This document shows, piece after piece, positions 1 through 64,000 of a stretch of DNA of 64,000 nucleotides. A program made the position numbers and the translations under genes. This stretch comes from Allosalinactinospora lopnorensis. Lineage in GTDB: Bacteria; Actinomycetota; Actinomycetes; Streptosporangiales; Streptosporangiaceae. Every line of letters starts with the position of its first letter. Position 1 is the first letter of the stretch. The notes under the pieces are model-generated. The model was given only the letters and a program-made list of their open reading frames with translations. It ran no database searches and was not told where the DNA came from. The DNA is taken from contig NZ_LAJC01000012.1 of the NCBI RefSeq assembly GCF_000981225.1, forward strand, positions 24,001 to 88,000, read 5' to 3'.

Positions 1-71
1 GCAACGCGCACCAGCCACGGCAGAAGCACCGCGGTCACCGCGTGCAGCGCGAGAAGAAAGGGCAGCAGCAT
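1..71 (-). CDS. Partial membrane protein N-terminus, possibly MrpA-type antiporter subunit
   Basis: Reading leftward from an ATG at 71, the first 23 residues are almost all hydrophobic (MLLPFLLALHAVTAVLLPWL then VRV), and the frame stays open to the window edge. This resembles the first membrane helix of actinobacterial Na+/H+ antiporter subunit A proteins (MrpA, NADH dehydrogenase-like), which start with a similar LLLLHAVAALLAPxLVR pattern. Only one helix is visible, so the family call is weak. There is no clear Shine-Dalgarno sequence, so the start could lie a few codons upstream. Confidence 0.3.
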   Translation of the reverse strand, partial: MLLPFLLALHAVTAVLLPWLVRV

Positions 72-580
72 CAGGATGTCATCGGCGATCGGACCGGAGG
101 CGCACGTTTCTCGCCGCCGGCGGGCGGGCGGGTGGAGTGCAACATCGAGCGGACTGACCGAGTGGCTCTAAGGCTAGCCGGGCAGCGGGCCCAACCTTGA
201 CCCTGGCGTGGACGGGTGTATGATTCGCCGCGTTTTACGGCCCCCCGTCAGACAGTTACTCTACGTATCTCTATCGAACTACCAGGGGATACGCGTTTCA
301 GCTGGTCGTGAAGAGAATTCACATTCCCGGACTGACCGTGTTTGATCTCACTGGATCACGCGAAGAGATCGCATGCTCAAACCGCGCTCGCGCATCTAAG
401 GGCGCAACACCATCGATTATGGTCACACAGAGTGATGACATCCGGCTTGTTCTCCGGCCACCGAACCGGCGTCGACCGCTGCACGCATGATCTTGACGGA
501 ACCTTAACGCACACCCGTCCCGCGTTCCTTTTCCGGGTTCTGATTCGCGGTGGTGGCCAGGTGGGGCCAGAATTACCACC
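72..580. other. Intergenic region upstream of parC
   Basis: About 500 bases with no convincing gene. Short open frames here (for example 308-490) lack a ribosome binding site and codon bias and are treated as chance. The stretch holds one good sigma70-like promoter (197-224) facing parC. The part from 230 to 440 is less G/C-rich than the genes around it, as expected for regulatory DNA. Confidence 0.5.
197..224 (+). promoter_or_regulatory. Sigma70-type promoter, likely for parC
   Basis: TTGACC at 197-202 and TATGAT at 219-224 are separated by 16 bases, close to the principal sigma factor consensus. Transcription would start near 231, giving parC a leader of about 350 bases. The match is seen in the sequence; the assignment to parC is inferred from direction and position. 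Confidence 0.5.
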
Positions 581-3067
581 ATGGCCCGTACTACGTCCCA
601 ACCTCCCGAGGAACTCGCTGAGAAGATCATCGACATCGACGTGTCCGAGGAGATGCGCGGCAGCTTCTTGGAATACGCCTACTCGGTGATCTACCAACGA
701 GCGTTGCCGGACGCCCGCGACGGGATGAAACCCGTCCAGCGGCGGATCCTCTACCAGATGAACGAGATGGGCCTGCGCCCCGACCGCGCCCACGTCAAGT
801 GCGCCCGCGTCGTCGGCGAGGTCATGGGGAAGCTGCACCCGCACGGCGACGCCGCGATCTACGACGCGCTGGTGCGGATGAGCCAGGCTTTCGCCATGCG
901 CGTCCCGCTGGTCGACGGGCACGGCAACTTCGGGTCCCTCGGCGGCGACGACGCCCCCGCGGCGATGCGTTACACCGAGGCGCGGCTGGACCGCGCCGCC
1001 CAACTGCTGACCGCCTCCATGGACGAGAACGTCGTGGAGTTCCGGCCCAACTACGACGGCCAGGAACTGGAGCCGGAGGTGCTGCCGGCCGCCTTCCCGA
1101 ACCTGCTGGTCAACGGCGCGTCCGGGATCGCGGTGGGCATGGCCACCAACATGGCCCCGCACAACCTCGGCGAGGTCATCGCCGCGGCGCGGCACCTGAT
1201 CGCCCACCCCGAGGCCACGCTGGACGAGCTCATGGAATTCGTCCCCGGCCCAGACCTGCCCACCGGCGGCACCATCGTCGGCCTCGACGGCCTCCGCGAC
1301 GCCTACGTGAAGGGACGGGGCACGTTCCGCACCCGTGCGACCGTGTCCATCGAGAAGGTCTCGCCGCGCCGCACAGGCCTCGTCGTCACCGAGCTCCCCT
1401 ACAGCGTCGGGCCGGAGAAGGTCGTCGCCCGCATCAAGGAGCTGGTGCAGTCCAAGAAGATCCAGGGGATCTCCGACCTTAAGGACCTCACCGACCGCAA
1501 CCAGGGTCTGCGGCTGGTCATCGAGCTGAAGAACGGCTTCAACCCCGAGGCGGTGCTGGAGGAGCTGTACCGGCTCACCCCGATGGAGGAGTCCTTCGGG
1601 ATCAACAATGTGGCCCTCGTCGACGGCCAGCCGCAGACGCTGGGGTTGCGCGAGCTGCTTCAGGTCTATGTCGACCACCGGCTGGACGTCGTGCGGCGGC
1701 GCTGCGAGTTCCGCCGCGGCAAGCGCGAGGAGCGGCTGCATCTTGTCGCCGGGCTGCTCATCGCCCTGCTCAACATCGACGAGGTCATCGCGCTGATCCG
1801 CGACTCGGAGGACTCCGCGCAGGCCCGCCGACGGCTCATGGCCACGTTCGAGCTGTCCGACACCCAGGCCCGCTACATCCTCGACACTCCTCTGCGCAGG
1901 CTCACCAAGTACGACCGTCTGGAGCTGGAGAACGAGCGCGACCAGTTGAACACCGAGATCGCCGAGCTCACCGCGATCCTGGAGTCCGACGCCAAACTGC
2001 GCGAGCTGGTGTCCACCGAACTGGGCGAGATCGCCGGCGAGTACGCGACTCCCCGCCGCACGGTCCTCATGGAGAGCTCCGGTGCCACCCGCAGCGCGGC
2101 GATCCCGCTGGAGCTGGCGGACGAGCCCTGCCACGTCCTGTTCAGCACCAGCGGCATGCTCGGCCGCAGCAAGGGCGCGGCCCTCCCGCGGATGTTCGAG
2201 GGACTGCGCACCAAGCACGACGCGATCGCGGCGTCCGTCCCGGCGAGCTCGCGCTCCGAGATCGGCCTGATCACCGATCTAGGGCGGATGATCCGCCTCC
2301 CGGTGCTGGAGCTGCCCGAACTCCCCGACGCCGCCGCGGAGGCGCCGCCGCTGGCCTCCGGCCTACCGGTGAGCGAGTTCGTGGAACTGGCCGAGGACGA
2401 ACGCGTGCTCTCGGTCGCCGTGCTCGACAGTGACGGCCCGGGAATCGCAGTGGGGACCGCGCACGGGGTGGTCAAGCGGGTCGCCCCCGACTATCCGCAG
2501 AACAAGGACGACTTCGAGATCATCAATCTCAGGGACGACGATCGGCTCGTGGGGGTCACCCAGCTGTCCACGGGCGAGGAGGACCTGGTCTTCATCACCT
2601 CCGCGGGCCAGTTGCTGCGGTTCTCCGCCGAGACGGTGCGGGCGCAGGGCCGCGCGGCCGGCGGCGTGACCGGCGTCAAGCTGGCCGAGGGGGCGCGGGC
2701 ACTGTGGTTCGGCGCGGTCGCGCTGCCCGAGGACTCCGTCGTCGTCACCGTCGCCGGCGACTCCACTTCCTTGCCGGGAACACAGGCGGGCTCTGCGAAG
2801 GTGACCCCGTTCGAGACCTTCCCGGTCAAGGGGCGGGCCACCGGTGGCGTCCGCTGCCAGCGCTTCCTCAAGGGGGAAGACACGCTGATCTTCGGCTGGA
2901 TCGGCCGGGCACCGGCCCGCGCCAGCCGCGCCGACGGCGGGCCGGTCCGGCTGCCCGACCTCGACCAGCGCAGGGACGGTTCCGGGGAACCGCTCCCCCG
3001 CGCCATCACCGTGGTCGGGAGCGGACAGACCGATGCCGGTGTGGGCCTCTCGGAGGCCGGTAGCTAA
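581..3067 (+). CDS. parC: DNA topoisomerase IV subunit A (ParC)
   Basis: 828 residues, a type IIA topoisomerase A subunit that cuts and rejoins DNA during chromosome decatenation. The N-terminal half carries the breakage-reunion core, including the [18 protein letters not shown] segment and [10 protein letters not shown], whose tyrosine is the DNA-linking residue. The C-terminal part from about residue 500 is the beta-propeller DNA-wrapping region. The partner parE lies 2.4 kb away on the other strand. I call it ParC rather than GyrA because it lies near a ParE-type B subunit and away from dnaA/gyrB; actinomycetes usually carry both pairs. The start ATG has no strong ribosome binding site. 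A stem-loop follows the stop. Confidence 0.9.
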
Positions 3068-3080
3068 AGTTCGACGTCGG

Positions 3081-3122
3081 GGCCGGCTGCGGGGCTTCGA
3101 AAAGCGTGCTTCGGAGCCGGCC
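3081..3122 (+). terminator. Stem-loop after parC
   Basis: An 8-base perfect inverted repeat (GGCCGGCT at 3081-3088, AGCCGGCC at 3115-3122) encloses a loop containing a smaller GCTT/AAGC hairpin. It starts 14 bases after the parC stop and has no T-run, as is usual for high-GC actinomycete terminators. Confidence 0.35.
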
Positions 3123-3154
3123 GAAACGCACGTGGAGTTGTGTGGAGCTGTGTT

Positions 3155-3658
3155 GTGAGCAATGCCTTCGATGACGTTCTCAGCGCGAACACCGACTATG
3201 TCGAGAACTTCGCCCTGGCCGGCCTGCGCCCTGCGGCCGCCCGCGGTCTCGCCCTCATCACCTGCATGGACTCGCGCATCGAACCGCTGGGCGTCCTGGG
3301 GCTCAAGCCCGGCGACGCCAAGGTGCTGCGCAACGCCGGCGCCCGCGTCACCGACGAGACGCTGCGCACCCTGGTCCTGGCCGCCTACCTCCTGGAGGTG
3401 GAGCGCGTCATGGTGATGCCGCACACCCGCTGCAAGATGGCCTCGGTCGACAGCGACGACGCCGTCCACGGTCTCATCTACGAGAAGCACGGGGTCGACA
3501 CCCGCAGCCTGGAGTTCCACACCGACAACGACCAGCTCGGCGCGCTCCGCCATGACCTGGGGCGCGTCCGGCACCATCCACTGCTCCCGAAAGGGCTTCC
3601 GGTCGCGGGTGTGATCTATGACGTCGACACCGGGAAGGTATCCCCTGTGGACGCGTGA
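3155..3658 (+). CDS. Small beta-class carbonic anhydrase
   Basis: 167 residues. It should interconvert CO2 and bicarbonate with a zinc ion. The beta-class motifs are present: ITCMDSR (zinc Cys and the Asp-Arg pair) near residue 40 and PHTRCKM (zinc His and Cys) near residue 90. The length matches the short actinobacterial type (Rv1284-like). I chose GTG at 3155 because GGAG lies 7 bases upstream; a GTG at 3140 is in frame but poorly placed. It reads with parC and may be transcribed from it if the hairpin leaks. A second, unrelated gamma-class enzyme is encoded at 57.4 kb. Confidence 0.85.
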   Translation: MSNAFDDVLSANTDYVENFALAGLRPAAARGLALITCMDSRIEPLGVLGLKPGDAKVLRNAGARVTDETLRTLVLAAYLLEVERVMVMPHTRCKMASVDSDDAVHGLIYEKHGVDTRSLEFHTDNDQLGALRHDLGRVRHHPLLPKGLPVAGVIYDVDTGKVSPVDA

Positions 3659-3716
3659 CCCCGCGGGAATGGGAGACCCGTCCCAGCCGTTGTGACGCGC
3701 GATGAAGGGAGTTCCC

Positions 3717-4043
3717 ATGGAGGAGTCGACCTACGAGACCTTCGCACGCGGCAAGATGCGATTCGACCTCGGTGATCCGATCGGCGCGGCCAAGCTCCTC
3801 GCCCCTCTCCGCGAGAAGGAGCCCGAGAGCCGCTCGATCCTGGAACTCCTGGGTCGGGCCTACTTCCACTCCGCTCAGCTGGCAAAGGCCGAGCAGACCT
3901 TCCGCCGGCTCCTCGAACTCGACCCCGGCGACAACTGGGCGCACATCGCGCTGGCCCGGTCGCTGGAACGCCAGAACCGCGACGACGAAGCGGCACCGCA
4001 CCGGCGGTTGCACGCGGCCATGTCCGGAGGGTCCCTCGACTGA
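3717..4043 (+). CDS. Small tetratricopeptide repeat protein
   Basis: 108 residues. Two to three TPR-like helix pairs are visible (around ILELLGRAYFHSAQLAKAEQ and LLELDPGDNWAHIALARSLE), so it is probably a protein-interaction scaffold. Such tiny TPR proteins are common in actinomycetes and have no known role. ATG at 3717 follows GAAGGGAG with a 5-base gap; an in-frame ATG at 3702 lacks a site. It lies 58 bases after the carbonic anhydrase on the same strand. Confidence 0.75.
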   Translation: MEESTYETFARGKMRFDLGDPIGAAKLLAPLREKEPESRSILELLGRAYFHSAQLAKAEQTFRRLLELDPGDNWAHIALARSLERQNRDDEAAPHRRLHAAMSGGSLD

Positions 4044-4220
4044 TCGGCTCATCGCCTCGGCCGGTGCCGCGTGGTCACCGGCCGAGGAGGCTGCCGACAT
4101 CGCGTAGCGGCGGCCGTGTGGCGCGAAGCGCCCTCCCCGGCGTCGTGCAGCGAGGGAGGCACCAGCACCCACGCCCCGCCACGCGCGTACCCGGTATCCC
4201 AGCTTCCCTTCCCATCGTTC

Positions 4221-4273
4221 GCCGTGCTGTTTTTACCGCCTCGCTGCGGCCCAGATGGCAAAAACAGCACGGC
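4221..4273. repeat. 17-bp inverted repeat with T-tract and A-tract arms
   Basis: GCCGTGCTGTTTTTACC (4221-4237) and GGCAAAAACAGCACGGC (4257-4273) pair over 16 of 17 positions around a 19-base loop. The arms contain T5 and A5, unusual in this GC-rich DNA. It sits 54 bases upstream of the cysteine desulfhydrase-like gene and 178 bases after the TPR gene. It could be a bidirectional terminator, a leader hairpin or a copy of a dispersed palindromic element. Confidence 0.6.
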
Positions 4274-4326
4274 GGCCCATCCCTCTCTCCTGCCCGCTGC
4301 CAACGGGGACGGCGTTAGCTTCAGAC

Positions 4327-5451
4327 ATGCCATCTACGCCCGAGGAATCGTCCGGCTGGGTCGACCGTTCCTGCGCACGCACACGCTCTTGGGTGGACGA
4401 GGCCATCCGCAGGGTCGTCGCCGACGCCAACCGTTCGGCGGACACCCACCTGCACGTGTTCCCGATGCCCCCCGAGTGGGGCATCGACCTTTACCTCAAG
4501 GACGAGTCGGTGCACCCCACCGGCAGCCTGAAGCACCGGCTGGCCCGGTCGCTGTTCCTCTACGGCCTGGCCAACGGGTGGATCACCGAGAACACCCCCC
4601 TCGTGGAGGCGAGCTCGGGCTCCACCGCCGTCTCCGAGGCCTACTTCGCCCGGCTCATCGGGCTGGACTTCATCACCGTGGTCCCCCGCTCGACCAGCCC
4701 GGAGAAGATCGCGCTGATCGAGCGCTACGGCGGCAAGTGCCACTTCGTGGACGTCCCCGCCAAAATGTACTCCGAGGCCGAGCGGCTCGCCGCCGAGGTC
4801 CGCGGGCATTACCTGGACCAGTTCACCTACGCCGAGCGGGCCACGGACTGGCGGGGGAACAACAACATCGCCGAGTCGATCTTCGAGCAACTCGGGATGG
4901 AGCGCCACCCGGTCCCCGAGTGGATCGTAGTGGGGGCCGGGACGGGCGGAACCTCCGCCACCATCGGCCGCTACCTGCGCTACCGGCGCCACTACACGCG
5001 GCTGGCGGTGGTCGACCCGGAGAACTCGGCGTTCTTCCCGGGCTGGGTCACCGACGCGCCCGACTACGCCACGGGCATGCCCTCGCGCATCGAGGGGATC
5101 GGCCGCCCGCGGATGGAGCCCAGCTTCGTCCCCTCCGTCATCGACCTGATGATCCCGGTCCCCGACGCCGCGAGCATCGCGGCCATGCGCCACCTGAACG
5201 ACGTGACCGGCCTGTGCACCGGCGGTTCCACCGGCACCAACCTGTGGGGGGTGTGGCAGCTCATCGCCCGGATGCTGCGCGAAGGGCGCCGGGGGAGCGT
5301 TGTCACGCTGATCTGCGACGGAGGCGAGCGCTACTGGCACAGCTACTACGACGACGCGTGGATGGCGGAGAAGGGGCTGAACCTCGCGCCCTACACCGCC
5401 ACGCTGGAACGCTTCCTCGCCGCCGGCGAGTGGGCCCCACCGGCCCCTTAG
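4327..5451 (+). CDS. cds1: PLP-dependent cysteine synthase-family enzyme (Cds1-like L-cysteine desulfhydrase)
   Basis: 374 residues, fold type II PLP enzyme of the cysteine synthase family. The Schiff-base lysine is in [11 protein letters not shown] (Lys69), the substrate loop is [16 protein letters not shown], and the phosphate-binding glycines are in [12 protein letters not shown] and CTGGSTGTN. It most resembles the actinobacterial Cds1 group (Rv3684 type), which degrades L-cysteine to pyruvate, ammonia and H2S rather than making cysteine. I start at ATG 4327; the frame is open further upstream but runs into the inverted repeat. The function is inferred from family resemblance. Confidence 0.75.
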
Positions 5452-5460
5452 TGGCGGGGT

Positions 5461-7569
5461 TCAGGCGTCGATCCGGTTCAGGTCCAGCTCCTGGGCTCCG
5501 TTGGCGATGAACTCGCGGCGCGGGGCGACCTCGTTCCCCATGAGCAGCCCGAAGACCGAGGCCGCCTCCTCGGCGTGCTCGACGCGGATCCGGCGCAGGG
5601 TGCGGTGGCGCGGATCCATCGTGGTCTCGGCGAGCTGGTCGGCGTCCATCTCCCCCAGCCCCTTGTACCGCTGGACCGGCTCCTTCCAGCTCAGCCCCTT
5701 CTTCTCCAGCTCCAGCAGCTTACGCTGCAGCTCGGCGTCGCTGTAGGTGTAGATGTAGCGGTCCTCGGGCTTCGCACCGCGCTTCTTCTTGCGGACGTTG
5801 GTCAGCTCGATCCGGTGCAGGGGCGGCACCGCGGCGTAGACCCGGCCGGCCTCCAGCATCGGCCGCATGTACCGGTAGAACAGCGTCAGCAGCAGGCACC
5901 GGATGTGCGCACCGTCGACGTCAGCGTCGGCCATAAGGATGACCCGGCCGTAGCGCGCGCTGTCCAGATCGAACGTGCGGCCCGACCCCGCGCCGATCAC
6001 CTGCAGGATCGCCGCGCACTCGGCGTTCTTGAGCATGTCGCCGACAGAGGACTTCTGCACGTTGAGGATCTTGCCGCGGATCGGCAGCAGCGCCTGGAAC
6101 TCCGAGTCGCGGGCGAGCTTGGCGGTGCCGAGGGCGGAGTCCCCCTCGACGATGAAGAGTTCACTGCGGTCCAGACCCTCGCTGCGGCAGTCGACCAGCT
6201 TGGCCGGCAGGGCGGAGCTCTCCAGTGCGTTCTTGCGCCGCTGGGTCTCGCGCTGCTGGCGGGCCGCCACCCGCGCCCGGGCGGCGTTGACGACCTTCTC
6301 CAGTACGGTCCGGGCCTGCTGCTTCTCCCCGCGCTTGGTCGAGGCCAGGAAATGCCGCAACTCCTTGCCGAGCACTTGGGAGACGATCCGGGTCGCGGCG
6401 GAGGTGCCCAGGATCTCCTTGGTCTGCCCCTCGAACTGCGGCTCGGGCAGCCGGACGGCGACCACGGCGGTAAGCCCTTCGAGCACGTCCTCCTTGGTGA
6501 CCGGGTCGTCGTTGGTCTTGAGCAGCTTGCTGCTGCGCAGCTGGTCGTTGACCACCCGGACCAGCGCCCGCTCGAACCCGGCGATGTGGGTGCCGCCCTT
6601 GGGGGTGGCGATCACGTTGACGAACGAGCGCACCGTGGACTCGTAACCGGTCCCCCACCGCAGAGCGATGTCCACCTCCAGGTGCCGATCGACGTCGGTG
6701 GGCGTCATGTGACCGTTGTCGTCGAGCACCGGGACGGTCTCGGTGAAGTAGCCCGAGCCCTGGAGGCGCAGCACCTCGTTGACCGGTTCGTCGGGGGCGA
6801 GGTAGGCGCAGAACTCGCTGATGCCGCCGTCGAAGCGGAATTCCTCCTCGTAGGGCGGCTCGCCTTCGGTCCGCTCGTCGCGCACCGCGATCGTCAGCCC
6901 CGGGATGAGGAAGGCGGTCTGGCGCGCGCGGTCCAGCAGCGCCTCGCGCGCGATGTCGGCCTCCTTGAGGAAGATCCGCCGATCCGCCCAGAAGCGGATG
7001 CGCGTACCGGTGACCTTCTTGGCCACCCGCCGCACCTGCTCGACCCCCGACCCCGGGGCGAAGTCGGCGTCGGGCCCCGGCGTGTCGAACCGGCCGGGCA
7101 GCCCGCGCCGGAAACTCATGGCGTGCGTGTGGCCCTGGCGGTCGACCTCGACGTCGAGGCGGGCCGAGAGCGCGTTCACGACGGAGGCGCCGACGCCGTG
7201 CAGGCCGCCGGAGGCCGTGTAGGAGCCGGAGCCGAACTTCCCGCCGGCGTGCAGCTTGGTCATGACCAGTTCGACACCGGAGAGACCCGACTTCGGCTCG
7301 GCGTCGACGGGGATGCCGCGCCCGTTGTCGCGCACCTCGACCGAGCCGTCGGCGTGCAGCACGACGTCGATCCGGGTGCAGTGGCCGCCGAGCGCCTCGT
7401 CCACGGAGTTGTCGATGATCTCCCACATGCAGTGGGTCAGGCCGCGGCTGTCCGTCGACCCGATGTACATGCCGGGGCGCTTGCGGACCGCCTCGAGTCC
7501 TTCCAAGACCGAAAGATGCCGAGCAGAGTAATCCTCGGGATCATGGACGGCAGCGGTGAGGGCGGTCAC
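5461..7569 (-). CDS. parE: DNA topoisomerase IV subunit B (ParE)
   Basis: 702 residues; the ATPase and Toprim subunit of topoisomerase IV. The order is a GHKL ATPase (KRPGMYIGSTD, DNSVDEALGG, DNGRGIPVD, GGLHGVGASVVNALS), a transducer domain, then Toprim with EGDSALG and DADVDGAHIR, and the C-terminal QRYKGLGEM motif. GTG at 7569 is the best start: AGGAG lies 9 bases upstream and the homologous region begins at once. The open frame runs 64 codons further upstream, without homology. It converges on the cysteine desulfhydrase gene with a 9-base gap. Confidence 0.93.
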   Translation of the reverse strand: MTALTAAVHDPEDYSARHLSVLEGLEAVRKRPGMYIGSTDSRGLTHCMWEIIDNSVDEALGGHCTRIDVVLHADGSVEVRDNGRGIPVDAEPKSGLSGVELVMTKLHAGGKFGSGSYTASGGLHGVGASVVNALSARLDVEVDRQGHTHAMSFRRGLPGRFDTPGPDADFAPGSGVEQVRRVAKKVTGTRIRFWADRRIFLKEADIAREALLDRARQTAFLIPGLTIAVRDERTEGEPPYEEEFRFDGGISEFCAYLAPDEPVNEVLRLQGSGYFTETVPVLDDNGHMTPTDVDRHLEVDIALRWGTGYESTVRSFVNVIATPKGGTHIAGFERALVRVVNDQLRSSKLLKTNDDPVTKEDVLEGLTAVVAVRLPEPQFEGQTKEILGTSAATRIVSQVLGKELRHFLASTKRGEKQQARTVLEKVVNAARARVAARQQRETQRRKNALESSALPAKLVDCRSEGLDRSELFIVEGDSALGTAKLARDSEFQALLPIRGKILNVQKSSVGDMLKNAECAAILQVIGAGSGRTFDLDSARYGRVILMADADVDGAHIRCLLLTLFYRYMRPMLEAGRVYAAVPPLHRIELTNVRKKKRGAKPEDRYIYTYSDAELQRKLLELEKKGLSWKEPVQRYKGLGEMDADQLAETTMDPRHRTLRRIRVEHAEEAASVFGLLMGNEVAPRREFIANGAQELDLNRIDA

Positions 7570-8089
7570 GTGGACATCTCCTGCGTTTGTGGACGGGCGC
7601 GACACCGCCCGGCGGAGCCGGACGTGTGCTGGACACGGGTGGACAGGGGGTCGGCGCTGGAGTCCGAACGGTACGGCCCACCGGCTGCGATGGGGACTCC
7701 GCTCCCGGCCGGAGCCGGGAACACCCCCGGCCAGGGCCAGGGTATCCGCGCACTCTGACATTCGCTGGCGCGAATTTCGCCGCCGGAGGAGATCGGCGCG
7801 TGGCGCCCACTTCCTACCGGCGGCAACGGCTGGGGCGCCGGGGTTCCCGCGTCCATACCACGCGCGAGATTACCACCTCGGAGCAGGAGAACCCTGTGCT
7901 CCCCTGCTCGACCGGCTAGCCTGGCGTGTCACCGGACAGGATCCCGGCCGGAGAGCCCACCACCGAGGATGATGTGGGTCACATTCCGGGCTGATTCCGC
8001 TGTCGGCGTACAGGAGGACTGGTTGGGAAGCTCCTCGTCCGGTTAGATGTTGTCCCAAGTGACTAACGCCGAGTATTGAGGAAGGCGAA
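7570..8089. other. Intergenic region between parE and the DUF7455 gene
   Basis: 520 bases between divergent genes. Overlapping open frames on both strands look like chance high-GC frames. A small perfect inverted repeat (ATTCGC at 7760-7765, GCGAAT at 7770-7775) could be an operator. AGGAAGG at 8079-8085 is the ribosome binding site of the next gene. I see no RNA gene. Confidence 0.4.
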
Positions 8090-8320
8090 GTGACTGGAAC
8101 CCTTGCCCCCACCCAGCCGCTGACGGCTGCTGACCGTTGCGACCGTTGTGGTGCGCAGGCGTACGTCCGAGTGGTACTCAGCTCCGGCGGCGAACTGCTG
8201 TTCTGCGCACATCACATGCGCAAGCACGACGATTCGATTCGCAAGATCGCCTCGGAGATCCAAGACGAGACGAGCCGCCTGCACGAAACCCCGGCCACGT
8301 CCGCCGAAGATGAGCGTTAA
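8090..8320 (+). CDS. DUF7455 zinc-binding small protein
   Basis: 76 residues. The conserved core is DRCDRCGAQAYVRVVLSSGG followed by LLFCAHHMRKH, a Cys2 plus Cys-His-His arrangement that likely binds zinc. This is the DUF7455 family, typical of actinobacteria and often found near topoisomerase IV or sigma factor genes. No function is known. GTG at 8090 follows AGGAAGG. Its stop codon overlaps the stop of the convergent acetyltransferase by 4 bases. Confidence 0.85.
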   Translation: MTGTLAPTQPLTAADRCDRCGAQAYVRVVLSSGGELLFCAHHMRKHDDSIRKIASEIQDETSRLHETPATSAEDER

Positions 8321-9090
8321 GTCATAACAGGAAAGGCGTCCGGCGGTGGCCTCCGAACGGAGGCCACCGCCGATGTCGTGTCGGAGGCGGTTCCGCACTC
8401 ACCCGCCACCCGGTAGTGGTACCGGTCGACCACGGTGAAGCCGGAACGCCTGTAGAGGCGCCGCGCCCCCGCGTTGGCCTCGGTCACCAGCAGGTAGGCG
8501 TTGCGGGCGCCCTTGTCGTGCGCCCAGCCGAGCAGCGCCGCGACGATCTGTCCCGCCAGCCCGGAGCCGCGCGCCCGGGGACGGGTCACCATGCCGTACA
8601 CCCCGGCCCAGTCCCCGTTCAGGGCGACGCAGCCGCGCGCCAGACCGGAGTCGTGCAGGCCGTATCCCATCGCCGGCACCCGGTCGAGGATGCGGTGCAG
8701 GGCGCCGATCCGTTCCGAAGGGACGTCCGCCTCCCGCCACAGCGCTCTCCATGCCTCACCCGGACGGGCGCTGACCGTGACCGCGCTGGTCGCCGCGGGC
8801 CGTTCGGCCAGTTCCCGGGCCATCACCAGCGTGGGATCGACCACGCCGTATCCGCGGGCCGCGAGGGCGGCGCCGAGTTCCGCGTTCTCCGGCCAGACCT
8901 GCACGCAGGGCGCGCTGCCGCGTGACCGGTAGAAGCGCTCCATCGCCTCCACCGACACGTCACCGCCCAGCGCGATCGCGGAGTTCGCCCGTTTGGTCAC
9001 GCCCTCGCTGTGACCGAGACGCCATCCACCGCGCACGTGGACCTCTGCCGATGGCCAGTCCCGGCACACCCGATCGGCCCATTCGTTCAT
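8317..9090 (-). CDS. GNAT family N-acetyltransferase
   Basis: 257 residues. The C-terminal GNAT core is visible: VTRPRARGSGLAGQIVAALL is the acetyl-CoA-binding R-x-x-G-x-G/A segment, followed by LLVTEANAGARRLYRRSGF, typical of the last strand and helix. The N-terminal half (about 110 residues) is a degenerate second GNAT-like domain. The substrate is unknown. ATG at 9090 follows GAGGAA with good spacing. The last 20 codons run through a perfect hairpin (8341-8372), so the C-terminal tail is probably a recent extension. Confidence 0.8.
   Translation of the reverse strand: MNEWADRVCRDWPSAEVHVRGGWRLGHSEGVTKRANSAIALGGDVSVEAMERFYRSRGSAPCVQVWPENAELGAALAARGYGVVDPTLVMARELAERPAATSAVTVSARPGEAWRALWREADVPSERIGALHRILDRVPAMGYGLHDSGLARGCVALNGDWAGVYGMVTRPRARGSGLAGQIVAALLGWAHDKGARNAYLLVTEANAGARRLYRRSGFTVVDRYHYRVAGECGTASDTTSAVASVRRPPPDAFPVMT
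8341..8372. terminator. Perfect 15-bp hairpin between convergent genes
   Basis: CGGCGGTGGCCTCCG (8341-8355) and its exact complement (8358-8372) are separated by 2 bases. It starts 21 bases after the DUF7455 stop and would terminate that gene. It lies inside the 3' end of the opposing acetyltransferase frame. Confidence 0.7.
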
Positions 9091-9324
9091 CGGACATTCC
9101 TCGTTTCCGCTCCGCAACCGAGGCACGTGCGGATCCCCGCGAACCCGGTACGGAGCGGTTCGACACGGCTCCGTGCGAGGACGAGCGGAGCCGCCATCGG
9201 TGACCCCGCCTGGTCCCTCGATAGGATCAGCCGGTACCCGGGGATCCGTGGACCAGCGCGCACGGCCCTGGCCGTCTCCCGTTGTGGACACAACCACAGT
9301 TCCGCCACACCAGAAAGAGAACCC

Positions 9325-10122
9325 ATGCTCATTCTGCTGCCGCCGTCCGAAGGCAAGGCCACCGCCGGGGACGGGGCGCCGTTGGACCTGGCCGCGCTGA
9401 GCCTGCCCGAGATGAACGAAGCACGGGAGACGGCGCTGGAGGCGCTGGAGGCGCTCTGTTCCGGCCCAGAGGAAACGGCCCGGCAGGTCCTGCGGATTTC
9501 GGCCGCGCAGAACGAGGCCGTGCGGCGCGACCGCGAGGTGCGCACAGCGGCGACGCTTCGGGCCGCGGACCTCTACACCGGTATGCTCTACGGCAACCTC
9601 CGGCTGCCGGAACTACTGTCCGGCGGCTCCGCGGAGCTCACCCGGCGGTCCGTGCTGATCTTCTCCGGACTGTGGGGGGCGGTCGGGGCCACCGATCCGC
9701 TGCCGCCCTACCGGTTGTCGATGGGGGTGAGACTCCCGCCGATCGGCGCTCTGGGGACGTTCTGGCGGTCGCGGCTCGCCGAGGTCCTCACCAAGTCCGC
9801 TGACGGACAGCTCGTCGTCGACTGCCGCTCCTCGACCTACGCCGCCGCGTTCAAACCGTCGGGCGGCACGGCCGAACGGACCGCGACCGTCCGCGTCCTG
9901 CGCGAGACTGTCAGCGGCGGGGTCGCCAAGCGCACCGTTGTCAGCCACATGGCCAAGGCCACCCGAGGCGCGCTCGCCCATGCCCTGCTCGCCAACCGGG
10001 TCGACGCCGGCACCCCGGCGGAACTCGCCGAGGCTCTCAACGATCTCGGCCACCCGGCCGAACTCACCGGCCCGCCAGGCAGGAACCGGCCTTTCGTGCT
10101 GGATGTCGTCGTGCGCGCCTGA
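9325..10122 (+). CDS. yaaA: YaaA family protein (UPF0246, peroxide resistance)
   Basis: 265 residues. It begins with the family signature MLILLPPSEGKA and has LYTGMLYGNL, VLIFSGLWGAV, LPPYRLSMG and VDCRSSTYAAAF. In E. coli YaaA lowers free iron and protects DNA during peroxide stress; the fold is a DNA-binding cantaloupe type. The actinobacterial role is inferred. ATG at 9325 is set by the conserved N-terminus; only a weak GAAAGAG lies upstream. It diverges from the acetyltransferase and converges on the sigma factor gene. Confidence 0.88.
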   Translation: MLILLPPSEGKATAGDGAPLDLAALSLPEMNEARETALEALEALCSGPEETARQVLRISAAQNEAVRRDREVRTAATLRAADLYTGMLYGNLRLPELLSGGSAELTRRSVLIFSGLWGAVGATDPLPPYRLSMGVRLPPIGALGTFWRSRLAEVLTKSADGQLVVDCRSSTYAAAFKPSGGTAERTATVRVLRETVSGGVAKRTVVSHMAKATRGALAHALLANRVDAGTPAELAEALNDLGHPAELTGPPGRNRPFVLDVVVRA

Positions 10123-10196
10123 CCGGATCCGCGCGGGTAACAAACCGGTCTCGGTTCTTTATCTCGGTCATACATCGCGCCCGGCATCATCGTGCG

Positions 10197-10228
10197 TGTC
10201 AGTTGAAGAGCGCAGAGCTGCGCTGACA
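10197..10228. terminator. Nested hairpin after yaaA
   Basis: TGTCAG (10197-10202) pairs with CTGACA (10223-10228), and inside it GCGCAG pairs with CTGCGC. It lies 75 bases after the yaaA stop, between convergent genes, and may terminate yaaA. Confidence 0.4.
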
Positions 10229-10298
10229 GCACCACGGACTTCCCAGGGAATCGCCACACCCGAGGAGCCTCTGTGGTGACGGGGTATCACCGGCAAGC

Positions 10299-10332
10299 GA
10301 TCGGGCCGGTCTGCGCGGAGACCGGCCCGATC
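10299..10332. terminator. 14-bp hairpin terminator after the sigma factor gene
   Basis: GATCGGGCCGGTCT (10299-10312) and AGACCGGCCCGATC (10319-10332) form a perfect stem with a 6-base loop. It lies 85 bases downstream of the sigma factor stop on the reverse strand and can work for the convergent yaaA too. Confidence 0.65.
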
Positions 10333-10416
10333 CGGTGGGGCTCGTACGGCCGCTGCGTTCCACGTCAGAACTCCCGGGGCCTGCACCCCGCGGCGTGGAC
10401 GTAGCGAGCCGGGCCG

Positions 10417-12177
10417 TCAGTCGAGGTAGTCGCGCAGCACCTGGGAACGGGACGGGTGCCGCAGCTTCGACATGGTCTTGCTCTCTATCTGCCTTATGCG
10501 CTCGCGGGTCACCCCGTAGACCTTGCCGATCTCGTCCAGGGTCTTCGGCTGGCCGTCGGTGAGGCCGAATCGCATCGAAACCACACCGGCCTCGCGTTCG
10601 GACAGGGTATCGAGCACCGAGTGGAGCTGCTCCTGCAGGAGAGTGAAGCTGACCGCCTCACCCGGCTGGATCGCCTCGGAGTCCTCGATGAGATCGCCGA
10701 ACTCGCTGTCGCCGTCCTCACCGAGCGGGGTGTGCAGCGAGATCGGCTCGCGGCCGTACTTCTGCACCTCGACGACCTTCTCGGGGGTCATGTCGAGTTC
10801 CTTGGCGAGCTCCTCGGGGGTGGGCTCACGGCCGAGGTCCTGCAGCATCTGCCGCTGGACACGCGCCAGCTTGTTGATGACCTCGACCATGTGCACCGGG
10901 ATGCGGATCGTACGCGCCTGGTCGGCCATCGCGCGGGTGATGGCCTGCCGGATCCACCACGTGGCGTAGGTCGAGAACTTGAAGCCCTTGGTGTAGTCGA
11001 ACTTCTCGACCGCGCGGATCAGCCCCAGGTTGCCCTCCTGGATCAGGTCGAGGAAGAGCATGCCGCGACCGGTATAGCGCTTGGCCAGCGACACGACGAG
11101 CCGCAGGTTCGCCTCAAGCAGGTGCCTCTTGGCGCGGCCGCCGTCCTCGGCGATCCACTCGAGCTCGTCGCGGAAGTCCGGGCTCAGGGAGCCCTCTTCC
11201 TCGGCGAGCTTCTCCTCGGCGAACAGCCCGGCCTCGATACGCTTGGCGAGCTCCACCTCCTGCTCCGCGTTGAGCAGGGCGACGTTTCCTATCTGCTTCA
11301 GATAGTCCTTGACCGGGTCGGCGGTGGCGCCGGCGGCGACCACCTGCGCAGCGGGGGCGTCGTCGTCGTCCTCGTAGAGGACGAACGCCTCGTCCTCGGA
11401 GGTGTTGGCCGCGGCTTTCTCCGGGATTCCGACGTCTTCGGGTTTGACGCCGGACCCCGCGACAGGGCCGTCGGCCGCCTCGGGCCTGTCATCGAGGTCC
11501 TCGACGAGCTCCAGCTCGACCCCGGTGTCCTCGATGTCCTCGGTCGACTCGAGTTCGAGCTCCTGGTCCTGCTCCCCCGCGGCCTCCAGGCCGGAGTCCT
11601 CCTTGGCGTTCCCGGCGTTGGCGGGCGCCTTCTCCCGCTCCCCGGCCGGCTTGGTCTCCGTGTCCGCGGAAACGGACGAGGAGGACGCGGCCTTGGCGGT
11701 GGACTTCTTCTTCGTCGACTTCTTGGCGACGGACTCGCCACGCGCAGGCGTCTCCTTCCCGCGCGCCTGCGCGGTCACCGCCCGCCTCTTCTTCGGCTCA
11801 TCCTCCGGCTCGGCCGTCGTCGTCGCGCTCCCGGAGTCGACGACCGCCGTAACGGTGTCGGGCTGCTCCTGGGCCGCCGCCGCGCGCTTCGCCTTGTTCG
11901 TAGCGGTCTTCCTCGGGGTAGCCGCCTTCTTGCGCGTGGACTTGCGTCGCGCGGGTGCGGATTCCTCAGCCCCCACGACGAGAGTCACGCCTTCCTTGGT
12001 CAGACTCCGGAGCACAGTCTGGGCCTGCGACATCGGAATATCGGCCTCTTCGAAGGCACGGCGCACGTCCTCGGGCTCAAGGTACCCCTGGGACCGCCCA
12101 CGCTCGATCAGCTGCTGGATGACGGGCTCTTGCAGCGACTCCTGCTGCTTAGAGCGGGTCGAACTGGCAGGTGACAC
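10417..12177 (-). CDS. hrdB: Principal RNA polymerase sigma factor (HrdB/RpoD)
   Basis: 586 residues, group 1 sigma70 that directs housekeeping transcription. A long, Lys/Ala/Glu-rich disordered N-terminus (to about residue 270) is typical of actinomycete HrdB. The conserved part then follows: region 1.2 ([11 protein letters not shown]), region 2 with [17 protein letters not shown], region 3, and region 4.2 with TRERIRQIE near the C-terminus. The N-terminal 80 residues form the sigma 1.1 domain. GTG at 12177 is preferred (GAGAGG 5 bases upstream) over GTG at 12183. It is a single-gene unit with its own terminator. Confidence 0.95.
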
Positions 12178-12362
12178 AAACACCTCTCGAACGGACGTGT
12201 GGCGAGATTGCTGGACCCGGCGGCCCGATGAGCCACAAGGAGGAGTCAGGCCCCTCTCCTCGTTCTTGCCCGGGATCGTCCCCGCCTGGACGGGGAAGCC
12301 GATTTTTCTTCAGCGTATGCGCCCTCTCTAGCGTTTGGGCACATCCGCCCAGTAGGATTTTT

Positions 12363-12380
12363 ATCCGCAGCCGTGCGGAT
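12363..12380. terminator. Small hairpin downstream of the PP2C gene
   Basis: ATCCGCA (12363-12369), a GCCG loop and TGCGGAT (12374-12380) lie about 95 bases past the phosphatase stop. The A/T-rich flank is unusual here. It is a possible terminator for the phosphatase, or part of the sigma factor gene leader. Confidence 0.35.
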
Positions 12381-12474
12381 CGAACCCCACCGTCGGGTCC
12401 TGAATCCACCCCCCGCGTGAACGGGATTGATGGCTCCTCCACCTTAGGCAAAGTGGCGGACTTCTTCGTACGGT

Positions 12475-14673
12475 CTACTTCTCCGGTTCGGCCTCGAGCA
12501 CCGGAAGGTGGACGGCGAGCAGTGTGACGTCATCGTCCTGCTCGTACCCGTCGAGCATGCTCTCAACAAGATAATTGAGCATCTCCTGTGGATCGCCCAC
12601 CACCTCCGGCCGCGCCTGTGACGCAACGGTGACAAGTTCGTCGAGGCCGGAGGCAACGGAGCGCTTCCGGTTCTCAACCAGTCCATCGGAGTAGAGGACG
12701 ACGGTGTTACCGGGCTGCACGAAAAATTTGTGATGGCCGCGCCGCGCACTCACTCCGAGCGGCGTGTCGGGGTCGGCGTCCAGCAACCACGGAGCCCCGT
12801 TGTCGACCACAACCAACGGCGGAAGGTGCCCCGCGTTGCTGAGATCGATCTGGCCGGTCTCGGGATCGAGAACGAAGTAGACCAGTGTGGTCACCTGGTC
12901 CATGCCCTCGGTGGCGTGAAACATCCGGTCGAGCCCGGTGAGGACGTCGGCGGGTTCGGGCATGCTGAACGCAAGCGCCCGCAACGCGTTGCGCACCCGG
13001 CTCATCCCGGTGGCGGCCTTGATCCCCTTGCCCATGACATCGCCGAGAACACCGGCCACCCGGCCGTCGGGAAGCGGGAAGGCGTCGTACCAGTCGCCGC
13101 CCACCTGCACGTGCTGGGTCCCCGAACGGTAGAACGCCTTCATCCGGACGCCTTTGACCTCCGGAAGCTCCTCGGGGAGCAGGCTCCTCTGCAGCGCCTC
13201 GGCGGTCCGGTGCTCGCGCTCGAACAGCGTGGCGCGCCCCAGCGCGAGAGCGCACTGGCCGGCCAGTGCCTCCAGGAAGACCTTCTCCTCGTCGGAGATC
13301 TCGCGGGGGCTGGTGAACGCGAACCGCAGCGCACCGATCGGCAGCCCTGCGCTGAGCAGCGGGAGCGTGACCCAGGCCTGTTCGTCGGTGTGCTCCAGGA
13401 ACGTGACGACGTCGGGATCGTCGTCGAGCAGCGCCCGCAGCTCGATCGGGCTGCCGGCGATGAAGGGCTTGCGGTCGCGCACCGCCATCGACATCGTGCC
13501 GGGGAAGTCCAGCCCGGCTTCGGCCGGGTGAGTGCCCGGAATGTCGGGCAGGACGTCGGGGTTGAGCAGGCGCAACCGCAACCGCTCGCGGTCGAGCAGC
13601 GCCACGGTCGTGCGGTCCACGCCGACCGCCGAGCGGCCGATCTCCGTCATGACCTGGACGACCTCGTCAACGGTAAGGGCCTCGGCCAGATCCGACGTCG
13701 CCTTCTGCAACCGGACGGTCCGCAGGGCCGCCTCTCCCAGCTGCTGCGTGAGACGCTGCCGCATCTCGTCGGCCTCGCGCTGGGTCGTGACGTCGGTGTT
13801 GGCGCCCACCCACTCCATCAGCTCGCCGTCACGCATGATCGGGACCGCGCGCGAGCGGTAGTAGCGGAAGTCCCCGGACTGGGTGCGGATCCGGAAGATC
13901 TCGTCGAAGGTCGCGCTGTCTGCGATCGCGTCATCCCAGGCGCGTTCGACCAGGTCCCGGTCGTCGGGGTGCACAGCGTCCAGCCACCCCCGGCCAAGGT
14001 ACTGATCGACCGACTGGCCCGTGATGGCCCGCCATTCGGGGCAGTCCTCCTGGATCTCCCCGTTGGGGTCGGCAGCCCAGACGACCTGGTTGCCGGCCTT
14101 GAGGAGGGATCGGTAGCGCTCCTCGCTCCGCCGCAACGCCACCTCCACCTTGTGCCTGTCGCTCAGATCGACCGCGATGAGGGCCACCCCCTCGACCTCG
14201 CCGTCGTCACCATAGGCGGGGAACCAGGACAGCGCCCAGTGCGGCTCCTCGCCCGAAGCGTTCGGGGCACCACCGATGAGGTGGTGGTCGCTGTAGACGA
14301 CGGGGCTCCCCGCGAGCACCGCGGAGATCGCGGCGTTGTGAGCGTCGACGTCCTCGGAGCGCTGCAGCACTTCACCAGGGGTCCGACCTCGGCAGTCACC
14401 GTCGTTCCGGCCGTAGACGGCGGCCAGAGTCCGGTTGACACGGCGGAACCGTCCCGAGGTGTCGAAGAAGCCGAAACCGATAGGGGCTTCCTTGAGAAGG
14501 GTCTCGAGCAGGGCGGAATCCGAGGGGTCGAGTCCGAACACGCGAGGGGGCGGAACGGACGTCTCGGTGCTCAACGATGACACCTCCGGGTCCTTCCCCC
14601 CGTTCGAGGGGGACTCATTCACGCGAGCGCCAGAGCTTAACGAATGTGGTCCAGGTGGGGACGGGAACGACAT
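12475..14673 (-). CDS. PAS-PAS-GAF-PP2C (SpoIIE-type) serine phosphatase
   Basis: 732 residues, predicted cytosolic. Two PAS domains (about 55-175 and 180-300; the second with RSLLKAGNQVVWAADPNGEIQ is a PAS_3 type), a GAF domain (about 330-480) and a C-terminal PP2C/SpoIIE phosphatase domain (about 500-725) with GGDWYDAF, GDVMGKG and VLYSDGLVE, which supply the metal-binding aspartates. Such proteins act as RsbU-like activators, dephosphorylating anti-sigma antagonists when the sensor domains receive a signal. ATG at 14673 follows GGAGG at 6 bases. Lying just upstream of the sigma factor gene is suggestive, but no anti-sigma or antagonist gene is nearby. Confidence 0.88.
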   Translation of the reverse strand: MSFPSPPGPHSLSSGARVNESPSNGGKDPEVSSLSTETSVPPPRVFGLDPSDSALLETLLKEAPIGFGFFDTSGRFRRVNRTLAAVYGRNDGDCRGRTPGEVLQRSEDVDAHNAAISAVLAGSPVVYSDHHLIGGAPNASGEEPHWALSWFPAYGDDGEVEGVALIAVDLSDRHKVEVALRRSEERYRSLLKAGNQVVWAADPNGEIQEDCPEWRAITGQSVDQYLGRGWLDAVHPDDRDLVERAWDDAIADSATFDEIFRIRTQSGDFRYYRSRAVPIMRDGELMEWVGANTDVTTQREADEMRQRLTQQLGEAALRTVRLQKATSDLAEALTVDEVVQVMTEIGRSAVGVDRTTVALLDRERLRLRLLNPDVLPDIPGTHPAEAGLDFPGTMSMAVRDRKPFIAGSPIELRALLDDDPDVVTFLEHTDEQAWVTLPLLSAGLPIGALRFAFTSPREISDEEKVFLEALAGQCALALGRATLFEREHRTAEALQRSLLPEELPEVKGVRMKAFYRSGTQHVQVGGDWYDAFPLPDGRVAGVLGDVMGKGIKAATGMSRVRNALRALAFSMPEPADVLTGLDRMFHATEGMDQVTTLVYFVLDPETGQIDLSNAGHLPPLVVVDNGAPWLLDADPDTPLGVSARRGHHKFFVQPGNTVVLYSDGLVENRKRSVASGLDELVTVASQARPEVVGDPQEMLNYLVESMLDGYEQDDDVTLLAVHLPVLEAEPEK

Positions 14674-14847
14674 GGCCGACCTCCACCACGGAGACGCTCC
14701 CCGCGATCGCGCCAGTCACCGCCCACTGCCCAAGACTCCCCCTTGAGACGCGATCACGAGCCGGTAGTTCTGTGGCGACGGCCCCGTAGGCCGACGCCGT
14801 CGCCTCAGCATAGGCCACGACCGCCCCTTCACATCGACTGAGCCGCG

Positions 14848-14880
14848 GCGGAAAGTAAATGGGCATAGCGGAAAGTAAAT
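14848..14880. promoter_or_regulatory. Tandem 13-bp direct repeats, likely regulator binding sites
   Basis: GCGGAAAGTAAAT occurs at 14848-14860 and again at 14868-14880, 20 bases apart start to start, about two helical turns. They lie 175 bases upstream of the phosphatase start. Exact repetition in phase suggests a dimeric or cooperative regulator; none is identified. Confidence 0.5.
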
Positions 14881-14994
14881 AATACGACGCGGAAGGGCCC
14901 GCCGGGGCGTCTTACCGGATTTCGGTCAACCTATTCTCGCCCCCTCACGCGATGACCAGGTAAAATGCGTCCTATTCGCCGGAAGCCCGAATAA

Positions 14995-15177
14995 TCGGAC
15001 GGCTACCACGCGGACACGCAGCGAATATCCATCCTCCAGATCGGCGACCCCGGGCACGCCAAGCCAGTTCCCGGGTACGCCGCCCCCTCCCACCGGAGGT
15101 GGTACCAGAAGGACGGCAACCCCGACAACTCCAAACCCATTTTTACCAATTCTTTACATCTGCACGGCGGAGCCCCG
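14995..15177 (+). pseudogene. Start-less coding-like fragment, unidentified
   Basis: Reading in the frame of 14998, 42 of the first 47 codons end in G or C and the peptide is protein-like: DGYHADTQRISILQIGDP, then SHRRWYQKDGNPDNSKP. An in-frame stop at 14992 precedes it and no start codon lies before the good stretch, so it is not an intact gene. The bias fades after about 15140. I cannot name a family. It may be the remnant of a lost gene, or chance. Confidence 0.3.
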
Positions 15178-15420
15178 CCGACCGGTCCCCCCTTTCCCAC
15201 CTGCGGCCCTCCCAGGAGAATGCGGCTCTTCCGGCGGAAATGCGACGGAGGTGCCGACTACTTCCCTCGCGTCCTCGGAGGGAACCGAACGGCCCCGTTA
15301 CAGGGCTACGCAAAGCCTGCGCAAGGACCGGCGTAGCGAGGGTTGACACCTCTGCCTGAGGAAGTGAAATGGATGGTGGTCGCCGTCCGGACCACTTCAC
15401 CGCAAGGGGCGTGAGCGAGG

Positions 15421-15678
15421 ATGCTCCAAATCTCTCCGGCACATGACCTCCAACAGGTCACCGCACGGCTGCACGACGAGTTCGGGGCCCTGTCGCCCCG
15501 TCGTGTCGAACGCTGCATCACCGACACTTGGAAATGCGCCGAGCATCTCGGTTTCGACGTGACCCCCGGTCTCGTGGAACGCGTTGCGCGGGAGCGCCTC
15601 CAGGCCATGGTCAAATCCGAGCCTCCGTCCAGAGAGGCCGTGCGACCGCGCCCGGACGAGCACGACCAGCTCGTTTAG
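15421..15678 (+). CDS. Small helical protein of the actinobacterial DUF3562-like type
   Basis: 85 residues. It contains the pattern ARLHDEFGALSPRRVERCI, then a helix with DTWKCAEHLG and TPGLVERVARERL, which predicts a three-helix bundle seen in many small actinobacterial proteins of unknown role. ATG at 15421 follows GAGCGAGG closely. It stands alone; the next gene starts 100 bases later. Confidence 0.65.
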   Translation: MLQISPAHDLQQVTARLHDEFGALSPRRVERCITDTWKCAEHLGFDVTPGLVERVARERLQAMVKSEPPSREAVRPRPDEHDQLV

Positions 15679-15780
15679 CGTCCGCTCCCGGACCTCCCCC
15701 AGGGCGCCCGCCCCACGCGCGCTCCTTGTCCGAAGGGTTTCCTCCTCTGCACCAGGCGGCCCGTGCCTTAGGCTCTACGA

Positions 15781-17433
15781 GTGTCCGTATCACCCCTCTC
15801 ACGAAAACCGGACCCCGAACCAGTGCCAGACGCCGTCTTCGCCGAAATGCTGCGCGCTGCCAGGGCGTTCCTCGCGATGCGGCACCCCCTCGACGTCGAA
15901 CTCGGTGTCAGCGAAATGCTCGGTTCCTGGTGGGGGCAGAGAGTCCCCGGTGTCGACGTCGACCGGCTGCTCGGTGAAGGACTGGTCTCCCACGCCGCGA
16001 ACGCCGGCACCCCGGCCGGCCTCGCGCTGCTGACCGGCGTCTCCGTCCTGGGCACCTCCCGGAGCCAGCGTGTCCTGGCCGAGGAGCAAGTGCAGCGGCT
16101 GGAGGTCAAGGGCGTCGCGCGCCCGGTATGGGCGGCCCCGCTGGGAGAGGCCCGCCCGGTCGCGGCCTACGTATCCGGCAACAAGTTCGGCGACATCGAC
16201 GACATCATCTGCACGTTCCGCTACGACGACGATCCCGAGGCCGAGACCGGCGACGCCGGGCACGCGCTGATCGCCGTCATCGACCACAACACCGGCGGCG
16301 TCCTCCGAGACGCCTGGGTGACGACCAAAGTCGACCGCCTGCTGGCGCACTGCCGCCGGAAGACCGCGGACGACCTCATGGCGAGCTTCACGACGCTCAC
16401 CCCCGAACACGCCCGCACGCTGCTGGAGGCCGCGTTCAAGCGGACCCACCAGGTCTTGACCAGCACTGTGGGAGAGCGCCCGGTGCGCATCACCGGCGCG
16501 GGAAACCGGGACCTCGCAGAAGGGTCGCTGGCGGCGCACCACGCCCTGGCCCTCGCCCGGGTGCGGATGCTGCCCCGCGAGAAGGATCCCGCCCCCGAAC
16601 CCGTGTGGCGGCGCGACCACCGGGCCACGCTGGCCGCCCAGTTCCTCGCCTCCGACGCCGCGGCGGAGCTCTCCGACTCCTACGCCGCGAGTCGCTGCGT
16701 CGACCACATCATCGCCTACGGCTGCGATGTCGACGCAGGCCGCCCATTGCGGGTGAGCCCGCGCAAGGTCGAGGCGTTCCTGCTCACCTGGTTGCCGCGC
16801 CGGGTCGTGCTGCTGCCGGAGGAGCAGCAGGCCATGCCGCACGTGCTGGCCGCGTGGATCCGGTGGGCGGGGCCGCGCCACGGCCTGCCGGAGACCGCGG
16901 TCAAGGCCACGCTGGACGCGCTGTGGGAGTCCACCGCGGCGTTCACCACCTCCTACCTCGACCCCGCCGCCTCGTTCGGGTTACGCAGGGAGGCGATCCG
17001 CCGACTGCTGCCTGACAACGACCTTTCGGCGCTCGCCCGCCGGATGTTCGCCTTCCCGCTGCTCGCCAGCGATCTGGTGGCCGAAGCCGCAAGCGAGTTC
17101 GATCCGGCGACCCGGACGGGGCGGCGCGCCCTGCTGCGCCTGGACCACTTCGGCGAGTACGACACCACAGGGTGGCCGCGGGGCAAGCACTCGGCCGGCC
17201 AGGAGTCCGCCGGCCGGGACGCCAACGCGGACTCCGCGTCGGAAGAGGAACTCGCGGCGCACGAGCGCCTCGCCGAACGTCTGTGGAACGGTGAGCCCTC
17301 CGCACTCTGGGAGGCCGCCCAACGCCTGCTCGACCGCGGCCACGGCCGCCCGGAGGTCCTGGAGACGCTCCTCAAGGTCCTCCACGACGCCGAGGACGAG
17401 AACGACCTGGTGGTACGGCTCGGGGAGCTGTAG
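15781..17433 (+). CDS. Conserved actinobacterial protein of unknown function with a TTA codon
   Basis: 550 residues, no membrane segment or signal peptide. I do not recognise a domain. Notable stretches are AAYVSGNKFGDIDDIICTFRY and ALIAVIDHNTGGVLRDAW near residues 120-180, and an acidic, low-complexity patch near 465-490. Codon 401 (16981-16983) is TTA, the rare leucine codon that in streptomycetes and relatives needs the bldA tRNA; translation may therefore be tied to development. The start GTG at 15781 has no strong ribosome binding site. It converges on the tyrosine phosphatase gene. Confidence 0.65.
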   Translation: MSVSPLSRKPDPEPVPDAVFAEMLRAARAFLAMRHPLDVELGVSEMLGSWWGQRVPGVDVDRLLGEGLVSHAANAGTPAGLALLTGVSVLGTSRSQRVLAEEQVQRLEVKGVARPVWAAPLGEARPVAAYVSGNKFGDIDDIICTFRYDDDPEAETGDAGHALIAVIDHNTGGVLRDAWVTTKVDRLLAHCRRKTADDLMASFTTLTPEHARTLLEAAFKRTHQVLTSTVGERPVRITGAGNRDLAEGSLAAHHALALARVRMLPREKDPAPEPVWRRDHRATLAAQFLASDAAAELSDSYAASRCVDHIIAYGCDVDAGRPLRVSPRKVEAFLLTWLPRRVVLLPEEQQAMPHVLAAWIRWAGPRHGLPETAVKATLDALWESTAAFTTSYLDPAASFGLRREAIRRLLPDNDLSALARRMFAFPLLASDLVAEAASEFDPATRTGRRALLRLDHFGEYDTTGWPRGKHSAGQESAGRDANADSASEEELAAHERLAERLWNGEPSALWEAAQRLLDRGHGRPEVLETLLKVLHDAEDENDLVVRLGEL

Positions 17434-17447
17434 CCCGCCGTCTCCGA

Positions 17448-18269
17448 TCAGCCACGCTCCAGCAAGCGCTCCCGGAGGGAACCGATGACCTCGGGAGCGA
17501 GCTTCAGACCGTCCCGGGCGTAGTCCGTGAACGTCCCGTACACCCGTTCCACCTCGGTGAAGGCGGTCTCCAGGTATTCGCGGCGCACGAGCATGATCGG
17601 GGCGACCAGTTCCCGGTCGACGCCGTTGCTGTCGGTCAGCCCGTGGACCCACCTCCGGACGTTGTCCAACCGGGCGTTGCTGGCCAGGTAATCGGCGATG
17701 ATCGCCTCCTTGGGGACGTCCAGCAACGCCAGGATCAGAGCAGAGCCCCATCCTGTGCGGTCCTTGCCGGCGCTGCAATGGAACACCGCCGCCGTTGGCC
17801 CCGTGGCGACCCGCAGAACGAGCTCCGCGTAGCCGGCGCAGGCCTCGTCGCCGGTGACGAGTACCCGGTTGACGTTGTGCATGAACCGCTCGGCGCCGCC
17901 GTTCGAGAGCACCGCCCGGGCTCGCTCGGGATGCGAGAGGATCGTGGCCAGATCCCCGACCGGGGACTGCTCCTCTCCACCCGAACCGGACGGCGGGGCC
18001 GACGGACTGGGGGCGACGTCGATGACCGTGTACTCCGCTCCCGAGGGGATGCGGTCGACGTCCTTCTCGCGTTCGAGCGCGGCGCGCAGATCGATCACCT
18101 GGCGCAGGCCGAGGCGTTCCATGAGGGCGAGATCGTGGTCGTCGAGCCAGGCCAGCGCGTCGGCACGGTACAGCAGACCGCGGCGGACCCGCGCTCCGTC
18201 ACTCGTAGCGTGGCCCCCGAGATCGCGGAAGTTGGGGGCGGTGGCCAGGAGTTGGGCGTCGTTCGTCAC
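17448..18269 (-). CDS. Tyrosine-protein phosphatase (PtpB-like)
   Basis: 273 residues. The P-loop VFHCSAGKDRTGWG holds the catalytic Cys and Arg, and FRDLGG near residue 14 is the characteristic N-terminal motif of the bacterial PtpB/DSP-like family (Rv0153c type). These enzymes dephosphorylate phosphotyrosine, and some also phosphoinositides. There is no signal peptide, so it is probably cytosolic. GTG at 18269. It is the last of three same-strand genes: AAA+ ATPase, nucleotidyltransferase, phosphatase, with gaps of 60 and 38 bases. Confidence 0.87.
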   Translation of the reverse strand: MTNDAQLLATAPNFRDLGGHATSDGARVRRGLLYRADALAWLDDHDLALMERLGLRQVIDLRAALEREKDVDRIPSGAEYTVIDVAPSPSAPPSGSGGEEQSPVGDLATILSHPERARAVLSNGGAERFMHNVNRVLVTGDEACAGYAELVLRVATGPTAAVFHCSAGKDRTGWGSALILALLDVPKEAIIADYLASNARLDNVRRWVHGLTDSNGVDRELVAPIMLVRREYLETAFTEVERVYGTFTDYARDGLKLAPEVIGSLRERLLERG

Positions 18270-18307
18270 GGAAACGACCTTATCTACCGGTTATGGCCCG
18301 GTCTTAT

Positions 18308-19036
18308 CTAGGGCATGAACGCTCCTTCGCGCAGGGCGGGAATCTGCTCGCTGGCCTCTTTGACGTCCTTGACCGTGTCGACCCCGCGCCAGAATCCGTC
18401 GATCCGGTAACCGAAAAGCCGCCGCTGCCCGGCCAACTCCGGGAAGGTGGTGGATTCGTGGTCGCCCTTCTCCGGAAGCAGCGGAGTGGTCGCGCGCTCG
18501 AAGACGTAGACACCGGCGTTGATCCAGAAGGGCAGCATCGGGCTCTGAGTGAATCCCTCGATCGTTCCGTCCTCGGTCACGTCGACGATGCCCCAGCTGG
18601 TGCGGTACTGCGTCAGAGCCAGCGTGACCAGGCCGCCCTTCCGCCTGTGGTAGGTGGTGAAGTCGTCCAGCGAGAACCAGGTGAGCACATCGCCGTTGAG
18701 GGCGTAGTAGGGGTCGTCGCCGCCCTTCAGGCCGGACGCGGCGTAGCGCAGTGCACCGCCCCGGCCGAGCGGTTCCTCCTCCACCAGCAGAGTGACCTCC
18801 GGGCCGGCGGTACGGGCGGCCACGTGCTCACGCAGCACCTCCGCCTTGTAACCGCAGGAGACGACCACATGCTCGACGCCGTATCCGGCGAGCCACTCGA
18901 GCTGGTAGTCGATGATCGGGCGGTCGGCGACCTCGACCATGGCCTTGGGGCGGGTGTCGGTGTAGGGCCTCAGGCGGGTCGCCTGGCCGCCGGCCAGGAT
19001 GACGGCCTGACGGAGGGGGGAGGTGGATCCACTCAT
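18308..19036 (-). CDS. Sugar-phosphate nucleotidyltransferase (NDP-sugar pyrophosphorylase family)
   Basis: 242 residues. The N-terminal signature LAGGQATRLRPYTDTRPKAM binds the nucleotide, and ALNGDVLTWF holds a metal-binding Asp. It resembles short mannose-1-phosphate guanylyltransferase or glucose-1-phosphate thymidylyltransferase-like proteins without a C-terminal hexapeptide domain, so it would activate a sugar-1-phosphate with NTP. The sugar cannot be told from sequence. ATG at 19036. It is cotranscribed with the tyrosine phosphatase by position. Confidence 0.8.
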   Translation of the reverse strand: MSGSTSPLRQAVILAGGQATRLRPYTDTRPKAMVEVADRPIIDYQLEWLAGYGVEHVVVSCGYKAEVLREHVAARTAGPEVTLLVEEEPLGRGGALRYAASGLKGGDDPYYALNGDVLTWFSLDDFTTYHRRKGGLVTLALTQYRTSWGIVDVTEDGTIEGFTQSPMLPFWINAGVYVFERATTPLLPEKGDHESTTFPELAGQRRLFGYRIDGFWRGVDTVKDVKEASEQIPALREGAFMP

Positions 19037-19096
19037 GAAGCGGAGGCTAGCAGGACGGTTGCGCGGACGCGGGAAGCGGCGGAGAGGCCGTGCCGG

Positions 19097-21532
19097 TCAC
19101 TCCTGCGTCACCTCGCCGTACGCCTGGCGCAGGTCGGCGCTGGTCACCATGGTCAGCTCGGCGGCCGTGGCCGCGTCCCCCAGTTCCTCCGAGACCCGCA
19201 GGTCCCGGTAGGAGCAGGCCTTCTCGAACAGGGAGCGGGCGAACCGGCCGTTGCCGAGTTCGTCGATCCAGCCGGCCTCGCAGACGTAGCCGAAGATCTG
19301 CCGCAGGTCCTCCCTGGCCGACCCGTCGAACACGTCACCGGTGCGGGCGGCCACGACGTCGGCGATCTCGGTGAGCTCGTCGGGGGTGTAGCTGGGAAAT
19401 CCCACCCGCACGTTGAACCGGGAGGCCAGCCCGGAGTTGCTGGCCAGGAAGCGGTCCATCTCCGCCGGATACCCGGCGAGCACGATCACCAACCGGTTCC
19501 GGTCGTCCTCCGCGCGCTTGAGCAGCGTCTGAATGGCTTCGGCGCCGAACGCGTCGCCGCCGCTGTAGCCCGGGTTGGCCAGCGCGTAGGCCTCGTCGAC
19601 GAACAGCACCCCGCCCAGCGCGCGGTCGACCAGCTTGTTGGTCTTGACCGCTGTGGCCCCCAGATGCTCCCCGACGAGGTCGGCCCGCTGCGCCTCGACG
19701 ACCTCCGCCCGCGTGAGCAGCCCAAGCGCGGCGAACACCCGCCCCAGGATGCGCGCGACCGAGGTCTTGCCGGTCCCGGGCGGCCCGGAGAACACGAAAT
19801 GCCGCATGGGGGGCTGGGTACGCAGCCCCTGCTCCTCGCGGAGCTTGGCGACCTGCAGCTGCGCGACGATCGACCGCACCTGGCGCTTGACTGGTTCCAG
19901 GCCGATCATCCCGTCCAGTTCGGCCAGGGCCTCGGCGACGTCCGGGGTCTCACCGAACCCGGGCAGTCGCGCGGTGAGCTCCTCGTACGCGGTGGCGATG
20001 TCAGGGACGCGCACCGTGACCAGCTCCTCCGGGTCGGGCTGGTGCTCCCCCTTCCCCGAGGTCACGACGCGCACATCGCGGGCCTCGGCGGCCTTCTCCA
20101 CCAGGGAGCGGACGAAGCGGCCGTTGCCGAGCTCGGCGACAACCTCCCGTTGCGCGGCCTGCTCGAACCTGCGGCGCAGCCCCGGCCGCGCCTCGCTGTC
20201 GAGCCGGTCGCCGCGCTGCTCGAACAGGGACTCGGCTATCTGCTGCAGCTCATCGGGGCTGTAGCTGGGGAAGGTGATCCTGGTGGCGAACCGGGATGCC
20301 AGGCCGGGGTTGGAGGCCAGGAAGCGGTCCATCTCCTCCTGGTACCCGGCGAGGATGACGACCAGCCGGTCGCGGTCGTCCTCCGCGCGCTTGAGCAGCG
20401 TCTGCACCGCTTCGTTGCCGAACCGGTCGGGCTGGCCGTCGCCGTCGTTCACCAGGGAGTATGCCTCGTCGACGAACAGCACCCCGCCCAGGGCGCGGTC
20501 GACGAGTTCGTTGGTCTTGATCGCCGTCGCACCGAGGTACTCTCCCACAAGGTCGGCCCGCTGGGCCTCGACCACACGCGGGGTGGGCAGCAGGCCGAAG
20601 GAGTGGAAGATCGTGGCGAGGGTGCGGGCCACACTCGTCTTGCCGGTCCCGGGAGGGCCGGAGAACACCAGGTGACGCAGCGGCTTGTCGACGGAGTAGC
20701 CGGCGTCGGCCCGCAGCCGGGCCGCCTCGATGGATGCCGCGATCGCCCGGACCTGCTGCTTGACCGGGTCCAGCCCGATCATGTCCTCGAGCCGGGCGAG
20801 GGCCTCGTCCACCGGTATCGGTTCCACCTGCTCGTCGTCGCCCTTCGCTGCCTCCTGCTTCGAGACGCCCTCCGCGGCGCGCCCGGTGCCGCGCTCCCGG
20901 CCCGGAGCGGCACCGGCCGGCTCCCTGCCCTGGGGCCCTCCTCCCTCCTGGGCTTCGCTCCGCGGTTGCAGGTCGCGCCGGAACCGGTACGCGGCGACCG
21001 CCCGCCACAGCAGCGCCAGGCCGGCCGCCACCACGGTGCAGACGACCCCCAGGGCGGGCGGCGCGGATGCGGTGAGCATGGCCCCCAAGGCGACGGCGAG
21101 TCCCACGATGAGGGCGACCAGCAGAGCCAGGAGGGTGGTGTGCCAAACGGGGAACTCCCGGATCCGGGTGGCCGCCAGGGAAACCAGCGCCGGCAGGAGT
21201 AAGAGGACCAGCACCGCCGGATCGCCCGCGAGTGGGATCTGGAACAGCGGGAAGGCGACGGCCAGCCAGGCGATGCCCACCAGGACCGTCGCGACGGCTT
21301 CGGTGGAGCGCATCAATGCCGCGAAGACGAGCAGGACCGCGACCGCCACCGAGGTCGCCAGCAGCACCGGAATACCGGTGACAAGGGCGAGCACGGCGGT
21401 GACCGTGACGACGACCAGGCCGGCGACGAGCCGCGAACGCAGCGGGTAACCGTAGTAGGCGGAGCGCAGCCGCTCCAAGGAGGACGTCCGCCCGGAACTC
21501 TCCACGGTCCGGGTCCGGTCGGCGCGCGGCAT
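19097..21532 (-). CDS. Membrane-anchored AAA+ ATPase with two CbxX/CfqX domains
   Basis: 811 residues. Four to six hydrophobic segments (about 32-170) are followed by a charged linker and two AAA+ modules of the CbxX type. Walker A (SGPPGTGKTS) occurs near 291 and again near 582, and Walker B (GVLFVDEAY) follows each. The two modules are highly similar, with LLKRAEDDR and MDRFLASN in both, so this is an internal tandem duplication. Family members remodel protein complexes: Rubisco activase CbbX, or EccA of ESX secretion, which has one such domain. No ESX or Rubisco genes are near, so the client is unknown. ATG at 21532 after GGGGG. Confidence 0.85.
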   Translation of the reverse strand: MPRADRTRTVESSGRTSSLERLRSAYYGYPLRSRLVAGLVVVTVTAVLALVTGIPVLLATSVAVAVLLVFAALMRSTEAVATVLVGIAWLAVAFPLFQIPLAGDPAVLVLLLLPALVSLAATRIREFPVWHTTLLALLVALIVGLAVALGAMLTASAPPALGVVCTVVAAGLALLWRAVAAYRFRRDLQPRSEAQEGGGPQGREPAGAAPGRERGTGRAAEGVSKQEAAKGDDEQVEPIPVDEALARLEDMIGLDPVKQQVRAIAASIEAARLRADAGYSVDKPLRHLVFSGPPGTGKTSVARTLATIFHSFGLLPTPRVVEAQRADLVGEYLGATAIKTNELVDRALGGVLFVDEAYSLVNDGDGQPDRFGNEAVQTLLKRAEDDRDRLVVILAGYQEEMDRFLASNPGLASRFATRITFPSYSPDELQQIAESLFEQRGDRLDSEARPGLRRRFEQAAQREVVAELGNGRFVRSLVEKAAEARDVRVVTSGKGEHQPDPEELVTVRVPDIATAYEELTARLPGFGETPDVAEALAELDGMIGLEPVKRQVRSIVAQLQVAKLREEQGLRTQPPMRHFVFSGPPGTGKTSVARILGRVFAALGLLTRAEVVEAQRADLVGEHLGATAVKTNKLVDRALGGVLFVDEAYALANPGYSGGDAFGAEAIQTLLKRAEDDRNRLVIVLAGYPAEMDRFLASNSGLASRFNVRVGFPSYTPDELTEIADVVAARTGDVFDGSAREDLRQIFGYVCEAGWIDELGNGRFARSLFEKACSYRDLRVSEELGDAATAAELTMVTSADLRQAYGEVTQE

Positions 21533-21762
21533 CCTGCCCCCTTATCCCCGTCGTGCCCGGCCCGGCGACGATGTCAGCCGCCTCGCTGTCACCTGTTTTC
21601 CGTAATGTCCGCGTCAGCCCCAGGCCCGGCGGCCCGCGGCCGTGTCCCATCCTGCCGTCAGTCGCCGGTTTTCCTCGGTACTGATGCCCCGTAACGGTCC
21701 GGCGTGTCGCATCCGTCCAGACGTTGTACACCACACACGCCGCTGGGATGAACGATTCGAGA

Positions 21763-22455
21763 CTAGACCAGGGGGAGTTGGCCGTTGGGTCCCGGTCGCG
21801 GCTTCCTGAGATGCCTCCATTCGGGCAGAGCGTCGAGGTAGGCCCAACTCAGCCGGTGGTGCGGGGTGGGGCCGCACTCCGCGAGCGCCGCGCGGTGGGC
21901 GGGCGAGGGGTAGCCCGCGGCCGTCGCGAAACCGTAGCCGGGAAACGCCGGGTCGAGCTCGGCCATGTAGGAGTCGCGGTGCACCTTGGCCAGGATCGAC
22001 GCCGCCGCGACGCTCACGCAGGACAGGTCGGCCTGGACCTGGGTCCGCACGTTCCACGGGCGGCCCAGGTAATCGTGCTTGCCGTCGAGGATGACGGCGT
22101 CGGGCCGCTCGCGGAGCCCTTCCAGCGCGCGAAGGGCGGCGCGGCGCAGCGCTTCGGTCAGGCCGACCTCGTCGACCTCATCGGGAGCGGCCCGGCCGAG
22201 GGCATGGTCGCACACCCATGGACGGACCTTCTCTTCCATGGCCACGCGCTGCTTCGGAGTGAGCTTCTTGGAGTCGGTCAGCCCTTCGGGGGGATCGGAT
22301 CCGTCGGTCACCGCGGCGCAGACCACGACAGGTCCGGCCCAGGCCCCGCGCCCGACCTCGTCGATACCGGCGATGAGCGCCGCGCCGTTCCCGGAGAGTT
22401 CGTTCTCCAGCGCGTAGGTCGGCGGCTCGACAGCGGAGGAGGCTGAAGTGGTCAC
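21763..22455 (-). CDS. rnhB: Ribonuclease HII
   Basis: 230 residues. It cleaves RNA in RNA-DNA hybrids and starts removal of single ribonucleotides from DNA. The catalytic motif [17 protein letters not shown] is near residue 30, DSKKL follows, and ILDGKHDYL and SIVAK-like [10 protein letters not shown] carry the remaining acidic and lysine residues. GTG at 22455 with GGGTGGGG upstream is preferred over the longer frame to 22509. It diverges from the DoxX-like gene. Confidence 0.93.
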
Positions 22456-22596
22456 GCGCCCCACCCTAGTGGCCCGTCCGCCGGGTGCTCGCCCCGGTTC
22501 AGCGCGCATTCGGCGATCCCCGCGTGTGGCACGCGAACAATTTCGCCGCTTTAGGTAGCTTCCTGTTGACCGACGGTGTTGAGGGGGTGGTCAAGC

Positions 22597-23169
22597 GTGA
22601 AGTGGGGCATGCGGCGGTCCATTGGTGGCTACCGCGGGACGTTGTACGACATCACGACCCTGGCACTCCGGCTCGGGGTGGGCCTGCTGTTCACCCGGCA
22701 CGCCTGGCGGAGCATCGGGGGCGGTCCCGTCGATCCCCTTACGGTCGAGCGGCTGTCGGCGGTCGGGGTTCCCGCCCCCGAAACCGTGGCCACGGTCCTG
22801 CCGCACGTCCAGCTGGCGTGCGCGACCGCTTTCGTACTGGGACTGCTGACACCACTGTCCGGAACAATATTGGCGGCGCTCGGCGCAGGAGTCCTCTGGC
22901 TGGCCTGGATCGCGGAACCGCCTCTGTCCCCCGCCACCGCACCGGCGTTCCTCGTCCTGGCCGTGACGGCCTGTCTGCTTCCAGCGGTGCACACCGGACG
23001 CCTGGCAGTGGATCACCTGGCGTTCTCCCGGCCCTCATCGCCGCGGCATCGGATAGCCGCGAGACGATCACCGCGAACCCCGCCTCCTTCCCCCAAACGG
23101 CCCGAAGAGGCCCCGGCCCTCCCCTATCCTGAAGAACAGGCCGCCGTCGGGCGGCCTTCGCAAACTTGA
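22597..23169 (+). CDS. DoxX-like integral membrane protein
   Basis: 190 residues with four hydrophobic segments (about 15-35, 60-85, 88-105, 110-130). The start (ITTLALRLGVGLLFTRHAW) and FVLGLLTPLSGTILAALGAG are typical of the DoxX/SURF4-type family, which is linked to membrane redox and stress functions but has no defined reaction. GTG at 22597 follows GAGGGGGTGG. The last 50 residues are Pro/Arg-rich and unlike the family, and a terminator hairpin lies within the last codons, so the frame may have lost its original stop. Confidence 0.75.
   Translation: MKWGMRRSIGGYRGTLYDITTLALRLGVGLLFTRHAWRSIGGGPVDPLTVERLSAVGVPAPETVATVLPHVQLACATAFVLGLLTPLSGTILAALGAGVLWLAWIAEPPLSPATAPAFLVLAVTACLLPAVHTGRLAVDHLAFSRPSSPRHRIAARRSPRTPPPSPKRPEEAPALPYPEEQAAVGRPSQT
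23138..23157 (+). terminator. Hairpin at the end of the DoxX-like gene
   Basis: AGGCCGCC (23138-23145), a GTCG loop and GGCGGCCT (23150-23157) form a compact stable stem. It lies 12 bases before the annotated stop of the DoxX-like frame rather than after it. Confidence 0.5.
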
Positions 23170-23237
23170 CGCGGCCGCCGGGGCCCGTCCCGCGTCGGCC
23201 TCGTACGAGAACACGGAATCGGTGGGGGAACATTCGT

Positions 23238-23930
23238 ATGTCCGCCGCAGCCCCCATGTCCGGCCAGGAACCGGGCGATGGGGCCGCGCAGAGCGCCGAG
23301 GGCGACTCGGTCGCGAAGCTGATCGAGATCGCGCACAAACCCACGCTCGGCGAGCGCCTCATCGCCTGGGCGTCGCGCCCGCCCGGTCGTCTCTACCTGC
23401 CCGCGTGCGTATTCGTCGGGTTGGTCCTGCTGCACGAGGACAGCATGCCGGGCGGCCACCTGTCCAGCTGGCTGATCGGAATGGGCGGCGGGGCCGTTCT
23501 GGCCGCTATGGGTGCGCTGCGGCTGGGGATCGCGTTGACGGTGGCCCGCCCGATGATCCGCTACTACTGGCTGCGTTGGGTCACGGCACCGGTGATAGCG
23601 GTGCTGACGATCGTGCTGGCGGTGACCGACCTCCCACTGCAGGCGCGCGTCGAGGTCTCCTCCGACTCCCTGGTGGAGGTGCGCGACACCGCCAACCGCT
23701 CCACCACGATCCCGATGAACGGGACGTGGGCCGGGCTGTACCCGCTCAAAGCCGTGTCCGTCACCGACGGCGTCACGCGATACACGGTGCAGGGGGCGGG
23801 GCTGCTGAACGCGTCGTCGGGGCTCGCCCACAGCCCAGAGTCACTGCCCACCGACGTCTTCGTCCGGGGGCATGGCGGCGTCGTCTACGAGCACATCTCC
23901 GGCGACTGGTACTCCTGGAGCGAGTACTGA
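23238..23930 (+). CDS. Integral membrane protein of unknown function
   Basis: 230 residues. Three hydrophobic segments are visible (about 50-65, 76-100 and 110-135: WVTAPVIAVLTIVLAVTDLP), followed by a C-terminal domain of about 100 residues, probably outside the membrane, with VEVRDTANRSTTIPMNGTW. I recognise no family. ATG at 23238 lies 7 bases after GTGGGGG; upstream codons in frame lack a ribosome binding site. It stands alone between the DoxX-like gene and a very small gene. Confidence 0.65.
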   Translation: MSAAAPMSGQEPGDGAAQSAEGDSVAKLIEIAHKPTLGERLIAWASRPPGRLYLPACVFVGLVLLHEDSMPGGHLSSWLIGMGGGAVLAAMGALRLGIALTVARPMIRYYWLRWVTAPVIAVLTIVLAVTDLPLQARVEVSSDSLVEVRDTANRSTTIPMNGTWAGLYPLKAVSVTDGVTRYTVQGAGLLNASSGLAHSPESLPTDVFVRGHGGVVYEHISGDWYSWSEY

Positions 23931-24069
23931 ACCCGCGCGCGTCCAGCCCTGACCGTGCTCCGGCTCACGCCCGGTTTTCCTCTTCACGCACTGAGCACTA
24001 ACCCGGTTCTTGTATCAGTCCGGTAAACATGGGTGGAGTCGCGGACCGGCCGCAGGGAACGAGAGTGCG

Positions 24070-24261
24070 ATGACAGAATTCATGACGACGCTGCATTTGC
24101 GCATATACGACGCGGTTATGGCGTTCCAGCGCGCCCACTCCCGAGGCGACGAGGACCTGTGTCTCGTCCAGCTCGGCGAGATCGAGGATCTCGTGGAGAT
24201 AGCGGCGCGCCACGGCGTGGACATCGACAGCGGCTACCAGGCTCTCGAACACGCCGCGTGA
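24070..24261 (+). CDS. Small acidic protein of unknown function
   Basis: 63 residues, mostly helical and acidic (HSRGDEDLCLVQLGEIEDLV). Codon bias is good and ATG at 24070 has GAGAG 5 bases upstream. No domain is recognised. A 16-bp perfect inverted repeat begins 38 bases after the stop and may terminate it. Confidence 0.5.
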   Translation: MTEFMTTLHLRIYDAVMAFQRAHSRGDEDLCLVQLGEIEDLVEIAARHGVDIDSGYQALEHAA

Positions 24262-24299
24262 CGAGGCGGGCCGGAAACGAAGTCAAGAATGCTCCAATA

Positions 24300-24354
24300 A
24301 TTGTTCCCGGATTCCTGGCATCACCTCTTGGAGGCGGCGGAATCCGGGAACAAT
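24300..24354. repeat. Perfect 16-bp inverted repeat
   Basis: ATTGTTCCCGGATTCC (24300-24315) and GGAATCCGGGAACAAT (24339-24354) are exact complements around a 23-base loop that itself holds CCTC/GGAGG. It lies in a 297-base gap between convergent genes (24262-24558) where base composition is lower in G/C than around. It may be a bidirectional terminator or a mobile palindromic element. I see nothing else in the gap. Confidence 0.65.
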
Positions 24355-24558
24355 CTCCCCCCGATACAGCGACCCTACTCGGCGTCGATTAAAGGCCGGG
24401 TAATGATGAATCCAAACTCGCGCCATACCGGGTGAAATCCAGCGGCGGGACCTATTGCCGCCGGACGCGGGAACCGTTTCCTCCCGCATGAGCGCCTCCG
24501 AACACGGACCGGGGCGGGTGCGAACCCGGCGCGCTGCCGCCCCCGCCCCGTCCATGTG

Positions 24559-26007
24559 TCACGTACGGCGCCGCTGCCGGCCGGCGGCCTGCTGTCCCTG
24601 CTGGTGTTCCTGGGTCATCTGCTGCTGGCGCTCGGCCGCCGCGGCCACCGCCCCCTGGACCTGAGTGAACTCGTCGGCGGGCTCCTCCGAGCGCCCCCCG
24701 CTGTTCCTCGTGGGGCCGAGCGAGGCCCGCCCGTCCGAGCGCCGGTCGCCGATGTTCGGCAGTAGCTGCGCCAGGAGCAGGGTGGACAGCGCCGAGGAGT
24801 CCCCGCCGCCTTCTTCGGCGTGGACCACCACGGGCTGCGGAGCCTTCTCGGCGAGGACGGCGCCCACATCGAGCCGCCGGCGGGCCAGCTCGTACCGGAG
24901 CACTGCGCGGTTGTCCCGGTAGGAGGTGGCGAGGTGGCGCTGCGCCTTGGCTTCGTTCTGCGCGGCCACCAGGTCGGAGCGGCCGCGCGTCTCGATCTCA
25001 TAGCGGACCCGCTGCGCCTCGGTCTCCTGCTCCTCCAGCATCTGCGCGACGTCCTTGCGTGCCTTGTTCAGCGCCGCGTTGACCTCGACGATCTTCGCGT
25101 CGCGGGTCTTCTTGGAACGCTCGATGTCCATGAGCAGGGTGTCGATGCGGCGCTTGCGGGTGAGCTCCCACTCCTGCTCGTAGGCGACCAGCTCCTTGGC
25201 CACCCGCTCGCGGGTGGCCAGGTGCTGCTGGTACTGGCTGGGCAGCTGCACATCGGGGATGTTGCAGCCCATGATCTCCACTCCGTAGCGCTCCAACTGC
25301 CGGTTGAGCAGCTGCTGCATGTCAGCGACATCGGATCCGCGCAGATCGTAGGCGCTCTCGGTCCGCACCTGCCGGCTCCGCTGCCGGATCGCGTCCTGCA
25401 CCGCGTTGGACAGCACCAGGTCGAAGTTGCTGGCACCGATGGTGCGTACGAACCGGACCGCGTTCTCGATCTTGAACTTGAGGAAGAACTCGATGGACTT
25501 CAGCGGCACGTTCTCGTGCGTGGGGCAGGCGAGGACGGGCGCCGTGTACGGAAACTCCGTCGAGGTGTCCACGACGAAGTCCACCCGCGACCACGGGTGC
25601 CACAGGTAGTGCCGGCCCGGTTCGAGCGTCCCGACGACCTCGCCGTAACGGGTGAGGACGCCCGTGGTGCCCTGTTCGATCTCCACGATCGACGACCGCC
25701 ACCACCAGAGCAGCCCACCGAAGAGCGCGGCGAGCGCGAGCAGCAGGAACGGGATCGCGAGGAACCTCAGGTCCGCGGCGGCCGTGTTCCCGATGATCGC
25801 GACGACCAGCGCCGTGAGCAGCATGTACAGCGCGACCCAGATCAGGATGATCCACGTGAGTCCGCGGCTGTCGCGCGGGATGACAACAGGGACGAGTGCG
25901 CCCTGGTCGCCACCGCGCAGCAGGCGGGCGATGTCGCCCCAGGAGGCCAGCGACTCCTTGATGCTGGAGCCGCCGCGGCCCGACTGTGTCGGCGTCGGCT
26001 GGTTCAT
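24559..26007 (-). CDS. SPFH/band 7 domain membrane protein (second of pair)
   Basis: 482 residues. Two hydrophobic segments (about 50-72 and 80-100, ending LLWWWRSS) precede an SPFH domain (about 102-290) that starts IVEIEQGTTGVLTRYGEVVG. A charged helical region follows (VAYEQEWELTRKRRIDTLLM, then ARKDVAQMLEEQETEAQRVR), likely a coiled coil, and the tail is rich in Gln, Arg and Gly. SPFH proteins form large rings that define membrane microdomains. The ATG directly follows the TAG of the upstream SPFH gene (TAGATG), so translation is probably coupled and the two proteins probably co-assemble. Confidence 0.85.
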   Translation of the reverse strand: MNQPTPTQSGRGGSSIKESLASWGDIARLLRGGDQGALVPVVIPRDSRGLTWIILIWVALYMLLTALVVAIIGNTAAADLRFLAIPFLLLALAALFGGLLWWWRSSIVEIEQGTTGVLTRYGEVVGTLEPGRHYLWHPWSRVDFVVDTSTEFPYTAPVLACPTHENVPLKSIEFFLKFKIENAVRFVRTIGASNFDLVLSNAVQDAIRQRSRQVRTESAYDLRGSDVADMQQLLNRQLERYGVEIMGCNIPDVQLPSQYQQHLATRERVAKELVAYEQEWELTRKRRIDTLLMDIERSKKTRDAKIVEVNAALNKARKDVAQMLEEQETEAQRVRYEIETRGRSDLVAAQNEAKAQRHLATSYRDNRAVLRYELARRRLDVGAVLAEKAPQPVVVHAEEGGGDSSALSTLLLAQLLPNIGDRRSDGRASLGPTRNSGGRSEEPADEFTQVQGAVAAAAERQQQMTQEHQQGQQAAGRQRRRT

Positions 26008-27654
26008 CTACCGGCCTCCCTCGTGCGTGTCGTCGACGACCGCGCTCAGCCGCTCGTCGATGGAGTTGTCGGACACCGACTGGCGGATCTCCTCGACACG
26101 GTCGGCGCCGGGAACGTCGTCGGCCTCCGGTTCGGCGGGAGCCACCGTCCGCTCCTCGATCTCCAGGAGTTCGGTGATCTCGGCCTGGCGCTCGGAGATG
26201 CGCTCGGAGATCTCGTTGAGCCGGGAGCGGATGGCCGCCATGTCCTCCTCGGAGAACAGCGTGCTGTCGGTCTCGCCGATAAGGCCCTGCGCAATCCGCA
26301 GGAAGTTGACGCTGGAGTCGTCCCCGCCGCTGATCCGCAGCACCTGGGGCAGGCTCTCGGCCACGGCCTCCAGCTTGTCCAGCAGGTCCTTTTGGTAGCG
26401 GTAGTTGAGGATCTCGGGCGCCTCGGCGGCGCTGACCGCCCGGATGTCCAGGGCCTGCGCCTCCAGCAGTGCCGCGTTGGCATTCGCCTCGCTCTCGGCC
26501 TCGACGAAGCGTTCACGGGCCTTCGCGCGGGCGCGGTTGGTCTCACGCTCCAGGGCGGTGTCCATCTGCGCCTGGTACTGGGCGATGTCGGCCTGGATCG
26601 CCGACAGCGTCTCGTTGAGGGAGGCGAGCTCCTTGTTCAGGTCGCCCTCGTTCTGCTCCTTGCGGAGCTGGAGCTCGTACTCGTAGGTGTAGGCCTCTTT
26701 CGCGACGCGCACCATCTCCGGTGCGGCGAGGTCCATCCGGTACTCCTGGCCGGAGGGCTCGGCGTGCGTGATGTTGGCGTTGGTGAGCCGGACCGCCGGG
26801 AGGAACTGCTGATTGAGCTGTTCGAGCAGGCGCTCGGAGTTCTCGCCGACCATGTCGTAGATCTCCGCCGCCTGCTGGTCGTAGATGAGGCTGCGCGTGG
26901 TCTCGCTGATGGCGTTGTTCAGTTTCTCCTCGAAGCCCTGCACGGCGCCGAGCACGAAGATGAACTCGCCGGGGTTCTCGATCTTGAACTGCACGAACAG
27001 ATCCACCGATGCCTTGACCCCGCTCTTGGTGGGTGCCTCGCGGATCGGCGCGTTGAACGGGTACTCCCGGGTGGTGTTGACGATGTAGGAGACCCGCTTC
27101 CACGGATTGAACAGCGTGACCCGTCCGGGGCCGACGATCTCCTCCAGCTTGCCGAACTTGGTGATCAGCGCCTGGCAGCCATCGGGCACCATGACCATGC
27201 CCTGGCGCCACCACATGAACGCGGCGACGCCGAGCGTGACGACCCAGTAGTGCAGACCGAAGAACGGGTTGAGGAGGACCCCTGTCGCCAGGGAAAGGGG
27301 GAAGGTGGCCACCGAGCCGAAGAGCCCGACGACGACCAGCAGGATGGCGGGCAGCATGGCGGTGAGGGTGCGGCCACGCGGGATCACCATCGGGCAGATG
27401 ACGTGCACCGAGCCGCTGCGGTTCTGCTCGAACGAACTGCGGTTGAGTACCTCGCCGGCATTGTCGAGAGAGCTGGTCTGCTGCTCGATCCGCGTCCCTA
27501 CTGAGGCCCCCTGGTCACGGGCGGCGAGGAAGTCCCCCGGGTCGAGCCCGGTCCCCTCGGCCCCCTCCCTGAACGCGCCGGCGACCGTCTCCAGCGACTC
27601 GCCCTCTTGGACGGCCCTCTCGGCGGCTCCGCGCACTGTCTGAGCGAAGGACAT
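26008..27654 (-). CDS. SPFH/band 7 domain membrane protein (first of pair)
   Basis: 548 residues. An N-terminal cytosolic helical region (1-95) precedes two hydrophobic segments (about 98-118 and 130-148), an SPFH domain (about 150-335, with GVKASVDLFVQFKIENPGEF) and a long acidic coiled coil (about 335-440). The C-terminal 100 residues are acidic. ATG at 27654 has AAGGAG 10 bases upstream; earlier in-frame codons lack homology. Together with the next gene it forms a two-gene operon, probably encoding a hetero-oligomeric flotillin-like scaffold. No NfeD-type protease gene is adjacent. Confidence 0.85.
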   Translation of the reverse strand: MSFAQTVRGAAERAVQEGESLETVAGAFREGAEGTGLDPGDFLAARDQGASVGTRIEQQTSSLDNAGEVLNRSSFEQNRSGSVHVICPMVIPRGRTLTAMLPAILLVVVGLFGSVATFPLSLATGVLLNPFFGLHYWVVTLGVAAFMWWRQGMVMVPDGCQALITKFGKLEEIVGPGRVTLFNPWKRVSYIVNTTREYPFNAPIREAPTKSGVKASVDLFVQFKIENPGEFIFVLGAVQGFEEKLNNAISETTRSLIYDQQAAEIYDMVGENSERLLEQLNQQFLPAVRLTNANITHAEPSGQEYRMDLAAPEMVRVAKEAYTYEYELQLRKEQNEGDLNKELASLNETLSAIQADIAQYQAQMDTALERETNRARAKARERFVEAESEANANAALLEAQALDIRAVSAAEAPEILNYRYQKDLLDKLEAVAESLPQVLRISGGDDSSVNFLRIAQGLIGETDSTLFSEEDMAAIRSRLNEISERISERQAEITELLEIEERTVAPAEPEADDVPGADRVEEIRQSVSDNSIDERLSAVVDDTHEGGR

Positions 27655-27831
27655 GCGTTCGCAACTCCTTGGATGTCGTGGAACTGGGGATTCGACGCGA
27701 GAGGGGATGGTGGGGTTCCGCGCTCCCGGCCCGGAGTGACGGCATCCTCCCACACGGCCGTTGGCCGGATCAGCCGCTATGCGGTAACCATCCGCTTTCT
27801 ATAGGCGTACCGCGACCCGGCTTATCTCCCA

Positions 27832-28776
27832 TTAGGCGAGGAAGTCGAACTCCGTGCCCGCCCCGGCGTCGCGCGCGCCCCGGTAGGCCAGCCAGGCGAG
27901 GGCCAGATCCTGCCAGGGCAGGCCGGCGGGGACGTAGACCGTGATATCGGCTTCCCCCTCGCGGGCGGCCACCGTTCCGGTGAGCACCTCGTGCAGGGTT
28001 CCGTGCACGAGTGCCGTGCTCGGTACCGCGTCCGTGGTGGCGGCGAACTCGGCGTCGTCGACGATCACCCGGGCCATCCGGAACAGCCCGTCGGAGAGTT
28101 CCCGGATACCGGGGTCATCGGTGCCGAGCGAGGTGTAGTGCGCTCCGGGGCGCGCATCGGCGCGGCGCAGGAACGGCTCGCGGGACCAGGTGGCGGTCAG
28201 CACGATATCGGCCTCGGCGGCCACGGCAGCGGCGCTGTCGGCCACCCGCACCGCGAGGCCGAACTCCGTGGCGCACCAGTCGGCGAACTCACCGGCTCGT
28301 TGCCGCTCGGCATCGGCCACGATCATCCCGGATATGGGACGGAGCCGGGTCAGCCCTCTGGTGAAGAGCCCGGCCTGCGTACCGCACCCGATGATCCCGA
28401 GTACCTCGGCGTCGAAGCGCGCCAGGCTGTGCGTGCCCAGCGCGGCGGCGAGGCTGGTCCGCCATGTGGTGAGCGTGGCGGAGTCGAGCAGCGCGAGCAG
28501 CTCCCCGCTGGAGAGGTCGTGCAGGAACACCACTCCGCGCAACGCGGGGCGCGCCCGCGGGAAGACGGCATCGGTCCTGACCGTGTAGGCGGTGACACCG
28601 GGAAGCAGCCCCGGCATGAGAACAGCGGCCGTCCCGGCGCTCCCCGGCAGTTCTGTGCGGACACGGCGGTTCGCGATCCCCGCGGTCGGGGCGGTGAACC
28701 CGTCCCACAGCCGGTCCAGGCAGGCGTGCACATCCAACACCCTGAGCAGGTCCGACCGGCCGATACACAGCGTCAC
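27832..28776 (-). CDS. Ornithine cyclodeaminase / mu-crystallin family protein
   Basis: 314 residues with a Rossmann NAD(P)-binding domain in the middle: EVLGIIGCGTQAGLFTRGL is the dinucleotide-binding loop and ADIVLTATWSREPFL follows. The family includes ornithine cyclodeaminase, alanine dehydrogenase and ketimine reductases, so the substrate is probably an amino acid or imine but is not readable from sequence. GTG at 28776 is chosen where homology begins; the ribosome binding site is weak. It is probably a single-gene unit. Confidence 0.8.
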   Translation of the reverse strand: MTLCIGRSDLLRVLDVHACLDRLWDGFTAPTAGIANRRVRTELPGSAGTAAVLMPGLLPGVTAYTVRTDAVFPRARPALRGVVFLHDLSSGELLALLDSATLTTWRTSLAAALGTHSLARFDAEVLGIIGCGTQAGLFTRGLTRLRPISGMIVADAERQRAGEFADWCATEFGLAVRVADSAAAVAAEADIVLTATWSREPFLRRADARPGAHYTSLGTDDPGIRELSDGLFRMARVIVDDAEFAATTDAVPSTALVHGTLHEVLTGTVAAREGEADITVYVPAGLPWQDLALAWLAYRGARDAGAGTEFDFLA

Positions 28777-28895
28777 GGGTTCATTGTCGCACCGCAGCGG
28801 CACGCCGGCGGGTATCCGGCGCCTCCACGGGCGTTGTGCGGCATCTGTGTGCCCGGCGGCGCTGCCGGGCACGGGGACGAGAGGAGGGAGAGGGG

Positions 28896-29324
28896 TCAGC
28901 CCTGGGTGATGTACTTCTCCAGCTGCTGCCGGTCGAGCTCGAGCTGGCTGATCCGGCTCTTGACGACGTCGCCGATGCTCACGATCCCTATGAGTGCGCC
29001 ATCGGAGATGACGGGGACGTGACGCACACGGTTCTCGGTCATCAGAACGGTCAGGGTGTCGTCGGTGTCGGTGGTCGTACAGGTGATCACGGCGGCGGTC
29101 ATGATTTCGGAGACCGGGGCCTCGAGGAGGTCCGCGCCTCTCTCCTCAAGCCGGCGCACGACGTCGCGTTCTGAGGCGATACCCGCGACTCTGCGGCCCT
29201 CGGTGACGACGACCGCCCCGACGTTGTGTCTAGCCATCGCGGTCAGCAACTGCGCCACTGTGGTTTCCGGACTGACGGTCACCACCTCCGAACCCTTAGC
29301 GCGCAGGATCTCGGCAATCAGCAT
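28896..29324 (-). CDS. Twin CBS domain protein
   Basis: 142 residues made up almost wholly of two CBS motifs (about 5-60 and 72-128), with GIASERDVVRRL and GIVSIGDVVKSRI as the paired signature ends. CBS pairs bind adenosyl nucleotides and sense energy state; stand-alone ones like this often resemble the Mtb hypoxic response protein Hrp1. ATG at 29324 follows AGGTGG by 5 bases; GTG at 29333 is the alternative. No dosR-type box was noticed. Confidence 0.85.
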   Translation of the reverse strand: MLIAEILRAKGSEVVTVSPETTVAQLLTAMARHNVGAVVVTEGRRVAGIASERDVVRRLEERGADLLEAPVSEIMTAAVITCTTTDTDDTLTVLMTENRVRHVPVISDGALIGIVSIGDVVKSRISQLELDRQQLEKYITQG

Positions 29325-29587
29325 GGCGGCCACCTACCTTTCGCTGGGTGCTCGGGAGTTACCCGATCGGGATCCCCCTTAATCGCCGGACCTTTGAAAC
29401 CGCGGGACGGGGGCACGGCCCGGTCGCTCCGCGTGAAGGCCGCGGCGACCGCCTCACTGGTGCAGGGCGGTTATTCGGAGGGCGCGGCACTCCCCCCGGA
29501 TCAGCCGCCCTCGATCCAGTACCTCTGCGTCCTGGCGGCGGCTTCCTCCTTGTTCATCGCCGCGACTTTCACTGCGACCGCGGTTCC

Positions 29588-30022
29588 TCATACATGAACA
29601 ACGACCACCCACTGCGGCTTAGGGCGTCCGGGCTCTTCGACGAGTCGGTTAATGTCGTCGAGGTCACTTGTCAACAGCACCACCGGGCGCGGTTGCTGCA
29701 GTGCGGTCGCCGCGACCACGGCGTCGAGTGCGTAACGGTGGCCGGTCAGCCCGGTCGCGCCAAGCAGTTCCCCGGCGCGGCGCGCGATCTCGACCGTGAC
29801 CGGGAGCACTGTAATACGCGACAGCACACGATGCACAGCGGCGTCGCGCGAATCGCCGCGAATGACCTCGGTCAAGGTGACCGCGCTGACCACAACTCGG
29901 GCGCGGCGGCGACGGGCGGTCTCCATATGTGCCCGTGCACGCCGGTCACCGGCTGCAAGCTTCGAGAGACCTTCACTGTCGAGGACGAGAGCTCCGCTCG
30001 CGGCTAGTCGGCGTCCGGCCAC
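29588..30022 (-). CDS. PIN domain toxin (VapC-like)
   Basis: 144 residues with the four acidic residues of the PIN nuclease fold: ALVLDSEGL, TLTEVIRG, ALDAVVAATAL and LLTSDLDDIN. VapC toxins cut RNA, often tRNA or rRNA. GTG at 30022 overlaps the antitoxin gene by 19 bases and has AGGCGG upstream, so it is translationally coupled. The identification as toxin rests on both the fold and the partner. Confidence 0.83.
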   Translation of the reverse strand: MAGRRLAASGALVLDSEGLSKLAAGDRRARAHMETARRRRARVVVSAVTLTEVIRGDSRDAAVHRVLSRITVLPVTVEIARRAGELLGATGLTGHRYALDAVVAATALQQPRPVVLLTSDLDDINRLVEEPGRPKPQWVVVVHV

Positions 30023-30465
30023 GCCGCCTCCGCTTCCGCCAAGGCGTCTTCGGGCACAGGGCCGTGTTCCTCCTCAAGCAGCACAGAGAGTTCGGCCAGC
30101 AGATCCAACTCCAACTGTTTGGCGACCGCCTCGGTCACATAGCGGCTGAACCCGCCCCGCCCGACGCGCTCTTGGACAGCGGCGCTCAGCTCCTCTGGCA
30201 TCGAAACACTGACCTTACGGGCCCGGCTACCGGTGCTGGAGGCGTGCCCTCGCTCTTCGTCAACACGGGCCGCCAGTACCTGTGCGGCCCTCTGGGACTC
30301 GGGGGAAAGCACGTCGATGTCGCGAAGCGCTCCAAGAGCCAGGGCAAAGGTGTGCGACTCGTTTGACTCCATGGCTTTCACCAGTTCGCGGCGGAGTTCT
30401 CCAGCGGAGCGCTCATATGTCTCCGACCGTCTAGCGTGATCCGACTCCATCGGCTCAGCTTTCAT
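30004..30465 (-). CDS. Ribbon-helix-helix antitoxin with an extra N-terminal domain
   Basis: 153 residues. A ribbon-helix-helix DNA-binding motif lies in the middle (about 83-120: ARKVSVSMPEELSAAVQERV then GGFSRYVTEAVAKQLE), followed by an acidic C-terminus that would wrap the toxin. The first 80 residues form an additional helical segment that ordinary VapB proteins (70-90 residues) lack. ATG at 30465 lies only 7 bases after a -10-like TAGGAT, so the transcript may be leaderless; ATG at 30450 is an alternative start. Confidence 0.78.
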   Translation of the reverse strand: MKAEPMESDHARRSETYERSAGELRRELVKAMESNESHTFALALGALRDIDVLSPESQRAAQVLAARVDEERGHASSTGSRARKVSVSMPEELSAAVQERVGRGGFSRYVTEAVAKQLELDLLAELSVLLEEEHGPVPEDALAEAEAAWPDAD

Positions 30466-30472
30466 GTCGATG

Positions 30473-30488
30473 ATCCTACCAACGGTAG
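30473..30488 (-). promoter_or_regulatory. Promoter -10 and overlapping operator of the toxin-antitoxin pair
   Basis: On the reverse strand TAGGAT (30478-30473) lies 7 bases before the antitoxin ATG. An inverted repeat CTACC-AAC-GGTAG (30476-30488) overlaps it. This fits autorepression by the RHH antitoxin. No clear -35 is visible. Confidence 0.5.
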
Positions 30489-30598
30489 TAACTTCATGCC
30501 CGCCCTACGCGTGATCACACTGGGCGACGCTCTTCAGTTCTCCGGTCTATCGGATACCCGGGCATTCAGGCGCGATCGACGGTCCGCCGCATGAAGAG

Positions 30599-30633
30599 GA
30601 GCGGTGGCCCGAACCTCTCTCGGGCCACCGCTC
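30599..30633 (-). terminator. 14-bp hairpin terminator after nrdJ
   Basis: GAGCGGTGGCCCGA (30599-30612) and TCGGGCCACCGCTC (30620-30633) form a perfect stem with a 7-base loop, 31 bases past the nrdJ stop. Confidence 0.7.
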
Positions 30634-30664
30634 TGAGTTTGTGTTCTCTCCCGCGAGCCCGCTC

Positions 30665-33515
30665 CTAGCTGCAGCCGCTGGTGGAGCCGCAGCCCTCGCA
30701 GACGTAGCAGCTGCCCGACGGGCGCATCTTGGTGCCGCAGGTGACGCAGAGCGGGGCGTCGGTGATGAAGCCCTGCTTGGCCTCGGCGTACTCGGCCGTG
30801 CTGTGCGGCTCATCCGGCCTGGCGGAGGGGGCGGAGTCGGGGCGCTCCTCCGTCTCGGCCGTGTCCTGCTCCCCGGCGTCCCCGGGGACCACCGGGGCCG
30901 ACTGGGCGTACGACTCCACCTGGGCGGCGACCTGCGACGGGTCCTCGCCGGCGGCCTGGGCGCGCCGCTCCTCCGCGGACAGCACACCGAGCGCGGCCCG
31001 CTCCTCGTAGGAGAGGTGGTCCAGCGCCAGGCGGCGGAAGATGTAGTCCACCACCGACTGGGCCATGCGGATGTCCGGGTCGTCGGTCATGCCGGCCGGG
31101 TCGAAGCGCATGTTGGTGAACTTCTCGACGTAGGTCTCCAGCGGCACGCCGTACTGCAGCGCTATGGAGATCGCGATCGAGAACGCGTCCATGACGCCGG
31201 CCAGGGTCGAGCCCTGCTTGCCGAGCTTCATGAACACCTCGCCGAGACCGTCGTCGGGGTAGGAGCCCGCGGTGATGTACCCCTCGGCACCGCCGACCGT
31301 GAAGGACGTGGTCTCGCTCGGCCGCTTCTTCGGCAGCCGCCGCCGGACCGGCCGGTTGACCTCGACGATCTGGGGCTCGGGCTTCTCCTCCGCCTGATTC
31401 TCGGTCGTGGCCGTGGACAGCGGCTGGCCGACCTTGCAGTTGTCGCGGTAGACCGCCAGCGCCTTCAGGCCGAGCCGCCACCCCTCGAAGTAGATGTGCT
31501 CGAAGTCCTCGACGGCGGCCTCTTCCGGAACATTGACCGTCTTGGAGATCGCCCCCGACAGGAAGGGCTGGACCGCGGCCATCATCTTCACGTGGCCCAT
31601 GGGCTCGATGTAGCGCTTGCCCATGGCGCAGTCGAACACCTCGTAGTGCTCGGGGCGCAGGCCGGGGGCATCGACCACGTGGCCGTACTCCGCGATGTAC
31701 TCGACGATCGCCTCGATCTGCTCCTGCGGGTAGCCGAGATTCTTCAGCGCGCGCGGGATCGCCTGGTTGACGATCTGCATGGACCCGCCGCCGACCAGCT
31801 TCTTGAACTTGACCAGCGAGAAGTCCGGCTCGATTCCGGTGGTGTCGCAGTCGAGCATGAAACTGATGGTGCCCGTCGGCGCGAGCAGGCTCGCCTGGGC
31901 GTTGCGCCAGCCGTTCTTCTCGCCGACCGTGAGGCAGTCCTGCCATGCCTTGGTGGCGGCCGTGCGGATCGGCTTCTCCGTCTGCCCGATCGTGCGCAGG
32001 TCGTCGTTGGCCGCCGCATGCTTGCGCATGACCGCTTGTGCGCCTCGGCGTTCTTGGCGTAGCCGTCGTACGGGCCGACGACGCCGGCCAGCTGCGCGCT
32101 GCGCTTGTAGGCCACGCCCGTCATCAACGAGGTGATGGCCGCCGCCACCGCGCGGCCGCCTTCGGAGTCGTAGGCGTGCCCTGTGGCCATGAGCAGCGCG
32201 CCGAGGTTCGAGTAACCAATGCCGAGCTGGCGGTACGCGCGCGTCACTTCCGCGATCTTCTCCGTGGGAAAGTCGGCGAAAGTGATGGAGATGTCCATCG
32301 CGGTGATGATCAGTTCGGTGAGCCGAGCGAATTTGTCGACATCGAACGAGTCGTCCTCACGCAGGAACTTCAAAAGGTTGATCGAGGCCAGATTGCAGGA
32401 CGAATCGTCCAGGCTGAGATATTCGCTGCAAGGATTGCTCGCGCTGATCCGTCCGGTCTCGGGGTTGGTGTGCCAGTCCTGGATCGTGTCGTCGTACTGG
32501 ATTCCCGGGTCGGCGCACTCCCACGCGGCCTTCGCCATGCCGTGGAAGAGTTCCTTGGCCTCGACGGTGGCGACGACTTCACCGGTGGTGCGGGAGGTCA
32601 GGCCGAAGTCGGAGCCGCTCTCCACGGCGCGCATGAAGCGTCGGAGACCCGCACCGAGTTGTTGGCGTTCTGGTACTGGACGCTGACGATGTCCGAACCG
32701 CCCAGGTCGACGTCGAACCCGGCGTCGCGCAGAGCGCGGATCTTGCGCTCCTCGCGCGCTTTGGTCTCGATGAACTCCTCGACGTCGGGGTGGTTCACGT
32801 CGAGCACGACCATCTTGGCCGCGCGGCGGGTGGCGCCTCCGGACTTGATGGTGCCGGCGGAGGCGTCGGCACCGCGCATGAAGGAGACCGGACCGCTGGC
32901 GGTGCCCCCGGAGGACAGCAACTCCCGGCTGGAGCGGATCCGGGAGAGGTTAACCCCGGCGCCGGAGCCGCCCTTGAAGATGATCCCCTCCTCCTTGTAC
33001 CAGTCGAGGATCGACTCCATGGTGTCGTCCACCGACAGGATGAAGCATGCCGAGACCTGCTGCTGGGAGGCGGTTCCGACGTTGAACCAGACCGGCGAGT
33101 TGAAACTGAAGAGCTGGTGCACCAGCGCGTGCTTCAGTTCGTGGTCGAAGATCTCGGCGTCCTCGTCGGCGGCGAAGTAGCCGTGCGCCTTACCGGTCTC
33201 GGTGTACGTGCCGGCCACTCGGTCGACCAGCTGTTTGAGGCTCCATTCGCGTTCCGGGGTGCCCACGGCGCCGCGGAAGTACTTGCTGGCGACGATCTGG
33301 GTGGCGTTCATCGACCACGACGCCGGGAACTCCACACCGCGCTGCTCGAAGTTGACCGAGCCGTCGCGCCAGTTCGTCATGACCACGTCGCGGCGTTCCC
33401 ATTCCATTTCCTCGTAAGGATGGACACCGGGCGAGGTGAAGACACGCTCCATCTTCAGCCCCTTGCGCTGCCCCTTGCCCTTACGCGTGGACGTGCCGCT
33501 GGTGGTCTCCGTCAT
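30665..33515 (-). CDS. nrdJ: Adenosylcobalamin-dependent ribonucleotide reductase (class II), two frameshifts in this sequence
   Basis: About 950 residues once two single-base gaps are bridged. It reduces ribonucleotides to deoxyribonucleotides with vitamin B12. Conserved parts appear in order: LFSFNSPVWFNVG, FKGGSGAGVNLSRIRS, NPCSEYLSLDDSSCNL, LLAPTGTISFMLDCDTTG, and a C-terminal Cys cluster (CVTCG, CYVCEGCG). The first break is near 32636-32641 (before FMRAVESGSDFG) and the second near 32031-32034 (AEAHKR then MRKHAAAN). Each is repaired by adding one base, and the protein reads without a gap across both. The start is ATG 33515 after GGGAG. It lies 115 bases after nrdR on the same strand. 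Confidence 0.9.
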
Positions 33516-33630
33516 TTCGCTCCCCCTGTTCTCGCCAGATTCCCGGTTCCGCCGCGCCAACCGTCCTGGACGGCGGTCCCTCACATCTCGTCGGTCCCTC
33601 GCTCGCCGCGGCGCCTTATGGGTCCGCCGC

Positions 33631-34098
33631 TCAGTCCCGCTCGTTCGCCACGGCCCTGCCGGTCCGCAGCACCGCGATCTCGTTCTCGAAGTCGGCCAGG
33701 GACTCGAACCCCCGATATACCGAGGCGAAGTGCAGGTAGGCGACCTCGTCGAGCTCCCGCAGCGGGCCGAGGATCGCCAGCCCGATCTCGTGCGAGGGAA
33801 TCTCGGCGACCCCGCGGCTCCTGATCTCCTCCTCGACGCTCTGTCCCAGCTTGGCCAAGGCGTCCTCGGTGACGGGACGCCCCTGGCAGGCACGGCGCAC
33901 CCCGGCGATGATCTTGGACCGGGAGAACGGTTCGGTGACGCCGGACCGCTTGGCGACCATGAGGAGCACGGTCTCCTGCGTGGTGAACCGGCGCTCGCAC
34001 TCGGGGCACGCGCGGCGCCGCCGGATCGCGGCGCCGTCGTCTGTGGAGCGGCTGTCGATTACCCGGGTGTCAGGATGACGGCAGAACGGGCAGTGCAT
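33631..34098 (-). CDS. nrdR: Transcriptional repressor NrdR
   Basis: 155 residues. An N-terminal zinc ribbon ([29 protein letters not shown]) binds DNA, and an ATP-cone (about 47-137) senses ATP and dATP. It represses ribonucleotide reductase genes when dATP is high. ATG at 34098 is set by the conserved start and by GGGGAGG upstream. It is followed by nrdJ, its expected target, and preceded by tandem NrdR-box-like sites. Confidence 0.95.
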
Positions 34099-34244
34099 CC
34101 CGGTGCGCCTCCCCCAGATCCGCATCGTCTCCGAACTCCGCCGCGCACCGCCGGGTTTCCCGTCGCGGGCGGCTTCGTTTTCGTCGCCGCAGTCGGCCCC
34201 TCACGGATCGGAACCGCCCGTAAGAGACCACTTATCCAGGGAAG

Positions 34245-34291
34245 CACAATTTCTAGGCCTGCTATTCCCGCGCGCACCCCAGATGTTGTGG
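34245..34291 (-). promoter_or_regulatory. Tandem NrdR-box-like sites upstream of nrdR-nrdJ
   Basis: On the reverse strand CCACAACATCTGGGG (34291-34277) and GGCCTAGAAATTGTG (34259-34245) start exactly 32 bases apart, three helical turns, the spacing known for paired NrdR boxes. The first has the C-A-C-A..AT..G-G shape; the second is more degenerate. They lie 147-193 bases upstream of nrdR. Confidence 0.5.
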
Positions 34292-34413
34292 TTAACCTAC
34301 GACTGTCGCCCGGTCCTTCGCAAGTCCACCCCGCGGAGCGGCGCACGGAGCCAGGCGGCGGGAGCGGGGATCGGCAGGCGGCGGAGGAAGCGCGGACACC
34401 GCCTGAGGTCGCT

Positions 34414-35001
34414 TCACGAGGCCGGGAGCAGCAGCTCCTGACCGGGGGCGAGGTCGGCGGCGGGCAGGTCGTTCAGCTCCACGATCTCGTGCACCGTGCG
34501 GCGGGGGTCCTCGGCGGGGCGCGCCTGCTCGGCGATCTCCCAGAGCGTGTCGCCGTCCTCCACGATCACCGTGTCGGGTGTGACACCCAAGAGGGAGGAC
34601 GTGGAATCGGCGGGCGAGCCCGAGGGGGAGTCCGCCGTCGCCGCGGTGAGGAACAGCACGGAGAGGACGGACGTGGCGACGGCGGTGAGGGCGGCGACGG
34701 ACACCACCCGGCCCCGGCGGGTCAGCTTCGTCCCGCCGGGGGCGGGGCCGACGCCCGGCGCGCCCGGCCGAGCGGCATGCAGGCTGGGCAGGTCCGCCAG
34801 CGCAGGGGCCGGGGGGCGGCGTTCGCGCACCGCGCGCTCCGACCGCCATTCGGGTATCTCCTCCGCCCAGTCGTAGAGAGCGGGCGCGGAGGCAGGCCGT
34901 ACCGACTCGGCCTCGCCCCCGCCTCCCTGGCACAGGACCCGGGAGGCCGCCTCGCGGGGAGCCGCCGGGCGCGTTGGACGTTGCAGAACTGGTTCGGACA
35001 T
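34414..35001 (-). CDS. LysM-domain protein divergent from lexA (probable SOS cell-division inhibitor)
   Basis: 195 residues: a Pro/Arg-rich cytosolic N-terminus, one membrane segment (about 105-125, VSVAALTAVATSVLSVLFLT) and a C-terminal LysM domain (about 143-193, VIVEDGDTLWEIAEQARP) that would bind peptidoglycan. Genes of this layout lie beside lexA in many Gram-positives: YneA in Bacillus, DivS in Corynebacterium and Rv2719c in Mycobacterium. There they block or modify division after DNA damage. ATG at 35001 follows GAGGGAG. Two SOS-box-like sites lie in the 50 bases before the start, one overlapping the ribosome binding region. Confidence 0.8.
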   Translation of the reverse strand: MSEPVLQRPTRPAAPREAASRVLCQGGGGEAESVRPASAPALYDWAEEIPEWRSERAVRERRPPAPALADLPSLHAARPGAPGVGPAPGGTKLTRRGRVVSVAALTAVATSVLSVLFLTAATADSPSGSPADSTSSLLGVTPDTVIVEDGDTLWEIAEQARPAEDPRRTVHEIVELNDLPAADLAPGQELLLPAS

Positions 35002-35013
35002 AACCGTCTCCCT

Positions 35014-35043
35014 CGAACGCCAGTTCGCTAGAACCAACGTTCG
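35014..35043. promoter_or_regulatory. Two adjacent SOS boxes before the LysM gene
   Basis: CGAAC-GCCA-GTTCG (35014-35027) is a perfect match to the CGAAC-N4-GTTCG core. AGAAC-CAAC-GTTCG (35030-35043) has one mismatch and lies 16 bases away. Both are in the LysM gene leader or promoter, so LexA would repress that gene strongly. Confidence 0.7.
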
Positions 35044-35080
35044 ACTACTACCGCATCTGGGCGATTTTTTCAGCACCATC

Positions 35081-35096
35081 TCGAACGTTTGTTTGA
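35081..35096. promoter_or_regulatory. SOS box in the lexA-LysM intergenic region
   Basis: TCGAACGTTTGTTTGA differs from the actinobacterial consensus TCGAAC-N4-GTTCGA at one position. It is 160 bases upstream of the lexA start and is probably shared by lexA for autoregulation. Confidence 0.7.
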
Positions 35097-35255
35097 TGTT
35101 GCTTTGCGGGGGCACTAATGTTGGACACGTTGCATTGCGGTATCAGTCCGCAGTCATCAGCACAACGAACTCGGCTGATTACCGCCCGTATACACGGTCG
35201 AATAAACGACGAACGCACCGACAGCCCACTCTTACGACCGCCGAGGAGGCCGGCC

Positions 35256-36022
35256 GTGCCGGAGGAGAACCACGGAGCGCAGGAAGCGCACGCAAGCGTG
35301 ACACCTGTGACAACGCTCCGTTCCACCGCCCCGAACACCGCGGACGCACAGGCCTCTACGGCTCTACCGGACGCACCGCCGAAGCTTACGGCCCGCCAGC
35401 AGAGCGTCCTGAACTGCATCCATCGCTATGTTCGGCAGCGTGGCTACCCACCGTCGATCCGGGAGATCGGCGATGCGGTGGGGCTGTCGAGCCCCTCTAG
35501 TGTCGCGCACCAACTGAAGGTCTTGCAACGCAAGGGCTATCTCTACCGCGATCAGAACCGCCCACGCGCGGTGGAAATTCGCATTCCAGGACAGCCACCA
35601 GTGCGTTCCTGGGACCACCTGGAAGAGACACCTCCGGCCGATGAGTCGCACGCCATAGACGTCCCCGTTGTCGGCCGCATCGCGGCGGGCGGTCCGATCC
35701 TGGCCGAGGAGTCCATCGAGGATGTGCTGACCCTGCCGAAGCAGCTCGTCGGCGAGGGGCGGCTGTTCATGCTCAACATCGTTGGCGACTCCATGGTCGA
35801 CGCCGCCATCACCCATGGCGACCTGGTCGTCGTCCGCCAGCAGCCCGACGCGACAACGGTGACATCGTGGCCGCGCTCATCGACGACGAAGCCACCGTCA
35901 AGACCTTCAAACGCGAGGACGGGCACGTGTGGCTGCTGCCCCGCAACGACGCCTACGAGCCGATCAGCGGCGATCACGCCACGATCCTGGGCAAGGTCGT
36001 CACGGTGCTCCGCCGGGTGTGA
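35256..36022 (+). CDS. lexA: SOS repressor LexA, one frameshift in this sequence
   Basis: 255 residues when one missing base near 35850 is restored. It carries an N-terminal winged helix-turn-helix ([20 protein letters not shown]), the Ala-Gly self-cleavage site ([13 protein letters not shown]), and the Ser of the Ser-Lys protease dyad ([15 protein letters not shown]). The catalytic Lys is in [10 protein letters not shown], which lies after the break and is lost if the frame is taken literally. Reading straight on, the frame fuses into the next gene, which is clearly an artefact. GTG at 35256 follows GAGGAGG by 6 bases. It diverges from the LysM gene. Confidence 0.9.
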
Positions 36023-36260
36023 GCGTCGCCGGATCTCCGGCGGGAACAACCAGGTAACGACTTCGTCGCCTTTCGGAACGGGCCTGTGCTCCCCCTTTGC
36101 CATCACAGACCCGATTCCGTTTCGGAACACAACGGTTATCCGCTCTCCGTCGGCCGTCCGCCGCAACGGCGACGCGAGGGCCGCACTGTGGACGGTCGGC
36201 CTCTCCCCCCTCCCCGGTTGCGCGTACTCGCCCGGCGCAGCAGCCCAATACGGTAGGGGT

Positions 36261-37325
36261 ATGCCGTTCCGTCTCCTTTCCGGCCGCGCGGTCGGCGCCC
36301 TTGCCGCCGCCGGCACCCTGCTGTTCTCCGCCGGCTGCGGCAACGGCGAGACCGACGTGCAGAGCCCGGGGATCGAGGGTGAGGAGCGCGAGGTCAGCTT
36401 CGAGGGCGGCCCCGCCCCCCTCCACGGGACCTTCACGGCGCCCGAAGGGGCCGACGGACCGGTGCCGGGCGCGCTGATCATCTCCGGGAGCGGGCCGACG
36501 GACCGCGACGGCAACAGTCCCATGCGGCCGGACGCGGGCACCAACCGGAATTTCGCGGAGGTGCTCTCCGAGGCCGGTGTCGCCTCGCTGCGCTACGACA
36601 AGGTGGGCTCGGGCGAGACCGTGACGGGCCAGGCCGACGCGGACGGCGGTATCGGCTACGAGCTCTTCGAGGAGGGGATGGTCGCCGCCTACGCCGAACT
36701 CGCCGCGCAGCCGGAAGTGGACCCGTCCCGGCTGCTGGTCCTCGGCCACAGCGAAGGCGCCCTATTCGCGCTGCGCGCCCCGGTGGTCGTCGAGGAGCAC
36801 CCGCCGGCGGCTCTCGTCCTCGCCGCACCACCGGGCGAACGCTACCTGGACACCATCGACCGCCAGCTCACCGAGCAGGCGCGCCGAGCCGAAAGCGCCG
36901 GCCGGCTGGGTGAGGAGGAGGTCGCAGAGGTGCTCTCCGACTCCAGGTACGCCATATCGCGAATCCGTGCCGGGGAGCCGCTGCCCGGACACCTGGCCCC
37001 CGAGCTCGACGGGTTGTTCGAGCCGTACCTGACGCCCTTCCTGCGTCGGATCGACGCAATGGATCCCATGGAACTCGCACGCGACCTGCCCGGCGGCACC
37101 GAGACCCTCGTCCTGTGGGGGACCGCCGACGCCCACATCGCCGAGAGCGACGTCGACCGGCTCATGACCGGGCTGGACAACGCCACCCGGGTGGACATCG
37201 ACCAGGCGGACCACGTGTTCCGGGAGTACGACGACTCCCCCGGCGCGGCCGCGCTCGACGCCGACCGCCCCTTCTCCGCCGAGGTCGCACCGGCTCTGCG
37301 GAAGTTCCTCGACTCAGCGGTGTGA
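36261..37325 (+). CDS. Lipoprotein alpha/beta hydrolase
   Basis: 354 residues. A lipoprotein signal ends in LLFSAGC (Cys26), so it is probably anchored outside the cell membrane. The alpha/beta hydrolase fold is shown by [15 protein letters not shown] near residue 73, the nucleophile elbow LGHSEGA and a late Asp/His pair ([18 protein letters not shown]). This is the BAAT/DLH-like subgroup with unknown substrate. ATG at 36261 begins the signal peptide; the longer open frame upstream is lexA read in the wrong frame. Confidence 0.83.
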
Positions 37326-37396
37326 GCGCGGCCCGCGGCGAAAGCGGGAATCCTCCCGAGGCTCCGACGGCGTACCGGAGCCGGTGGCCGCGGACC

Positions 37397-38194
37397 TCAG
37401 AAGTCGCCGTTCTCGATCTGCTGCACGATCTCGCGTGCGAGCTCCTCGGCCCCCGCGACGGCCTCGTCTTCCGGTATCGACTCGCTCGCCTGGAAATCGA
37501 CCCCCGCGGTGTAGCAGGACACCGTGAACAGATTGGACACCCGGACGCCCACGCAGCCCCAGCCGAAACCGGCCTCCGTCTCGTGCCAGGAGAACGCCTC
37601 ATCGCCGAGGTCGTCGACACGGCTCGGAGAGTACTCCTCGGAGGCGGCGCGCAAGGCGCCGGAGGCCTCGTCCTCGCCCTCGCCTCCGGAGTGGTCAGCG
37701 TTGTGCACGAGTGCCAGCCGGGCAACGGAGGGAACATCCGTGCCGCCCTCTGGTGTCACCCATCGGCACTCGTTGCCCTCTCGCCATTCCTCGGAAAGAC
37801 CCGCGATCGGCTGGTCGATCTCGGTCTCATGGTCGGGGACGAGCTCTTCCAGGGCCGGGGTCTGCCCGACCGAGCAGCCCGGCGCCGCCCGGTACTCGCC
37901 GTTCGCGCCGCTGAGCCAGACGATGCCCCAGACTCCGCCCGCCACCAGAAGGAGCGCGGCGACGCTCAGGGCGGCGATGGCGGCGACAGCGCATCCGCGG
38001 TTCTGCTTGGGCGCTGAGGGCTCTAGGGGGCCGGGATGCGCTCCGGGGTACCCGCCGTACGGCGCCCCCGGCTGCTGAGCCCCCTGGTAGGGGTGCGGGT
38101 ACGGCGGCCGTTCCGGCTGCCCCTCCGCGCGCGGTGGCCAGCCCTGCGGTCCGGAGGGCTGCTGCGGAGAGCCCCCGGATGGTGGCTGGGCCAT
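37397..38194 (-). CDS. Single-pass membrane protein with Pro/Gly-rich cytosolic tail
   Basis: 265 residues. The first 65 residues are Pro/Gly/Gln-rich (PSGGSPQQPSGPQGWPP), followed by one membrane helix (about 70-95, AVAAIAALSVAALLLVAGGV) and an extracytoplasmic domain of about 165 residues with several cysteines (PGCSV, NECRW, WGCVG, SCYTAG). The layout resembles DUF3558-type actinobacterial surface proteins. No function is known. The ATG is preceded by a purine-rich GGGAGG. The gene downstream of leuS in the same direction (38336-38983) encodes a similar layout, so the two may be distant paralogues. Confidence 0.7.
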   Translation of the reverse strand: MAQPPSGGSPQQPSGPQGWPPRAEGQPERPPYPHPYQGAQQPGAPYGGYPGAHPGPLEPSAPKQNRGCAVAAIAALSVAALLLVAGGVWGIVWLSGANGEYRAAPGCSVGQTPALEELVPDHETEIDQPIAGLSEEWREGNECRWVTPEGGTDVPSVARLALVHNADHSGGEGEDEASGALRAASEEYSPSRVDDLGDEAFSWHETEAGFGWGCVGVRVSNLFTVSCYTAGVDFQASESIPEDEAVAGAEELAREIVQQIENGDF

Positions 38195-38335
38195 GGACGC
38201 CTCCCATTTCCTACCTAAACGTGATACCGCTCGGGAGGCCTACCGTACTAGGTCGGAACCGGTGCCCGGCGGTCAGAACATGACAGAGCCGACCGTTGGC
38301 CGACCGGTTCCGGCCCGGGCACCGCCCGTCCCCCG

Positions 38336-38983
38336 TTACAGTCCTTCGGCCAGATGCTCGGCGACCGAGACCGCACCGTCGCGCGCCTCCTCGTAGGGGA
38401 TCGCCCGGCCGTCGGAGTTCTTATCCCCGCCGTACAGGACCCGCACCACCAGGTTGTGCCGGCGAAACGCGACCTCCGCGGTCCCGCCGCCCGGGGTACC
38501 CTCCCTGACCGTGGCGTCCGTTCCCAGGGAGGGAACGGGGGACGCCCCGTCGAGCTCGTCGACGGAGCCCAGCTGCCCGATCCGCTCGGCGGCCGACGCG
38601 GTACCGCTCACCTCTCCGGCCTTGTCGGTGAAGTTCGCCGTGAAGTCCACGTGCAGAGCGCGGGGAGCCGCGCCGCCGGAGTCCACCGACGTCCACACGC
38701 AGGTGGCACCATCGGCGTTGTGCAGCGGCCCTCGTTCGCTGGCGTCCAGAGCGGCGCCCGGTACCGCCGATTCCACGGCTTCGGCCGGGACCGTGGCGCA
38801 TCCGGGGGCGGCGGCGTACGTGTCGCCGGGCGCGGCCTCGCGCGCCGGCCCGTCCTTCCCCCACACCAGCCCGGCCGCGACCGCGGCCGCGGCGACCGCG
38901 ACCGTGGCCACCGCGGCGAGGACCGCACGCGCGGCCCAGGAGGGCACGCCTGATGGCAGCACACGCTTGAACCGTGGCACCAT
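38336..38983 (-). CDS. Signal-anchored exported protein, DUF3558-like
   Basis: 215 residues. One N-terminal membrane helix (about 17-42) is followed by an exported domain with PGCATVPAEAVESAVPG and ATCVWTSVDSGG, the paired-Cys pattern of DUF3558-like lipoproteins and sensors. ATG at 38983 lies 7 bases after the leuS stop, so it is probably in the leuS transcript. No function is known. Confidence 0.7.
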   Translation of the reverse strand: MVPRFKRVLPSGVPSWAARAVLAAVATVAVAAAAVAAGLVWGKDGPAREAAPGDTYAAAPGCATVPAEAVESAVPGAALDASERGPLHNADGATCVWTSVDSGGAAPRALHVDFTANFTDKAGEVSGTASAAERIGQLGSVDELDGASPVPSLGTDATVREGTPGGGTAEVAFRRHNLVVRVLYGGDKNSDGRAIPYEEARDGAVSVAEHLAEGL

Positions 38984-38990
38984 CGGTCCG

Positions 38991-41489
38991 TCAGCCCACC
39001 ACGATGTTGACCAGTTTCGGCGCCCGCACCACGATCTTGTGGATCTCCCGGTCGCCGATGAACCCCCGCACCTTCTCCGAGGCCAGTGCGAGACGCTCCA
39101 GCTCCTGCTCGGAGATGTCCGGTGAGACCTCCAGCTTGTCGCGCACCTTGCTGGCCACCTGGACGACGCAGGTCACCGACTCCTGGACCAGCAGCTCGGG
39201 CTCGGCCCGGCGCCAGTTGCCGATGGCGACCGAACCGGTGTGCCCCAGGCGCTCCCAGCCCTCCTCCGCGACGTACGGCGCGACCAGTGAGAGCGTGACC
39301 GCGATGACCTCCGCGGCCTCACGGACGGCGGGGTCGGCGGCGCCGGGACCGGAGTCGATGGCCTTGCGGGCCGCGGTCACCAGCTCCATGATCCGGGCGA
39401 CGGCGACGTTGAAGCGGTACGCCTCGACCGCTGTCGTGATCTGGTCGATGGCCCGATGGGTGGCCTTGCGCAGGGTGAGATCGCCGGTGGAGGGGTCCGT
39501 TCCCGGCGGCGAGGCGGCGCCCGCCTGGACCATCACCTTGAAGGCGCGGTTCAGGAACTTCAGCGACGCGCCGGGCGAGACGTCGGCCCAGTCGATGTCG
39601 TCCTCGGGCGGACCGGCGAAGACCACGGTGAGCCGGACCGCGTCCACGCCGTACTTCTCGATCTCCTCCCCCAGGTCGACACCGTTGCCCAGGGACTTCG
39701 ACATCGCCTTGCCCTGGTTGATGACCTGGCCCTGGTTGAGCAGCCGGGAGAACGGTTCGGTGAAGCCGACCATCCCCATGTCGTACAGCACCTTGGTGAA
39801 GAAGCGGGCGTAGAGCAGGTGCAGGATGGCGTGCTCGACACCGCCCACGTACTGGTCGATCGGCCCCCACTCCGCGACCTTCTCGGTGTCGAACGGGGCG
39901 GTGTCCAGGTTCGGCGAGCAGTAACGCAGGAAGTACCAGGACGAGTCGACGAAGGTGTCCATGGTGTCGGTGTCCCGCTGGGCGGCACCGCCGCACCTCG
40001 GACAGTCGACGTCGACCCAGTCGGTGACCGCCGCCAGCGGTGAGACCCCCTTGGGAGCCAGATCGGCGCCCTTGAGGTTCTCGGGCAGCTTCACCGGCAG
40101 CTGATCGTCGGGGACCGGCACCTCGCCGCACTCAGGGCAGTGGACGATCGGGATCGGGGTGCCCCAGAAGCGCTGCCGCGACAGCAGCCAGTCGCGCAGC
40201 CGGTAGTTGACCGCGCCCTGCCCGGTGCCGCGCTCCTCCAGGATCCGGGTGATCCGTTCGACGGCCTCGTCCTTCGCCAGGCCGTTCAGCGGGCCGGAGT
40301 TGGTCAGCGTGCCCTCTCCGGCGGTGGCGACTCCCGTCTCGGCCGGATCCCCCTCGCCGGTGTCGACGACCTCGCGCACCGGCAGCCCGAACTTGAGCGC
40401 GAAGTCCAGGTCGCGCTGGTCGTGGGCGGGCACCGCCATGATCGCGCCGTGCCCGTACTCGGCCAGCACGTAGTCGGCGGCCCAGACGGGGATGCGCTCG
40501 CCGTTGACCGGGTTGATCGCGTAGCGTCCCAGGAAGACGCCGGTCTTAGGCCGCTCGGTGGACTGACGCTCGATGTCGCTCAGCTTGGCGACCTGATCCC
40601 GGTAGGTCTCGAACTCCTCGCGGTGCTCGGGCGCACACAACTCGTCCGCGAGCGCGGCGTCCGCGGCGGCCACGAAGAACGTGGCGCCGTAGAGGGTGTC
40701 GGGCCGGGTGGTGAACACCGTGACGGGCTCGTCGCGGCCCTCGATGGCGAACTCGACGTCGGCCCCATAGGACCGGCCGATCCAGTTGCGCTGCATCAGC
40801 AGCACCCGCTCAGGCCACTTGCCGTCCCCCAGTTGGTCCATGTCGTCCAGCAGCCGGTCGGCGTACTCGGTGATCCTGAAGTACCACTGGTTCAGGCTGC
40901 GCCGCACGACCTCCGTATGGCAGCGCTCGCACCGGCCCTGGACGACCTGCTCGTTCGCCAGCACGGTCTGGTCCTTGGGGCACCAGTTGACCAGCCCTTC
41001 CTTCCGGTAGGCCAGGTCGCGCTCGAAGAAGCGCAGGAACAGCCACTGGTTCCAGCGGTAGTACTCCGGGTCGCTGGTGTGCAGCCGGCGGGTCCAGTCA
41101 AGGGAGACGGCGTAGCGCTGGAACGACTCGGCCTGGGTCTCGATGTTGGCGTAGGTCCACTCGCCCGGGTGGGAGTTGTGCTTGATGGCGGCGTTCTCGG
41201 CCGGCAACCCGAAGGAGTCCCAGCCGATGGGGTGCAGGACGTTCTCCCCCAGCTGGAACCGGTAGCGCGCTACCACGTCGCCCATCGCGAACGCCTCGGC
41301 GTGCCCCATGTGCAGGTCGCCGGAGGGGTAGGGGAACATGTCGAGTACGTACCGGCGCGGACGGCCGTCAGCCGGGTCCTCGCTGGCCACGAAGGGGTTC
41401 TCCTTCGCCCAGCGGACCTGCCACTTCTCCTGGAGGGCGCGAGCGTCGTAGACGTCGCTCGCCACCTGGTCTCCGCTTACCGCTGTCAT
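38991..41489 (-). CDS. leuS: Leucyl-tRNA synthetase
   Basis: 832 residues, class I aminoacyl-tRNA synthetase that charges tRNA-Leu. The HIGH motif appears as GDLHMGH near residue 58 and the KMSKS motif as KAMSKSLGN near 610. The CP1 editing domain (about 230-420) includes [15 protein letters not shown] and [15 protein letters not shown], and a zinc-binding insertion is visible (WCPKD, CERCH). The length is normal for bacteria. ATG at 41489. No T-box leader is convincing upstream. Confidence 0.96.
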
Positions 41490-41893
41490 CGCGTGATCGC
41501 CCTCTACCGGTTCGCACTAGGGGTACGTCGTCTGGGGAGCTCTCCGGTCGTCCGTCACGCGGCCCCGGAACGGTTCCGCGGCGGTGTCTCCACCAGTCGG
41601 GTAACTGTGCCTCAAGGTTAGCGCGCCTGCCTGGCCAACGCGCCGACCTCCTCGTCGGGAGGAAAGAAGACGCACGAGGCTTTCCGCGGCAGGCCGGCAC
41701 CGGAACCCTCACACCAGATGATTCCGGATATCGGCATGGAGCGCTACCGGATATGATCCGTGGTCACTTTCGGCGCGGCCGCTGGAACGGCGGCCGAGGA
41801 CGCGGCGCCCCCGAAGGACCGTCCCCTGGCCCGCGACCGGCGGTCCGCCGGTCGCGGGCCAGGGAGCCGGGCTCGCCAAGGCGATCGCGGGTC

Positions 41894-42796
41894 TTACTTC
41901 ACCGCGCCGAGGGAGAGACCGCGGACCAACCACCGCTGGGCGGACCAGCCGGCCAGGATCACCGGAAGTGCCGCCATGGTGGAGGCGGCGGACAGCCGGG
42001 CCCAGAAGAGCCCTTCACCGGTGATGAAACCGACGAGGAAGACGGGGACCGTAGCCGCCTGCGTCGCTGTCAGGCTGACGGCGAAGAAGAACTCGTTCCA
42101 GGCGAAGATGAAACAGATCAGCGCTGTGGCCGCGATTCCCGGCGCGATCATCGGCAGGATGACGCTGCGGATCTCGACGCTCCATGTCGCGCCGTCGACC
42201 CGGGCGGCCTCCAGGACCGCCTTGGGAAGCTCGGCGAGGAAGGAGCGAATCATCCATACCGCGAGCGGGGCGTTCATCGCCGTGTAGATCATGGCCAACG
42301 CTGTCACGTTGTCGAGGACGCCCAGGTTCGTCGCCAGCACGTAGAGCGGCAGGATCATCGCGACAGGCGGCAGCAGCTTCGTGGAGATGAAGAAGAACAG
42401 GGAATCGCGCCATCTCGGGATCTTGGCGAGCGACAGTGCGTAGGCGGCCGGAACCGCCAGGACGATCGCCAGGACCGTCGAGAGGACCGACGCGGTCAGC
42501 GAGTTGAGCAGGTAGGGGACGAAGTCGCGGCCGAGAACGGCCCGGTACTGGTCGAGCGTCGGCAGGAACAGGAAGGTGGGCGGGTCGGTGGAGGCTTCCG
42601 CCTCCTGTTTGAAGCCGGTGGTGAACATCCACAGCACCGGGAAGAAGAAGAGCAGCCCGGCGCCCCAGGCGAGAATGCCGGCGACGGACATGCGCGGCCG
42701 GTCCGGATGGCGGCTCGGGCGCCGGCGCTGACGCCGGCGGGCTCGCGTGCCGGCTGTACGCGAGGTTTCCGTGGGCACGGCGACGGCGGTGGTCAC
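41894..42796 (-). CDS. Polyol-type carbohydrate ABC transporter permease 2
   Basis: 300 residues with six membrane helices and the binding-protein-dependent EAA loop (EAARVDGATWSVEIRSVILP). The C-terminal RLSAASTMAALPVILAGW then LVRGLSLGAVK closely follows the SmoG/MtlG permeases for sorbitol and mannitol. GTG at 42796 overlaps the stop of the first permease (GTGA) and follows GAGGAG. No ATPase gene is present, so it probably shares a general ATPase such as MsiK. Confidence 0.85.
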   Translation of the reverse strand: MTTAVAVPTETSRTAGTRARRRQRRRPSRHPDRPRMSVAGILAWGAGLLFFFPVLWMFTTGFKQEAEASTDPPTFLFLPTLDQYRAVLGRDFVPYLLNSLTASVLSTVLAIVLAVPAAYALSLAKIPRWRDSLFFFISTKLLPPVAMILPLYVLATNLGVLDNVTALAMIYTAMNAPLAVWMIRSFLAELPKAVLEAARVDGATWSVEIRSVILPMIAPGIAATALICFIFAWNEFFFAVSLTATQAATVPVFLVGFITGEGLFWARLSAASTMAALPVILAGWSAQRWLVRGLSLGAVK

Positions 42797-43719
42797 GAAT
42801 TCTCCTCGAACAGGTTGGAGACCACGCGCAGGGCGAAGGTCGCGATGATGATCGTGGCCACGACGACGATGACGCCGGCGGCGGCGGCCTCCCCCACATC
42901 GAAGGCACGGAACGCCTGCTGGTAGATGAAGTACGGGAGGTTGGTCGTGGCCTGTCCCGGACCGCCCTGGGTGATCATGAAGATCGCGTCGAACGTCTGC
43001 ACGATGTAGATGCTGCCGAGCAGGATCCCCAGCTCGATGAACTGGCGCAGGTGCGGCAATGTGATGCGGCTGAAGGTCGTCCAGGCGCGGGCGCCGTCGA
43101 CCTTGGCCGCCTCCAGGATCTCGGGGGACTGGCTCTGCAGTCCCGCGAGCACGATGAGCATCATGAACGGGGTCCACTGCCAGGTCAGCACCATGATGAT
43201 GGAAAGCAGCGGAAACTGGCTGACCCAGTCCACGTTCACCCCGAAGGGAGAGAGCGCCCAGTTGAGCAGCCCGAAGACCGGGTGGTACATGGAGGTCTTC
43301 CACAGCAGCGCGGCGGCCGCCGGCATGACGAGGAAGGGCGTGATCAGCAGGGTCCGGACGACACCGCGCCCAGGGAAACGCTGGTCCAGAAGCATGGCGA
43401 GCGCTATGCCGAGCACCGTGGACAGCACCACCGTGCTCGCCGTCAGCACGACGGTGTTGGTCACGGCGTTGCGGAACAGCGGGTCGGCGAGGACCGTGCC
43501 GTAGTTCGCCAGTCCGACGAACTCGCCCGAGTCGGGACGGAGCAGGTTCCGGCCCTGCAGGCTGTAGTAGACGGTGAACAGGAACGGTATCTGGGTCAGC
43601 GCGATGACGAACAGCAGCCCCGGAAGGAGCGGCGTTCGTCGTTTCCACAGCTCCGCCCTGGTCAGCGGCCTGGGTTCCGGATCGCGCAACGGTGCGGTCG
43701 ACGCAGATTGGGCGGTCAT
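42793..43719 (-). CDS. Polyol-type carbohydrate ABC transporter permease 1
   Basis: 308 residues with six predicted helices. The EAA loop is EAAKVDGARAWTTFSRITLP, and DAIFMITQGGPGQATTNL is the conserved region of the MalF/SmoF-type permeases. The start ATG follows an AAGGAAG site. It lies 84 bases after the binding protein and overlaps permease 2 by 4 bases, so the three form one operon. Confidence 0.85.
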   Translation of the reverse strand: MTAQSASTAPLRDPEPRPLTRAELWKRRTPLLPGLLFVIALTQIPFLFTVYYSLQGRNLLRPDSGEFVGLANYGTVLADPLFRNAVTNTVVLTASTVVLSTVLGIALAMLLDQRFPGRGVVRTLLITPFLVMPAAAALLWKTSMYHPVFGLLNWALSPFGVNVDWVSQFPLLSIIMVLTWQWTPFMMLIVLAGLQSQSPEILEAAKVDGARAWTTFSRITLPHLRQFIELGILLGSIYIVQTFDAIFMITQGGPGQATTNLPYFIYQQAFRAFDVGEAAAAGVIVVVATIIIATFALRVVSNLFEENS

Positions 43720-43803
43720 GGGTTCTTCCTTGAGGGTGCGGGGCCGGGGCGGCGCAGACCGCCCCGGCCCGGAGGTACCTGATCCACGTGGCCGGAGAGG
43801 TAC

Positions 43804-45171
43804 CTACTCGTCCACGTAGTCGCCGGACCTGGCGGTCGCCTCCGCGTGCTCCTGAGAGAGCTCCAGCGCCTCCTCGACGCTCTGCTGGCCGGCGATCGCG
43901 GCGGAGATCTCCTGCGAGACGCTGGTCCCGAGGTCCTGGAACTCCGGAATGGCGACGTACTGCACGCCGGTCCACGGCTGGGGGTGCAGGCCGGGCTGAT
44001 TGACGTCCACGTTCTCGATCGCATCGAGCGTCGGCTCCGCGAACTTCCCGGCGGCGTCCGTGTACTCGGGCAGTTCGTAGGTGGACGTCCGGCTTCCCGG
44101 CGGGACCTGCTCCCAGCCCAGTTCCTCGCCGACCAGCTGGATGTACTCCTTGGACGTGGCCCAGGAGGCGAACTCCCATGCGGCGTCCGCGTCCGTCGAT
44201 GTGCTCGGGATGGCCAGTGCCCACGCCCACAGCCAGCCGGCGTGGTCGGTCTCGGCGACCGGGGCGGGCGCGTAGCCGATGTCACCGGCGACGCTGCTCG
44301 AATCGGGATCCTCAAGGGAGCCGGCGGCGACGGTCGCGTCGTAGAACATGGCCGCGTTGCCCTGCGCCATCGTGGTCAGGCACTCGGTGAAACCATCGTT
44401 GGGAGCGCCCGGCTGGCCGTAGTCGCGCAGCAGATCGACGTAGAGCTCCACCGCCTCCTGGGTCTCAGGGGAGTCGAGGTGGGCGTTCCACTCCTCGTCG
44501 TACCACTGGCCGCCATGCGTGAGGATGGCCGTGTTCAGCGGCGCGAGCAGCTCGCCCCAGCCGGGCAGGCCGCGCATGCAGATCCCGGAGACATCGTCGT
44601 CGGGGTCGTGCAGCTCCTCGGCGAACCCGGAGACGTCCTCCCACGTGGGCTGCTCGGGCATGGTCAGCCCGGCCTCCTCGAACAGGTCCTCGCGGTACAT
44701 CAGGAACGACGACTCGCCGTAGAAGGGCGCGGCGAACAGCTCGTCCTCGTAGGACAGCGCTTCGCGCACGGGCGGGAGGAGGTCGTCGACGTCGTAGTCC
44801 CCCTCGTTCGCGTACTCCTCCAGGCTGAACAGCCAACCGTTCTCGGCCCAGATCGGGACCTCGTAGGTCCCGATGGTGACGATGTCGTACTGCCCGCCCT
44901 GTGTGGCGATGTCCTGCGTAACGCGGTCGCGCAGCTGGTTCTCCGGCAGGACCACGAACTCCAGCTCGATGTCCGGGTGCTCCTCCGAAAAACGCCCGGC
45001 GAGCTCCTCGATGTCCTCCATCTGGGGGTTGGCGACGGTGGCGATGGTGACCGTGCGCCCCTCCCCGCTGCCGCCTCCGGCCCCGGCACAGGAGGTGGTG
45101 ACGAGCGTAAGACCTGCTGTGGCCGCCACGGTTCCAGCGAGCACCGGGCGTCTCATGAAGAGGCGGAACAT
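43804..45171 (-). CDS. Polyol-type ABC transporter substrate-binding lipoprotein (SmoE/MtlE-like)
   Basis: 455 residues. A signal peptide ends in the lipobox TTSC near residue 28. The mature protein is a family 1 extracellular solute-binding protein that follows the SmoE/MtlE pattern closely: VATVANPQMEDIEELAG, FVVLPENQLRDRVTQDIATQ, GICMRGLPGWGE, APAPVAETDHAGWLWAWALA and WTGVQYVAIPEFQ. Sorbitol, mannitol or a similar polyol is the likely ligand. ATG at 45171. It has its own promoter and operators upstream. Confidence 0.87.
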   Translation of the reverse strand: MFRLFMRRPVLAGTVAATAGLTLVTTSCAGAGGGSGEGRTVTIATVANPQMEDIEELAGRFSEEHPDIELEFVVLPENQLRDRVTQDIATQGGQYDIVTIGTYEVPIWAENGWLFSLEEYANEGDYDVDDLLPPVREALSYEDELFAAPFYGESSFLMYREDLFEEAGLTMPEQPTWEDVSGFAEELHDPDDDVSGICMRGLPGWGELLAPLNTAILTHGGQWYDEEWNAHLDSPETQEAVELYVDLLRDYGQPGAPNDGFTECLTTMAQGNAAMFYDATVAAGSLEDPDSSSVAGDIGYAPAPVAETDHAGWLWAWALAIPSTSTDADAAWEFASWATSKEYIQLVGEELGWEQVPPGSRTSTYELPEYTDAAGKFAEPTLDAIENVDVNQPGLHPQPWTGVQYVAIPEFQDLGTSVSQEISAAIAGQQSVEEALELSQEHAEATARSGDYVDE

Positions 45172-45253
45172 GAGTGTCTCCTGAGGTAAAGGATGTCGCG
45201 CTCCCTGCGAGAAAGGGCCGCAGCGTTTGCGGGCCGCACTGCGAGCACCGGCT

Positions 45254-45265
45254 GCTCACATGAGC
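45254..45265. promoter_or_regulatory. Palindromic operator, downstream copy
   Basis: GCTCACATGAGC, one base off a perfect 12-bp palindrome, lies in the leader of the polyol-binding protein gene about 27 bases past the predicted transcription start. Two further GAGC half-sites (45282-45285 and 45292-45295) lie 10 bases apart beside it. Confidence 0.6.
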
Positions 45266-45298
45266 ATGGTCCAATTCATTTGAGCTTCCGTGAGCAGC

Positions 45299-45328
45299 AT
45301 TTAAGTTGTGGCGGGGGTCACCCGTCAA
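45299..45328 (-). promoter_or_regulatory. Promoter of the polyol transporter operon
   Basis: On the reverse strand TTGACG (45328-45323) and TTAAAT (45304-45299) are separated by 18 bases. Transcription would start near 45292. Confidence 0.55.
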
Positions 45329-45356
45329 GACTTTTTGCAATAATGAGTAGCAAGAT

Positions 45357-45368
45357 GCTCATATGAGC
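45357..45368. promoter_or_regulatory. Palindromic operator, upstream copy
   Basis: GCTCATATGAGC is a perfect 12-bp palindrome 28 bases upstream of the -35 element and 103 bases centre to centre from the downstream copy. The pair brackets the promoter, the arrangement used for repression by looping. A DeoR- or SorC-type regulator is typical for polyol operons, but none is encoded nearby. Confidence 0.6.
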
Positions 45369-45510
45369 GAAACCTGAGGAGGTGACACCGGCCCGCCGAG
45401 CCGCCCTGTGCAGCACGGACTGTCCGCACCGGCGTCTCCGGCCCCCGCCATCGCACTCGACGCCTCCAGCAGAGCACGACGAGTCGGCCCGCGAAAGCGA
45501 GGACCTCACG

Positions 45511-45620
45511 GTGGCCGCGGCTCCCGAGTCCATGCGCGCCGCCGTTCTGCACGGCATCGGCGACATCCGCGTCGAGGAGCGGGGCGCCCGCGCCGGGGGG
45601 CGGGGGAGGTGCTGGTCCGG
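45511..45620 (+). pseudogene. Remnant of a zinc-type medium-chain dehydrogenase (polyol dehydrogenase-like)
   Basis: GTG at 45511 (GAGGA upstream) starts a frame with MRAAVLHGIGDIRVEE, the N-terminus of medium-chain alcohol/polyol dehydrogenases. One base is missing after that, and the next frame continues with GAGEVLVR, again the expected family sequence. Homology then stops; the zinc-site region that should follow is absent. So only about 35 residues of a protein of about 340 remain, with a frameshift inside. It is divergent from the polyol transporter. From 45620 to 45793 I see no gene. Confidence 0.6.
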
Positions 45621-45793
45621 CACCGTGACCCTGGACGCGGAACACCCGAGGCCGGGGGAATGGGAAGAGTCCATGGTGAAGCCGCGACTGACCGGGGCCG
45701 CACCGGAGCGCCGGCCGGCTGCCCGTACACGTCACCGAACGCGGGGCGGCGCGGGAACGCGCCCGGTCCCACTGCGGCGAGGGCCGCGCCCCG

Positions 45794-46363
45794 TCATCCG
45801 GTTCCGGTACCGCCGCGGCGAGGCTGCTGAGGGCCGTCGGCCGGCTGCTCGGAGGGGGCCGTTCCCGCCTCCTCCTCGGGCGTCAGTGCCTCTGCGGCGC
45901 GGCGGTGCTCCTCGGCGGCCCTGCGGTGTTCATCCGCCGCCATCCGGCGCTGCTCGGCCGCCGCCCCTTCGTCCTCGCCGGCTCGCGGACGGTGCTCGGC
46001 CGGGCGGTGCTGCACGCGGCCGCCGTCGCCCCGGGACTCCTCCCCAAGCAGCTCCTCGTCAAGGAGGCGTCCCGTTTCGCGGTCGACGTCCGTCGTAATC
46101 GGCGTCGCCTCGTGCCGCCGACCCTGGACGAACTCCGCTACCTCCTCGTCCAGGGTGGTCTCCAGCAGGCCTCGCTCCGTTGGCTCCTCGACCGTTTCGG
46201 GGGCGTGGGCGCCGCGCTCCTCGGGGGCGAACTCTTCCCGCTCCGGGTCGGCCAGACCCGCGCGGAAGAATCTGCGTGGTTGCCCGGTCCACTGAACCAG
46301 CCGCCAGATCGCAAGGATCACGCAGGCCAGAAGCAGTACACCGATCCAAGCCCACGACGGCAT
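45794..46363 (-). CDS. Small membrane-anchored acidic protein
   Basis: 189 residues. A single N-terminal membrane helix (about 3-24, WAWIGVLLLACVILAIWRLV) is followed by a long charged, Glu/Arg-rich region that includes near-repeats DEHRRAAEEHRRAAEAL, likely an extended helix. No family is recognised. ATG at 46363 has GAGGAGG 6 bases upstream. Confidence 0.6.
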   Translation of the reverse strand: MPSWAWIGVLLLACVILAIWRLVQWTGQPRRFFRAGLADPEREEFAPEERGAHAPETVEEPTERGLLETTLDEEVAEFVQGRRHEATPITTDVDRETGRLLDEELLGEESRGDGGRVQHRPAEHRPRAGEDEGAAAEQRRMAADEHRRAAEEHRRAAEALTPEEEAGTAPSEQPADGPQQPRRGGTGTG

Positions 46364-46738
46364 CTCCTGCCTCCTCTACTCACTTTCCTCCGGAGAGCTC
46401 CCGCCTTCCAGGGACCCACTGCCCGGAAAGAGCGCGCGGCCAACAAGCCACGACAGTTTCAGGAGTCGGATCAGCCTCCGGAGTCGACGAACCAAGAGAC
46501 ACGATCGCCCTTAAGATCATCCGGGCTCACTCTCTGGCAGCCTGGATATGGCGCGGGGGATGGCACTCGCTTGCCCGTCACGATGGGACAATGCACGACA
46601 AGTGGCCGCATCCTGTGAACATTTTGGTGCGTTTCCACGTGTCCGGCACCGTCATATGTCGTCACAGAACGACGCCGGTCCCCGCGTCGTTCTCTCCACC
46701 TTCGGCGGCGTTTCGAGAGCATTTGGAGATCCCGCACT
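46364..46738. other. Intergenic region before the lipoprotein gene
   Basis: 375 bases between divergent genes, with a lower G/C content in its middle. The only clear structure is the 10-bp inverted repeat at 46666-46693. Open frames here are short and lack codon bias. Confidence 0.4.
46666..46693. repeat. 10-bp inverted repeat in the lipoprotein gene leader
   Basis: AGAACGACGC (46666-46675) and GCGTCGTTCT (46684-46693) are exact complements with an 8-base loop. They lie 45 bases before the lipoprotein ATG and may be an operator or an mRNA hairpin. Confidence 0.45.
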
Positions 46739-47164
46739 ATGACCGTCTTCAACAGCGCCCACCGCGCCACCCGGTTCATCTCCGTTACCGCTTTGGGATT
46801 CGGCCTGGTGCTTGGCGCCGTGGCCTGCGGTGATGATCAGGCCACCGACGCCGCAGCCAAAGGCGGACCCGCACCGGTCGTGGGGAACACCGACAACCGC
46901 CTCCAACTGACCGAAGGCGTCAACTACAAGATGCACATGAACGCGGACGACACCAGATCCGTTCAGCTCACCGCCCAGAAGGACGGCGACGAGCCCACTG
47001 TGGTGATCAATGTCAGCGAGGGCGGGGGCGAGGAGCAGGAGCACACGCTCAGCCTCGGCGAGACGCTCGACCTCGGTGACGGCGTCTGGCGGGTCTCCGA
47101 GATCGGCATGAGCGACTCCGAGGCCCAGCCTGGCAGCGCGACCCTGATCCGCGACGAATCATAG
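46739..47164 (+). CDS. Small lipoprotein, possibly DUF6406-like
   Basis: 141 residues. The signal peptide ends in LGAVAC (Cys30). The mature part is acidic with a small beta domain (RLQLTEGVNYKMHMNADD, HTLSLGETLDLGDGVWRVSE). It resembles short actinobacterial lipoproteins grouped as DUF6406, with low certainty. ATG at 46739; no strong ribosome binding site. No function is known. Confidence 0.6.
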   Translation: MTVFNSAHRATRFISVTALGFGLVLGAVACGDDQATDAAAKGGPAPVVGNTDNRLQLTEGVNYKMHMNADDTRSVQLTAQKDGDEPTVVINVSEGGGEEQEHTLSLGETLDLGDGVWRVSEIGMSDSEAQPGSATLIRDES

Positions 47165-47241
47165 TCACACCCTGACCTCCCACTAGCGGTTACTGTGCGG
47201 TAAAACGGTGGTTCCGAGCACCAACCACTGTTGGAGAAACC

Positions 47242-48789
47242 ATGCTCAACCTGTCCGTACTGCTGGAAGACGGCGCGCGTAACGTCCCCGAGCGCGAATG
47301 CGTGGTCTATGGGGATCTGCGGCTGAGCTACTCCCGGGTCGACTCGACCGCCAACCAGGTCGCGGCCCTACTGGTCTCGCGGGGTGTCCAGCCCGGCGAC
47401 AAGGTCGCGCTCGCGTGCCCGAACGCTCCGTACTTCCCCTTCGTCTACTTCGGCGCGCTCAAGGCCGGCGCGGTCGTCGTTCCGTTGAACGTTCTCCTCA
47501 CCGCATCCGAGATCGCCTACCACCTGCACGACTCCGAGGCCAAGGTGCTGTTCGCGTTCACCGGGACCCCCGAGCTGCCGCTGGGTGAGCGCGCGTTCCA
47601 GGCGTTCAACGAGGTCGAGACGTGTGAGACCTACATCGACCTGCCCGCCGCCACCGGCGCCACCGAATCCGCGATCGACGGCGCCGAAACGTTCTGGACG
47701 GCGCTCGACGGCCAACCAGGCGAGTTCGAGAGCGTGCGCACCGAGGCCGACGACACCGCGGTGATCATCTACACCAGCGGCACCACCGGCAAACCCAAGG
47801 GCGCCCAGCTCACCCACAACAACCTGCTCTACAACGCTGTCTGCTCGAACAACCTGTTCGAGCGCTCCCCCGACGGGGTGGACACGTTCCTCACGGTGCT
47901 CCCGCTGTTCCACATCTTCGGCCAGACCGTGATGATGAACACCGCGCTGTCCCGGCACGGCACGCTCATCCTGCAGGCGCGCTTCGACGGCGACGAGGCC
48001 CTCTCCCTCATGGAGAGGGAGGGCGTCACGATCTTCGCGGGGGTGCCCACCATGTACTGGGGCCTGCTCGGCGCCCAGGGCGAGCACGACCTGGAGGCCA
48101 TCCGCCGCAAACTGAGCACCGCGGTCTCCGGCGGGTCCGCTCTGCCCGCGGAGCTGAGCAGGAAGGTCACGGAGAAGTTCGGCGTCGAGATCAAGGAGGG
48201 CTACGGACTCTCCGAGACGTCGCCGGTCGCGTCGTTCAACGATCCCAGAGTGGGAGCCAGGCCGGGCTCGATCGGCCGGCCCATCTGGGGTGTCGAGATG
48301 AAGCTCGTCGACGACGACTTCAAGGAGATCGAGGGCAACGGCCCCGGCGAGATCGCGATACGCGGGCACAACGTGATGAAGGGGTACCACAACCGCCCCG
48401 ACGCCAACGCGGAGGTGCTGCAGAACGGCTGGTTCCGCACCGGTGACGTCGCCCACCGCGATGACGACGGCTTCTACTTCATCGTGGACCGGGCCAAGGA
48501 CATGATCATCCGTGGCGGCTACAACGTCTACCCCCGCGAGGTGGAAGAAGTGCTGATGACGCACCCCGAGGTCAGCCTCGCCGCCGTGGTGGGTGTGCCG
48601 CACGAGACCCACGGCGAGGAGGTCAAGGCCTTCGTCATCCCCGAAAAGGGCTCCTCCCTCACCGAGGATCAGGTCGTCGACTGGACCAAGGAGCGCCTGG
48701 CCGGCTACAAGTACCCCCGCCTGGTGGAACTCCGCGACACTCTGCCGATGACCGCCACCGGAAAGATCCTCAAGCGCGAACTGCGTTGA
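47242..48789 (+). CDS. Long-chain fatty acyl-CoA ligase (FadD-like)
   Basis: 515 residues of the AMP-forming ligase family. The ATP-binding motif IIYTSGTTGKPKGA lies near residue 175, the GYGLSETSP motif near 320, the hinge (FYFIVDRAKDMIIRGGYNVYP) near 415-435 and the C-terminal lysine motif (TATGKILKREL) at the end. The family activates carboxylic acids, mostly fatty acids, to CoA thioesters. Chain length cannot be read from sequence. ATG at 47242 follows GGAG by 5 bases. It is a single-gene unit. Confidence 0.88.
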   Translation: MLNLSVLLEDGARNVPERECVVYGDLRLSYSRVDSTANQVAALLVSRGVQPGDKVALACPNAPYFPFVYFGALKAGAVVVPLNVLLTASEIAYHLHDSEAKVLFAFTGTPELPLGERAFQAFNEVETCETYIDLPAATGATESAIDGAETFWTALDGQPGEFESVRTEADDTAVIIYTSGTTGKPKGAQLTHNNLLYNAVCSNNLFERSPDGVDTFLTVLPLFHIFGQTVMMNTALSRHGTLILQARFDGDEALSLMEREGVTIFAGVPTMYWGLLGAQGEHDLEAIRRKLSTAVSGGSALPAELSRKVTEKFGVEIKEGYGLSETSPVASFNDPRVGARPGSIGRPIWGVEMKLVDDDFKEIEGNGPGEIAIRGHNVMKGYHNRPDANAEVLQNGWFRTGDVAHRDDDGFYFIVDRAKDMIIRGGYNVYPREVEEVLMTHPEVSLAAVVGVPHETHGEEVKAFVIPEKGSSLTEDQVVDWTKERLAGYKYPRLVELRDTLPMTATGKILKRELR

Positions 48790-48879
48790 GAAAAGGGGGC
48801 GCGTGCGGCGGCGCGACCAGCGGAGCAGGCGGCGGCCGGGACGTTCCGCCTCTCCCGCGCACCGCCGCGCGCGTGGCGC

Positions 48880-49128
48880 TCAGGACAGCGGCTTCCACAG
48901 CGAGTCGCACACGGTGCACCGGAACTCGATCCGCTTCCCGCAGGTCTTGCAGTGCGGTCCGGGACTGTAGTCGTCCAGGTGGTCGGCGTGCCTGTCGGCG
49001 AAGAACCGCAGGTCCACGCACACGTTGCACCGTATCCGGACGTTCGTGGGACTTTTCGGCCACGGCTGGTCCGGCTCGATCGGGTGCTCGTGGACGTCGG
49101 CGTCCATCTCTTGCTCCCCACGCCGCAT
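48880..49128 (-). CDS. Small zinc-ribbon protein
   Basis: 82 residues with three CxxC knuckles (CNVC, CKTCGKR, CTVC), so it likely binds zinc. The start is either ATG 49128, 6 bases after the upstream stop, or ATG 49107 with GGGGAG 6 bases before it. It is the last gene of the hexosaminidase transporter operon by position, which may be coincidental. No function is known. Confidence 0.65.
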   Translation of the reverse strand: MRRGEQEMDADVHEHPIEPDQPWPKSPTNVRIRCNVCVDLRFFADRHADHLDDYSPGPHCKTCGKRIEFRCTVCDSLWKPLS

Positions 49129-49134
49129 TTCAGA

Positions 49135-50190
49135 TCACCTCTCCCGCGCTCCGCCTCGCTGGTCAAGACTCTCAGCACGCAGCGCGCTCAGAGAACCGAC
49201 CCGCGCGGCGGCCTCGGCAAGGCGGCCACGGGGAACGGTGCCGCGCTCGACGGCGTCGAGCAGTCCGTCCCGGGCCGCCCGGAACATCGCCTCCCCCGAG
49301 TACCCGGCGGTCTGCGGGTTGCCGAGGCAGAGCAGGTCGGCGCCCGCGGACAGCGCGGCGACAGCGCCGCGGGCGATGCCCTCCAAGGGATCCGGCGCAC
49401 CCGTGAAGTGCGTCATGGCGCGCATGTCCAGAGCGTCGGTGACGGCCGCCCCGGTGAACCCCAGTTCCGCGCGGAGCAGCGCATAGCAGCGGGGTGATGC
49501 GCTGGCCGGTGCCCCGTCCAGCGCGGGGATCCGGATGTGGCCGGGCATCACCAGGTCCACTCCCGCCCCGACGGCGGCGGCGAAGGGGGCGAGCTCCCGC
49601 TCGTGCAGGGTGGCCAGGTCGATGTCGATCACCGGGAGGGCCAGGTGCGAATCGGTCCTGGTGTCGCCGTGCCCCGGAAAGTGTTTGGCGGTGGCCGCGA
49701 CGCCCGCCGCGTGCAGACCCGCGACGAAGGCCGCCCCGTGGCGGGTGACCGTCCCCACGTCGGCCCCGAAGGAACGCACCCCGATGACGGGGTTGGCCGG
49801 GTCGACGTTCACGTCCACGACCGGGGCGAGCGCGATGTCGATTCCGACCGAGCGCAGCTCGCGCCCCATGGCCTCGGCGACGTCGCGGGTGCGCGCGGCG
49901 TCGCCGCCCGTGCCGAGCTCACTGTGGCCCGGGTAGCGGGAACCGTTCGCCGCGTGCAGCCGGCTGACGGTGCCTCCCTCCTCGTCGCAGGCGATCAGCA
50001 GGTCCGGGCGCAGTCCGTGCAGGTCCGCCGACAGCCGGGCCGGGTCCCCCGCGAGATTGGGGGCGAAGTACACGACCGCGCCGAGTCTGCTCTCGATCGC
50101 GCGGGCCAGCCAGGAGGGGACGGAGGTCCCGGAGAAGCCCGGCATGAGTACCGAATGGACCAGCCGCACCACCTCGGGATCACGGCGCAT
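49135..50190 (-). CDS. Glycoside hydrolase family 3, NagZ-like beta-N-acetylhexosaminidase
   Basis: 351 residues, single-domain GH3. The NagZ-type loop KHFPGHGDTRTDSH carries the His-Asp catalytic pair, and AVTDALDMRAM carries the nucleophile Asp. There is no signal peptide, so it acts in the cytosol, presumably on a disaccharide imported by the preceding transporter. ATG at 50190 follows GAAGGGG; GTG at 50199 overlaps the permease stop and is the alternative. The coupling suggests N-acetylglucosamine-containing sugars (cell-wall or chitin fragments). Confidence 0.85.
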   Translation of the reverse strand: MRRDPEVVRLVHSVLMPGFSGTSVPSWLARAIESRLGAVVYFAPNLAGDPARLSADLHGLRPDLLIACDEEGGTVSRLHAANGSRYPGHSELGTGGDAARTRDVAEAMGRELRSVGIDIALAPVVDVNVDPANPVIGVRSFGADVGTVTRHGAAFVAGLHAAGVAATAKHFPGHGDTRTDSHLALPVIDIDLATLHERELAPFAAAVGAGVDLVMPGHIRIPALDGAPASASPRCYALLRAELGFTGAAVTDALDMRAMTHFTGAPDPLEGIARGAVAALSAGADLLCLGNPQTAGYSGEAMFRAARDGLLDAVERGTVPRGRLAEAAARVGSLSALRAESLDQRGGARER

Positions 50191-50195
50191 GTCGC

Positions 50196-51047
50196 TCACC
50201 CCTTCACCGCCCCTTGCACCAGCCCGGACACCAGGCCGCGCTGCACCGCCAGGAAGAACAGCATCACCGGCAGCGTGATGATCGTCGAGGCCGCCATCAT
50301 GGCTCCCCAGTCGGTCGTGTACTGGCCGAAGAACTGCCGCAGTCCCACCGCGACCGTGTACTTGTCGCCCTCGTTCAGGAAGGTCAGCGCGAGGATGAAC
50401 TCGTTCCAGGCCACGATGAACGAGAAGATCCCGGTGGCCACCAGTCCGGGGGCCACCAGTGGGAACAGCACCGACCAGAACATCCGCCCCCAGGAGGCCC
50501 CGTCGATGTAGGCGGCCTCCTCGACCTCGACCGGTACCGCCGCGACGAACCCCCGCAGCATCCAGACGGCGAAGGGGACGGACAGCGCGATGTAGACGAT
50601 GCTCAGCCCGATCAGCGAGTTGAGCATCTGCAAGTCGCGCACCTGCAGAAACAGCGGAATGACCAGGGCTTCGAGCGGGACCATCTGCACGACGAGCACC
50701 ATGACCAGAATGGAGGTGCGCATCCGGAACCGGAAGCGCGCCACGGCGGTGGCGGCGAGCAGTGCCAGCACGCAACTGCCCAGTACGGTGATCAGCGCGA
50801 CGACCAGCGAGTTCCGCAGGTACAGCAGGAACCCGGCCTCGGTCAGCACGTAGTGGAACGTCTCCAGGGTCAGCGCCTCGGGCAGCAGTACATCGGTTCC
50901 GCTGCCGGTCTGCACCGAGACCGAACTGGCCACCATGAAGTAGGCGGGGAACAGGGTGAAGAACAGCACCCCGGCGACCGCCGCCCACGTGCCGACCGCC
51001 CTCCATCCGATCCGCGTTCGGGGCCGGCGGCGGGTCCGTACCGTCAT
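50196..51047 (-). CDS. Carbohydrate ABC transporter permease 2
   Basis: 283 residues, six predicted helices. The EAA loop is EEAAYIDGASWGRMFWSVLF, followed by the MalG-type WNEFILALTFL segment. The start ATG overlaps the end of permease 1 by 4 bases. The GH3 gene follows directly. No ATPase is encoded in this operon either. Confidence 0.87.
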   Translation of the reverse strand: MTVRTRRRPRTRIGWRAVGTWAAVAGVLFFTLFPAYFMVASSVSVQTGSGTDVLLPEALTLETFHYVLTEAGFLLYLRNSLVVALITVLGSCVLALLAATAVARFRFRMRTSILVMVLVVQMVPLEALVIPLFLQVRDLQMLNSLIGLSIVYIALSVPFAVWMLRGFVAAVPVEVEEAAYIDGASWGRMFWSVLFPLVAPGLVATGIFSFIVAWNEFILALTFLNEGDKYTVAVGLRQFFGQYTTDWGAMMAASTIITLPVMLFFLAVQRGLVSGLVQGAVKG

Positions 51048-52015
51048 CGCAGCTCCTCATCCCGGAACAGCGAACGCAGGTAGACGATGGTGATGACGAG
51101 CAGCATCAGGGTCAGCATCACGGCGATCGCCGATCCGAGCCCGTACTCCTGACGAGAGAAGGAGCGGATGTAGGACCACACCCCGAAGTTCAGCACCTCG
51201 GGGTTGGCGCCGGAACCGCCCGGCATCAGGTACACCTGCGCGAACACTTTGAAGTCCCAGATCGTGGAGAGGATGGTCACCACGGCGAACACGGGGCGGA
51301 TGGTGGGCACGGTGACGTGCCAGAACCGCTGCCATGCGGTCGCCCCGTCCAGCAGGGCCGCCTCGTACAGCTCGCGGGGGACGGTGAGCAGGCCGGCGAG
51401 CACGGTGACGGCGACGAACGGGAAGCCGTGGTGGATGATGTTCAGGGTGACGATCGCGTAGAACGACAGCCGCTCGGTGAACCAGTTGATGCCTTCCGGA
51501 CCGACCAGTCCGGCGGCCTGCAGCAGTTGGCGGACGATGCCGCGGTCGACGTCGAAGATCCAGACCCACACGTAGGTGCCGCTGACGGCCGGCATCGCCC
51601 AGGCGAGCATGATGCAGCTGATCACTGTGGTCCGCGCGATCCGCCCCAGCGTGCGGAGCAGCAACGCGACCAGGGTTCCGAAGACGACCGTCCCGCCGAC
51701 CGCGAACACGGCGAACACCACCGTGTTGGGCAGCGCCACCCGCCAGAGGTAGGGGTCGGTGAGCAGTTGGACATAGTTGCCGAACCCGATGTAGTCCGAC
51801 TCGCCGGAGACCACGTTGCTCAGGTCGTAGTCCTGGAAGGAGAGCAGCACCACCCGGAGCAGCGGGTAGAGCAGCAGGATCCCGATGACGAGGAGCGCGG
51901 GGAGCAGCAGGGTCCAGGGAAGCAGCCGCCTCCGGGCCCGCAGGGAAGCCCCGCGCCGGGATGGCCGGCGGCCGGCCGTCGAGGCGGCCGGCCGCGTGGC
52001 AACAGGGTCGCCCAC
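51044..52015 (-). CDS. Carbohydrate ABC transporter permease 1
   Basis: 323 residues with a short Arg-rich N-terminus and six helices. The EAA loop is YEAALLDGATAWQRFWHVTVP, typical of MalF-type permeases. GTG at 52015 lies 4 bases after the binding-protein stop, so the genes are tightly coupled. Confidence 0.87.
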   Translation of the reverse strand: MGDPVATRPAASTAGRRPSRRGASLRARRRLLPWTLLLPALLVIGILLLYPLLRVVLLSFQDYDLSNVVSGESDYIGFGNYVQLLTDPYLWRVALPNTVVFAVFAVGGTVVFGTLVALLLRTLGRIARTTVISCIMLAWAMPAVSGTYVWVWIFDVDRGIVRQLLQAAGLVGPEGINWFTERLSFYAIVTLNIIHHGFPFVAVTVLAGLLTVPRELYEAALLDGATAWQRFWHVTVPTIRPVFAVVTILSTIWDFKVFAQVYLMPGGSGANPEVLNFGVWSYIRSFSRQEYGLGSAIAVMLTLMLLVITIVYLRSLFRDEELR

Positions 52016-52019
52016 GTGC

Positions 52020-53285
52020 TCAGGAACCTTCGTTGAGTGTCTCTTCGACGTCCTGCGCCGCCGCGGCCGCGGCCTCGTCGACAGTGGACCGCTCGTCGAG
52101 GATGGCCTGCAGCATGGTGGGCAGGGTCTGGTCGCCTTCGATCTTGCCCCAGTTCTCGCTCACCGGGACGGTCGTACCGGCCTCGCTCATCTGTTCCGCG
52201 AACGGCTGCACGAGCGGGTCGTCGGACTCGGTGTAGGGGTCGAGCTGCTCCTGGGTGCCGGGGAAGTACGTGGTGTCCTCGGACCAGCGCTGCATGTTCT
52301 CCTCACTGGTCAGCAGCTCGATGAAGGTCCAGGCCAGGTCCTCGTCGTCGGCGCCGCTCATGACCGACAGGTGGGAGCCGCCGAGGAAGGACGGGCTCGT
52401 CCCGCCGTCGGGCCCCGGGACCGGGAACGCGCCGATGTTGCCCTCCAGCTCCTCGTTGCCCTCCAGGATGGCCGCCGGGGTCCAGCTGCCGGAGATCATC
52501 ATCGCGACGTTCCCGTCGATGAAGTTGTCCTGGAGATCCGTCTCCAGCCAGGTCGTCGCCCCAGTGGTCGAGGTTCCGTCCTCCAGGGCGAGGTCGGTGT
52601 AGAAGGAGAGGCCTTCGCGCGCCTCGGCGCTGTCAAGGCCGGCGGTCCAGGTGCCGCCCTCCTCCTGCACGGCGATGTCCCCGCCGTTCCCCCAGATGAA
52701 CGGTGTCATCTGGTGCATGGCCCCGCCGGCGATCGGGAAGGCGGTCATGTCCTCCTTCTCCTCGGCGATCGTCACGGCGACATCGCGCAGCTCCTCCCAG
52801 TCCTCCGGCTCTTCGAGGTCGAGCTCCTCGAAGACGTCGGTGCGGTACACGATGGAGCGCACGCCCGCGTACCACGGAACGCCGTACAGCCGGCCGTCGA
52901 GCTGCCCGGCCTCCACCAGGCCGTCGACGTAGTGGTCCGTATCCCCTACGCGGTCGGTGACGTCGACGAGCCCGCCGGCGGCGGCGAACTCGGGCGTCCA
53001 CGTGGTTCCCACTTCGGCGACATCGGGCATGGTGTCGCCCGCCATGGCCGTGACGAACTGGTCGTGCGCGTCGGCCCAGGGCTGGAACTCGACGGACACC
53101 TCGACCCCGGTCTCTTCTCGGAACTGCTCACCGATGTCCTCGAAGTACTCGGTCGCGTCGGGGTTGGTGCCTTCCATGATCCAGACCTCGAGTGTCCGGC
53201 CTTCTCCGCCGTCTCCGCATGCGGAGGCGACCAGGGCCACGACCGCGCTGAGCGCGGTGACAGACAAGGCGCGTGTGCGTGCCAT
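52020..53285 (-). CDS. Carbohydrate ABC transporter substrate-binding lipoprotein
   Basis: 421 residues. A signal peptide ends in the lipobox LVASAC (Cys23). The mature protein is a family 1 extracellular sugar-binding protein (TLEVWIMEGTNPDATEYFED, GVPWYAGVRSIVYRTDVFEE, FLGGSHLSVMSGADDEDLAW). It groups loosely with disaccharide and GlcNAc-type binding proteins. ATG at 53285 follows GGGAG by 8 bases; the frame is open to 53303 but without a site. It is the first gene of the operon. Confidence 0.87.
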   Translation of the reverse strand: MARTRALSVTALSAVVALVASACGDGGEGRTLEVWIMEGTNPDATEYFEDIGEQFREETGVEVSVEFQPWADAHDQFVTAMAGDTMPDVAEVGTTWTPEFAAAGGLVDVTDRVGDTDHYVDGLVEAGQLDGRLYGVPWYAGVRSIVYRTDVFEELDLEEPEDWEELRDVAVTIAEEKEDMTAFPIAGGAMHQMTPFIWGNGGDIAVQEEGGTWTAGLDSAEAREGLSFYTDLALEDGTSTTGATTWLETDLQDNFIDGNVAMMISGSWTPAAILEGNEELEGNIGAFPVPGPDGGTSPSFLGGSHLSVMSGADDEDLAWTFIELLTSEENMQRWSEDTTYFPGTQEQLDPYTESDDPLVQPFAEQMSEAGTTVPVSENWGKIEGDQTLPTMLQAILDERSTVDEAAAAAAQDVEETLNEGS

Positions 53286-53321
53286 CGGCGATCTCCCGTC
53301 CACTCACGATCCCGCCCGGTT

Positions 53322-53334
53322 GTAAGAAACTTAC
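53322..53334. promoter_or_regulatory. Palindromic operator before the sugar transporter operon
   Basis: GTAAG-AAA-CTTAC is a perfect 5-bp inverted repeat 37-49 bases upstream of the binding-protein ATG. A -10-like TGATAT (53342-53337, reverse strand) is beside it. The AAAC-centred shape resembles ROK-family sugar-repressor sites; that link is inference. Confidence 0.45.
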
Positions 53335-53652
53335 GCATATCACGGGCAGCTGTGAAGTAAACCACGCAAACATGCACTCCGCATGATTCCGGGCAGGGGC
53401 GGACCGGATGCGCTCCCGGGTCCGGTGGTGAAGACCGGGAGACCGGCCGTCCGACCCCGCGACCAGTATCGGCCGCCGCCAACAGCGGTCGCCGCCACGG
53501 TGCCGGCATCGCCGCGAAGTTGTTACCGATGGTCGTGCGTGAAAGCCCCGGCCCTTCGAGAGGGGGATGGAACGTGCCTTGAGCCTGCGGCGCGAGGGCG
53601 AGCGGGCGAAGACGGGCCCGCCCCGGTGCAGGCCGAAGAAGGACACCCGGCA
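53335..53652. other. Intergenic region containing possible IS-derived sequence
   Basis: No intact gene. A stretch near 53535-53580 (GAAAGCCCCGGCCCTTCGAG and GGGGGATGGAA after it) looks like a hairpin-bearing end of an IS200/IS605-type element. The promoter of the sugar transporter lies at the left edge. Confidence 0.4.
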
Positions 53653-53896
53653 GTGCAGGTGTGCTCGGCTTGCGGGACCACCGACGGCCCCAAGCCCTTG
53701 CACCTCCGGATAGAGGTGGGCGGAACTCGGGGCCGGGCATGAATGCGATGCCAACGCCGCACGCAACGTCCCCGGCCCGCCGGACGGGCGGACAGGCCGA
53801 CCGCCTCGCGAAGCGCTGATGAGAGCAGGGCGAAAGTCCCGGCGCAGCGCGTTGAAGCAGGAAGCCGCCGAAACGGTCAGCCGACCGCGGTAGGAA
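53653..53896 (+). pseudogene. Degenerate C-terminus of a TnpB (IS200/IS605 family)
   Basis: VQVCSACGTTDGPKPLHLR is the first half of the TnpB zinc ribbon. One frame over (from 53735) follows GHECDANAARNV, the normal HDRDVNAARNV end of the RuvC/zinc region, and then the usual variable tail (ALKQEAAETVSRPR). The second pair of cysteines is lost or replaced and the frame is broken, and no N-terminal RuvC part is present. TnpB is an RNA-guided nuclease ancestral to Cas12; this copy is inactive. Confidence 0.65.
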
Positions 53897-53927
53897 CCCC
53901 CGGCCCTCAGCCCGGGGAACACGTCAA
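53897..53927 (+). mobile_element. IS200/IS605-type right end with hairpin
   Basis: GGAA-like lead-in, a stem of CCCCGG (53898-53903) and CCGGGG (53912-53917), and a closing GTCAA match actinobacterial IS605-family right ends, which also form the 3' part of the TnpB guide RNA. It abuts the stop codon of the next gene, so the element probably inserted at that gene's end. Confidence 0.5.
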
Positions 53928-54373
53928 TCGTCCTGTCCCATGACGATGCGCAACGTCGAGATGAGTTCGGCCGGTTTGTAGACGGCCTGGCCGATCGCCG
54001 AGGAGAAGGCCGCGAGCATGTGCATGAACACCGTCGGATCGCCCCGGGTGAAACGCTCGGCCGTCTCCTTCTCACCCACCGAATGCGCCTCCCACGCCGT
54101 GACGACGGCGAACTCCACCTCAGGTGGCAGCAGATCGGCCACGGCCCGCGCGACGGCCTCGCGGGAGTCGGCGGGCTTCCACACCACCCCCGTCTCCTGT
54201 ACCCGGCGGGTCAGGAAGGAGGCGATGACCTTCAGTTCGGAGGTGACACCGTCCACATCGTCGGCGGCCTCGGCAGCCGCCCTCTCGATGGCGGCAGAAT
54301 CTTTGCGCACGTAGGCGTCGATCAGCGCGATCGCGGTCTGCTGGACGCCTTCTGCGTCATCGGTACCAGGCAT
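53924..54373 (-). CDS. Conserved actinobacterial protein of unknown function
   Basis: 149 residues, mostly helical, acidic, with no membrane segment. It begins with ALIDAYVRKDSAAIERAAAE and ends LISTLRIVMGQDD. I do not recognise a domain. ATG at 54373. Its stop codon lies inside the IS end at 53924-53926, so the last residues may have been altered by the insertion. Confidence 0.6.
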   Translation of the reverse strand: MPGTDDAEGVQQTAIALIDAYVRKDSAAIERAAAEAADDVDGVTSELKVIASFLTRRVQETGVVWKPADSREAVARAVADLLPPEVEFAVVTAWEAHSVGEKETAERFTRGDPTVFMHMLAAFSSAIGQAVYKPAELISTLRIVMGQDD

Positions 54374-54460
54374 GCCCCCATCATGCCCGGCTCGCCCCGG
54401 GAACCGGACCAGAACGCCGACCGCGTGGCCCGGCCCCGGAGCGGACCGGCGGCGCCGGCC

Positions 54461-55720
54461 TCAGGAGAAGTCCGGGCGGAGCGGCATGCGCGCGTCGGTG
54501 TCGTCGAGCTTGACGCCGAGGATCTGGTGCAACTGGACCACGTTCTTCTCGAAGCCGAGAGTGCACCCCGCCATGTAGAGCCGCCACACCCGCGCCGTGC
54601 CCTCGCCGACCTCCGCGACCGCCGCGTCCCAGTTGCGGTCGAGGTTGTCGCACCAGCGCCGCAGCGTCAGGGCGTAGTGCTCGCGGAGGTTCTCCTGGTG
54701 CCGGATCTCGAACCCGGCATGGTTCATCTCCGTCTGGAGCCGGCCCGGTCCTTCGAGCTCCCCGTCAGGGAACACGTAGCGGTTGATAACCCCGCCGGGC
54801 GTCATGGGCGGCAGGTCGTTGCGCGGGCGGGTGATGCAGTGGTTCAGCAGCCGCCCGCCCGGCTTGAGCTTGTCGTACAGCCCGGTGAAGTAGCCGGGCA
54901 GGTTCTTCTCCCCGATGTGCTCGGTCAGGCCGATGGAGCTGATCCGGTCGTAGATGCCGTCGGGAACGTCCCGGTAGTCCATGTGCCGGACCTCGGCCAG
55001 GTCCGAGAGCCCGTCCTGGGCGATCCACTTCTGCGCCCATTCCGCCTGCTCCTTGGACAGCGTGACCCCGAGCGCGCGCACACCGTACTCCCGCACGGCG
55101 TGCCGGACCATGCCGCCCCAGCCGCAGCCGACGTCCAGCAGCCGCATGCCCTCGCGCAGACCGAGCTTGCGCGCGACGAGGTCGTGCTTGCGGTACTGGG
55201 CCTGCTCCAGCGAGGTGTCCTCGGTGTCGAAGACGGCGCAGGTGTAGGTCATGGACGGGCCCAGCACCAGCTCGTAGAAGGCGTTGGAGACGTCGTAGTG
55301 GTGGTGGATCGCCTCGGCGTCCCGTCCCTTGGAGTGCCGCGTGCCGCGCCCGAACAACCGCGAACGGCGCACCTCCTGCGGGGGCGGCGAAACGCGGTTG
55401 ACGAACTTCACCCACCCGACGCTCTTGGCGATCTGCACCAGTTCCAGCGGTGACAGCTGGCGCCCCGTGCTGAGGGCGACATCGGAGGTGCGCTTCAGCG
55501 CGGTGTACATGTCGCCTTCGAGGTCGATGTGCCCCGACACGTAGGCCCGCGTGAGCCCCAGCGCGCCGGGGGCCTGGGCCAGGTAGTTCAGTGCCACCGG
55601 TGTCCGAACGACAAAGGTCACGTCGCTGTCCGGATCACCGGCGGTGCTGCCGTCATAGGCTCGGAACCGAACGGGCGCGTTGGCGCCGACGACGCGTTCG
55701 AAGATCTCCGCCAGCCGCAT
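54461..55720 (-). CDS. tmsB: CFA synthase-family methyltransferase, TmsB/BfaB (10-methyl fatty acid synthesis)
   Basis: 419 residues of the cyclopropane fatty acid synthase family. The SAM-binding motif LLDVGCGWGGM is near residue 195, and TLRRWCDNLDRNWDAAV and MAGCTLGFEKN mark the C-terminal end. In Mycobacterium and other actinomycetes a homologue paired with an FAD-dependent reductase adds a methyl group to oleoyl chains of phospholipids, giving 10-methylstearate (tuberculostearate). The pairing here with an FAD-binding protein 64 bases upstream supports that over cyclopropanation. ATG at 55720 has AAGGAA upstream. Confidence 0.83.
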   Translation of the reverse strand: MRLAEIFERVVGANAPVRFRAYDGSTAGDPDSDVTFVVRTPVALNYLAQAPGALGLTRAYVSGHIDLEGDMYTALKRTSDVALSTGRQLSPLELVQIAKSVGWVKFVNRVSPPPQEVRRSRLFGRGTRHSKGRDAEAIHHHYDVSNAFYELVLGPSMTYTCAVFDTEDTSLEQAQYRKHDLVARKLGLREGMRLLDVGCGWGGMVRHAVREYGVRALGVTLSKEQAEWAQKWIAQDGLSDLAEVRHMDYRDVPDGIYDRISSIGLTEHIGEKNLPGYFTGLYDKLKPGGRLLNHCITRPRNDLPPMTPGGVINRYVFPDGELEGPGRLQTEMNHAGFEIRHQENLREHYALTLRRWCDNLDRNWDAAVAEVGEGTARVWRLYMAGCTLGFEKNVVQLHQILGVKLDDTDARMPLRPDFS

Positions 55721-55784
55721 GATCGTTTCCTTCTCCCCTCTCCCCGCACGTCGCCCCTCCCCCCGGGTGGACGCGTACCATCCG

Positions 55785-57224
55785 TTACCTCACCTGCGCG
55801 CCGACACACTTGGCGTGCAGGCCGAGCAGCCGCCCCCGCGGGTCGTAGGTGCTCTTGAGCCGCTGGTAGGCGTCGCCGTTGTACAGCCGCCAGAATTCCT
55901 CCTCCGAGTAGAAGACATCGGAGTAGAGCGACTTGTGCCCGCCCAGCCGGGCGACCTCCTCCTCGACCAACCGGTTGTGATGGGCCTTCCGCTGACCGGG
56001 ACGCATGGGCACCATCCCCCAGAACCCGAAGTTCACATAGAGCCGGTCGTGCTCCAGGGGGTAGAGCGGCCATACATGGGCCCGCGTGCTTCCGGGGTCC
56101 GGCTTCTCGCGCAGCCGCAGCGGACACATCCAGACCGGAGCCATGCCGATCTCGGAGTGGAAGAAGTCGAGGAACTCCGTCCCGCGCTCCACCCCGACCT
56201 CGACGTCCTGGATCAGCGGCTCCTGCTGCGGTCTGCCGCGGTAGTGGTCGAGGAGCCGGCTGAAGTCGGTGCGCCGGTCCAGCGCCACGAGCCTGCGATA
56301 GACATCGGACCGCTTCAGCGAACGCGGCCAGAACCGGCGGACCGCGGGATGCTGCGCGCCGAACGCGCGAGAGCACCAGAACCAGTCGGTGTCCCAGCGC
56401 CACAGGTAGTCGTGGATCGTCAGGTAGTCGCCCGGGCCAGGGCCGGCGTAGCGCGGGATGGACCGGTAGTAGATGCCGTCGCCCGTGTAGTCGCTGGTCC
56501 AGGGAGCCGAATCGACGAAGGTGGCCAGCGTCAGGTAGAGCTCGTCCCGGGCGAACACGACTCCGTCGACGAAGTCCACCCGCTGCCCGCCGTACTCGGC
56601 GTCGGAGCAGATCCGGGCGAAGGCGTCCATGGCCTCCTCGGCAGCGCCGAAGCGCAGGTGCCGCAGGTGGACATACGGCTTGACCGGCTCCAGCTCGATG
56701 CGCAGCCGCAGACTGTACCCGAGGCTGCCGTAGGAGTTGGGGAAGCCGTAGAACAGCTCCCGGTGCTCATTGTCGCGCCTGGCCACAACGGTGTCCCCGG
56801 CGCCTGTCAGGATCTCGATCTCCCGCACCGACTCGTGCGGCAGCCCGTTTCGGAACGACGAGGACTCGATCCCCAGCCCGGTGACGGCGCCGCCGAGGGT
56901 GATGGTGCGCAACTGCGGTACGACCAAAGGCATCAGCCCGTGCGGCAGGGTCGCGTCGACCAGATCCTCGTAGGTGGTCATCCCGCCGACCTCGGCGACG
57001 CGTTCCACCGGGTCGACCGAGAGCACTGAGGTGAAGGCGCTCACGTCCAGCCGGCGCGCGGCCGAGGACTCGCGGAACCGGAAGAGGTTGGAGGTCGGCT
57101 TCGCCAGGCGCACCGGGGTGTCGGATGGCAGCTTCGCGTAGTCGCGGCGCACCTGCTGCACTGCGGCAACGTGGTCGGCGAAATCGCGCCGGGGAGACTG
57201 GCGTTTCACGTTCACCCTACTCAT
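55785..57224 (-). CDS. tmsA: FAD-binding oxidoreductase, TmsA/BfaA (10-methylene reductase)
   Basis: 479 residues. An N-terminal FAD-binding (FAD_binding_4) domain includes VGGMTTYEDLVDATLPHGL and TITLGGAVTGLGIESSSF, the pattern shared with DHCR24-like sterol reductases. In 10-methyl fatty acid synthesis this enzyme reduces the 10-methylene intermediate made by the adjacent methyltransferase. ATG at 57224 has GGAG 6 bases upstream; ATG at 57239 is in frame but weaker. It is the first gene of a two-gene operon and diverges from the gamma-carbonic anhydrase. Confidence 0.83.
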   Translation of the reverse strand: MSRVNVKRQSPRRDFADHVAAVQQVRRDYAKLPSDTPVRLAKPTSNLFRFRESSAARRLDVSAFTSVLSVDPVERVAEVGGMTTYEDLVDATLPHGLMPLVVPQLRTITLGGAVTGLGIESSSFRNGLPHESVREIEILTGAGDTVVARRDNEHRELFYGFPNSYGSLGYSLRLRIELEPVKPYVHLRHLRFGAAEEAMDAFARICSDAEYGGQRVDFVDGVVFARDELYLTLATFVDSAPWTSDYTGDGIYYRSIPRYAGPGPGDYLTIHDYLWRWDTDWFWCSRAFGAQHPAVRRFWPRSLKRSDVYRRLVALDRRTDFSRLLDHYRGRPQQEPLIQDVEVGVERGTEFLDFFHSEIGMAPVWMCPLRLREKPDPGSTRAHVWPLYPLEHDRLYVNFGFWGMVPMRPGQRKAHHNRLVEEEVARLGGHKSLYSDVFYSEEEFWRLYNGDAYQRLKSTYDPRGRLLGLHAKCVGAQVR

Positions 57225-57356
57225 CACCTGCTCCGGCATCCGGGGCGCTCTCGTCCTCAGAAGCGGGGCCCCTGGCCCCTGGCTGGGGGACAGCTTATGT
57301 CTACTTCCCAGTAATCTTCCCTTCGACTCACCGGTTCGGCATGTCACCCTTCAGCT

Positions 57357-57874
57357 ATGCCATTGTTCGAGTTCGAGGGAACCGCGCCCGCGGTCGCCCC
57401 TGGTGCATGGGTCGCACCGACCGCCACGCTGGTCGGCGACGTGACGGTCGGGGAGGAGCGTCGATCTGGTACGGCGCGGTCCTCCGGGCCGACTTCGGCC
57501 CCATTGTGGTCGGCGAGGGGGCTAATATCCAGGACAATTCGGTCGTACACACGGACGGGACGGTGACCTCCGTCGGCCCCGGGGCCACCATCGGCCACCT
57601 TTGCGTGGTGCACGCCTGCACGATCGGGGCCGAGGCCGTTATCGGCAACGCGTCCACGGTGCAGGACGGCGCGGTCATCGGGGAACATTCCATGGTGGCC
57701 GCCGGAGCGCTGGTCCTGGGCGGAACCGAGGTACCGCCCGAGGCACTGGCCCTCGGGGTCCCGGCGAAGGTCCGCGGCCCCCTCACCGGCTCCGCGCGCC
57801 AATGGGTGGAGAGCAACCCCGGGGTGTACCAGGAGCTGGCCCGGCGACACGGCCGCGGCGTTCGGGAGCTGTGA
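57357..57874 (+). CDS. Gamma-carbonic anhydrase family hexapeptide protein, one frameshift in this sequence
   Basis: 172 residues once one base missing near 57458 is restored. It is a left-handed beta-helix protein with hexapeptide repeats (GAVLRADFGPIVVGEGANIQ, then DNSVVHTDG, TIGHLCVVHACTIGAEAVIG). The zinc histidines expected of gamma enzymes are present (HTDG, GHLCVVHAC). Members of the YrdA/PaaY type may be carbonic anhydrases or acyltransferase-like. The literal frame from ATG 57357 goes out of register after 34 residues, so the break is near the N-terminus. It starts 133 bases from the divergent tmsA. Confidence 0.82.
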
Positions 57875-57898
57875 TCCGGCCGCATATCATCTGCTGAC

Positions 57899-58693
57899 GT
57901 GCGCATTGCTCTCGTCGACTCCGGGATCGGGATGCTCTCCACCGCCGCCGCCCTCCGCGCGGCCCGGCCGGACGCGGACCTGGTCCTCTCCATGGATCCC
58001 GACCACATGCCGTGGGGTCCGCGAAGCGCCGAGGACGTGATCGGGCGCGCGCTGGCGGGAGCGCGCGCCGCGGCCGGCCTCGGGCCCGACGCCATCGTGG
58101 TCCCGTGCAACACCGCATCGGTGCACGGTCTCACCGCGCTGCGCGAGGAGTTCGAACCGCGGATTCCAGTCATAGGCACGGTCCCCCCGATCAAGCCGGC
58201 CGCCGCTCCCGGTACGCCCATCGCGGTGTGGGCGACGGCCGCCACCACCCGCAGCCGGTACCAGAGCGACCTGATCGAACGTTTCGCCCCGGACGTCCCC
58301 GTGACGCAGGTGGCCTGCGTGGGCCTGGCCGAAGCGGTCGAATCGGCCGATGCCGCCGCCATCGCCGACGCCGTGTCCTACGCCGCCGGCACCACCCCGG
58401 CCGACGTGACCGGGGTGGTCCTCGGGTGCACCCACTACGACCTGGTGAGTGAGCGCATCGTCGCGGCGCTGGGGCGGCGCGTCGCCCTGTTCACAGCGGC
58501 CGGAGCCGTCTGCGCGCAGGCCCTGCGGCGGCTGGGCACCGAGGCCGATCCGGGCGCCCCGCGGACCGGCTCGGTGAGCGTACTCGCCAGCGGGCGTCCC
58601 GCCGCGCTGCCCGACACGGCGCTCGCCTACCCCGCGGGCGCCCTGCTCGCCCTGCCTCCCGACGGGAGAACCCTCGCCGCCGACACCCTGTGA
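57899..58693 (+). CDS. Asp/Glu racemase family protein (MurI-like)
   Basis: 264 residues. The family motifs are MRIALVDSGIG, VVPCNTASVHG (first catalytic Cys) and VVLGCTHYDL (second catalytic Cys), so both racemase cysteines are in place. Glutamate racemase makes D-glutamate for peptidoglycan. The sequence is more divergent than typical MurI, and DSGIGM rather than DSGIGG is seen, so aspartate racemase-like or another substrate is possible. GTG at 57899; it follows the carbonic anhydrase gene by 24 bases. Confidence 0.8.
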   Translation: MRIALVDSGIGMLSTAAALRAARPDADLVLSMDPDHMPWGPRSAEDVIGRALAGARAAAGLGPDAIVVPCNTASVHGLTALREEFEPRIPVIGTVPPIKPAAAPGTPIAVWATAATTRSRYQSDLIERFAPDVPVTQVACVGLAEAVESADAAAIADAVSYAAGTTPADVTGVVLGCTHYDLVSERIVAALGRRVALFTAAGAVCAQALRRLGTEADPGAPRTGSVSVLASGRPAALPDTALAYPAGALLALPPDGRTLAADTL

Positions 58694-58704
58694 GCACGGC
58701 CCGC

Positions 58705-60156
58705 TCAGCTGACCGGCTCGCTCGTGACCAGGGCCGCGTCGGCCAGGGCGCGGACCAGCGCGCGCACCCCGACCGTGTCGTTGTCGTACAGCAGCGTTTC
58801 CAGGAGGGACAGCGCCGCCTTCTGGTCCCCGGGGTCGCGGCGGACATGCCGCCAATGGGGTTCCGCTGCCGCGTCGGTGAGCATCAGGGTCCGACCGACC
58901 TGACCGAGCGCGTTGAGCAGCGCCGCGTCGTCGGGACGCTGTTCCAGCGCGGTGATGAGCAGATCGGCCTGACGTTCCGGATCGACCCGCTCCGGCGGTT
59001 CTTCACGCAGATGAGCCAGGACGTGCTCAGCGGGGATACCCGGATCGGTCCCCTGAACGCACTCGGCCTCGGCGCCCGCCCTGGCCAGCTCCGCGGCCGG
59101 ATCGTCGCCGTGGCGGATCCCGCCCAGCGCGCGGTGGCCGCGGTCGAGCGCGCTCTCGGCGACCCACTTCGCACCGCGGGCGGCGGCCAGGCGGGCGGCG
59201 CTCAGCGACAATTCCAGGCAGGGTCGGCGCGCGTCGACCCGTTCGAAGTAGCGCGACCACGTGGTCAGGGTCACTCCCAACCGCCAGTCGTTGGGAAGCG
59301 CGCCTTCGGCGACGAGCTTCTCGACCGCGTCGGCCCAGGCCCTTCGGAAGGCCGGATGCGCGTCGGCCTCCTGGAGGCCCGGCAGGGCGGCCAGCGCATC
59401 CTCGGCCGGCCGCTCCCCCTTCCGTGCCAGCTCGGCCAGCACCCGCGCGCGCTCGAAGCGGATCCGGCGCTGCGCGGCGGCCCTGGGAACGCCGCGCGGC
59501 CATGTCCCGGTCCCGTTGACTTCCAGGCGGTCCAGCGTCTGCAGCGCCTCGGTGGGGCGCTCCTGACACCGCAGCGCCCGAACATAGCCAAAGTCGTAGT
59601 CGACGCTTACGTGGACGCCCGCCTTCCCCGCCTCGCGTGCGCGGTCGTCCAGGACCCGCACCGCTTCGTCGGGCCGTTCGTCGTCGATCAGCGCGTTGGC
59701 GTGCGCCAGCACCAGCGACTCCCAGGCCGGCTCCCCGATCCGGGCGGTGGCCATGGCCTCGGTGGTCAGGGCGATGCGGTCCGCGGCGTTTCCCGGGCCG
59801 TCGATGTTGGCGTAGCACGCCAGTACGTTCTCAGCGGCACATGCGGCGGATGCGCACTCCGCACCATCCACGTGTGCCGCGCTCAGGCGCGCTTCGGCCT
59901 CCGGTAGGGCCGTCGCCCCCTCGCCCCGGTCCCCCACACGGGCCGCGAGCGGCCAGTGCTCCAGGAAGTTCTCCAACCAGCGGGATTCGGTGACATCGCG
60001 TGCGGCGCGCAGGGCCGCGGGCAGCCCCGCCCTGAGCCGGACGACATCGCCCTCCACCGCCAGTTTCGGCATCCCGATCACGGCGTCGGCGGCCTCAGTG
60101 TGCCCGGCTTCTCTGAGATCCTTGGCTGTTTCCCCCACCCAGGTCCATAGCGTCAT
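58705..60156 (-). CDS. Tetratricopeptide-like actinobacterial protein
   Basis: 483 residues, all helical by composition, with repeated helix pairs of TPR type (WESLVLAHANALIDDERPDEA, PTEALQTLDRLEVNG, ADLLITALEQRPDDAALLNALG). There is no enzyme motif, signal peptide or membrane segment. Probably a protein-interaction platform. It converges on the racemase gene with an 11-base gap and stands alone. Confidence 0.65.
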   Translation of the reverse strand: MTLWTWVGETAKDLREAGHTEAADAVIGMPKLAVEGDVVRLRAGLPAALRAARDVTESRWLENFLEHWPLAARVGDRGEGATALPEAEARLSAAHVDGAECASAACAAENVLACYANIDGPGNAADRIALTTEAMATARIGEPAWESLVLAHANALIDDERPDEAVRVLDDRAREAGKAGVHVSVDYDFGYVRALRCQERPTEALQTLDRLEVNGTGTWPRGVPRAAAQRRIRFERARVLAELARKGERPAEDALAALPGLQEADAHPAFRRAWADAVEKLVAEGALPNDWRLGVTLTTWSRYFERVDARRPCLELSLSAARLAAARGAKWVAESALDRGHRALGGIRHGDDPAAELARAGAEAECVQGTDPGIPAEHVLAHLREEPPERVDPERQADLLITALEQRPDDAALLNALGQVGRTLMLTDAAAEPHWRHVRRDPGDQKAALSLLETLLYDNDTVGVRALVRALADAALVTSEPVS

Positions 60157-60333
60157 TACGGGCCCCCTACTCTCGATTCATGACCGAAAGTAGCAGCACG
60201 ATTACAGAGTCATGTGGAAAATGCGAAAAGTCCCCAAGCAGCAGTACCTATAGACTCGGGGAGGCACCGGGCCTTGGACGCGGTTGAGTGAAACGGACGC
60301 GAGCGCGACAGCAGTGACGGGAGCGCGACCAGC

Positions 60334-60681
60334 ATGGGATGGCGAGACCGGTTCGGACTCCGCAAGGCGAGGCGCAAGGGCAAGGCCCGATTCGACCGCG
60401 CCGCCGACGACTCCGACGTGAAGGCTCTGATCGAGTTCGCGAAGAGCCGGGTCGGCGTCGAGTTCTTCGTGGAGCCCGAGACCTTCGCGACGAGCACCAC
60501 GGCCGTCGCCGTGGCCACCGACGGCGAATGGATCCGGCGCCGGGTCGGCTCCCCCGATGTCATCCGGCGGGTCGCCCGCGACCTCGCGGCCCCCGCATAC
60601 GATGTTCAGATCGTCGGCTACCCGAAACGCATGCGCGAGTGGACCGCGCGCAACAAGCGCGGTCTGTCCATGGACGACTAA
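60334..60681 (+). CDS. Small conserved actinobacterial protein
   Basis: 115 residues with a basic N-terminus (MGWRDRFGLRKARRKGKARF) and a small alpha/beta core (VGVEFFVEPETFATSTTAVA, YDVQIVGYPKRMREW). I know of no function. ATG at 60334 lies 5 bases after GACCAGC; the site is weak. The AI-2E-type transporter gene follows 5 bases after its stop. Confidence 0.6.
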   Translation: MGWRDRFGLRKARRKGKARFDRAADDSDVKALIEFAKSRVGVEFFVEPETFATSTTAVAVATDGEWIRRRVGSPDVIRRVARDLAAPAYDVQIVGYPKRMREWTARNKRGLSMDD

Positions 60682-60686
60682 GCTCA

Positions 60687-61982
60687 GTGGGCAGGGAACC
60701 GACAGGTTTCTCCGGTTTCCCCGGCTCTCTACCGAGCAGAAAGACACCCGCGCCCTATGAGCGCATCGAACAAGAACGGCATGCTCCATGGCTGCCCCGC
60801 GCGATGATCCTCGCCGTGTGGACGGTGATCGGGTTCGCGGTCGCGGCGTGGCTGTTCCTGCAGCTGCAGAACCTCCTGGTGCTGCTGCTGATCTCGCTGT
60901 TCCTCGCGCTCGCGCTGGAACCCGCCGTCAACTGGCTGCACCGGCACCGGTGGCCGCGCGGCCTGGCGACGGGCACGGTCATGCTGGCCGGGTTCGGCGT
61001 CGTCGTCGCGTTCTTCTCGGTCCTCGGGTCGATGCTGCTCGGCCAGGTCCTCTCCCTCGTCGATCAACTGCCCGACATGGCGCGGGGGCTGCTGGACTGG
61101 GTCAACAGCACGTTCGGCACCGACTTCGCGCCCACCCACCTGGTGGCCGGGCTCTCCGACGCCAGCGGGCTGGCCGAGCAGTATGCCAGCGGGCTGGCCG
61201 AGAACGCCTGGGGAGCCGGGACCACGCTCCTCCTGCTGCTGTTCAGCAGCCTGACGATCGCACTGTTCACCTTCTACCTGACCGCCGACGGTCCCAGGTT
61301 CCGGCGCACCATCTGCTCGGTGCTGCCGCCGCGCACCCAGCGCGAGGTACTTCGGGCCTGGGAGATCGCGATCAGCAAGACCGGCGGGTACATCTACTCG
61401 CGGGCGCTGCTCGCGGTGATGGCCACGGTGGCGCACTACGTCGCCCTTCTCTTCCTGGACATTCCCTACCCCGTCGCGCTGGCGCTGTGGGTGGGGGTGC
61501 TGTCCCAGTTCATCCCGACGGTGGGCACCTACATCGGCGGGGCGCTGCCGGTGCTGGTCGCGCTGATCGAAGGGCCCTGGCCCGCGCTGTGGATGCTCGT
61601 TTTCATCACCCTTTACCAGCAGTTCGAGAACTATGTGCTGCAACCGAGAATCACCGCCCGGACCTTGGACATGCATCCCGCGGTCGCCTTTGGCGCGGTT
61701 TTCGCCGGCGCCGCTATTCTCGGAGCCCCCGGGGCACTGCTGGCGCTTCCGGCCGGAGCGAGCCTGCAGGCATTCCTGAGTGTCTACATCAAGCGCTACA
61801 AGGTGGCCGAGCACCCCCTGCTCGGCGCCGCAGAGGAGGACGAGGATCCGGAACCCGGCGGATCAAAACAACGAAAAGAGACCCCTGCCACGGACGTGCA
61901 CGCGCGGGAGCCACGGGACACCGCTGAGAGGCGCCCCCGGAGCGACCAGGACGGCCCCGCGGATGGGGCACAGCAAGGCTGA
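60687..61982 (+). CDS. AI-2E family transporter-like membrane protein
   Basis: 431 residues with seven to eight hydrophobic segments. The family signature is the C-terminal QFIPTVGTYIGGALPVLVAL and QQFENYVLQPRI, with LALALEPAVNWL near the N-terminus. The family (PerM/YhhT/TqsA) transports small solutes; signal export is only one possibility. A 60-residue charged tail follows the last helix. GTG at 60687 is the first in-frame start after the preceding gene; another internal start is possible because the ribosome binding site is poor. Confidence 0.78.
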   Translation: MGREPTGFSGFPGSLPSRKTPAPYERIEQERHAPWLPRAMILAVWTVIGFAVAAWLFLQLQNLLVLLLISLFLALALEPAVNWLHRHRWPRGLATGTVMLAGFGVVVAFFSVLGSMLLGQVLSLVDQLPDMARGLLDWVNSTFGTDFAPTHLVAGLSDASGLAEQYASGLAENAWGAGTTLLLLLFSSLTIALFTFYLTADGPRFRRTICSVLPPRTQREVLRAWEIAISKTGGYIYSRALLAVMATVAHYVALLFLDIPYPVALALWVGVLSQFIPTVGTYIGGALPVLVALIEGPWPALWMLVFITLYQQFENYVLQPRITARTLDMHPAVAFGAVFAGAAILGAPGALLALPAGASLQAFLSVYIKRYKVAEHPLLGAAEEDEDPEPGGSKQRKETPATDVHAREPRDTAERRPRSDQDGPADGAQQG

Positions 61983-62164
61983 CCGGTTCCCGCGCAGCAG
62001 AACACACGCCCCTGTGTGACAGGACGGACACCAACCGCGATGGTTTCCACCGTGTGCGGGTTTTTGGTCATTGATGACGACCGTTTGCCGCAACTCCTTC
62101 GGCCAACGTGGTTCCCTAGCGAGGGGTTCCCATCGCATACTCACCTGGGAGGGGGACTACGAGG

Positions 62165-62689
62165 ATGAAGCAGGATCTCACGGCCCTGTGCTGCGAATGC
62201 GGCGCCAGCCGGTACGTCAGCGCCTACCGAGGCATAGGTGAGGCGCAGTCCGCCTATGGGCTCGCGCGGTGCGTCGTCTGGCGGATGTGCCGGAACTGCG
62301 GTCACCGGACGTACCACGCCTACTTGCGCAGCGACCAGGACCGGGACGAGCTGGAGGACGCCCTCAAGCTCGATGACGCGCTCGCCGCCGAGGCCCTTGA
62401 CGAAGAGATCGAACAGCTCAGGCTGTGCGGGATCGACATCGGCCACGCGACGGTACCCGCGATCTGGGACGGGCAGTCGGTGGGTATGGTCACCCAGCGG
62501 CTGACCGACCGCTCCTACTCCATCGTCCTCGACCCCGAAGCCTCCGTAGTCGCGCGGCTCAAGCTCATCGACCTGATGTGGAACGAACTCTCGATCGGCG
62601 ACCACCACGACCGCTGGCACATCCAACCCGCTGACGACGACTCCCCCGGCTACGCCGTTCGACTGTTCGGCTACCGCGTACCGCGGTGA
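62165..62689 (+). CDS. Zinc-ribbon protein, DUF6315-like
   Basis: 174 residues. Two CxxC knuckles (CCECGAS near residue 9 and CRNCGHR near 43) frame an N-terminal zinc ribbon. An acidic helical stretch follows (DRDELEDALKLDDALAAEAL), then a C-terminal part of unknown fold. Similar proteins occur in streptomycetes. ATG at 62165 has GGGAGGGGG upstream. Role unknown. The 180 bases before it hold no gene. Confidence 0.65.
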   Translation: MKQDLTALCCECGASRYVSAYRGIGEAQSAYGLARCVVWRMCRNCGHRTYHAYLRSDQDRDELEDALKLDDALAAEALDEEIEQLRLCGIDIGHATVPAIWDGQSVGMVTQRLTDRSYSIVLDPEASVVARLKLIDLMWNELSIGDHHDRWHIQPADDDSPGYAVRLFGYRVPR

Positions 62690-62714
62690 CCGGCAGCGGC
62701 GGCCGGATCCCCGG

Positions 62715-64000
62715 TCAACGGGCGGTCGGGGTGGCGGCTGCGTTCAGGCGCCGCAGCGCGGACCTGGCGACGTCGGGATCGGTGGTACCCCAGTAGGGCG
62801 GCAGCGAGGAGCGCAGGAACCCTCCGTAGCGCGCCGTGGCCAGGCGCGGATCGAGGACCGCGACGACACCGCGGTCGTCCATGGACCGCAGCAGCCGCCC
62901 GGTCCCCTGTGCGAGCAGCAGCGCCGCATGTGTCGCGGCCACCGCCATGAAACCGTTCCCCCCTTGCGCGCCCACCGCTCTCTGCCGCGCTGAGGCCAGC
63001 GGATCGTCAGGACGTGGGAAAGGGATCCGGTCCACGATCACCAGTTGCAGCGAGGGCCCTGGAACATCGACCCCCTGCCACAGCGACAGGGTGCCGAACA
63101 GACAGGAGCTCTCCTCCTCGGCGAAGCGCTCGACCAGCCTGCCGGTGGAGTCCTCCCCCTGGCACAGGATCTCGAAGTCCAGCCGCTCTGCCAGTTCCTG
63201 GGATGCCTGCTCCGCGGCGCGCATCGAGGAGAACAGGCCGAGCGCGCGCCCTCCCGCCGCCTCGATCAGCTCCGCGATCTCATCGAGGTAGCGGGTGTCG
63301 AGGCCGTCGCGGCCGGGCGGGGGCAGGTGGCCGGCGACGTAGAGGATGCCGCTGCGCCCGTGCTCGAACGGGGAGCCGACATCCAGCCCCCGCCAGCGCG
63401 GCTCTTCGGCGGAGGTGTCGTGATCACCGGTACTGTCCCCGGCGGCCCCGTCCTCCGCTCCGTCGGGCCGCTCCATGGTCTCCGGCCCCAGTCCCCACCG
63501 CGCCGCCATCGACGTGAACGAGCCGCCGAGTGCGAGCGTGGCCGACGTGAGCACGGTCGTGCGGTCGCCGAAGAGCTTCTCGCGCAGCAACCCGCCCACG
63601 CCCAGCGGCGCGGCATGCAGGGTCGGCTGCTGTTTGGGCCCCTTGGCCAGCCAGACGACGTCGCGGCGTTCGCGCAGCGGCGGCTCGAACGCCTCCAGGA
63701 TCCGTACGGCGGTGTCGTGCACCTCGTCGAGCGCCGCCAGCGCGAGCCTGCGGTCTGCGGTGGTACCGGTATCGGGATCGTCCTCGTCCGGCGGACCGAT
63801 AGCGGTGATGCAGGCGTGCGCGGCGTCGCGGACACTCCGCACCGCCCCGGCGAGCCTTCGGGAAGGTGGTCGATCCGGCCCGCACCGGTCTCGGTGAACA
63901 TGAGCGCGAGTCCGTCGGCCGTCTCGCTGAGCCGCTCGGTGATACCGGCCTCGACCAGCCGCGCCGCACGCTTGACGGCCGTGTTCACCGGCCGCTCCCC
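62715..64000 (-). CDS. DinG-type ATP-dependent DNA helicase, C-terminal part with one frameshift
   Basis: The right edge cuts the gene; about 430 residues of the C-terminal half are visible. Conserved pieces are TVLTSATLALGGSFTSMA, the LFGTLSLWQGVDVPGPSLQL motif and GTGRLLRSMDDRGVVAVLDPR, the last two being superfamily 2 XPD/DinG motifs V and VI. These helicases unwind DNA in a 5'-to-3' direction and act on R-loops and damage. The frame shifts near 63846-63850, in a run of G, between GRIDHLPEGSP and AVRSVRDAAHA; adding one base joins the two halves. The Walker A part lies outside the window. Confidence 0.82.
   Translation of the reverse strand, partial: GAAGEHGRQACGAAGRGRYHRAAQRDGRRTRAHVHRDRCGPDRPPSRRLAGAVRSVRDAAHACITAIGPPDEDDPDTGTTADRRLALAALDEVHDTAVRILEAFEPPLRERRDVVWLAKGPKQQPTLHAAPLGVGGLLREKLFGDRTTVLTSATLALGGSFTSMAARWGLGPETMERPDGAEDGAAGDSTGDHDTSAEEPRWRGLDVGSPFEHGRSGILYVAGHLPPPGRDGLDTRYLDEIAELIEAAGGRALGLFSSMRAAEQASQELAERLDFEILCQGEDSTGRLVERFAEEESSCLFGTLSLWQGVDVPGPSLQLVIVDRIPFPRPDDPLASARQRAVGAQGGNGFMAVAATHAALLLAQGTGRLLRSMDDRGVVAVLDPRLATARYGGFLRSSLPPYWGTTDPDVARSALRRLNAAATPTAR

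Follow-up and report, generated by a model that had tools for sequence, protein, structure and literature searches.

In the window (the whole stretch of DNA analyzed, 64 kb long), lexA and a gene for a LysM protein lie in divergent orientation, and three SOS-box-like sites, denoted A, B, and C, are all located between them, at most 245 bp from the lexA start (Table 1). A sequence-only reading of this DNA had placed three such sites between lexA and the gene for a divergent LysM membrane protein. This was confirmed, with zero, one, and one mismatches to CGAACN4GTTCG, and the coordinates and the 16-base spacing given for the two LysM-side sites were correct, A being perfect and B having one mismatch. 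From the start of box A to the start of box B is 16 bp, which leaves a gap of 2 bp. Read against the extended consensus TCGAACN4GTTCGA, boxes A, B, and C each show exactly one departure, so that none of them is plainly the strongest site.

Table 1 Features of the lexA–LysM region, with positions in the window
Feature	Positions	Strand	Remarks
LysM gene, candidate SOS cell-division inhibitor	34414-35001	-	one transmembrane segment, C-terminal LysM
Shine-Dalgarno AGGGAG of LysM gene	35008-35013	-	directly after box A; similar place in relatives
SOS box A, candidate LexA site	35014-35027		CGAACGCCAGTTCG, 0 mismatches to CGAACN4GTTCG; in LysM gene leader
SOS box B, candidate LexA site	35030-35043		AGAACCAACGTTCG, 1 mismatch; predicted over LysM transcription start
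Putative LysM -10 TAGTAG	35045-35050	-	1 base from box B core
Putative LysM -35 CTGAAA	35068-35073	-	17-bp spacer
SOS box C, candidate LexA site	35082-35095		CGAACGTTTGTTTG, 1 mismatch, CGAACNNNNGTTTG form; overlaps predicted lexA -35
Putative lexA -35 TTGATG	35093-35098	+	overlaps box C; TTTGATATTG in logo of 9 clade loci
Putative lexA -10 TAATGT	35116-35121	+	17-bp spacer; CACTAACGTTGGAC in logo of 9 clade loci
lexA	35256-36022	+	GTG start; frame broken near 35852 in assembly

The genes flanking the three sites

The start of the LysM gene was taken as the ATG at 35001-34999 (minus strand), picked by eye from the Shine-Dalgarno sequence and from relatives. The core of box A ends at 35014 and AGGGAG occupies 35013-35008, and the two overlap only by the outermost base of the extended 16-mer. 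The boxes had been said to overlap the ribosome binding region of the LysM gene; box A abuts the Shine-Dalgarno sequence but does not cover AGGGAG, and box B lies further upstream.

The LysM protein is ~195 aa long. Its Pfam LysM match scored 28.7 bits (cut-off 20.9) and is preceded by a hydrophobic stretch with a mean hydropathy of 2.25 over 19 aa; a hydrophobic stretch before the LysM motif was also found in 19/19 proteins of the clade of close relatives and in 111/112 proteins of the class. Features of a YneA/ChiZ-type inhibitor were found both in the protein, which has one transmembrane segment and then a LysM domain, and in its gene, which neighbors lexA and has LexA-operator-like sites. 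The proposed resemblance of this membrane protein to YneA/ChiZ is thus supported by the LysM domain after a hydrophobic stretch and by a sub-cut-off match to YneA. In the parts of the Bacillus subtilis literature consulted, the yneA gene beside lexA encodes an SOS-induced LysM division inhibitor with one transmembrane segment, which acts through FtsW, and the window protein is a candidate for such an inhibitor. However, the curated YneA equivalog model NF010723 has only 87 positions, and the window protein reached 39.6 bits against its cut-off of 60, so that by this model it is not YneA itself. YneA, DivS, and Rv2719c had been listed as known LysM-type inhibitors beside lexA. This holds for YneA and Rv2719c but not for DivS, which the relevant section of a review describes as unrelated to YneA, with no significant homology.

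Beyond the LysM gene, positions 33631-34125 resemble nrdR and are followed by pieces of nrdJ. ARAGORN predicted a tRNA-Thr at 34452-34540, inside the LysM gene on the opposite strand; since there was no Rfam match in the window at gathering score, this prediction is likely spurious.

The first part of lexA scored 156.8 bits, and a second LexA piece follows in another frame. Because this split match is the only lexA match in the genome, the locus could be imagined to be decaying, with lexA truly frameshifted and the operators left without a functional repressor; a real break would leave the switch without its normal repressor. We regard such decay as very improbable. All 21 relatives tested have lexA in one frame, and the part of LexA past the break is still 70-86% identical to these 21 relatives. 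Furthermore, the nearby nrdJ gene (B12-dependent ribonucleotide reductase, 30665-33527, minus strand) is spread over three frames, with breaks near 32637 and near 32020, pointing to assembly indels. Given the two nrdJ breaks and the identity past the lexA break, the break near 35852 is probably an assembly indel or sequencing error.

Occurrence of the sites in the genome, the clade, and the class

The 64-kb window contains seven sites with at most one mismatch to CGAACN4GTTCG, three of which are A, B, and C. Order-1 Markov sequences of the same length (n = 60) had a mean of 3.53 such sites, and none of the 60 had two of them within 110 bp. At up to two mismatches, 64 sites were found against 49.6 expected, a number reached in 2 of 100 shuffles. 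The whole-window total at this threshold is barely above chance, and the signal is thus the cluster and not the total. The exact 14-mer occurs at 26 places in the whole genome, compared with none for the reversed control, and box pairs with 2 to 10 bases between GAACN4GTTC cores occur at a single place, the present locus. Fifteen of the 26 places were inspected, the locus's own site included, and all 15 lie inside stop-to-stop frames of at least 200 codons, which in DNA so rich in GC carries no information about a regulon. Around five matches to a looser 16-base pattern, and around two other places, no known repair gene was recognized by eye. As in Gram-positive SOS boxes, the match of A, B, and C to CGAACN4GTTCG goes beyond chance and their position upstream of orthologous genes is conserved, with A kept less well than B and C.

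The clade set comprised 50 of 74 lexA loci from a scan of named genomes plus the window, 51 in total, and covered Streptomonospora, Nocardiopsis, Thermobifida, and kin, as well as L021 (an Actinomycetes MAG) and L056 (Glycomyces fuscus). Presence or absence of the LysM gene was scored with an HMM seeded on 19 clade members, which returned the same 138 of 225 loci in all four rounds; it should be noted that the LysM-negative regions L103, L211, L270, and L292 end early at contig ends. Nineteen of the 51 clade loci, the window included, have the LysM gene and 32 do not. Boxes A and B are tied to this gene. Box B (up to two mismatches, homologous place) is present in 18/19 loci with the LysM gene and 0/32 without, and box A (up to one mismatch, homologous place) in 10/19, including the window, and 0/32, respectively, with three or more mismatches in box A in 8/19. 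The exact form of box C was found in 51/51 loci, and the distance between B and C is 52 bp in all 18 loci that keep B. The outer half of B is mostly kept in this clade, and its inner half is GTTCT. In many loci that lack the LysM gene (L032-L064 except L035 and L055), another palindrome-like block, with a sequence close to GTGTACACGTGTTCAC, is shared upstream of box C.

One could argue that all three boxes serve lexA and that the LysM gene is a bystander, given that none of them is more than 245 bp away from the start of lexA and that Firmicutes lexA promoters are reported, in the part of the literature consulted, to have one to three sites. However, A and B are missing where the LysM gene is missing in the clade and C stays. 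There is also a precedent in Mycobacterium tuberculosis, where a LysM division inhibitor, Rv2719c (chiZ), likewise neighbors lexA. According to the available part of that study, a single SOS box apparently governs lexA, whereas the three remaining boxes, together with a PafBC motif, serve the neighboring operon and have no influence on lexA; we read the gene names in that text as probable misprints of Rv2719c-Rv2717c. We therefore give the bystander explanation very little credence. As A and B are lost together with the LysM gene while C is kept, and in view of the M. tuberculosis precedent, the likeliest assignment is that of A and B to the LysM gene and of C to lexA, the same division into two boxes and one that the sequence-only reading had suggested.

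In the class sample, lexA was found at E 1e-40 or better in 164/168 genomes, and one upstream region each was taken from 150; the window's genome was counted in the clade set and not in the class sample, and some organisms are in both sets. Within the 450 bases that precede the lexA match, these 150 regions together held 316 sites with at most one mismatch, compared with 2.35 in mononucleotide shuffles. Pair spacings had three peaks, one of 51 pairs at 16 bp, where shuffles gave none, one of 41 pairs at 52-53 bp, and one of 63 pairs at 68-71 bp, and the exact C form was present in 137/150 regions. Stacked boxes beside such a gene, which had been called unusual, are therefore not so, the 16-bp tandem being common in the class. 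Nor is the contact between box and Shine-Dalgarno sequence unusual: the gene-proximal half of box A is directly followed by the Shine-Dalgarno sequence in 17/19 LysM-bearing clade loci (exceptions L027 and L035), although the whole of box A is good, with at most one mismatch, in only 10/19.

A pair 15-17 bp apart with up to two mismatches was found in 76/112 LysM-positive and 9/38 LysM-negative class regions (Fisher p = 3e-6, ignoring shared ancestry), and 36/112 LysM-positive regions had no such pair. The contrast was weaker at one mismatch (47/112 with LysM, 8/38 without; p = 0.03, ancestry likewise ignored). One family (code f18, 14 genomes) has the LysM gene in 0/14 genomes, no 15-17-bp pair, and box C in 14/14; these genomes appear to be Streptomyces, since their C site resembles the lexA-2 site of S. 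venezuelae. In the rest of the phylum, represented by 27 loci (of 53 genomes with a match), the 15-17-bp pair at one mismatch was found in 0/27 and the C form in 18/27.

All three boxes are present in 69 class regions, 61 of them with the LysM gene. Read in the direction of that gene, their consensus is TCGtACAGgCGTTCGA followed by TCGAACgcnTGTTCGA, which makes two abutting 16-bp operators. The 57 unique A-B stretches of the class and clade sets have CGAAC as the inner half of A in 52 cases and GTTCG as its outer half in 42. For B, the inner half reads GTTCG in 40 cases and GTTCT in 14, and the outer half CGTAC in 22, CGAAC in 13, and CGCAC in 8.

Two further arrangements were seen. The Clostridiales locus L088, the only Bacillota locus, has two LexA-like boxes upstream of lexA, beside a LysM match; a third box was picked out by eye where a ribosome would bind. 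Another tandem palindrome, GAACN4GTTCATGAACN4GTTC with a 14-bp pitch, occurs in 12 of the 30 loci listed (L123-L126, L131, L141, L143, L144, L147-L150), in several of them upstream of a methyltransferase-like frame (by eye), and is probably the operator of another regulator.

Promoter motifs and RNA folding

A strict sigma-70 promoter scan of the lexA-LysM region found no promoter. In a logo of nine clade loci, the place of the LysM -35 is a NTGAAAAA block and that of the -10 is a TA-rich hexamer of variable sequence, and we infer that these two elements are the LysM -35 and -10 in the clade of the window. The predicted transcription starts are near 35038 for the LysM gene and near 35128 for lexA.

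PafBC-controlled (RecA-NDp) promoters carry the motif TTGTCRGTG-N8-TANNNT. The role of this type of motif is described in the available parts of the PafBC papers. The relaxed full motif was found upstream of box B in 47/112 LysM-positive class regions (e.g., L212-L214) and in 2/38 LysM-negative ones, and TTGTCRG alone in 52/112 LysM-positive regions compared with 6 in reversed text. However, the relaxed form TGTCRG-N10-TANNNY was found in 0/19 LysM-bearing loci of the clade of the window, where the short TTGTCRG occurred in 2/19, compared with 1/19 in reversed text, and a genome-wide search for the motif with one mismatch gave no match at the lexA-LysM locus. For this clade, control of the LysM gene by PafBC was therefore rejected, although the motif is frequent elsewhere in the class; in M. 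tuberculosis, by contrast, the PafBC motif also serves the LysM operon, according to the part of the study consulted. Joint control by an activator and a repressor may be older and have been lost in the clade of the window. Two WYL-domain matches were found in one 723-aa open frame (contig C2:100714-101979), perhaps a fused PafBC.

The palindromes could also act, instead of or besides being LexA operators, as a hairpin in the LysM mRNA leader that controls translation. Boxes A and B can fold as a 13-bp RNA hairpin of -22.7 kcal/mol (z = -1.99), and across the 57 unique pairs their spacers show Watson-Crick plus G-U pairing above permuted pairs (z = 3.1). However, adjacent SOS boxes pair in this way by form alone, and an equally good fold was found in 12/200 shuffles. 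Watson-Crick pairing alone was not in excess (z = 0.47), whereas pairs possible only on the other strand were equally in excess (z = 3.16), and B and C showed a similar excess (z = 2.5 to 3.7). These three results indicate that relatedness explains the spacer pairing. In addition, transcription is predicted to start inside B, in which case the hairpin would be transcribed only in part. After the other-strand and B-C controls, a leader hairpin was rejected as the main explanation and appears highly unlikely.

A proposed SOS switch and its relation to known systems

Reading the palindromes as LexA operators, we consider it very probable that the locus, which comes from an actinomycete closely related to Streptomonospora, is a conserved autoregulatory SOS switch, in which LexA represses lexA through box C and the LysM gene through boxes A and B. 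LexA on box C would cover the lexA -35 and keep lexA down, and LexA on boxes B and A would cover the start site and leader of the LysM gene, blocking the start of transcription and early elongation. Upon DNA damage, RecA-stimulated self-cleavage of LexA would free both promoters, and the LysM protein would then probably delay septation in the manner of YneA/ChiZ until newly made LexA resets the switch. The doubling of A and B may sharpen or delay the induction of the LysM gene. From this doubling the sequence-only reading had predicted tighter repression of the LysM gene than of lexA; A, B, and C depart equally from the consensus, which offers no basis for expecting their affinities to differ greatly.

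A more tentative proposal, which we hold to be possible but somewhat doubtful, is that A and B form one composite LexA operator whose 16-bp pitch is fixed in much of the class. Two LexA dimers would occupy it jointly, one directly next to the other, C would be some five turns of the helix away from B, and the LysM gene would switch more sharply and later than lexA. In colicin genes with overlapping SOS boxes, neighboring boxes take two LexA dimers; these genes are on E. coli plasmids and their box sequence is different. A 2008 footprint study (PMC2248561), in the part consulted, noted that actinobacterial lexA promoters carry TCGAAC half-motifs which are not part of full boxes, asked whether LexA binds there as a monomer, and judged the positions of the sites in these promoters to be less conserved. 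That question would be answered more simply by full boxes that abut and of which one outer half is weakened, and a composite A-B operator, if true, would explain the surplus of half-motifs that the study could not place.

The S. venezuelae lexA promoter offers a likeness to box C. According to the sections of that work consulted, LexA binds two sites there in vitro, and one of these, lexA-2, has the C form. However, the authors state there that Streptomyces lacks clear homologues of known SOS division regulators. A table in the same work gives a fold change of -3.10 for lexA RNA with mitomycin C, which does not fit plain derepression, under which this RNA should increase.

It is already known that SOS boxes exist, that LysM inhibitors are encoded next to lexA, and that this region can hold more than one box; the new detail is the class-wide fixed spacing. 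No description of the fixed 16-bp plus 52-53-bp layout was found in the searched portions of the literature, which is not a claim of its absence from print. Judged from the compared sequences, the layout recurs in many related bacteria and represents a known circuit in a conserved form, not an oddity of one genome. The lexA-LysM region thereby gains a testable blueprint, in which each box is assigned to a gene and the constant spacing can be changed at will. Two groups lack both the LysM gene and boxes A and B, which marks them as lineages in which cell division after DNA damage may be timed differently.
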